From a virus, in the IMG/VR virus record IMGVR_UViG_3300025828_000144, positions 1 to 27,980 of that record: a stretch of 27,980 nt of DNA. One strand, given 5' to 3'. Numbering within the stretch: position 1 is the first letter of the stretch; every line of letters starts with the position of its first letter. Position numbers and translations under genes: made by a program. Below the pieces are notes generated by a model. The model made no database searches. It was not told where the DNA came from and saw only the letters and a program-made list of their open reading frames with translations. This document shows positions 1-27,980 of this stretch, piece by piece.

Positions 1-87
1 ATAGCTGACATACTCATTATCTTCAATGAGAGTCAGAATATTCTCAACTTGTTGTTTTGCCATGACAATCTTTTCCAGTTGAGTCAT
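1..87 (-). CDS. Partial small hypothetical protein, N-terminus only
   Basis: Only the first 29 codons lie in the window; the frame stays open past position 1. The peptide begins MTQLEKIVMAKQQVENIL and is charged and probably helical. Its ATG (87-85) overlaps the TGA of the preceding gene (86-84) in an ATGA arrangement, which supports this start and suggests translational coupling. No function can be read from the visible part. I judge it real from the overlap and the open frame, not from a recognised family. Confidence 0.6.
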   Translation of the reverse strand, partial: MTQLEKIVMAKQQVENILTLIEDNEYVSY

Positions 88-362
88 ACGAAGAATACCT
101 CCAAACCTTTAAGATTAAGTTGCATGGCTGAATATGGAGTGGTTGAATTGATGTTCACTACATCTCCGACCTTTTTTGGATTGACTGGGGCATGATACTC
201 TCTTGTTTTGGAGTTATAGAATCCCCAGATAGATTTAACAGGAGCACCACCGTTGTAACTGAATTGAGAATGATTGCGAATCCATATAGCAACCACATTC
301 CTTTTGTACTGTTCAAATTCATATGAATATCCTTTGGGAGGTTTGTGTTGAAATTCGATCAT
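84..362 (-). CDS. Conserved hypothetical phage protein, 92 aa
   Basis: The protein begins MIEFQHKPPKGYSYEFEQYK and is rich in aromatic and basic residues. It has no signal peptide, membrane segment or catalytic motif that I can identify. The ATG at 362 is the first in frame, with no strong Shine-Dalgarno sequence. The gene overlaps the following gene by ATGA. Upstream (363-441) is a 79-nt gap holding a T-rich run and a weak -10-like TATACT near 398; I see no convincing -35 for it. The style resembles the small unknown proteins common in T4-like marine phages. Function unknown. Confidence 0.65.
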   Translation of the reverse strand: MIEFQHKPPKGYSYEFEQYKRNVVAIWIRNHSQFSYNGGAPVKSIWGFYNSKTREYHAPVNPKKVGDVVNINSTTPYSAMQLNLKGLEVFFV

Positions 363-441
363 TTGTGATTACGAACAGGCCAGGTGAGTTCTAGAGTATA
401 TGACAATAGAATCATGAAAGAAAAAACAAATAAACCAGAAA

Positions 442-588
442 TCATTCTTCTTCCTCTTCGTAAATTTCGGAAAACATCTGATAATAGAGTTCAGAGTGAA
501 TGTCAAAATTATCAGGAGTTTTACCCTCCCAAATGGTCAGAATGTGATCGTAGAGTGTCATTGGTCCTGAATTGGTTGACAAAGGCAT
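442..588 (-). CDS. Small acidic hypothetical protein, 48 aa
   Basis: This short frame begins MPLSTNSGPMTLYDHILTIW and ends in a run of five glutamates before TGA (444-442). A second in-frame ATG at 561 would give the shorter MTLYDHIL form, with an AGGA just upstream; which is used cannot be settled from sequence. The C-terminal half (IHSELYYQMFSEIYEEEEE) is acidic and amphipathic. It lies between the 92-aa gene and the ligase-fold gene on the same strand, filling what would otherwise be a 270-nt gap. No family recognised. Confidence 0.55.
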   Translation of the reverse strand: MPLSTNSGPMTLYDHILTIWEGKTPDNFDIHSELYYQMFSEIYEEEEE

Positions 589-633
589 TCTAGCGCCTTG
601 TGGCTAGGTCTCAGAGTGCATTGTAACTATTCT

Positions 634-1512
634 TCAACTTGCCCAGTGCTTTGGCATGTTAAAGTTGAGGCAGCTGAATACCTCACGATCGACTAACTTA
701 ACTGTGGTTTTGCCATCCGAGACAACAAAACCCTCTTGTTTGATCTTCATGGGGCCGACCAGGGACACTGGAGCATCCGTGATGATAAGACTATCGATAA
801 ATTCCTCTTTCATCTCCAGAACCATAAGATAGAGGTTTACGAGATGAATATCACCCAGAATGGCACACAAAATCTCATCTGTCAGGGGAATACCCTGCTG
901 AATGCACAAATTGATGGACGTTTTACGCTTTTCTGCCTCTTTTTTGGACAGAAATTTGATTTTGCGCGTATCAATTTTGGGCGCGGAACCTTCTCCGCGC
1001 AGGCGGTCAAGACTCGGTTGAACCCACCTGATCTGGGGGTGGGGATCGAACATATCAAATAGTGGATTAGCCACCATGTTCCTCAGATCACCCTCACCAG
1101 TGTAAAATGTGTGTGGTGCAATGATAAGTTTCTCGGAAACATGTTCGGAGAAACGATAGGTGATCAGATTAGATTTGAACTCGGTGCCATTACCGAACCC
1201 AATAAATTCACCCTGATATACTTCAGTGGTACGAGGAAGATACTTGAAACATACATGAAGAATATCGGCAACAGGGCCCTGATAGTGTTGATCGATTTCT
1301 TCATGTGAGTGTGCAATACGAATCTTTTTCTTGTTGAATACAGCTTTAGTACCAACAAAAAATGTACCAGTTGCAGGATCAGTTCCCCATACAATTGCAG
1401 GAGAACCATCCATCTTCACCGACATATATTTGGGATTATAAAGAAGTTCAATCGCTGACAGATCACCAGTCAGGATAGAATCTTCGATGTGGTCGATGTG
1501 AAGGTTCTTCAT
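634..1512 (-). CDS. Nucleotidyltransferase (DNA/RNA ligase-fold) protein, 292 aa
   Basis: The protein carries the signature motifs of covalent nucleotidyltransferases (ATP-dependent DNA ligases, RNA ligases, capping enzymes). Motif I is KMDGSP with the candidate AMP-accepting lysine at K33. A motif III-like QGEFIGFG has E102. A motif IV-like QEGFVV has E260, and a motif V-like VKLVD has K272. In known members the lysine is adenylylated and seals or modifies a nucleic acid end. At 292 aa, with a long stretch between motifs III and IV, it is not a typical T4 Dnl or Rnl1. I think it belongs to an uncharacterised phage family with this fold. The ATG at 1512 shares its A with the upstream TGA (TGATG). 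Substrate unknown. Confidence 0.65.
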   Translation of the reverse strand: MKNLHIDHIEDSILTGDLSAIELLYNPKYMSVKMDGSPAIVWGTDPATGTFFVGTKAVFNKKKIRIAHSHEEIDQHYQGPVADILHVCFKYLPRTTEVYQGEFIGFGNGTEFKSNLITYRFSEHVSEKLIIAPHTFYTGEGDLRNMVANPLFDMFDPHPQIRWVQPSLDRLRGEGSAPKIDTRKIKFLSKKEAEKRKTSINLCIQQGIPLTDEILCAILGDIHLVNLYLMVLEMKEEFIDSLIITDAPVSLVGPMKIKQEGFVVSDGKTTVKLVDREVFSCLNFNMPKHWAS

Positions 1513-1655
1513 CAATTAAAGAGTGAAAGTTGTTCGAATTGAATGTGATCACAGCAAGAGTCATCGTCTTGCAAATCGATCATGTCGGTGTCAACGTGCT
1601 TGATAAGTTTACCAAACAACATGTTGACGAAATCACGATCTTCTTGAGTAATCAT
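1512..1655 (-). CDS. Small acidic hypothetical protein, 47 aa
   Basis: The frame begins MITQEDRDFVNMLFGKLIKH, has an Asp-rich middle with a CC pair (DDDSCCDHIQ), and ends SLFN. The start overlaps the upstream TGA by ATGA, and the stop overlaps the ligase-fold start by TGATG, so it sits in a coupled chain. This double coupling is the main evidence that it is real. The Cys-Cys-Asp-His cluster might bind a metal, but that is speculative. No known family recognised. Confidence 0.6.
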   Translation of the reverse strand: MITQEDRDFVNMLFGKLIKHVDTDMIDLQDDDSCCDHIQFEQLSLFN

Positions 1656-1807
1656 TGACAATCAGGATGTGGTTGTGGAAGTGTAGCACAGATGCGAGAG
1701 ATACGCTCCATCTGTTCAATCTTACTCTCTCCCTGATACACCATTTTTGTCATAATTAAAGCAGAAAGAATAAGAAAGACGAAGATGAAAGGGTTTTTAG
1801 TCATCAT
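1652..1807 (-). CDS. Small membrane-anchored protein, 51 aa
   Basis: The peptide begins MMTKNPFIFVFLILSALIMT, a short basic N-terminus followed by about 16 hydrophobic residues. This is a single membrane helix or uncleaved signal anchor. A charged tail follows with two cysteines and ends LPQPHPDCQ. Two adjacent ATGs (1807 and 1804) are possible starts. A GAGAGG ribosome-binding sequence lies at 1825-1820, somewhat distant. It is the first gene after the promoter cassette at 1835-1889, and its TGA overlaps the next ATG as ATGA. It probably sits in the host inner membrane. Function unknown. Confidence 0.6.
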   Translation of the reverse strand: MMTKNPFIFVFLILSALIMTKMVYQGESKIEQMERISRICATLPQPHPDCQ

Positions 1808-1834
1808 CAGTGTGGTGTGCCTCTCAACATGGCC

Positions 1835-1889
1835 ATTATAGGCGGTTGCCCTTGGGCAGACCAGGAATCTGGTCCAGTTCGGGAATTGG
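1835..1889 (-). promoter_or_regulatory. Palindrome-promoter cassette A (sigma70-like)
   Basis: Read on the minus strand: an imperfect palindrome, CCAATTCCCGAACTGG (1889-1874), then 10 nt, a weak -35 TGGTCT (1863-1858), a 17-nt spacer, and a perfect -10 TATAAT (1840-1835). GGCCATGTTGAGAGG (leader and ribosome-binding site) follows immediately. The layout aligns without gaps to the cassette at 3488-3542. The stop codon of the upstream 96-aa gene (TAA, 1838-1836) is part of the -10 box. Only 3 of 6 bases match the -35 consensus, so activity may need an activator. Confidence 0.55.
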
Positions 1890-2126
1890 CCTATGACCTA
1901 GAATGGCATCCATACCTTCCTGAGCCCTTTGTTTCATTTTGTCATGAAAATCAATCAGACTTTGAATACCTTCCCTCAGATCTTTGTAGAAGAGATCAAC
2001 ATCAACCTCACCATCATTCAGGTATTCATCAATTGATTCATGCAAACGTAATTTACGTTGTTCTGCATAGGTTTTATCTGGCCCAAGATAGGGGCGACCC
2101 TCAATAGTAAAATTAGGCACACTCAT
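1836..2126 (-). CDS. Conserved hypothetical protein, 96 aa
   Basis: The protein begins MSVPNFTIEGRPYLGPDKTY and continues as a charged, mostly helical chain. I prefer the ATG at 2126. A longer reading from 2138 (MITSMSV...) is possible, but neither start has a good ribosome-binding site, and the frame further upstream runs through another small gene. The 5' end overlaps the 35-aa membrane peptide by 14 nt in a different frame. The 3' end (GLPKGNRL) is written in the spacer of promoter cassette A. No catalytic motif is visible. Function unknown. Confidence 0.6.
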   Translation of the reverse strand: MSVPNFTIEGRPYLGPDKTYAEQRKLRLHESIDEYLNDGEVDVDLFYKDLREGIQSLIDFHDKMKQRAQEGMDAILGHRPIPELDQIPGLPKGNRL

Positions 2127-2220
2127 GGATGTGATCATGCGAAGGAACAAAGCCGGGAATGTATGGATGACCAAATTCCCAGACAAATACGGCTATAAAA
2201 CCGACGAAAAAATACTTCAT
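2113..2220 (-). CDS. Micro-protein with membrane segment, 35 aa
   Basis: The peptide begins MKYFFVGFIAVFVWEFGHPY, a hydrophobic stretch of about 14 residues that would form a short membrane helix. It ends with a His-rich tail (PSHDHIHECA). The ATG overlaps the TGA of the 175-aa gene by ATGA. It resembles the 44-aa product at 6408-6542 in plan: short hydrophobic N-terminus and His-containing tail. Too short for family assignment. The evidence is the coupled start and the membrane-like composition. Confidence 0.5.
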   Translation of the reverse strand: MKYFFVGFIAVFVWEFGHPYIPGFVPSHDHIHECA

Positions 2221-2744
2221 TTTACCAAGAATTGTTGTTCATAGTTTAGTAAATCTTGAGGAGCAAGATCCCCAACATCACCATCATATTCTACTGCATT
2301 TTGATAGTATTGTCCAACCTTTTCATACAGTTTGATTCCCAGATGCTTGTACTTTAGATTAGTGGGAACATAAACTTTGTACTCCACACCATCATTGTCT
2401 GTAAGTAAGCTGAGTTGCTTGTTTTCAGATTTGGTGACACATACTGTCGTCCTTGCAAGGTTGAACAGATTCTCAAATACAGTATAATCGGACAGATAAA
2501 CATCTGGATTATCCATGATCATCCTGGCGATGAATTGTGGTGACAGACAGTGATCATCTGTGCGATTTTTGCTGTCATTCATTGCCGCTTCACTGACAAA
2601 TCCAGTGCGATTGTAACCAGAACAAAACACTAGATCATAATAGATACGTGTGATTGGACGGAAATAGTCAGGATCACTCCAATTGTCAATGTTGGCACGG
2701 AGTGCATTGTATGCTGTGCGGCAGTAAACAGTCCAGTCCTTCAT
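2217..2744 (-). CDS. Conserved hypothetical protein, 175 aa
   Basis: This is a soluble protein beginning MKDWTVYCRTAYNALRANID. Notable stretches are SGYNRTGFVSEAA, DDHCLSPQFIARMIMD (residues about 63-79) and LKYKHLGIKLYEKVGQYY. Starting at 2744, it overlaps the stop of the 52-aa gene by ATGA and hands over to the 35-aa gene the same way. It has no signal peptide or coiled coil. The conserved-looking His, Cys, Asn and Arg residues are compatible with an enzyme, but I cannot assign a family and do not propose an activity. Confidence 0.6.
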   Translation of the reverse strand: MKDWTVYCRTAYNALRANIDNWSDPDYFRPITRIYYDLVFCSGYNRTGFVSEAAMNDSKNRTDDHCLSPQFIARMIMDNPDVYLSDYTVFENLFNLARTTVCVTKSENKQLSLLTDNDGVEYKVYVPTNLKYKHLGIKLYEKVGQYYQNAVEYDGDVGDLAPQDLLNYEQQFLVK

Positions 2745-2899
2745 TTGTCGTTCAGGTAAGTTTCAGAATGAGCCAGATCAAAGATACTATTCAAAATTTC
2801 ATCGTATTCTTTATAGTATTTGCTACTCACAACTTGCCGCTGTTGTTCTTTACGAACAGCAGAGAAAATGAGTTTCCACTGGTGATGAGTAAGATTCAT
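2741..2899 (-). CDS. Small hypothetical protein, 52 aa
   Basis: The frame begins MNLTHHQWKLIFSAVRKEQQ. It is basic in the first half, acidic in the second and probably all-helical. Both ends are coupled: its ATG overlaps the stop of the 44-aa membrane gene (ATGA), and its TGA overlaps the 175-aa gene start (ATGA). This places it firmly in the operon. No family recognised. Confidence 0.6.
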   Translation of the reverse strand: MNLTHHQWKLIFSAVRKEQQRQVVSSKYYKEYDEILNSIFDLAHSETYLNDK

Positions 2900-3030
2900 G
2901 AAAAATTAGTGATAGAGTGGTAAACTGCGCTCAAGTTCATGTGCCCCTTGAAGTACCCGGCCACTATAACACAGAGGGTGAGAGAGATCACCCCCAGCAG
3001 TGACAAAACGTTAGGAAGTGGATTGTTCAC
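2896..3030 (-). CDS. Small membrane protein with GTG start, 44 aa
   Basis: The product starts with GTG (3030-3028), which overlaps the upstream TGA as GTGA. This explains why it is easily missed. The sequence NNPLPNVLSLLGVISLTLCV continues into IVAG, giving one strong membrane helix at residues about 8-25. A short polar tail follows. The stop overlaps the next gene as ATGA. It probably sits in the inner membrane. Function unknown. Confidence 0.55.
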   Translation of the reverse strand: MNNPLPNVLSLLGVISLTLCVIVAGYFKGHMNLSAVYHSITNFS

Positions 3031-3464
3031 TTATACAAATAACCACCAGCCCAATCTGCATTCTCAAGCAACCACTCGCGGTCTTTGATCAGCAGAAGGT
3101 TGAAACGAACACCTTTGGCAGGAGACTTGATACTGGCAGGTTTATACACTTCACCAGTCTTCTTATCAACAAAAGTATGAACAGAGCGAGAACCATTGGC
3201 ACTCATCATGATTTTGTGATACTTACGACCAGACTCTACAGTGAACTCATAACCACACTGACCATTCTTCAGTTCTTCAATACATGCTTGATGATAATCA
3301 GCATTCACTTCCAGATAAACAGAACGTTGATGAGACTTGATGCTGTAATCAATGTAGTTCTTCACCAGAGCATCACACAGCATCAGACAATACTTGCGGA
3401 TGTTCAACTCAATGGTGTTTTGAGCATCTTTCTGAGCAGCGTAGTCAGCGAGTGTCTGAGTCAT
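3027..3464 (-). CDS. Conserved hypothetical cyanophage-type protein, 145 aa
   Basis: The protein begins MTQTLADYAAQKDAQNTIEL and has a C-terminal part with HTFVDKKTGEVYKPASIKSP followed by KGVRFNLLLIKDREWLLENA and a final DWAGGYLYK. I recognise this style of C-terminus as widespread in marine T4-like phages, without a known role. The start is well fixed. ATG 3464 lies 8 nt after a GAGAGG ribosome-binding sequence and about 24 nt after the -10 of cassette B, giving a very short leader. It heads the run of micro-genes down to about 1836. Confidence 0.7.
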   Translation of the reverse strand: MTQTLADYAAQKDAQNTIELNIRKYCLMLCDALVKNYIDYSIKSHQRSVYLEVNADYHQACIEELKNGQCGYEFTVESGRKYHKIMMSANGSRSVHTFVDKKTGEVYKPASIKSPAKGVRFNLLLIKDREWLLENADWAGGYLYK

Positions 3465-3472
3465 GCGGGAAA

Positions 3473-3542
3473 CCTCTCAACATGGCCAATATATCCCGAA
3501 TCAGTGCCAGGGTCAAGGGATCTGTACCAGTTCAGGAACTGG
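3473..3542 (-). promoter_or_regulatory. Palindrome-promoter cassette B (sigma70-like)
   Basis: Minus strand: a perfect palindrome CCAGTTCCTGAACTGG (3542-3527, 7-bp arms), 10 nt, -35 TTGACC (3516-3511), a 17-nt spacer, -10 TATATT (3493-3488), then GGCCATGTTGAGAGG with the ribosome-binding site at 3478-3473. The last 15 bases are identical to those after cassette A. The TGA stop of the upstream H1-like gene (3534-3532) lies in the palindrome centre. The palindrome could be an operator or a small terminator hairpin, though no T-run follows it. Confidence 0.7.
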
Positions 3543-3894
3543 CCTTCTTTCTGCGGGTACGCTTGGCGGGTGCTTTAGCTTTTGTTGTCGTTTTCTTTGC
3601 AGCGGGTGCCCTCTTGGTTGCTGTCGCCCGCTTCGCTTCAGGTTTTTTAGTTGTTGTTACTTTCTTTGGTGATGTTTTACGTTTGGGTTTCTCTTCTGGT
3701 TTTAACTCAGGATACCTATAACGAACATCAATTTTTAGACGTGGTTTCTTTACCCTGTCATATTGCTTTTGCATGTGCTCATGACACTGAAACCATGCAA
3801 TCTTCTTGGTCTTTCCTTCCACCCATTCCATACGAATGGGAAAGGTTTCGTATGGAAATAGTCTCTCAAGTTCTGCTTTACTAAGGCGAGGCAT
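3532..3894 (-). CDS. Protein with histone H1-like Lys/Ala/Thr-rich tail, 120 aa
   Basis: Residues 1 to about 72 form a small folded part that begins MPRLSKAELERLFPYETFPI and contains the stretch WFQCHEHMQKQYDRVK. From about residue 73 to the end the chain is almost only K, A, T, P and R, with AAKKTTTKAKAPAKRTRRKK-like repeats. Such tails in eukaryotic H1 and bacterial H1-like proteins bind DNA non-specifically. Here that is inference from composition. I use the ATG at 3894, 2 nt after the upstream stop; a longer reading would need a TTG inside the neighbouring gene. It may bind phage or host DNA. Alternatively the tail may be an unstructured polycation used in packaging or on RNA. Confidence 0.65.
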   Translation of the reverse strand: MPRLSKAELERLFPYETFPIRMEWVEGKTKKIAWFQCHEHMQKQYDRVKKPRLKIDVRYRYPELKPEEKPKRKTSPKKVTTTKKPEAKRATATKRAPAAKKTTTKAKAPAKRTRRKKASS

Positions 3895-3896
3895 TA

Positions 3897-4574
3897 TTAG
3901 GGAAAATTGCAAACATACTTTCTGAGTATTTTATCACACTTTTGTTTAAAATGTGTGTGCAAAGAGTTATTGAAACTAATTAGATCTTCATAGTAAAGAT
4001 CATTTTTGTACCTTTCAGTCATCATATTATAATAAGTCCACATCCTTAAATCTTCAATATCTTCTATAATTGATTGTGTCCAGAATATGAATGCGTATCT
4101 ATCACCTTTTATAACTTTATTGACACGATGAGGTGTTCCTGTTTCATATGTGATACCTTCACCAGCTTTGAGTTTAAACATTTTTTCCTTACCATCAATG
4201 AGTAAGACAAGTTCTCCCCCATTATAAGTATCTGGGTCATTCAAAAATATAGTGGTGCTGAAATTGCCAGATGCGGGATCATCAAAATGTGCATTATAGT
4301 AACCACCAGTCTCTGTTTTACTTACAATTGGATGTGAAACTCTAAGTGGATACGTATAGTTATAATATTCTTTGTTTGATCTTATTGTTTGATAGAATGC
4401 CTCTAGATCCAAATCAATTTCAGAATTCTTTTTTATCAAACTTAGATCAAAATTTGGTTTGTCGGGATCAATACTAAGAGATCTTAGTCCATTTTCCCAT
4501 ACACCATCTTCCATAGCTTTGTATATACTTTCAATTTCTTTTTTTGAAAAGAATTTCGAAATAAGATAAGACAT
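3897..4574 (-). CDS. 2-oxoglutarate/Fe(II)-dependent dioxygenase, 225 aa
   Basis: The double-stranded beta-helix motifs are complete. HFD gives metal ligands H96 and D98 (YYNAHFDDP), the third ligand is H149 in GTPHRV, and R159 in KGDRYAFIFW is placed to hold the 2-oxoglutarate carboxylate. The NGGEL and AGEG turns are typical of the PKHD or prolyl-4-hydroxylase group. The enzyme would use O2 and 2-oxoglutarate to hydroxylate a protein residue or small molecule. The ATG at 4574 shares a base with the stop of the tandem oxygenase gene (TGATG). It is the last of three adjacent oxygenase genes. The region is visibly more A+T-rich than the helicase segment to its right. Confidence 0.85.
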   Translation of the reverse strand: MSYLISKFFSKKEIESIYKAMEDGVWENGLRSLSIDPDKPNFDLSLIKKNSEIDLDLEAFYQTIRSNKEYYNYTYPLRVSHPIVSKTETGGYYNAHFDDPASGNFSTTIFLNDPDTYNGGELVLLIDGKEKMFKLKAGEGITYETGTPHRVNKVIKGDRYAFIFWTQSIIEDIEDLRMWTYYNMMTERYKNDLYYEDLISFNNSLHTHFKQKCDKILRKYVCNFP

Positions 4575-5794
4575 CAGACAAACCAAGTTACAATAGAATA
4601 ACGAGTTCCAGACTCAACGGGACAAACTCTATGGGGATAAAGAAATGTAGCGGGAAAGAATACTGCGGAACCAGCTTCAATCTTCATCTTATATTTGCCT
4701 CCCCAGAAATGCAGTTCTCCACCCTCATAATCATCATTTAATCCCAAGATTGCTGTCAAGGCTCTATTAGTTTTAGTACCATGATCAACATGCTCAATAT
4801 ATTCACCACCAGGACGATATCTGAGCATGGTATATCCAGAATCAGTTTCTATAGTTAGATGATTAAATCTGGAAACATAATCGTTCAGTTGAGTATTGAA
4901 AAACTCAAATAGTTTATTATCTAAGTCTTTTTCTTTGGCACTACCACCAGATGCTGAGATTTCAATCAAATCACATTTTCTTACTTTTGATTCTTCATTA
5001 CCCTCCATCATATCACCAGTCGTTAGAGCTGGTTGCCATAGTGAACTATTATCGTCAAAATAGTCCATCAGTTCTTTACACTGTTCCTTAGAGAAAACAT
5101 GCTTGTAATAGACGATTCCATCCATTAAATCATTCACATATTGTGGTTCTCCCATGTATATGTTTTTCATTTCGGTAATGACATGTGGTGGTGGTCTCCA
5201 ACCCATTTTAACATATTCTTCTGCTACAGTACGTCTCACGAATGGTTCATCTATTTCACCTCGATTAGAATCATCAACACAACAAGATGCAGCACCATCA
5301 GCTCTCACATAATGTAAAAATACCTGAGAGCAAAAAGTACCCTCAAATTTATGCCTCCAATGTGGTGAATAACATCCTAAGAATACTACACCATCCCCAG
5401 GTTTCATAATGACCTCTTGAGGTTCATTATTATGATCACAAATATAAATTGGCCAATCATCATCTGCATCAAGATTGACCGAGACTGTTAATTCACATGC
5501 TGGTCTATCTGTATGACTCTTTAGTTCTTCACCGTTTGAATATATTCTACTATACACATAGGTTGGTAATAGTTGAGACTCGACAATCAATGAAAGATCA
5601 TTGATCTTTTCATGAAGTAATTTACGAGAACCTTCATGGTTATAAACACAGGCTGAATTTGGTGCCTGACTGTCACCCTCATACTTATTTTTCTTATGAT
5701 CTTCTTTCAGATTATCCGAAAGTTCCTTGGCATATTCCAAACTAATAAAGTTTGGTATTAAGAGATAATTTTGTTCTAATAATGTTTTATTCAT
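4574..5794 (-). CDS. Tandem two-domain 2OG-Fe(II) oxygenase, 406 aa
   Basis: Two oxygenase domains are fused. Domain 1 (about 1-165) has H94-x-D96 in SHTDRP, then GCYSPHWRHKFEG with H145 or H148 as third ligand. The expected arginine that binds 2-oxoglutarate is not obvious there (CSQVFLHY instead). Domain 2 (about 215-406) has H335-x-D337 in EHVDHGT, H388 in YPHRV and R398 in GTRYSIVTW, all canonical. The linker contains a CC pair (SCCVDDSNRGE). I choose ATG 5794, which overlaps the previous TGA as ATGA; longer readings run into the neighbouring gene. Domain 1 may bind its co-substrate differently or may be a substrate-recognition module. Confidence 0.82.
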   Translation of the reverse strand: MNKTLLEQNYLLIPNFISLEYAKELSDNLKEDHKKNKYEGDSQAPNSACVYNHEGSRKLLHEKINDLSLIVESQLLPTYVYSRIYSNGEELKSHTDRPACELTVSVNLDADDDWPIYICDHNNEPQEVIMKPGDGVVFLGCYSPHWRHKFEGTFCSQVFLHYVRADGAASCCVDDSNRGEIDEPFVRRTVAEEYVKMGWRPPPHVITEMKNIYMGEPQYVNDLMDGIVYYKHVFSKEQCKELMDYFDDNSSLWQPALTTGDMMEGNEESKVRKCDLIEISASGGSAKEKDLDNKLFEFFNTQLNDYVSRFNHLTIETDSGYTMLRYRPGGEYIEHVDHGTKTNRALTAILGLNDDYEGGELHFWGGKYKMKIEAGSAVFFPATFLYPHRVCPVESGTRYSIVTWFV

Positions 5795-6396
5795 TTCAAT
5801 ACTCCATGAATCCAACCTGTGCAAATATATTTTACTTCTGATTTTGGTGGATAACCACGATGAGTATAAGTCCAAGTTGATGGAAATATAATCATCTTCC
5901 CTGTTTCTGGTTGTATTTTTGTTCCATCAATAAACTCAGTATAACCATCTTCATGAATATCATTTAGATACCAAATGAAAGTAAAGTATCTTGGATTCCA
6001 ATTGGAATCTTCATGGCCATGTGCAAAATCATGATGCCAAGTATAAAATCCACCTGGAACTGTTTCTTGTATCTGATAACCAGCATCTCCCCAACCCTCA
6101 CAATATTCATGTATGTCCATGAACTTATGAATTTCACAGTATTTTTTGAAATACTCAGATACCTTATTGCAAAATATTTTATCCTCCTTTTCCCATCCTG
6201 TGATTTTTGATATTGATAAGTCCGTAGATTTCTTTATCTCTTCATTTAATCCAGCACCAACTAACCCAGGATACCGTCTGTCATCGGTCTTGAATTTTTC
6301 AATACAGTGATTACAAAAATCTTCATCTAAAGCATTATCAAATTCAGTAATGAAGTCGGAGAATTTATAATTTGGGGCACTAATATCAGTTATCAT
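5791..6396 (-). CDS. 2OG-Fe(II) oxygenase, 201 aa
   Basis: The motif WHHDF provides HxD (H121, D123). H179 in YTHRGYPP is the third metal ligand, and K189 in SEVKYICTGW stands where an Arg or Lys binds 2-oxoglutarate. The layout is that of the prolyl-4-hydroxylase-like superfamily. ATG 6396 is the first in frame after the 44-aa His-rich gene; no strong ribosome-binding site is seen. It is first of the three oxygenase genes and probably co-transcribed from the late promoter at 6567-6574. Target unknown; candidates are virion or host proteins. Confidence 0.82.
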   Translation of the reverse strand: MITDISAPNYKFSDFITEFDNALDEDFCNHCIEKFKTDDRRYPGLVGAGLNEEIKKSTDLSISKITGWEKEDKIFCNKVSEYFKKYCEIHKFMDIHEYCEGWGDAGYQIQETVPGGFYTWHHDFAHGHEDSNWNPRYFTFIWYLNDIHEDGYTEFIDGTKIQPETGKMIIFPSTWTYTHRGYPPKSEVKYICTGWIHGVLK

Positions 6397-6407
6397 AACA
6401 ATTAAAT

Positions 6408-6542
6408 TTAATGACTGTGAATTACCCCATTCTCATGAACATGAGGAATTGAAGAATTATATAGGTGCATTTGTCCATGCTGTAATCCAGCACCTAAAAG
6501 TCCAAAGAAAATTAAAACTGGCACATACTTAATAAATTTCAT
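6408..6542 (-). CDS. Small His-rich protein with signal/membrane segment, 44 aa
   Basis: The peptide begins MKFIKYVPVLIFFGLLGAGL, with a basic N-terminus and about 14 hydrophobic residues. The tail carries six histidines (including IPHVHENG and IHSH) and ends at TAA 6410-6408. The hydrophobic part could be a signal sequence or a single membrane anchor, putting the His-rich tail in the periplasm or at the membrane. A perfect TATAAATA late promoter lies 25 nt upstream of the ATG, so this is probably the first gene of a late transcript leading into the oxygenases. Metal binding by the tail is a guess. Confidence 0.6.
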   Translation of the reverse strand: MKFIKYVPVLIFFGLLGAGLQHGQMHLYNSSIPHVHENGVIHSH

Positions 6543-6565
6543 TGAAAATGACTATACCTTTAAAA

Positions 6566-6949
6566 TTATTTATATTCATATAGGAAACCATGATCAGTGG
6601 TATAATGTATCTTTGTGATACCCGCTTCTTTAAGAGCTAATGCACACACTGGACATGGTTTTGCCATACGCAATTCATCATGATTATGACCACCCAACCG
6701 TGCTACTACAATTGTATCACATTCTTCACGACATTTGACAAGAGCTGCAATCTCAGCATGAAGAAAGATTTTTTCAGGTCTTCCAACACGAAGAGCAAAT
6801 GATGCCTGTAGTGGATGTGATTTTGTTTCTAAATTTGTTGCAGTTACAACAACTTTACTTTTGCTGAGAAGAACAGCTCCAACTTGTTTCTTAGATGGTG
6901 ACGATCTGGCAGTTTCAATCGCCAGATCATAGATCGAGTCAGACAGCAT
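6566..6949 (-). CDS. Cytidine/deoxycytidylate deaminase family protein, 127 aa
   Basis: The zinc-site motifs are present. HAE (H64, E66, in LHAEIAAL) supplies one ligand and the proton shuttle, and PCPVC (C99, C102) supplies two cysteines. These enzymes deaminate cytidine, dCMP or related bases; in phages a dCMP deaminase feeds dUMP to thymidylate synthesis. At 127 aa it is shorter than T4 Cd and lacks obvious extra zinc-binding cysteines, so a free nucleoside or base substrate is also possible. The ATG overlaps the helicase stop as TGATG, so the two are translated together from promoter C. Confidence 0.75.
   Translation of the reverse strand: MLSDSIYDLAIETARSSPSKKQVGAVLLSKSKVVVTATNLETKSHPLQASFALRVGRPEKIFLHAEIAALVKCREECDTIVVARLGGHNHDELRMAKPCPVCALALKEAGITKIHYTTDHGFLYEYK
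6567..6574 (-). promoter_or_regulatory. T4-type late promoter TATAAATA
   Basis: On the minus strand the sequence reads GAATATAAATAATTTTAAAG, containing the exact T4 late-promoter core TATAAATA recognised by the phage sigma factor (gp55). It overlaps the last codons and the TAA stop (6568-6566) of the deaminase gene, so coding and promoter functions share these bases. It is placed correctly to drive the 44-aa gene and the oxygenases. Confidence 0.7.
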
Positions 6950-8124
6950 CAGCGGCGGACCTTGGAGATGGCCGGTTCTCCCTTCTCAAACACGGTATCT
7001 ACGACCGTCTGAACGCTGCGAGCGGTGCCCAGACCCACACGATCATAGACAGGCACACAGACCAGTCCAAACGTCTTCTGAGCGCCGCCCAGGCGGATCA
7101 CACGACCGATTGACTGAGAGATACCGATGTAGTCCATGTTACGCATGAACAGAACTGCCTCCAGTCCGTTGACGTTGATACCTTCAGACAGAATAGAGTG
7201 GTGAATAACCACAAACTTTTTCTCAGGATCTTTACCCCAAGCGTTCATCGTGTCGAAGAACTTATCACGGGAAACTTTAACACCGTCGATGATAGCACCA
7301 GTCTTGCTGGTGATATACATGCAAGAATAGCCACGATCAGTGAGTTGTTGCTGAAAGTCAGACTCACTCAACAGTTTGACAATCTGCTTGGTAGAACGAG
7401 CAGCAATCAGGATTTTGTTGAGAGCATTGTCATCAATAGTATCTAGCAGATTCTTGCAATCAGACTGACGCTGATCACCAGTAGGCAACTCCTGAATCAC
7501 AACCTTAGGAGGAAGAATATAACCTTCCTGAACAAGTTGAGGAGCAGGAACATTGTGAATCACCTGACCATAAACCTCAGGATCATTCATCCCAGGTTTT
7601 GAGATAGTGAGAGAATGCTTAGGAGTAGCAGTGAAGAAATAGCAACGCTTAGCGTTATTAGAAAAATACTCGGTAGGGCCAAAGAAATTGCGCTGAACAG
7701 AGTTGTGTGCTTCATCAAAGTAAATGGTGTCAACATAGATACCTGCCTCTTGAAGACGATGCAGTGAGTGATAAGTAGTGAAGATCAGTTCATGAACACC
7801 AACTGTACGACAGATGGTTTGGTGCATCTTGATCTGATCAACTTTAGTGGTGGAAGCATTATCAACCTCACCACTGTGAACATGCAGAACCTCTGCATTT
7901 TTGATGTGCTCGGTAAACTCTTCCCACAGCTGCACCGCCAGGAGGATGCGAGGAGCAACGACCACGATAGTTTTAGGACGCTTGCTCTGCTCAAGTTCAG
8001 TCAGAGCATCTTCAATCATACACATAGTCTTGCCACCACCCGTGGGGATGATCACCTGACCTTTGTTGTTGTCCCACATAGCGTTGACAGCATCGGTCTG
8101 GTGCGGGCGAAGGGTGATGGTCAT
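6949..8124 (-). CDS. SF2 DEAH-box helicase, 391 aa
   Basis: Superfamily 2 motifs occur in order: Walker A PTGGGKT (27-33), motif Ia-like APRILLAVQ (57-65), DEAH (137-140), motif III TAT (165-167), and motif VI QSIGRVIR (337-344). The N-terminal RPHQTDAV is a Q-motif-like start seen in type III restriction/UvsW-like helicases. I start at ATG 8124 (MTITLRPHQ), with GAGA upstream. The farther ATG at 8148 lies inside the -10 box of promoter C and would be outside the mRNA. Such phage helicases act in recombination, replication restart or branch migration. It is smaller than T4 UvsW, so I leave the symbol blank. Confidence 0.8.
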   Translation of the reverse strand: MTITLRPHQTDAVNAMWDNNKGQVIIPTGGGKTMCMIEDALTELEQSKRPKTIVVVAPRILLAVQLWEEFTEHIKNAEVLHVHSGEVDNASTTKVDQIKMHQTICRTVGVHELIFTTYHSLHRLQEAGIYVDTIYFDEAHNSVQRNFFGPTEYFSNNAKRCYFFTATPKHSLTISKPGMNDPEVYGQVIHNVPAPQLVQEGYILPPKVVIQELPTGDQRQSDCKNLLDTIDDNALNKILIAARSTKQIVKLLSESDFQQQLTDRGYSCMYITSKTGAIIDGVKVSRDKFFDTMNAWGKDPEKKFVVIHHSILSEGINVNGLEAVLFMRNMDYIGISQSIGRVIRLGGAQKTFGLVCVPVYDRVGLGTARSVQTVVDTVFEKGEPAISKVRR

Positions 8125-8146
8125 AGTCTCTTGCGTTGATAGAATC

Positions 8147-8201
8147 ATTATAGCAGAACAGGGGCCCCTGTGAAGGGCCCCTGAACCAGTTCGCAGATTG
8201 G
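8147..8201 (-). promoter_or_regulatory. Palindrome-promoter cassette C (sigma70-like)
   Basis: Minus strand: a degenerate palindrome CCAATCTGCGAACTGG (8201-8186), 11 nt, -35 TTCACA (8174-8169), a 16-nt spacer and a perfect -10 TATAAT (8152-8147). The layout matches cassettes A and B (33 nt from palindrome to -10). It drives the helicase-deaminase pair and proves useful for start choice, because the first in-frame ATG of the helicase (8148) is within the -10. The -35 lies in the loop of a strong hairpin (8159-8183). Confidence 0.7.
8159..8183 (-). terminator. GC-rich hairpin between genes, possible terminator
   Basis: CAGGGGCCC and GGGCCCCTG form a perfect 9-bp stem with a 7-nt loop, about 30 nt after the stop of the 352-aa gene. 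It is not followed by a T-run on the minus strand, so intrinsic termination would be weak. It might instead protect the upstream mRNA 3' end. The promoter -35 sits in its loop. An alternative fold is the 12-bp palindrome CAGGGGCCCCTG (8159-8170). Confidence 0.45.
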
Positions 8202-8211
8202 CACAGAGGAA

Positions 8212-9270
8212 TCAGACCTCTGGCACGATGTAATCGTAATCTACAACTTTACGAATTTCATCTGCATTATACTCACCAATCTTTTGAGCAAACACCTTGG
8301 AAGGAACACAAGCACGGTGAGTGTTATCCTTCTTGACACGGAAACGATAGGTGTCAACGAAGTCTTCAACTAGAGGCATGAACTTGATCATGTATTTGTC
8401 AAGTTCTTCATGAGAATCGTCCATTTCTTCATGAGAAGAAGCAGAACTATTCCACAAACAATACTCCTGAGTTGCACCATCAGTCATAATATATGACTGC
8501 ATCATGTAAGGAAGAGTACGCAAGAAGCGTTGCACATTTCCTTTGTGACCATTAGAGGTGTTGAGAATGTGCAGTCCAGGATGGTTAGAATTAACCTCAG
8601 CTTTAACGTCAGACTCTTTAACAAACTCAATGCGACCAAGTGCTTTATGACGCTTAATTGCATCGTTGGCATAGTCACGAATGTTATCCTTTGTCAGACA
8701 GTGATCAATGGTATCAAACCATGCGATGATGGTGTCTTTATCCCACCCAAGCTCTTGAATCCTCCGAATAACGATGGCAATATAATCAGCCTTGGTTGGT
8801 GGTTTTGCAGAAGGCCTTCCGTTATCGGAAATTGCCTGATCTTCAAGAACATCCAGATTGGATACTTGGAAGCTGTTACGAGTAGACTCATCATACTCAT
8901 AACGATCATAGACCCAATACTTGATACCAAGTTCCGCAAAAGTTACGGAGCGACCAAATCCACCCCACAGATCATCTTCTTCCTCTTCAGGAATCCAAAT
9001 GGTACGAGGTGGTTGCTCGGTGGGAATAATACCCTGAGAGAAACTTCCAATTTGGGAAGGATCACGGGTAGTATCACTATTCCGTGCAAGGTTGATGTTA
9101 GTATTGGTTTCGTGATTCTTCCTGTTGGGTTGGTTGGTGGGAAGAATCACCCTCTCTTTGAACTTCATACCATCCAGTTCATAAACTGGGGTTGGCATAC
9201 GGTCCAAGATGGATTGCCATGCCTTAACATCACCACTGTTGGGGATAGGCATGTACTGTGATTTACTCAT
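8212..9270 (-). CDS. Hypothetical protein with possible ParB-like domain, 352 aa
   Basis: The protein begins MSKSQYMPIPNSGDVKAWQS. Residues about 65-125 read RNSDTTRDPSQIGSFSQ, then PPRTIWIPEEEEDDLW and GGFGRSVTFAELGIKYWVYD. This order (a short 'address' segment, a PP-x-hydrophobic strand, GFGR, then LGI..WVYDRY) recalls the ParB/sulfiredoxin-fold domain. The middle part (about 155-225) is helical, with an IDHCLTKDNIRDYAND stretch. I rate the ParB idea as tentative; the classical catalytic motif is not evident. The gene is single behind promoter E, and its stop precedes cassette C. ATG 9270 lacks a strong ribosome-binding site. No membrane segments. Confidence 0.55.
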   Translation of the reverse strand: MSKSQYMPIPNSGDVKAWQSILDRMPTPVYELDGMKFKERVILPTNQPNRKNHETNTNINLARNSDTTRDPSQIGSFSQGIIPTEQPPRTIWIPEEEEDDLWGGFGRSVTFAELGIKYWVYDRYEYDESTRNSFQVSNLDVLEDQAISDNGRPSAKPPTKADYIAIVIRRIQELGWDKDTIIAWFDTIDHCLTKDNIRDYANDAIKRHKALGRIEFVKESDVKAEVNSNHPGLHILNTSNGHKGNVQRFLRTLPYMMQSYIMTDGATQEYCLWNSSASSHEEMDDSHEELDKYMIKFMPLVEDFVDTYRFRVKKDNTHRACVPSKVFAQKIGEYNADEIRKVVDYDYIVPEV

Positions 9271-9354
9271 GATTGGAAAGCTTTTAAAGCAAATTAACGA
9301 ACTATGATCGGGGAGTTGAAAAGACTTTCAAGTCTCTCCCTCGACCACATGGCT

Positions 9355-9383
9355 AATATACGATGATCTGGCGGCCCTGTCAA
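9355..9383 (-). promoter_or_regulatory. Consensus sigma70 promoter E
   Basis: Minus strand: -35 TTGACA (9383-9378, perfect), a 17-nt spacer and -10 TATATT (9360-9355). It is followed by AGCCATGTGGTCGAGGGAG, which resembles the GGCCATGTTGAGAGG leader of cassettes A and B. The TGA stop of the upstream 161-aa gene (9382-9380) is the TGA inside TTGACA. It should drive the 352-aa gene after a leader of about 80 nt that includes AGACTTGAAAGTCT, a small inverted repeat. Confidence 0.75.
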
Positions 9384-9865
9384 CCCTCTACCGAATCTTT
9401 TTTGAGTCTCTGTCCGAGAACCCTGACCATTAAGTCGAGAGTTACCTGTTGTGGCCTGCCTTTCCAACCATACCAATTAGTTTTCTTTCCGCTATCATGT
9501 GGAGGAAGCCTATCCACCGTGTAGTATTGTTCTGCTGTTGGGTCATATATTCTGTCTCTATATTGTGCCCACCAGTGTTTCTCTCCTCTGTAATCTTCTC
9601 CACTATATCCTACCAACTCGTCAGTATCCATAAGAAAACATAATGCCTGAGTGGCATGATAGCAGTGCCCATAGTACTGAACTCTTCCCTTATCCTGTGG
9701 ATATAATAGTTTTTTATGACTTAATAAGTCTATTGTTAAATTTCTTTTGATTAGGCCTAGAACTAGACCCATATTGTTTTCATTAAATGTCCAGGGTTCA
9801 AATTCAAGAACCCTGGATCCTATGATCTCATTCTTATTATAACGATGTCTCTCTATAATCTTCAT
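9380..9865 (-). CDS. Conserved protein with Cys-His-Asp arrangement, 161 aa
   Basis: The middle of the protein reads YYGHCYHATQALCFLMDTDE (residues about 64-83), then GEKHWWAQYRDRIYDPTAEQ (about 93-112), then SGKKTNWYGWKGRPQ. A cysteine at the start of a helix, a His before aromatic residues, and DPT about 10 residues on are the order of the triad in transglutaminase/papain-like enzymes. I infer that fold, but the activity is unproven. The ATG at 9865 has only a weak GAG ribosome-binding sequence. A strong promoter lies at 9902-9930. A perfect inverted repeat (9791-9816) sits inside its 5' coding region. Confidence 0.6.
   Translation of the reverse strand: MKIIERHRYNKNEIIGSRVLEFEPWTFNENNMGLVLGLIKRNLTIDLLSHKKLLYPQDKGRVQYYGHCYHATQALCFLMDTDELVGYSGEDYRGEKHWWAQYRDRIYDPTAEQYYTVDRLPPHDSGKKTNWYGWKGRPQQVTLDLMVRVLGQRLKKDSVEG
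9791..9816. repeat. Perfect 9-bp inverted repeat inside coding sequence
   Basis: CCAGGGTTC (9791-9799) and GAACCCTGG (9808-9816) are exact reverse complements separated by 8 nt. The repeat lies about 50-75 nt after the start of the 161-aa gene. In mRNA it would form a stable hairpin. Its GTTC...GAAC core resembles the palindromes of the promoter cassettes. Confidence 0.7.
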
Positions 9866-9901
9866 AAAGCTCTATAATTTCTTTCATCCTGGACAAGCCA
9901 G

Positions 9902-9930
9902 ATTCTACACATATTTCAAGGTGTTGTCAA
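9902..9930 (-). promoter_or_regulatory. Consensus sigma70 promoter F
   Basis: Minus strand: -35 TTGACA (9930-9925, perfect), a 17-nt spacer and -10 TAGAAT (9907-9902). It lies just behind the stop of the 784-aa fibre gene and about 37 nt before the start of the 161-aa gene. It marks the switch from late virion genes to early/accessory genes. Confidence 0.75.
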
Positions 9931-9933
9931 GTA

Positions 9934-12288
9934 TTATGAACTTGTTACTGTTTCCCATGCAGTTCCATTATAGAACTGTAGTTTTTGAAGAGTTGAGTTA
10001 TAGATGATTGCACCTTCATATGGTTGATCAATAACAGTTCCACCAGGCTCAGTACCATCTCTTACATCAGTTGCAACTCTTGGTGGTAAAATAAAGGATG
10101 TAGTGTTAATACCAACATCAACAACACATCTAGCAGTATCAGCTAATCCAACTGTCAGATAACCACCAATACATAAATCTGAACCAATTGTATTAATACC
10201 AATACCATCGTAACCCTCAGCATCATCAACAAATAGTGGTCCGTTTATTACTGCTATAGATGCAATACCAAGAACTCTTAAATCTTGGAATGTACTGATT
10301 CCAGTTGTGGTATTTAAATTAGTACTTTCACTAAATGATGCAATACCAGTAACAATAAGATTGGAGTCAATTGTTACAGTTCCAGCAATGGATACCTGAT
10401 CAGTAATGTCAATGTTTCGAGTATTAACTGTAATTGTTGCACCAGTTCCAATAATTGCTGGACTTGATTCTTCACCAGCTACAAAGATAATGTCACCATA
10501 ATGTATAGTCTCAGCAAGAAATGTAGTAACTCCAGTGAATGAACTAATACCAAGAACTTCTAAATTATTAAATGTGCTGACACCTTCTTGAATACTAATC
10601 GTGATATTTGCATTTGTTGCGCTCAGAACACCAGTTACAATAAAATCATTAACGGTAGTGACTCCAAGATTTGTTTGATAGTTAAAATCATTATCTAGAA
10701 GTAATGTTCCAGCAACATTCAGATCATTGAATGTGCTGATGCCACTTGTGGTATTGAGATTTGTTGGGTTTGGTAAATTGACAACACCATTAAATATGGC
10801 ATCAGAATTTACGGTTAAATCATTTGAAACATTCAGATCAAATGCTGTTGCAATTCCAGACGTTGAGTTGTATGATAGCCCTTGATAGATTACAACATCT
10901 TGAGCAAACTCAGCTTTCTGTTGAACAAATAATGTGCTGTTCAGAGTTGTTACACCAACAACTTCTAGATTTGCACCAGGATTGGTAACACCAATACCCA
11001 AAAATCCACCATTTGTAAGGGTTAATATCTCATTATCAGAATTACCTTCCAACCATCTAAAGTTCCCATTGAATGTAGTTGAATCTCTACCAAGATGATA
11101 GATAAAATCACCATCAGCATAATTTGATAGTGATAGATCTTGATCAAAATATCTTAGTTCTACACTACTAACACCAATTCCAAGATCTCCACCAATATTC
11201 AGTGCAGAATATCCTCTTTCAGTAACAACTTCTAGTCTTGCATTATTTTGGCCAAGAATAACAACTTCTGAAGTCTCTGCTACTGTTGTACCAATTCCAA
11301 TCTTTCCATCAATAACATTAAACTCGATACCATCAGCACCAACCTTAACATCACCATTGACGACTGTTAATATACCAACACTTATATCTCCAGTTACATT
11401 AGCTCTAGAAACTGTGAGAGCAATACCAGCATCAATAATATTTGCTGATACAAAACCAACTCTAATATCTGGTGTTCCCTGTAAACTTAAAGCTGTAGAT
11501 GCAACGGCGGTTAGTGTTCCAGTTACTTCAGCATCAGTAAATGTTGAGAAACCAGACGAAATAACATCACCTTCAACATCACCAGTGAGACTACCAATGA
11601 ATCCACCTTGGGCAGTCAGAATACCACTAATCTGTAGATTCTGTTCTAACTTATAGTCTGGAATTAAAGGTATCTTATCTAGTTCTAGTCTTGGTATTCT
11701 TGCCTGAGTTACAATACCAGAAGTAAGTTCATCAGCATCCAGATCTGTGAGAAGAGCACCATCCCCAACGAATCTAAAGGCCGTCATCGCACCAGAAACA
11801 TATACGTTTCCGTAATTTACGGCAAAACCATCAAAACCCTGCTCTGGATTTCCACCAACCTGCAATTGGTATTGTGGATTAAGTGTGTTAATTCCTACAA
11901 ATCCACCATTGTAGATACTGGAAACACCAATACCAGTATCTACATCCACCCACTGAGATGTTGGTAGATTTGCTAGTTGTGAGCCGTCACCAAAATATGA
12001 AATAATTCCAGATGATGCGGTTAATATTCCACCACTTACACTATCTCCAGTGAATGAAAAATTACTAATGACAACACTTTTACCAACACCAGTTTCAAAG
12101 GTAGCACCAGTAGTAACAATAACTTCGGTAAATGTTGTTAGTCCAGAAAATGCAGCGTCCCTCCTTACATCTAAAAATTTTGTCGGGACAGATGTTCCAA
12201 TACCAACTAAGGAACCATTGACGACAAATGTTTGATCGTCAACTTGAACACCTTCCCTAAAATTAAATACCTTCTTAAAATTTGCCAT
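9934..12288 (-). CDS. Fibre-like virion protein with beta-repeat modules, 784 aa
   Basis: The N-terminus MANFKKVFNFREGVQVDDQT is followed by many short modules of the type GISTFNDLNVAGTL and TTGISTFQDLRVLG. These recur about every 25-40 residues and are rich in T, V, I, G and N. Such repetitive beta-rich chains form trimeric fibre shafts. The C-terminus ends IIYNSTLQKLQFYNGTAWET, a common cap seen at the end of marine-phage fibres. It lies directly behind the giant 1952-aa fibre, after the late-promoter-like motif at 12307-12314. I infer a tail- or head-associated fibre; no catalytic motif is seen. The start at 12288 lacks a strong ribosome-binding site but is the only sensible ATG. Confidence 0.75.
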   Translation of the reverse strand: MANFKKVFNFREGVQVDDQTFVVNGSLVGIGTSVPTKFLDVRRDAAFSGLTTFTEVIVTTGATFETGVGKSVVISNFSFTGDSVSGGILTASSGIISYFGDGSQLANLPTSQWVDVDTGIGVSSIYNGGFVGINTLNPQYQLQVGGNPEQGFDGFAVNYGNVYVSGAMTAFRFVGDGALLTDLDADELTSGIVTQARIPRLELDKIPLIPDYKLEQNLQISGILTAQGGFIGSLTGDVEGDVISSGFSTFTDAEVTGTLTAVASTALSLQGTPDIRVGFVSANIIDAGIALTVSRANVTGDISVGILTVVNGDVKVGADGIEFNVIDGKIGIGTTVAETSEVVILGQNNARLEVVTERGYSALNIGGDLGIGVSSVELRYFDQDLSLSNYADGDFIYHLGRDSTTFNGNFRWLEGNSDNEILTLTNGGFLGIGVTNPGANLEVVGVTTLNSTLFVQQKAEFAQDVVIYQGLSYNSTSGIATAFDLNVSNDLTVNSDAIFNGVVNLPNPTNLNTTSGISTFNDLNVAGTLLLDNDFNYQTNLGVTTVNDFIVTGVLSATNANITISIQEGVSTFNNLEVLGISSFTGVTTFLAETIHYGDIIFVAGEESSPAIIGTGATITVNTRNIDITDQVSIAGTVTIDSNLIVTGIASFSESTNLNTTTGISTFQDLRVLGIASIAVINGPLFVDDAEGYDGIGINTIGSDLCIGGYLTVGLADTARCVVDVGINTTSFILPPRVATDVRDGTEPGGTVIDQPYEGAIIYNSTLQKLQFYNGTAWETVTSS

Positions 12289-12306
12289 CGATATGGTGTT
12301 TTTATG

Positions 12307-12314
12307 TATTTAGT
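12307..12314 (-). promoter_or_regulatory. Late-promoter-like motif ACTAAATA
   Basis: Minus strand TAACTAAATACATAAA. ACTAAATA differs from the T4 late core TATAAATA at two positions and is followed by CA exactly as in the copy at 18205-18212 (shared CTAAATACA). It overlaps the stop of the 1952-aa gene and lies 19 nt before the start of the 784-aa gene. Confidence 0.5.
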
Positions 12315-15300
12315 TATAGTGCCTTGATAATGTAGAAGAGACCGAAATAAGGAGGTAGATTTCTATTAGTCCCAGATACACCAGCAGGATCAGCTGTAGC
12401 AGGGTGAGTATGACCACCGTTAGGTCCAATTGGGTGTGCATGACCACCTGCAGGATTTGCAGTGTGTGTATGTGCTCCAGCTGGATCTGCATTGTGAGTA
12501 TGTCCACCAGCACCTCTAGATGGGTGAGCATGATCTCCACCAGGGTTCACAAAGTGTGAGTGAGGAGCACTAGCAGCTCTAGATGGGTGGCCGTGAGCAC
12601 CAACTGGGTTCACAAGGTGTGAGTGAGGAGCATTAGCACCTGTTGTTGGTCTAGTGGCAAAAGCTGGATTATTAACACGGGAGTCGTTTCTTCCCTGGAA
12701 ATATGCTCCAGCACCCCTATTAAATCTAATAAGTTGGTGAGAGTGAGGAGCATTAGCACCTCTAGATGGGTGTCCATGAGCACCACCAGGGTTTATAAGG
12801 TGTGAGTGAGGAGCATTAGCAGCCCTGGATGGGTGTCCATGAGAACCACCAGGGTTCACAGTGTGTGAGTGATCTGCAACTGGATCAACATTGTGAGCAT
12901 GAGCAGCAATTGGATCTATTGGGTGAGTGTGTGCTGGTTCATCGCCAATATTATGACTATGTGCTGCAACTGGATCATTAGTAATCGTATGTGTATGATC
13001 AATCACACTCGCATTAGCTTGACCACCAGTTCCACCACGGTTATATGTATTGCCAGCGGTTACAACAAATCTATCTTCTAAGTTTGGAATCAAGAATGTT
13101 GTTCCACTTGGATTTGCACCATATGGGAATACTGTTCCACCGTCTGTGAGAGTATCATATAGATCAGGATAAGTTGTTTGACTAACTTCGGATCCATCAC
13201 AAACAAGCCATCCAGTGGGGAAGTTTGATGATGTTCCTGACCATGGAATAATTCCGCCAACAGGAATAATATTGTCAGCCTCAATTCTGTCACAGACGAT
13301 ATTTCCATCGACGTTAAGATTATCCTCAACCATGACATTGGTTGTGGCACTCTTGAGAACCAGATTCTCACTATTAAGTGACTCAATTCTACCAGTAGAT
13401 GCTCCAACACCAATTCTCACGTTAGCAAGATCGGCTCCAGCATCACCTTCAATCTTGCCAGCGAATGTACCAACGCCAGCAACATTTAGAGCACCTTGAA
13501 TGTCCGCACTACCACTAGATCTGAATCTTCCAGTAACTTCAAGGTTTGCATCGATCTTGGTATTGCCAGTGATATTGACAACATTATTGACTCTTAGTGG
13601 ACCATCAAACTGAGATAGTAGTGTCTTAGCAGGGCCACCTTCAACAATGAGTCTTTGGCGAACTGTAACTTCGTCGAAGATAACAGATAGAACAGAGGCA
13701 TCTTCACCACGAACAGTGGGAATAGGAGCATCAAATGTGGATTCGGCACCAGTTGATGGGTTGATGATTTTGTTACCAATGAAGAAATCACCATCATTGT
13801 TCATAGCGGTGTATACAACAACACCACCAGATCTCTTCTGGGACTGAGTTAGAAACTCTTCCTTATCAGTTAGAGTGATTGTCTGTACCTGAGGTAGACC
13901 AGTTGAATAGTTACCAGGGCCATAACCAAGATATTCAAATGTATGACCAGAACCTCTTAGAATAGATGGTCTGCGAAGCTCAACACCTCTAACATCAATC
14001 TTCTTGACCAAAGTTCCTTGTTGATGAGTCTTAGTCTTAGATCCAACATAACCTCTGATGACTTCTAGTTCATCATTATTTGATCCACTTAGTTGAGAAC
14101 TTGCAATTCTCATGATCTCACCATTGATCTCAATAAAGGATCCGATTGGGAATCTTATGTCGGTTCCAACTCCAGAATTTACAAGTTGAATCTTGACTTT
14201 ATTATCTGCTTCAGCTTCACCAAGATCATTATTCAGAATTCCATATTCTTGATTGTAAATATTAAATACTCTGGAACCAATGGATTCAGTCTCGGCACTA
14301 ATTTCACCACCTTTAGCTGCAAATGCAGTTGGTAATACTTTATTTGGGAAAACTCTAGTAAGATCTTTTTGTGTGAAAACTGTGAATGTATTGATACCAA
14401 CTCTTTCTAGGACAGTAAAATCACCAACATTATTATTTGATGTATCAATGACTCTAAAACTAGATCCAGCAACTAATCCATGAGCATCATTGGTGATAAT
14501 TGTAGAAATTCCACTGAATGACTCTACAGTGTTAATACCGATGCTTTGTCCACAATCAAGAACAAATTGGCCTAAGAATGGATTTGGATCTCCAGTCGTG
14601 ACAGCGAAAGAAATTTTCTTTTCATTTACAACACTAGAAATTTGATAGATTCCATCATCAGTTTTGCCAATGCCAGTCAGTTGGATTGAATTGCCAATAC
14701 AAGATGTGATGCCACCGACAGCAGCAGTAATATCTGCACCAGTGAATCCATCTAGATCTAGAATATCACCCTCACTGATAAAAGATCCACCATCAATTAT
14801 TTCGACACTTTCTACTGCACCACCAGATCCAATAATAACTTTTGCAGTTGCATTGGACCATTCGGAAGTACCATCTCTATAAAGTTTTGTGTTGTAATAC
14901 TCACCTTCGGTGAATCCACTACCATTATTCAATGCTGAATATGTTACAATACCAGAGAATCCATGAGGCCTATCAAATTCTACTGTTGCAATACCAACAA
15001 CATCATTCCTTTCATAAGAAACAATGGTTCTGCCATATCCAATAACTTTAGAGAAATAATTTACACTCTCTCTTGTAATACTGTTCTCTGGATCATCTAC
15101 TGCAACGTCTCCAATTGGATTTCTCTTTGCAAAAGATTGTGCAGATCTTGGATTTGAATTCACATTATCTCTATCCAACTGTGGATAGAATCTTTCAATT
15201 TTAGGTAGGAAACTTAAATTATCAAATTCTTCTGTGATTGTATTGTTTGCAGCAAGAATATTGAAGTGGTATATACCATCACTAATTCCAGGAATGTGAT

Positions 15301-18172
15301 TCTGAATAACTTCGGATCTATAAAGGCTGATGTTATTATTATTATTAACTCTCTGATATCTTGCCATTAGGGAAACCCTAGTATTCATATCAGAAGTAAA
15401 GTCACCAGGAACTCTTAGAATTCCATCAATATCAGTTGTTCCATATGTAAAGGTCTTATCATCTTCAATTTGTGTAACCGTAAAGGTTCCGTTATATCCA
15501 CTTAAAGCTGCACCAGTTGGGTTGGTTGTACTTTCAACATCAACAATATTAATGATATCCCCGACATTTAAATTATGTGGAAGATCGACTCTTGTTGTTA
15601 CAGTGGATCCACTTACACTACATGTAGAAATATATCTTGGATTCCTACCAAAATCATAATCAGTTACATCAATTGTTGATATTGTGAAGTCCTGATTATT
15701 TCTGGCAGCTGTTGTATTACTATCCTGAAGAATGAAACCTTCGACTGGATTTCTACCGATTGTTGATTCTTTGGGTATAAAATATCTTACTTTATATACC
15801 TTATCACCAAGCGATCTATTATCAGCACGTCTCTTCACAAATGTTTCTGAAGTTTGAGCCCCAATTCCAATAACTCCACCCTCGCTCAGGAAAGAGCTAT
15901 AAATGTTATTGTTTTCATTTACATGAATGAACCAGTTATTATGATTGGGATCATAGAGAATGGGACATCCAATCTCATTGGCAGCCTTATCCGATACTCG
16001 ACTTTCTACTCTGAGACCAGTTCCACCATAAACTGTGATTGCCTCTCCTCTAAGTGCATCACTAAGAGTTGATGCTACTCTGAACAGTGCAAGATTGATG
16101 CCATCAACGATAGCATAATAAACAGTATCTTCCTCTAGATTTTCTGGAATGTCACCATCTTCACTATAGATACGAACTTTTTCACCAGTTTGTAGGTTGT
16201 GATTGACCTGACACGAAAAACGCCCTTCTGCATCAAGACCAACAATATTTGTAATTCTTTCTTTTGACCCCTGACCAGTTGCAATAGTTGTGCCAGTGGA
16301 TACTAAAGTATCAGTAATAAGAATATTTGCATCATATACAGTGTCATTTATATTCACATATAGTTTGTCATTTTCTCTTGCACCGATACGATAACCCTGT
16401 GAAATAATTGCTGGTGGGTTATCTTGGTCAGTAAATCCAAATAGATATAGATGACTTGTAATACCAACAGAAGTTGTCAGGCCAACATCTAGTGTAAATA
16501 AGTCAATATTTGACTCTTCCTCGGAAATGGTCTGAGGAGCAACAATTGATGTAATATAACCTTGATCATCCTTGGCGAAAGCTTCTTTCTTAAATCCTTC
16601 AGAAACAAGTGCAATTTGGCCAAAGTTTGAGTTTGAGTTGGTGATAGATGCGTCACCACCAGACTCACAATTGAAGTGTTTGTTAAATCCAATAGCGAAC
16701 ACGGACACAATCTGAATGATTGAGTCATTAATCATTGAGATGTGAGATGTTTCCCAACCCTTTCTATAAACAGCTCTACTGTCTAGGTGATAAACCGTAT
16801 TGCTATTTGTTGAACTAGAACCACTCGCAAGTTCTGCACCAGTTACCTTACTGACAGTAATACCATCATAGGTTCTGGATACTGGGTTATACTTAACAAA
16901 AGCACGGTCATCTTTCTGTAGTGATACAGCCGTAAACTGTGCCACAACCATGGACTTAAATCCAGCAGCAGTTGCACCATCAGCCACCATTCCGTTCATG
17001 CCATAAACGGAGCGTAGAGAGACGTTGAAGACGTATGGGGATGCACCTGTGACTGTATCAGTCTCAATGGTTGCATCAGCACCTGAGATGCTTCCAGTTG
17101 CTAATAGAGTGGGATCTACGTCTGGTAATAGATATGTAAATTGAGTATCTGAAACAACCGATTGTACAAATGTTGAGATATTGTAATCAGCAGGAGTTAC
17201 ACCCTTAATTTTAATGGGCGTGCCAACACTCAATTCATGGGGGCCATTTGTATCAACAGTAATGAGTGTTGATGGACTTACACCATCACCAGATTTGATG
17301 GCACTAATGCTAATAGGATCGGATGCAAATGCACCAACAATCTCCCATTCAATTCTACTCTTTGAAAATCCTTGTGCCTGTAGAGGGAATTTTTGATCAA
17401 TATTTCTACCAGATGCCTCATTAAAAGCATTTGATAGTTTACTATAATACATATCAAGGTCGGTTAGACCAGTACCATCAATCTTATTCACACCATCAGC
17501 AAAACCAAAGCAAGTTAGTTTGTGGTGTGAAAATGTGGGTTTGGACTTATTGATGTCAGAAAATTCTTGTGGATCTGTATAAACTTCAGTATTCAGACCA
17601 CCATCAAAAAATGTAAAGTCTCTAAAATAACAAGTACCAGTAAGACGAATTAGTGAAGTATCATATGCATCACTATCAGTTGGGTTTGGTACATATAGTG
17701 GCCTAATCTTTGTCTTTCTTAGATCTAGACCAACGATAGATGTACCGCGAGGAAGAATTGTACCACCCCTAGAGCTGTTAAACTTATACAGCATATTATC
17801 TTCAACATTTAAGTCAAAGACGGAATCTAGAGATAATGATAATGTATCTTGAGCAAGAGTCTCTGTTCCAGCTGGAGAAATTGCCTTGGCAATACCACCA
17901 TCATCTTTGATTCTAAATCCAGGGCGGTTATCTACAAAGTGCTCACCTGGAAATAGTAGAATTGTTGTTCTATCAAAGAGATCATTGTCATTTCCTCTCA
18001 CATAGGAAAATCTTGCTGATTCTAGAAGAGCTCTCTGAATAGTTTTAAATGGTTGGGATAATGAATTACCCTGATTTTCAATACTATCGGTAGCGTTAAT
18101 GTCATTAGGGTTGACGTAAAGAATCTTACCCTCTGTATTTTTAATAAAGTTTTGAAGCTTACTAAGAGGCAT
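12314..18172 (-). CDS. Giant tail-fibre protein with collar domain and HxH tip, 1952 aa
   Basis: The N-terminus (MPLSKLQNFIKNTEGKILYV) and the following SQPFKTIQRALLESARFSYV are typical of large marine-phage structural proteins with right-handed beta-helix (pectate-lyase-like) parts. The long middle is beta-rich. From about residue 1639 a phage tail-collar domain appears (GGIIPWSG, GWLVCDGS, FLIPNLEDRFV), as in T4 gp12 and other adhesins. Residues 1726-1923 carry 17 HxH motifs. The protein ends NLPPYFGLFYIIKAL, a usual collar ending. I infer a receptor-binding fibre whose tip is a metal-stabilised trimer. It is much longer than T4 gp12 (527 aa) or gp37 (1026 aa). The late-type motif at 18205-18212 precedes it. 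Confidence 0.8.
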   Translation of the reverse strand: MPLSKLQNFIKNTEGKILYVNPNDINATDSIENQGNSLSQPFKTIQRALLESARFSYVRGNDNDLFDRTTILLFPGEHFVDNRPGFRIKDDGGIAKAISPAGTETLAQDTLSLSLDSVFDLNVEDNMLYKFNSSRGGTILPRGTSIVGLDLRKTKIRPLYVPNPTDSDAYDTSLIRLTGTCYFRDFTFFDGGLNTEVYTDPQEFSDINKSKPTFSHHKLTCFGFADGVNKIDGTGLTDLDMYYSKLSNAFNEASGRNIDQKFPLQAQGFSKSRIEWEIVGAFASDPISISAIKSGDGVSPSTLITVDTNGPHELSVGTPIKIKGVTPADYNISTFVQSVVSDTQFTYLLPDVDPTLLATGSISGADATIETDTVTGASPYVFNVSLRSVYGMNGMVADGATAAGFKSMVVAQFTAVSLQKDDRAFVKYNPVSRTYDGITVSKVTGAELASGSSSTNSNTVYHLDSRAVYRKGWETSHISMINDSIIQIVSVFAIGFNKHFNCESGGDASITNSNSNFGQIALVSEGFKKEAFAKDDQGYITSIVAPQTISEEESNIDLFTLDVGLTTSVGITSHLYLFGFTDQDNPPAIISQGYRIGARENDKLYVNINDTVYDANILITDTLVSTGTTIATGQGSKERITNIVGLDAEGRFSCQVNHNLQTGEKVRIYSEDGDIPENLEEDTVYYAIVDGINLALFRVASTLSDALRGEAITVYGGTGLRVESRVSDKAANEIGCPILYDPNHNNWFIHVNENNNIYSSFLSEGGVIGIGAQTSETFVKRRADNRSLGDKVYKVRYFIPKESTIGRNPVEGFILQDSNTTAARNNQDFTISTIDVTDYDFGRNPRYISTCSVSGSTVTTRVDLPHNLNVGDIINIVDVESTTNPTGAALSGYNGTFTVTQIEDDKTFTYGTTDIDGILRVPGDFTSDMNTRVSLMARYQRVNNNNNISLYRSEVIQNHIPGISDGIYHFNILAANNTITEEFDNLSFLPKIERFYPQLDRDNVNSNPRSAQSFAKRNPIGDVAVDDPENSITRESVNYFSKVIGYGRTIVSYERNDVVGIATVEFDRPHGFSGIVTYSALNNGSGFTEGEYYNTKLYRDGTSEWSNATAKVIIGSGGAVESVEIIDGGSFISEGDILDLDGFTGADITAAVGGITSCIGNSIQLTGIGKTDDGIYQISSVVNEKKISFAVTTGDPNPFLGQFVLDCGQSIGINTVESFSGISTIITNDAHGLVAGSSFRVIDTSNNNVGDFTVLERVGINTFTVFTQKDLTRVFPNKVLPTAFAAKGGEISAETESIGSRVFNIYNQEYGILNNDLGEAEADNKVKIQLVNSGVGTDIRFPIGSFIEINGEIMRIASSQLSGSNNDELEVIRGYVGSKTKTHQQGTLVKKIDVRGVELRRPSILRGSGHTFEYLGYGPGNYSTGLPQVQTITLTDKEEFLTQSQKRSGGVVVYTAMNNDGDFFIGNKIINPSTGAESTFDAPIPTVRGEDASVLSVIFDEVTVRQRLIVEGGPAKTLLSQFDGPLRVNNVVNITGNTKIDANLEVTGRFRSSGSADIQGALNVAGVGTFAGKIEGDAGADLANVRIGVGASTGRIESLNSENLVLKSATTNVMVEDNLNVDGNIVCDRIEADNIIPVGGIIPWSGTSSNFPTGWLVCDGSEVSQTTYPDLYDTLTDGGTVFPYGANPSGTTFLIPNLEDRFVVTAGNTYNRGGTGGQANASVIDHTHTITNDPVAAHSHNIGDEPAHTHPIDPIAAHAHNVDPVADHSHTVNPGGSHGHPSRAANAPHSHLINPGGAHGHPSRGANAPHSHQLIRFNRGAGAYFQGRNDSRVNNPAFATRPTTGANAPHSHLVNPVGAHGHPSRAASAPHSHFVNPGGDHAHPSRGAGGHTHNADPAGAHTHTANPAGGHAHPIGPNGGHTHPATADPAGVSGTNRNLPPYFGLFYIIKAL
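12404..12997 (-). repeat. DNA repeat array encoding 17 HxH motifs
   Basis: Seventeen His-x-His motifs (x = S, T, G or A) recur mostly every 10 or 11 residues. Their connectors are alike: NPGGAHGHPSRGANAPHSH-type units alternate with DPAGAHTH-type units. One connector is longer, with an insert that includes FQGRNDSRVNN. The DNA units are similar but not identical, so this is a degenerate coding repeat and not a recent duplication. Confidence 0.85.
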
Positions 18173-18204
18173 GGATATAAGGTGCGCTAACTTGCATTAT
18201 GTTG

Positions 18205-18212
18205 TATTTAGC
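18205..18212 (-). promoter_or_regulatory. Late-promoter-like motif GCTAAATA
   Basis: Minus strand GTTGCTAAATACAAC, containing CTAAATACA as at 12307-12314. It matches the T4 late core TATAAATA at 6 of 8 positions. It lies in the 68-nt gap between tRNA-Leu and the giant fibre gene, 33 nt before that ATG. GTTG and CAAC flank the core as a short inverted repeat. Confidence 0.5.
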
Positions 18213-18240
18213 AACTTGATCCTTACCTTTGTTTTCAATA

Positions 18241-18325
18241 TGCGAGTAGCCAGACTTGAACTGGCACGACCACAATGGTCAACAGATTTTAAGTCTGGTG
18301 CGTCTACCGATTCCGCCATACTCGC
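18241..18325 (-). tRNA. tRNA-Leu (anticodon UAA)
   Basis: The acceptor stem GCGAGTA/TACTCGC is perfect. A Leu-type D-arm (GGCGGAATCGGTAGACGC), anticodon loop CTTAAAA with anticodon TAA, a class II long variable arm (GACCATTGTGGTC), and T-arm TGCCAGTTCAAGTCTGGC are all present. The length is 85 nt. The 3' CCA is not encoded. It reads UUA codons. Confidence 0.95.
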
Positions 18326-18501
18326 AAGACATTACACTTATCCGTATGCTATGTGGGCGCTACACCCAACATACTGACAGTTTGTAATGGAGTAGGACAG
18401 GGGTCCTCCCTGAACATCCAAAGGGGGCTGATTCCCAACTACAGGGTTTCGGTATATCCGAACCGCTGGGCACCTTTGGTTGGAACGTCTCAAGTTCCTA
18501 A
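18326..18501 (-). ncRNA. Structured noncoding RNA between tRNAs, unidentified
   Basis: This 176-nt segment fills the space between the CAU tRNA and tRNA-Leu, and I find no convincing coding frame in it. Exact complementary pairs read from the sequence are: GGAAC/GTTCC (18482-18498, 7-nt loop); CCAAAGG/CCTTTGG (18479-18473 with 18424-18418); inside it GGTTCGG/CCGAAACC (18464-18445, one bulge, 5-nt loop); AGGAC/GTCCT (18407-18394, 4-nt loop); CATTACA/TGTAATG (18389-18383 with 18336-18330); and inside that GTATG/CATAC, then TGGG/CCCA. It is not a tRNA, having no acceptor/T-arm combination. Known phage-associated RNAs (manA, wcaG, GOLLD) or a tmRNA-like element are alternatives that I cannot test here. 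Confidence 0.5.
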
Positions 18502-18574
18502 TGCTTCCTGAGAGGATCGAACTCTCCTTAGGCAAATTATGAGTTTGCTGCATTCACCAGATTGCTAAGGAAGC
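18502..18574 (-). tRNA. tRNA with CAU anticodon (Met, or Ile if lysidine-modified)
   Basis: Acceptor stem GCTTCCT/AGGAAGC (perfect, 7 bp), D-arm GCAATCTGGTGAATGC, anticodon arm GCAAACTCATAATTTGC with CAT, T-arm GAGAGTTCGATCCTCTC, discriminator A, 73 nt. Elongator Met and Ile2 (reading AUA after lysidine modification) cannot be separated by eye. It lies 3 nt from the next tRNA. Confidence 0.92.
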
Positions 18575-18577
18575 AAA

Positions 18578-18649
18578 TGGTTCTGCCGAGAATTGAACTC
18601 GGTTCACACGCTTATAAGGCATGGGCTTTAACCAATAAGCAACAGAACC
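18578..18649 (-). tRNA. tRNA-Ile (anticodon UAU)
   Basis: Acceptor stem GGTTCTG/CAGAACC, D-arm GCTTATTGGTTAAAGC, anticodon arm CATGCCTTATAAGCGTG with TAT, T-arm CCGAGTTCAATTCTCGG, discriminator A, 72 nt. It reads the rare AUA codon directly, which fits an A+T-rich phage in a host poor in that codon. Confidence 0.92.
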
Positions 18650-18657
18650 CTCATCAA

Positions 18658-18834
18658 TCAAATATCACATATGGGTGGATGATATTTGAGATATTCCCTG
18701 AAAGTCATCTTCATTTCTTTTTGTGTCATACCACAGTGTTCGGCAGCTTTAGGAACATTCATTTCACAATTATATAATGCTTCATTTGCTTCCCTTACAT
18801 TCTCTGGTGTAGTCTTTTTCTTATCGTTTTTCAA
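18658..18834 (-). CDS. Small HTH-like protein with TTG start, 58 aa
   Basis: The frame opens with TTG (18834-18832) overlapping the upstream TGA as TTGA, and reads MKNDKKKTTPENVREANEAL if TTG is read as Met. The second half (VPKAAEHCGMTQKEMKMTF, then REYLKYHPP) has the spacing of a helix-turn-helix: a short helix, a GMT turn, a second helix. I recognise a similar C-terminus in small proteins of marine T4-like phages. It may bind DNA or RNA, but that is inferred. The stop lies 9 nt from tRNA-Ile, so it is co-transcribed with the tRNAs. Confidence 0.6.
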   Translation of the reverse strand: MKNDKKKTTPENVREANEALYNCEMNVPKAAEHCGMTQKEMKMTFREYLKYHPPICDI

Positions 18835-19025
18835 TTTTCAAGAACCTCGATTTCGGAATAAATGATTTTGTCTTCTTCAAGATTGTTAGTACAAACTTTG
18901 AGAACGCTCATAAACTGATCTGGAGTTTCACATTCAATAGTTTTTTCAGAACCCTCGTCACTGACAATCAGAAACGAACGAGTGCAGATGTCAATTACAA
19001 CTCCAAGAACAGTTTCGGTGTTCAT
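18831..19025 (-). CDS. Conserved small hypothetical protein, 64 aa
   Basis: The protein begins MNTETVLGVVIDICTRSFLI and continues with SDEGSEKTIECETPDQFMSV. It is acidic and soluble, with four cysteines. I start at ATG 19025 because AAGGGA lies 8-9 nt upstream; the longer reading from 19049 (MGNQGNHQ) would start inside the promoter/leader. The fold looks beta-rich at the N-terminus and helical after. It is the first gene of the tRNA transcript behind promoter D. Function unknown. Confidence 0.65.
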   Translation of the reverse strand: MNTETVLGVVIDICTRSFLIVSDEGSEKTIECETPDQFMSVLKVCTNNLEEDKIIYSEIEVLEN

Positions 19026-19051
19026 TTGGTGGTTCCCTTGATTACCCATAT

Positions 19052-19106
19052 AGTATAACCGATCAATGGGTGGGTAACAAGGCCCCCTGTGACAGTTGGT
19101 AAACTG
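19052..19106 (-). promoter_or_regulatory. Palindrome-promoter cassette D (sigma70-like)
   Basis: Minus strand: palindrome CAGTTTACCAACTG (19106-19093, 5-bp arms, TACC loop), 12 nt, -35 TTGTTA (19080-19075), a 17-nt spacer, -10 TATACT (19057-19052). The palindrome starts just behind the TGA stop (19112-19110) of the virion operon. AGGCC and GGCCT flank it and can extend the hairpin, so it may also end late transcripts. It drives the two small genes, the tRNAs and the structured RNA. Confidence 0.65.
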
Positions 19107-19109
19107 GCC

Positions 19110-19826
19110 TCACTGAGTCTCTGGATAGAACGCATTGATTCTATCTATTCGATCTTGAGTGAACTTTTTACCTTTTTCATTTGCCCATCTTTGTAGTCGA
19201 TATTCTTTTGCTTCTGTTTTAACTACTGAAGACTTATTTGCATAACCTTCTCTTGTTACAAGAGATTTTGCATTGTTATAATTTTCTATTGCATCCTGCT
19301 GAAGTTCGTAAAGTTCGGAACATGTAATTGTTCCACAAATACCAGGACTTGGTTGTAATTCTGAAATAAACCGTGGACGTACACTTGCACCAACTCCAGT
19401 TGCTGCATCAACCCGAACATTAACACCTTTTCCAAAATTTGATGGATTTAATTCGGTATCAGCTCCAATACCTACTGTCAATGCTAAAGCTCCATTTGAA
19501 CCCTGTGGATCATCACCAACATAGTCATCAGTGCTTGCATTTTCCATTTTAACTTTAGCAACTTCGTAATATGTGGTAATTCCAAGTCCAGCAGTAATAG
19601 AACATCCACAACCAGTGGCAACGCCTGCGAAATTTACTATTTGAGATAAAAATGCATTTGCATCTTTAACAGTTTGTGCGTATGCCTCATCACTAGGTAA
19701 AGATAACTTTACAATATCATTAATTTGATCATCATATCGATTCGTTCTGGTTTCAAGAAATTCTTTATCTTTCTTGAGTTGCTCTAGTTCAGAATTATAT
19801 CTTTTTTGTAGGGGAGATTCAGCCAT
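19110..19826 (-). CDS. Putative virion protein, 238 aa
   Basis: The N-terminal 60 residues (MAESPLQKRYNSELEQLKKD...) are strongly charged and probably coiled coil. A Gly/Ala-rich middle has GVATGCGCSITAGLGITTYY. A further helical C-terminus has YRLQRWANEKGKKFTQDRID. The ATG overlaps the previous stop by 8 nt, so it is coupled to the 300-aa gene and is the last gene of the hub operon. I infer a structural role from position and composition only. Confidence 0.6.
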   Translation of the reverse strand: MAESPLQKRYNSELEQLKKDKEFLETRTNRYDDQINDIVKLSLPSDEAYAQTVKDANAFLSQIVNFAGVATGCGCSITAGLGITTYYEVAKVKMENASTDDYVGDDPQGSNGALALTVGIGADTELNPSNFGKGVNVRVDAATGVGASVRPRFISELQPSPGICGTITCSELYELQQDAIENYNNAKSLVTREGYANKSSVVKTEAKEYRLQRWANEKGKKFTQDRIDRINAFYPETQ

Positions 19827-20721
19827 TATCTATTGAAGTTGGAAGGGGGTCAGTATTTCCGTGTTGTTTATATATCAATGTTTCACCAGACCTCTTTATC
19901 TTCTCTGGTGAATCTCTAAAGTCATTTGTACTTTCACCCCTATACTCAATGATGAGATCATCAAGATCTTTTCTTTCTCCATGAATAATGTAATAGTATT
20001 CTAATTCTTGTGCCTGATGTCCAATATGAACAACATTATTTTCAATCTTCTTGACATGTAATGTGCTACATGCTTTTCCAATCGGTGTTAGTTGAACAGT
20101 GATACTATCTTCATGAACTAATCCAGTCCAATAATGTGGAAGTTCAATGATCTTTTCTTTCGTTTTTCCACGGTAATATACACCCATTTCAGGGCCTTCC
20201 AATGCAGCATGTGCAAGTCTCCAACCTTCACCTCTGGTTGGATGTGGAATATCAAACTGTTTAAATGGTGCAGCAACACTAGCAAATGCACCAAAAGCTG
20301 CCGTAATTCTTGAACATGTAATATTTCCAGCGGTGGCATTATTTGCAGCATTAGCTGTTGATGCTGCCTCAACAGTGGCTCCAGCAGTTAAACTTACAGA
20401 TGCCTTAACATCGGCACCACCTTTTGTTGCCATACCAGTAACATTAAAGGTTCCAATAACATTGGTAATGCCAGTAAAGTTTGCTGCAACTGGTGATCCA
20501 AGCACATTTAGGGAACAAATTCCTGGAGCAGGAAGTTTTGGACCGATATTTACAGTTCCAATGTCAACACCAAGACCAGGGCAAGCACCAAAATATGCAG
20601 GTCCAGATGCAGTAATAAGACCAGGAATAAAACTACTAAAAGTTAATCCACTGATTGCATTACTTGGTATTGCACCAACATGAAGTTTTCCTGTTGTAAA
20701 TGCATTAAATGATCCAGCCAT
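19819..20721 (-). CDS. Virion protein with conserved C-terminal fibre-type domain, 300 aa
   Basis: Residues 1 to about 160 are low-complexity and rich in A, G, T, V and S, like a beta-repeat fibre (MAGSFNAFTTGKLHVGAIPS). From about residue 170 comes a domain with HPTRGEGWRLAHAALEGPEM, GVYYRGKTKEKIIELPHYWT and YYYIIHGERKDLDDLIIEYR. I know this C-terminal domain from structural proteins of marine phages; its role is not established. It could be a trimerisation or receptor-binding cap. I use ATG 20721 because AGAGGA lies 8 nt upstream; the reading from 20772 extends into the previous gene. Confidence 0.7.
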   Translation of the reverse strand: MAGSFNAFTTGKLHVGAIPSNAISGLTFSSFIPGLITASGPAYFGACPGLGVDIGTVNIGPKLPAPGICSLNVLGSPVAANFTGITNVIGTFNVTGMATKGGADVKASVSLTAGATVEAASTANAANNATAGNITCSRITAAFGAFASVAAPFKQFDIPHPTRGEGWRLAHAALEGPEMGVYYRGKTKEKIIELPHYWTGLVHEDSITVQLTPIGKACSTLHVKKIENNVVHIGHQAQELEYYYIIHGERKDLDDLIIEYRGESTNDFRDSPEKIKRSGETLIYKQHGNTDPLPTSIDNG

Positions 20722-20723
20722 CG

Positions 20724-21314
20724 TTAAATTCCTCTCAGTGATCCTGATATTCCAGACAATGTGGATGCCCAACCACCACCAAGATATGAGTCAACCAAAG
20801 ATGCAACGGTAGAGGATCCAGCATTTTTCATATCACCAATCATATTCAAAAATCCAGTTGCATCAAGAACAACATCTTTTTCTGATACAATCTGAACCTC
20901 ACCACCATTGATTCTTAAGGTTTCATTAGTCTGTAGATTCATATGACCATTGGCAATCATTTCAATTTTGCCTTCTGGTGAAATACCCTCAGCTTCAAAT
21001 ATAATATTTTTTGCCTTAATTTTCACATTGCCATCGGCAACAAGAACAAAATCCCCATTCTGACAATAAATCGATTTTGAAACTGCCTCCTTCTGACCAG
21101 ATTGTTCTGGTTGTGCATTGCAAACTTCCTTGGATGGGCCAGTCGTTATGGTCGTCTTGGCACCATTACTCCAATGAGTTTCACAGTTACCACTTTTTAC
21201 CCATGTGGTAAGTTCTCTACCAGTATCAGATCCATCGCCAGGATTTCTTCCTGGTCCAGCTAGTATGGATGCATACTGATTATCAACTATTCTAAACGGT
21301 CTTTTGCTTCCCAT
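20724..21314 (-). CDS. Baseplate spike-like beta-helix protein, 196 aa
   Basis: The first 90 residues are polar (MGSKRPFRIVDNQYASILAG). Residues about 85-150 read as repeating short strands: GDFVLVADGNVKIKAKNIIF, GKIEMIANGHMNLQTNETLR, NGGEVQIVSEKDVVLDATG. This alternating pattern with G/N/D turns is that of the triple-stranded beta-helix of T4 gp5 C-terminal and VgrG spikes. Its place beside the OB-fold gene suggests that spike and hub are split over two proteins. The end (SLVDSYLGGGWASTLSGISG) is Gly/Ser-rich. No catalytic residues are evident. Confidence 0.65.
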   Translation of the reverse strand: MGSKRPFRIVDNQYASILAGPGRNPGDGSDTGRELTTWVKSGNCETHWSNGAKTTITTGPSKEVCNAQPEQSGQKEAVSKSIYCQNGDFVLVADGNVKIKAKNIIFEAEGISPEGKIEMIANGHMNLQTNETLRINGGEVQIVSEKDVVLDATGFLNMIGDMKNAGSSTVASLVDSYLGGGWASTLSGISGSLRGI

Positions 21315-23483
21315 TTATGTCCTTATACATTGAACAACGAATAATGTACTACTTTGATATCTGATAGATTCATCTGCGACAAATTCACTTGCCTTAGTAA
21401 ATGATATCACTGGTCTTATATTGGCACCAGCACCAGTTTTACTATTTATTTCTATTTCTGGAATTTCTGTCCATCCGCAAGTCTCACCTTTAATTAAGAT
21501 CTCAACGAGTTGTCCAGAATCCGTATATCTTCCTTCGAGAATCAGTCCAGGCATTTCTGGAATGGTTACAATTTCATCATCCTGAGCATATCCATATCCA
21601 GTATTTGTAATCGTAACACCATCCAAACATCCAACTACGGGAACAAGAACAATTTTATCATCCTCATCTCCAGGGCCACCGCCACCATCTTCACCGCCAT
21701 CATCATCACCGTCATCATCATCAGGTTTTCCTGGATCCACTACATTGCTATCATCATCGTCATCATCAATAATAGTCTCATCTCCACCGATGGGTTTTCT
21801 TTGGTCATCATTGGGATCACCATTATCAGATCCATCTGGAGCATCTAGATAACCATATCCAGGATTCGTAATAACAATATCTTTTATACTTCCATCATCA
21901 TTGAGTGTTGCATATCCAGAAGCTGCACTTCCATATCCACATGGATCATCAAATGCCACAAATGGAGGATACTTATATCCAAGTCCTCTCCTTTCAAGTA
22001 AAGAACCAATAACAGATCCTCTTTTGCTGACAACAGCTGATGCAATAGCTTCAGATGTTGGATTTCCACCAAATATATTCACCAAAGGTGGTCCACACTT
22101 AACCGCTCTTGCAATATCACAGTTAGAAAGTCCACCTTCGGTGAATCCAGCCGCATTCAACCAATCTTCAGCACTTTCAACAATTGGGGGGACATTTATT
22201 TGTCCAAGGAAACTTGCATAATCATCTTGTTGTTTCTTTGTTGGACCACCAAATGCTGTAGAATTAAATTTAGTAACCTCGACACAATTTTTTGTGAGAC
22301 ACAAGAAACCAAAGATACCTAATACCTGATCAATTGCACTAGAAATTGCACTTCCAATATCCAGAACACCATTCAGTAAATCCTGAATGTCCTCAATAAT
22401 TGGATCAAGAACTCCCTGAATAGAGTTGACAACATTATTAACAAGAGAATTGATAAATTTCTCAGCCGCACACAGAGGTGCAGCCGCAAGTTGACCAATC
22501 AATGCCGCAATGAAGTCTCCAATCAAACCAGGAAGTTCATCAATTGTGGTCTGGAATATACAAAATATGATATCTAGAATTTCTGATATTACCGCATCCT
22601 TAATATCCTTTAAAACATCACCTAAAATAATTTCTAGTGCGTTACTTAAAAGTTTTCTGAGTTCTCTTAGAACAAAATTTCTTATTCTTTGGACAATTGT
22701 CCTCATTACGGCAGCAATATTTTCGATTACGTTTTGTATCTGCCCAATAAAATCATATGTTTTGTTGATTGCACCAACAACATAAGTATTATAATATTTT
22801 TTTACCCCATTCAGAATAACAACTAGTTTTGATATCTCTACCCTAATTCTCGATACAATATCATTACCACAATTATTTGGGCCATTAAACTCTTGGGATA
22901 AGATAGATTCTTCTAAGGCACTTCTGGAACTTGGAACCCACCAAGAATCTTTCGTACCATCTCTTACTTGATTTACTGCAAATTCTCCCGATGGATTTGC
23001 AGTCTTTCCTTGACCACTCAGTAAGGATTGTTTGTCTGGATTCTTCCCCTCAGATATAATTCTCCAAGCTGGAATATTTCCCCAGGCATATAATGGCCCA
23101 GATTTGTAAGGATTTGCACCATCCTTTAATTCTTGTTTTGAAAATGTTGTTAGATTACTCCACCTATCAATGATACCATCAATAATAGGAATTTGAGCAT
23201 CATCTCCATCGGCAAAATATCCAGTTACTAATTCTCCACCAACAATGGCACTAGACTGTCCATTATCCGCACCAGCAGTTGTTGGTTTTTTGACCATGGC
23301 CAAAGGAAGATCTTCATCTGGTAAGATTGAAGTATCTTCTGTATGATACCCCAATATTCTTACTGGTACAGACTCACCATAAAACTTTTCAGCATCAATG
23401 GTTACGGGAACTTTCCCGAACCAGTAACGCATACCATCTCTTCCTAAGAAATAACTTGTCTGTAGAGATTGATCAAGGTTCAT
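21315..23483 (-). CDS. gp5-like baseplate hub protein without lysozyme domain, 722 aa
   Basis: The N-terminal ~110 residues (MRYWFGKVPVTIDAEKFYGE, then DLPLAMVKKPTTAG and GELVTGYFADGDDAQIPIID) follow the OB-fold of T4 gp5. A long helical, hydrophobic middle (about 200-400) with several ILDIIFCIFQ-type stretches follows. Then come Gly/Tyr repeats (NPGYGYL, NTGYGYAQ) and a very acidic segment at about 545-613 with runs such as DDDDDD and DDDGGEDGGGG. T4 gp5 is 575 aa and carries a lysozyme; no lysozyme motif is visible here. It overlaps the upstream gene by TGATG. I infer a hub subunit that binds the spike. Confidence 0.7.
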   Translation of the reverse strand: MNLDQSLQTSYFLGRDGMRYWFGKVPVTIDAEKFYGESVPVRILGYHTEDTSILPDEDLPLAMVKKPTTAGADNGQSSAIVGGELVTGYFADGDDAQIPIIDGIIDRWSNLTTFSKQELKDGANPYKSGPLYAWGNIPAWRIISEGKNPDKQSLLSGQGKTANPSGEFAVNQVRDGTKDSWWVPSSRSALEESILSQEFNGPNNCGNDIVSRIRVEISKLVVILNGVKKYYNTYVVGAINKTYDFIGQIQNVIENIAAVMRTIVQRIRNFVLRELRKLLSNALEIILGDVLKDIKDAVISEILDIIFCIFQTTIDELPGLIGDFIAALIGQLAAAPLCAAEKFINSLVNNVVNSIQGVLDPIIEDIQDLLNGVLDIGSAISSAIDQVLGIFGFLCLTKNCVEVTKFNSTAFGGPTKKQQDDYASFLGQINVPPIVESAEDWLNAAGFTEGGLSNCDIARAVKCGPPLVNIFGGNPTSEAIASAVVSKRGSVIGSLLERRGLGYKYPPFVAFDDPCGYGSAASGYATLNDDGSIKDIVITNPGYGYLDAPDGSDNGDPNDDQRKPIGGDETIIDDDDDDSNVVDPGKPDDDDGDDDGGEDGGGGPGDEDDKIVLVPVVGCLDGVTITNTGYGYAQDDEIVTIPEMPGLILEGRYTDSGQLVEILIKGETCGWTEIPEIEINSKTGAGANIRPVISFTKASEFVADESIRYQSSTLFVVQCIRT

Positions 23484-23710
23484 CAGTCTTCATACACTCT
23501 ACATTCATCTGCATCTGGATTTGTATCACAATAAAGTTCTAGAGGTGTTGGATCATGATGATCTCCGGCTTCAATATCTGCCTTATGATTTTCGGCATAT
23601 GCCTCAAGTTCTTCAAGTTCGGATTCAATATGACGACGTTGTTGTGGAGAGATTGTCGGATCCTCAAGAATTCTCTTGTCCTTTTCAATGTGATCTTCGA
23701 TGTTTTCCAT
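23483..23710 (-). CDS. Small helical protein of the hub operon, 75 aa
   Basis: The protein begins MENIEDHIEKDKRILEDPTI. The middle (QQRRHIESELEELEAYAENH) is a highly charged amphipathic helix, and the end is LELYCDTNPDADECRVYED. Two cysteines near the end could pair. The stop overlaps the gp5-like gene as TGATG. Similar short proteins occur between gp27- and gp5-like genes in marine T4-like phages as far as I recall. A chaperone or small hub component is possible but unproven. Confidence 0.65.
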   Translation of the reverse strand: MENIEDHIEKDKRILEDPTISPQQRRHIESELEELEAYAENHKADIEAGDHHDPTPLELYCDTNPDADECRVYED

Positions 23711-23716
23711 AATTGT

Positions 23717-24985
23717 TTATGCGGATGTTGTTTTTCTTCCCTGTGTATCTCTTACAAGTCTTAGAGATGTGAAAGAATTTGCATCATCAATGTAGTGACA
23801 CAATTCTTTAATTACATAGTTGCCACTTAGATTATCATCAAATTCAAAGTTGCATCCTATTTTTGGAACATCAACACCAATTACATCTCCAGCATGTAGA
23901 TCGAAATTTGATGGAACTGTAATATTTAGCACCTGTGTGAAAAGAAGATTATATCTAGAAGGTGAAAGAGCCGAATATTGTGAAAAATCCATATTGATTT
24001 TGGTTGCATCAAATGGAGATTGTGAGTTCTTGAGACCAGAAAATATTCTAGATCCACTTAGATCAATACCCTCTGGCATTTCCCATTCATTCTTACCAAG
24101 AAGACTTGCAGAATTGGCCTGCACTGAAAAATCAAATGTTATGTTATCATCCAGTTCCTGTGTGAATGGATCAAAATTATATCTAAGAGCACCATATGTA
24201 CCTAGTTGTGCCTTCTCTATCAAATCATTTGTATACTCTTGATTATATGCAAGAATCTTTCTATCAACATCAACACCCTTTGGATCATATTGTGACTGCA
24301 TCGCATTTGACATATAATATCTTTCGGATGCTGCTTGAGCTGATAATTCATCAACTGAAACAAAATTATACCCTCTCCTTGTTTGATAAAAAACATATCC
24401 AGCAACCTTTCCAGGTTTATCTCCAACGGACTTTACGGCTAAATGTGTAATCACTGTGTATGGCGGTCTGTTATTTCCCTGAAATGAAAACTTAGATGTT
24501 GTTGGTGTCAAAAAATAATCTAGATCAGTTTTTAATTCTGTAGTAAGAATACTCTCCACATTTTTATGTGTTGGAGATTCTGGAAGTTTTCTCTTTACTC
24601 TTGCACTGGCATTCTTAAAAAAATCTTCGGATATCATACTCAAACCAATGACCTCTTTATTGTCCTTGGTATTCATGAGTGCTGGTTTATAGCACCTTAG
24701 AGTTTTTAGATCTAGAAGTTGTTTTCTCTGATTCTCGATCTTAATATTTACTTTTTCTCCACCATCAAGAGGTAGTCCAGAAAATAAAGGTTCATTGTAT
24801 TTTTTGTCCGTGATACTATTCTTACCAGAATCCATTACGATAGCATTAGCCGTCATCACGGGAGAAAATATATCCTCATAAAAAACAAAGTATCCACCAA
24901 ATCCAGCACTTACGTCAACAGTCTTTTGACCATCCTTACTTGTGATTTCAAATTGTAAAATCCTTGAATATTCTGATGCTGACAT
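23717..24985 (-). CDS. gp27-like baseplate hub subunit, 422 aa
   Basis: The length is close to T4 gp27 (391 aa). The N-terminal barrel-like part (FEITSKDGQKTVDVSAGFGG) and the central stretch SFQGNNRPPYTVITHLAVKS, followed by AGYVFYQTRRGYNFVSVDEL, are characteristic of gp27-type hub proteins. The C-terminus (NFDLHAGDVIGVDVPKIGCN) has the beta-rich Gp27/VgrG-type end. In T4 this protein is the trimeric adaptor between spike and tail tube. It starts one base into the upstream stop (TAATG) and precedes the 75-aa and gp5-like genes. Confidence 0.75.
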   Translation of the reverse strand: MSASEYSRILQFEITSKDGQKTVDVSAGFGGYFVFYEDIFSPVMTANAIVMDSGKNSITDKKYNEPLFSGLPLDGGEKVNIKIENQRKQLLDLKTLRCYKPALMNTKDNKEVIGLSMISEDFFKNASARVKRKLPESPTHKNVESILTTELKTDLDYFLTPTTSKFSFQGNNRPPYTVITHLAVKSVGDKPGKVAGYVFYQTRRGYNFVSVDELSAQAASERYYMSNAMQSQYDPKGVDVDRKILAYNQEYTNDLIEKAQLGTYGALRYNFDPFTQELDDNITFDFSVQANSASLLGKNEWEMPEGIDLSGSRIFSGLKNSQSPFDATKINMDFSQYSALSPSRYNLLFTQVLNITVPSNFDLHAGDVIGVDVPKIGCNFEFDDNLSGNYVIKELCHYIDDANSFTSLRLVRDTQGRKTTSA

Positions 24986-27183
24986 TATGTGTACATTGAG
25001 GTTATGTTTCTGATACTATTTAATGGATCTACACGATTGGATCCAGCAAAATTTGTGCCACCAGATGATGGTGTGGGAACATATACTTTAGTTTCAACAG
25101 GAACTGGAACCATTGCAATAGTCATTCCTCTTGCCGTGCTCTGTTGTATTGAAGCTCTATTGTTTCGTTGTCTGACAGATACTGGACTCTCTACAGATCC
25201 AGGAGCACCATGAGATACGGAAATTTGATCCGTACCAAGAATCATCGCCTCTCTTCCATATCCACCTCTCATATAAACTTTTCCAACGGCGAATGGGAAT
25301 GTTGTTCTTGATCCTGGTTGACTTGGGAAAGTTCTCTGAATATTTGGATTGTTCTCTTGAATATCAATAGCTGGGGAAGACCTGCTTGCATGAGCATTTT
25401 GTTCAATCAGAAGAGCCCTTCTCAATGTAGAGTCCGATATTCCTTTACTAAGATCTTGACGACTACTTCCAAGGTGTACCCATGAACCTCTTGCAAACAT
25501 TGCCTTAATAGCATGGAAAGCAACTTCTCTAATTTCTTTCCTCTGTTTATTAGTTAGGTTTCTTGGCCCATCAATATGGAAGTGTGTTGCATAGTGAGTT
25601 TCGGTTGTTCCATCGGGTCCAAGTCTACTTCCAGATCCTCCCTGAATAAATCCACCAGGATCGGAAAGTCTTTGTGGTATTAGATTTAATCCACCCTGTC
25701 TAACTGGTCCTCTAACTGGTCCACTGAATGGTCCTTGTGGTGCTGTTTGTTGTCGGGATCTTGATAGTTTGTCAAAACTCTCTAGTGATTGCCATCCATA
25801 ATTTTTTCCACCCCATCTTACTGGTTTTCCATTAAGAACTGCTCTATCACCAAATCGTCTTTGTGGTGCTTGTGGTGTTGGACTAACAGTTTGAACATTT
25901 CCTCTTTGTCCAGGCCCACCTTTTGGATCAAATCCACCGAGTCTGAGATGTTCAAACATTCCTTTACCATAAGCATCTTCACTAAAACCAAGTCTTATGT
26001 TTTCTTTATCAGCATCGGGAGAATACTTAGGGATGATTGTTGCCATAGCTTCGGTCATACTATCATGACCATTATAATTATCTTTAAATCGGTGCGTACT
26101 GTGCCATAATTTGATATGATGTTTTACAGATGATTCAATACTATCATAAACTGCCCACCATCGACCAGCCCACTTAATTCTATCAATAATACCGTTTGTC
26201 CCAACTTCATGTTTATAAATTGTTTGTCCAAAAGCATTTGTTTTACCAGAACTAAAATATATACTGTTTGGATTTGAAAGATATCCTGTCTCCTGCATAG
26301 AATGAGCAGCAACCAATTCAGGAAACTTAGCACCACCAACTTTTACTGCTAGGCCATAAATGTAATCAAATGCTTGTTTTGGTGATAGATTGCTTGGTCC
26401 TGGTCCTTTTCCAGAAGGACCAGGAGTAGGTCTGGGAGTAGGTCTGGGAGTAGGTGCAGGTGTAGGTGTAGGTGTAGGAGTGGGAGTGGGTCTTGTAGCT
26501 TGTCCAGGTTGTTCTTCTTTTTGTCTCCTTTCTTCTTCAGTGGGTGGAGTTGTAATTTTTAGTACATTTATCTTTGCATCTTCAAAATCATTACCAAGAG
26601 ATTGAATATTTTTATCTAACTCTTTAATCTTTGTTTGAAACTTTCCATTGGGATCATTAAAATCTTGAAAATCAAAATTCATAATATTTTGTGTCGCCTG
26701 ACTTACGACACCAGTAATACCATTAATTATATTACCAATATTTTTAATCATACTCTTACCAGCATCAATGATATTGGTAATACGAAACTTCAGAGTATCA
26801 ATGAATACTAGAATTCTCGGTAATTGATTTACTAACCAACCAAGCAAGAGGAATCCTAGGGAATCCATAATTTTGCCCAGGAATCCCTTACCTCGATCTA
26901 GAGCATTTTTTACTGTACCACTAACATAACCACTTTTTGTGGAATTTGCTTCTAATAATTCTTCTCTCCTTCTTCTTCGATTTCTAGTTTCAAATAAAAA
27001 GTTTATTCTCTTTTCTGTTTGTTGAGCTTTGGCAGAAACTAAAGTCTTTCTTGTTAAGACTTTTCTTGCATTTATTGATGACTTTCTTGCAAATATAGAA
27101 TTTTTTCTGAGAGATAAAATCTGCTCATCTAAATTTGTTCTTTTGAATACGTTTCTTAATACTGGCGTGTTAATTTCTGCCAT
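24985..27183 (-). CDS. Hub protein with glucosaminidase-type hydrolase domain, 732 aa
   Basis: Residues 1-100 are basic and helical with RNRRRRREELLEANSTKSG. A hydrophobic segment (LGFLLLGWLVNQLPRILVFI, about 108-128) and a Pro/Thr linker (about 231-254) follow. Residues about 266-400 resemble an endo-beta-N-acetylglucosaminidase/lysozyme-like domain. HSMQETGYLSNPNSIYF has catalytic candidate E298, and NAFGQTIYK and WWAVYDSIESSVKHHIKLW follow. The C-terminal third has THFHIDGP (about 535), HASRSSPAIDI and GGYGREAMILG...SHG, reminiscent of a degenerate M23/M15 metallopeptidase. In T4 the hub lysozyme is in gp5; here the wall-cutting role seems to sit in this gp29-position protein. Confidence 0.65.
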   Translation of the reverse strand: MAEINTPVLRNVFKRTNLDEQILSLRKNSIFARKSSINARKVLTRKTLVSAKAQQTEKRINFLFETRNRRRRREELLEANSTKSGYVSGTVKNALDRGKGFLGKIMDSLGFLLLGWLVNQLPRILVFIDTLKFRITNIIDAGKSMIKNIGNIINGITGVVSQATQNIMNFDFQDFNDPNGKFQTKIKELDKNIQSLGNDFEDAKINVLKITTPPTEEERRQKEEQPGQATRPTPTPTPTPTPAPTPRPTPRPTPGPSGKGPGPSNLSPKQAFDYIYGLAVKVGGAKFPELVAAHSMQETGYLSNPNSIYFSSGKTNAFGQTIYKHEVGTNGIIDRIKWAGRWWAVYDSIESSVKHHIKLWHSTHRFKDNYNGHDSMTEAMATIIPKYSPDADKENIRLGFSEDAYGKGMFEHLRLGGFDPKGGPGQRGNVQTVSPTPQAPQRRFGDRAVLNGKPVRWGGKNYGWQSLESFDKLSRSRQQTAPQGPFSGPVRGPVRQGGLNLIPQRLSDPGGFIQGGSGSRLGPDGTTETHYATHFHIDGPRNLTNKQRKEIREVAFHAIKAMFARGSWVHLGSSRQDLSKGISDSTLRRALLIEQNAHASRSSPAIDIQENNPNIQRTFPSQPGSRTTFPFAVGKVYMRGGYGREAMILGTDQISVSHGAPGSVESPVSVRQRNNRASIQQSTARGMTIAMVPVPVETKVYVPTPSSGGTNFAGSNRVDPLNSIRNITSMYT
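26422..26491 (-). repeat. Pro/Thr linker repeat in the hub hydrolase gene
   Basis: About 70 nt of hexamer-like units related to GGTGTAGGTGTA and GGAGTAGGTCTG on the plus strand encode TPTPTPTPTPAPTPRPTPRP. It is a flexible extended linker between the N-terminal hub part and the hydrolase domain, and prone to length change by slippage. Confidence 0.8.
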
Positions 27184-27186
27184 TTT

Positions 27187-27980
27187 TTACACCCCAACAT
27201 TATAGATTGATCTTGCAAAATCTCTAAATGGATTAGCTAAATCAGCAGTCGGTATGTTCGGTATTTTTGCAGAATTTGTACTTGGATAGATTTGTTCTTT
27301 TTGTTTGGTTTTTTCACCATACATACCACCAGTCAAATCAATTAGAGTTGGTGTTCCCTCAGCAGGGCCCCTCTGTGCAAGATCTGCAGCACGGGCATCT
27401 GAACCTTGTTGAGTTATCAATGAATCCAAACGTTCAGCAGGTGGAGCAATAACTGGCAAATCTCCCATCGTTTCGCCAGTTTTTGACTGTGTTGCTGATG
27501 GTGATGGTGATGTTGTTGGTGAAGTAGGTGCTGCTGCTTTTTCAACCAATCCCTGATCTTCTAAGAATTTACGAATGGGATCATTAATGAAAGAAAGTGC
27601 CTTGTCCCATTCTGGATTCCAATTCTGATCAATAAGGTTAGTGATTGGTTGTCCCAACATTCCTCCAAGCATACCACCAAGACCAGCACCAGCAATAGCT
27701 GTTAATACACTTAAAATACCACCACCCGCTAAAGCACCTGCTTTTAATCCTAGAGTGGCACCCCCATAAGTTAATAAGAATTCTGGCAAATAACCAAGAA
27801 CCGCTTGTGCTGGACTTTGCCCACGATCCATTCTTCCTTTTGCACCACCAACAAAACCAGCGACAGCTAAAAGTCTACCTAAAAATGGAAGTATTCCTTT
27901 TCCGAGATTGACAACTGCATTTTTTGGTCTTTGAAATAATTGGCCAAGTTTCTTTGCATTATTTTTGATTGGAGATGGAA
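27187..27980 (-). CDS. Partial virion protein, C-terminal 264 codons visible
   Basis: The frame is open to the window edge. The apparent ATG at 27831 is not the start, because the same frame continues upstream as IKNNAKKLGQLFQRPKNAVV and LGRLLAVAGFVGGAKGRMDR. The protein has a Gly/Ala/Leu-rich hydrophobic stretch (GGATLGLKAGALAGGGILSV, then AGAGLGGMLGGMLG), which could be membrane-inserting like parts of tape-measure or hub proteins. An S/T/P-rich linker (PTSPTTSPSPSATQ) and a polar tail follow. The stop lies 3 nt before the next ATG. Placement suggests a hub or tape-measure-associated protein. Confidence 0.6.
   Translation of the reverse strand, partial: PSPIKNNAKKLGQLFQRPKNAVVNLGKGILPFLGRLLAVAGFVGGAKGRMDRGQSPAQAVLGYLPEFLLTYGGATLGLKAGALAGGGILSVLTAIAGAGLGGMLGGMLGQPITNLIDQNWNPEWDKALSFINDPIRKFLEDQGLVEKAAAPTSPTTSPSPSATQSKTGETMGDLPVIAPPAERLDSLITQQGSDARAADLAQRGPAEGTPTLIDLTGGMYGEKTKQKEQIYPSTNSAKIPNIPTADLANPFRDFARSIYNVGV

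Follow-up and report, generated by a model that had tools for sequence, protein, structure and literature searches.

The C-terminal tip of the tail fibre encoded here is a needle of the T4 gp37 kind, in a longer and denser variant, and we regard it as very probable (about 0.82) that it constitutes a gp37-type receptor-binding needle whose metal sites alternate along its axis. The stretch of DNA analysed, hereafter the window, is an IMG/VR virus record of 27,980 bases whose nearest relative is Synechococcus phage S-T4 (82.6% identity over 60%), a phage placed in Kyanoviridae, Tamkungvirus. Residues 1-1542 of the fibre protein match the tail fiber protein phrog_529 (E=0), and its N-terminal 300 amino acids are matched in 460 cyanophage records, making the backbone a common one. 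Relatives of this backbone carry the annotation 'putative short tail fiber'; the C-terminus here has a split stem of the gp37 type. The features of the gene are as follows.

12314..18172, minus strand: tail-fibre gene, an open reading frame of 1952 amino acids in which the needle is the C-terminal ~230 residues
13064..13258, minus strand: N-terminal part of the Collar domain (residues 1639-1703), PF07484 at 42.8-44.7 bits against a cut-off of 24
12737..12997, minus strand: outward ('up') arm with 9 HxH motifs, read directly, its His codons conserved in the near relatives L001 and L002
12626..12736, minus strand: tip segment, residues 1813-1849 (37 residues), within the 40-residue step from the ninth to the tenth HxH
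12404..12625, minus strand: return ('down') arm with 8 HxH motifs, read directly
12317..12403, minus strand: C-terminal Collar-closing strand (...NLPPYFGLFYIIKAL), its NLPPY invariant in relatives
12509..12872, minus strand: DNA repeats inside the array, a 63-bp tandem (two HxH units) in each arm

The HxH array and its conservation

The fibre protein contains exactly 17 HxH motifs, all of them between residues 1726 and 1923 (12404-12997, minus strand) and every one in its last 227 residues; direct reading thus returned the same count and coordinates as the preliminary description. Steps of 10-11 residues had been described there. The steps are indeed regular within each arm, but the first is of 12 residues and a 40-residue gap at the tip splits the array into nine and eight (12, 10, 10, 10, 10, 11, 10, 11, then 40, then 10, 11, 10, 10, 10, 10, 10). 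The outward motifs lie at residues 1726, 1738, 1748, 1758, 1768, 1778, 1789, 1799 and 1810, and the return motifs at 1850, 1860, 1871, 1881, 1891, 1901, 1911 and 1921. Likewise, the Collar does lie upstream of the array that had been placed next to it, but the array is inserted inside this domain (PF07484), which, as judged from the sequence, the last C-terminal strand resumes and closes. The closing segment is modelled as a strand at low confidence (residues 305-313 in a model of the last 315 residues). HxH is present in every unit of both arms. Among relatives the glycines and histidines of the array are invariant, and the tip sequence differs, as expected of a predicted receptor-binding tip.

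When the 204-residue array was shuffled with its 34 histidines retained, a mean of 5.5 and a maximum of 15 HxH motifs resulted (100,000 shuffles) against the 17 observed, and shuffling the whole fibre protein gave six at most (5,000 shuffles). Composition alone therefore does not explain the array, as the shuffles never reach 17. Furthermore, the window has 7 matches to three HxH at exact 30-nt steps, and shuffled windows have none. Four near relatives (L001-L004) carry the identical layout of nine outward and eight return motifs, written 9|8 below, and the array is therefore no assembly artefact. Compared with L001 and L002, the 34 His codons together show 7 and 12 synonymous changes and no non-synonymous change, against 41 and 45 non-synonymous changes in the other codons of the array. 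The 63-bp tandems, together with 118-nt copies at 12509-12626 and 12755-12872, one per arm and 86% identical, indicate intragenic copying of units.

Relation to T4 gp37

The details of T4 used for comparison were drawn from PMC6957217 and from the phage sequence. In gp37 the collar (811-881 and 1010-1026) is broken by the needle (882-1009), itself broken by the tip (932-959) (PMC6957217), and HxH motifs read from the genome stand at 883, 915 and 929 and, after a 37-residue step, at 966, 980, 989 and 998, an arrangement of 3|4. The solved gp37 structure (PDB 2XGF) and the window share a Collar interrupted by a needle, an outward arm, a tip, a return arm and HxH motifs, as well as a last strand that completes the Collar and a tip step of similar length (37 residues in T4, 40 in the window). 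They differ in the number of motifs (3|4 against 9|8) and in the span of the outward motifs, which at 87 residues in the window is ~1.8 times longer than the 49 residues of T4. Moreover, the outward arm of T4 includes 10-residue units without HxH (TTSSFDYGTK), whereas the window has none such, and the closing motif is NIAFNYIV in T4 and NLPPYFGLFYII in the window.

When the window was searched directly against PDB sequences, no significant match to 2XGF was obtained, only weak matches to the collar ending, and in hhalign the window's profile (A2) covered only the Collar of T4 (77%). A second profile (A3), built from short needles (3|2 and 4|3) that have the same collar, similar steps and the NLPPY ending, matches 2XGF at 5.8e-14, a value that includes the collar and carries a low-complexity bias; by hhalign it reaches 98.5% over the whole length of collar, arms and closing strand. 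A2 and A3 in turn match over the Collar at 99.9%. On these profiles, homology between the window and T4 gp37 would thus run by way of intermediate short needles. The likeness to the T4 needle put forward in the preliminary description is well supported by the Collar, the split stem, the tip length, the closing strand, the profile link and the count rule set out below, and so is its claim of a longer string of HxH sites than in T4 (9|8 against 3|4).

Central spikes of the P2 gpV type combine an OB-fold, a beta-helix and an apex with one HxH. Such a spike is ruled out here by the 17 HxH motifs and the Collar domain; neither OB-fold nor beta-helix was found.

Arm counts, and the proposed needle geometry and metal occupancy

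Relatives were gathered by protein searches and by pattern scans in which nothing was fixed but the closing strand and the two final return motifs; since most loci came from these scans, the outward counts are unselected. Removal of near-duplicates left 44 non-redundant families with one tip gap. The preliminary description had suggested counting HxH motifs in homologous fibres, and copy number does vary, from 3|2 to 11|10. Throughout this range (3|2, 4|3, 6|5, 7|6, 8|7, 9|8, 10|9, 11|10) the outward arm has one motif more than the return arm in 36 of the 44 families, compared with a mean of 8.1 and a maximum of 18 when arm pairings were shuffled (20,000 shuffles). Of the 27 arrays with 7 or more motifs, 23 obey this +1 rule, against a shuffled maximum of 14.

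Eight families break the count (L005, L161, L149, L273, L204, L219, L223 and L174). A single return position is vacant in L005 (a 20-residue step) and a single outward one in L161 (23), and L149 has an additional overlapping HxH at the tip; these three fit the rule only if that one vacant or overlapping position is taken into account. In L273, L204, L219 and L223 there is one extra outward HxH, 9 residues past the previous one and adjoining the tip, and three of the four show a 'DPGHxH' or 'DPTHxH' motif. An additional tip-adjoining outward HxH marks a tip subtype that comprises L204, L205, L219, L223 and L273. Outside the 44 families, the isolate ACG-2014f has 6|5 (11 HxH), and S-CAM7, left out of the count, has 5|4 with a 32-residue step.

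T4-like tips behave in a related manner. In T4 and nine such tips, outward gaps of 22, 31-32, 42 and 52 residues pair with 1, 2, 3 and 4 return steps in 10 of 10 cases; the short return steps are of 8-9 residues each, and despite their different units the two arms grow longer together. Mirroring of irregular step lengths between the arms was also tested and was not supported (p 0.23 and 0.95). We found no description of the outward/return count rule in the open literature searched, and as far as those papers show the rule is new.

The +1 rule and the co-lengthening of the arms support an arrangement of antiparallel arms whose sites would alternate along one axis. In the model we propose, a trimeric Collar domain would release three chains outward along the three-fold axis; the chains would form a small tip, predicted to contact the host, and then return antiparallel to finish the Collar fold. 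Each unit of 10-11 residues would turn one HxH pair to the axis, so that six histidines from three chains could surround each metal ion. As the HxH pairs of antiparallel arms would all face the three-fold axis and share no level, outward and return sites would alternate, and with one more outward than return site, outward sites would stand at both ends of the file. With n outward and n-1 return sites, 2n-1 ions would stand in a single line, which comes to 17 in this needle. It is plausible that the ions keep the three chains in register and lend stiffness to the thin needle, which would then hold the predicted receptor-binding tip far from the fibre body. We infer the trimer, its axial geometry, its occupation by metal, iron as that metal and receptor binding at the tip by analogy with known fibres. 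AlphaFold2 monomer models left the array unordered both for the window C-terminus (10 sequences, mean pLDDT 37) and for a 4|3 relative (12 sequences, mean pLDDT 50), and these models therefore neither support nor refute the geometry. Fold searches with them gave weak matches only, among which 8KEC, 1OCY and 2XGF appear with poor superposition.

The near-equal arm counts might instead stem from copying, by duplication or gene conversion between arms, together with shared ancestry and no structural constraint. The cross-arm copies and tandem repeats in the window favour such an origin, but copying alone would give no constant excess of one over arm lengths of 2 to 11, diverged sequences and steps of 10, 12 and 13 residues. 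Moreover, the units added to the two arms of T4-like tips differ in sequence and in length (10 against 9 residues), which means that neither arm was copied from the other, and we consider this explanation quite improbable. We give very little credence to a His-rich flexible spacer, or a metal-scavenging tail of a non-gp37 type, that lacks the needle fold altogether. Low-complexity composition and the unordered array in AlphaFold2 would suit it, but intertwined trimers are expected to model poorly as monomers, and the exact spacing, the tip split, the closing Collar strand, the invariant glycines and histidines and the match of the short relatives' profile to a solved needle all argue for a folded structure. 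The +1 rule, unexpected from a His-rich spacer, would follow from the alternating antiparallel geometry.

It is also conceivable, though rather unlikely, that the same needle has most of its sites empty in the virion, or occupied by zinc, nickel or manganese, with HxH retained for axial packing or hydrogen bonding. T4 gp37 holds seven irons (PMC6957217), the pyocin fibre HxH coordinates iron octahedrally through six histidines with a valence suggesting Fe(II), and iron occupies the HxH trimer sites that PMC6116203 lists, except in T4 gp12, whose crystals had zinc in the HxH site after refolding in zinc (PMC6116203). The gp12 zinc favours a sparsely or differently filled needle, as do the HxH-free units in comparable positions of other needles, which suggest that folding proceeds without full occupancy; units can lack HxH in T4-like outward arms, in a marine fibre (L028) and in the A-1(L) fibre, both described below, and metal is therefore not needed at every level. 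Against it stand the iron in the remaining listed sites, the loss of plaques in T4 with H929A and H931A (PMC6957217) and the retention of 34 of 34 histidines in the closest relatives, where the residues around them vary freely. Preferring the metal-filled needle, we infer from T4 gp37 and the pyocin fibre that each site may hold a metal ion, and that iron would be that ion.

A more far-reaching version, in which all 17 sites are filled with iron, the n|(n-1) rule is strict, needles evolve by paired insertions and marine cyanophages with 15-21 sites are unusually iron-rich, is possible but on balance doubtful. If all 17 sites were filled, a virion would carry ~100 ions, assuming six fibres per particle as in T4, and if the metal were iron, each fibre would carry two to three times as much as that of T4 (17-21 against 7), a quantity relevant to the suggestion that phages serve as ocean iron ligands. 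The idea of a role for phage tail iron in the ocean and HxH motifs in marine phage tails have already been published (PMC11705849 and its references); an ocean-iron role for this needle would be an extrapolation of that idea. From sequence alone, the count rule offers a simple test of whether a fibre has a needle whose metal sites alternate; where a fibre lacks a structure, the rule predicts how long its needle is, how the arms pair and how many ions there are. S-T4 and Sf-CH5 are isolates with named laboratory hosts, which makes their metal content measurable.

Related fibres and neighbouring genes

Needles with a Collar, HxH arms and a tip like those of the window occur in several Synechococcus phages, including S-T4 (9|8), Sf-CH5 and Sf-CH8 (10|9), Sf-FR1 (8|7, step 13), ACG-2014f and S-CAM7, with differences in unit number, step length and tip sequence. 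The array had been called an extreme case, and it is long beside the seven motifs of T4; however, 17 motifs recur in several cyanophage lineages, and Sf-CH5, with 19, and L233/L236, with 21, the largest count found, exceed it. In 15 isolate records the tip has a match at E <1e-5. The needles of S-T4, Sf-CH5, S-CAM7 and ACG-2014f sit on the window's fibre backbone, and the same backbone bears other C-termini in Syn19, P-TIM68 and S-PRM1, without HxH arrays, and in S-SKS1, with one motif on each side. As these C-termini differ on a common backbone, the needle appears to behave as an exchangeable C-terminal module.

The solved long tail fibre of Anabaena phage A-1(L) (PDB 8KEC), the best structural match to the window model, albeit a weak one, has HxH at 9-residue steps in a position similar to that in the window, but in one arm only; metal is not discussed in the paper that describes it. 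Citrobacter phage CkP1 gp267 and Alteromonas phage R22Y gp12 have fewer motifs than the window, 8 and 6 HxH respectively; both have been compared with the T4 needle in print, and no outward/return count rule is reported in the portions consulted of those publications (PMC10175313, PMC11705849).

Some fibres depart from the two-armed pattern. That of marine virus AG-345-F15 (L028:4860-6032) has 12 HxH in its outward arm only, with return units of similar length in which Ser, Thr or Val replaces HxH, and provides a natural test of whether one HxH arm suffices. L156 carries two tandem Collar-needle domains in one protein; in the first, 8 HxH run outward and 3 return, with HxH-free return units after them. 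Fibres of another type, in which HTH...Y repeats recur every 10-11 residues (L049:317-2770, L102:5614-6453, L105:9532-11325), were set aside as needle relatives, having neither Collar nor tip split. Five HxH at 30-nt steps, used as a scan pattern, returned mostly low-complexity His repeats and this pattern was likewise set aside, and none of the bacterial genomes scanned contained two 10-step HxH with an NLPPY ending.

Genes for 2OG-Fe(II) oxygenases lie close to the fibre in several cyanophages (4574-5875 in the window; L313, L315 and L026), and in ACG-2014f one annotated PiuC lies just upstream of it; this proximity is probably coincidental, because such genes are common in cyanophages. The window also encodes, at 24985-27183, a protein of 732 amino acids with a weak glucosaminidase match under the Pfam cut-off, near a baseplate hub/lysozyme homologue at 21315-23483.
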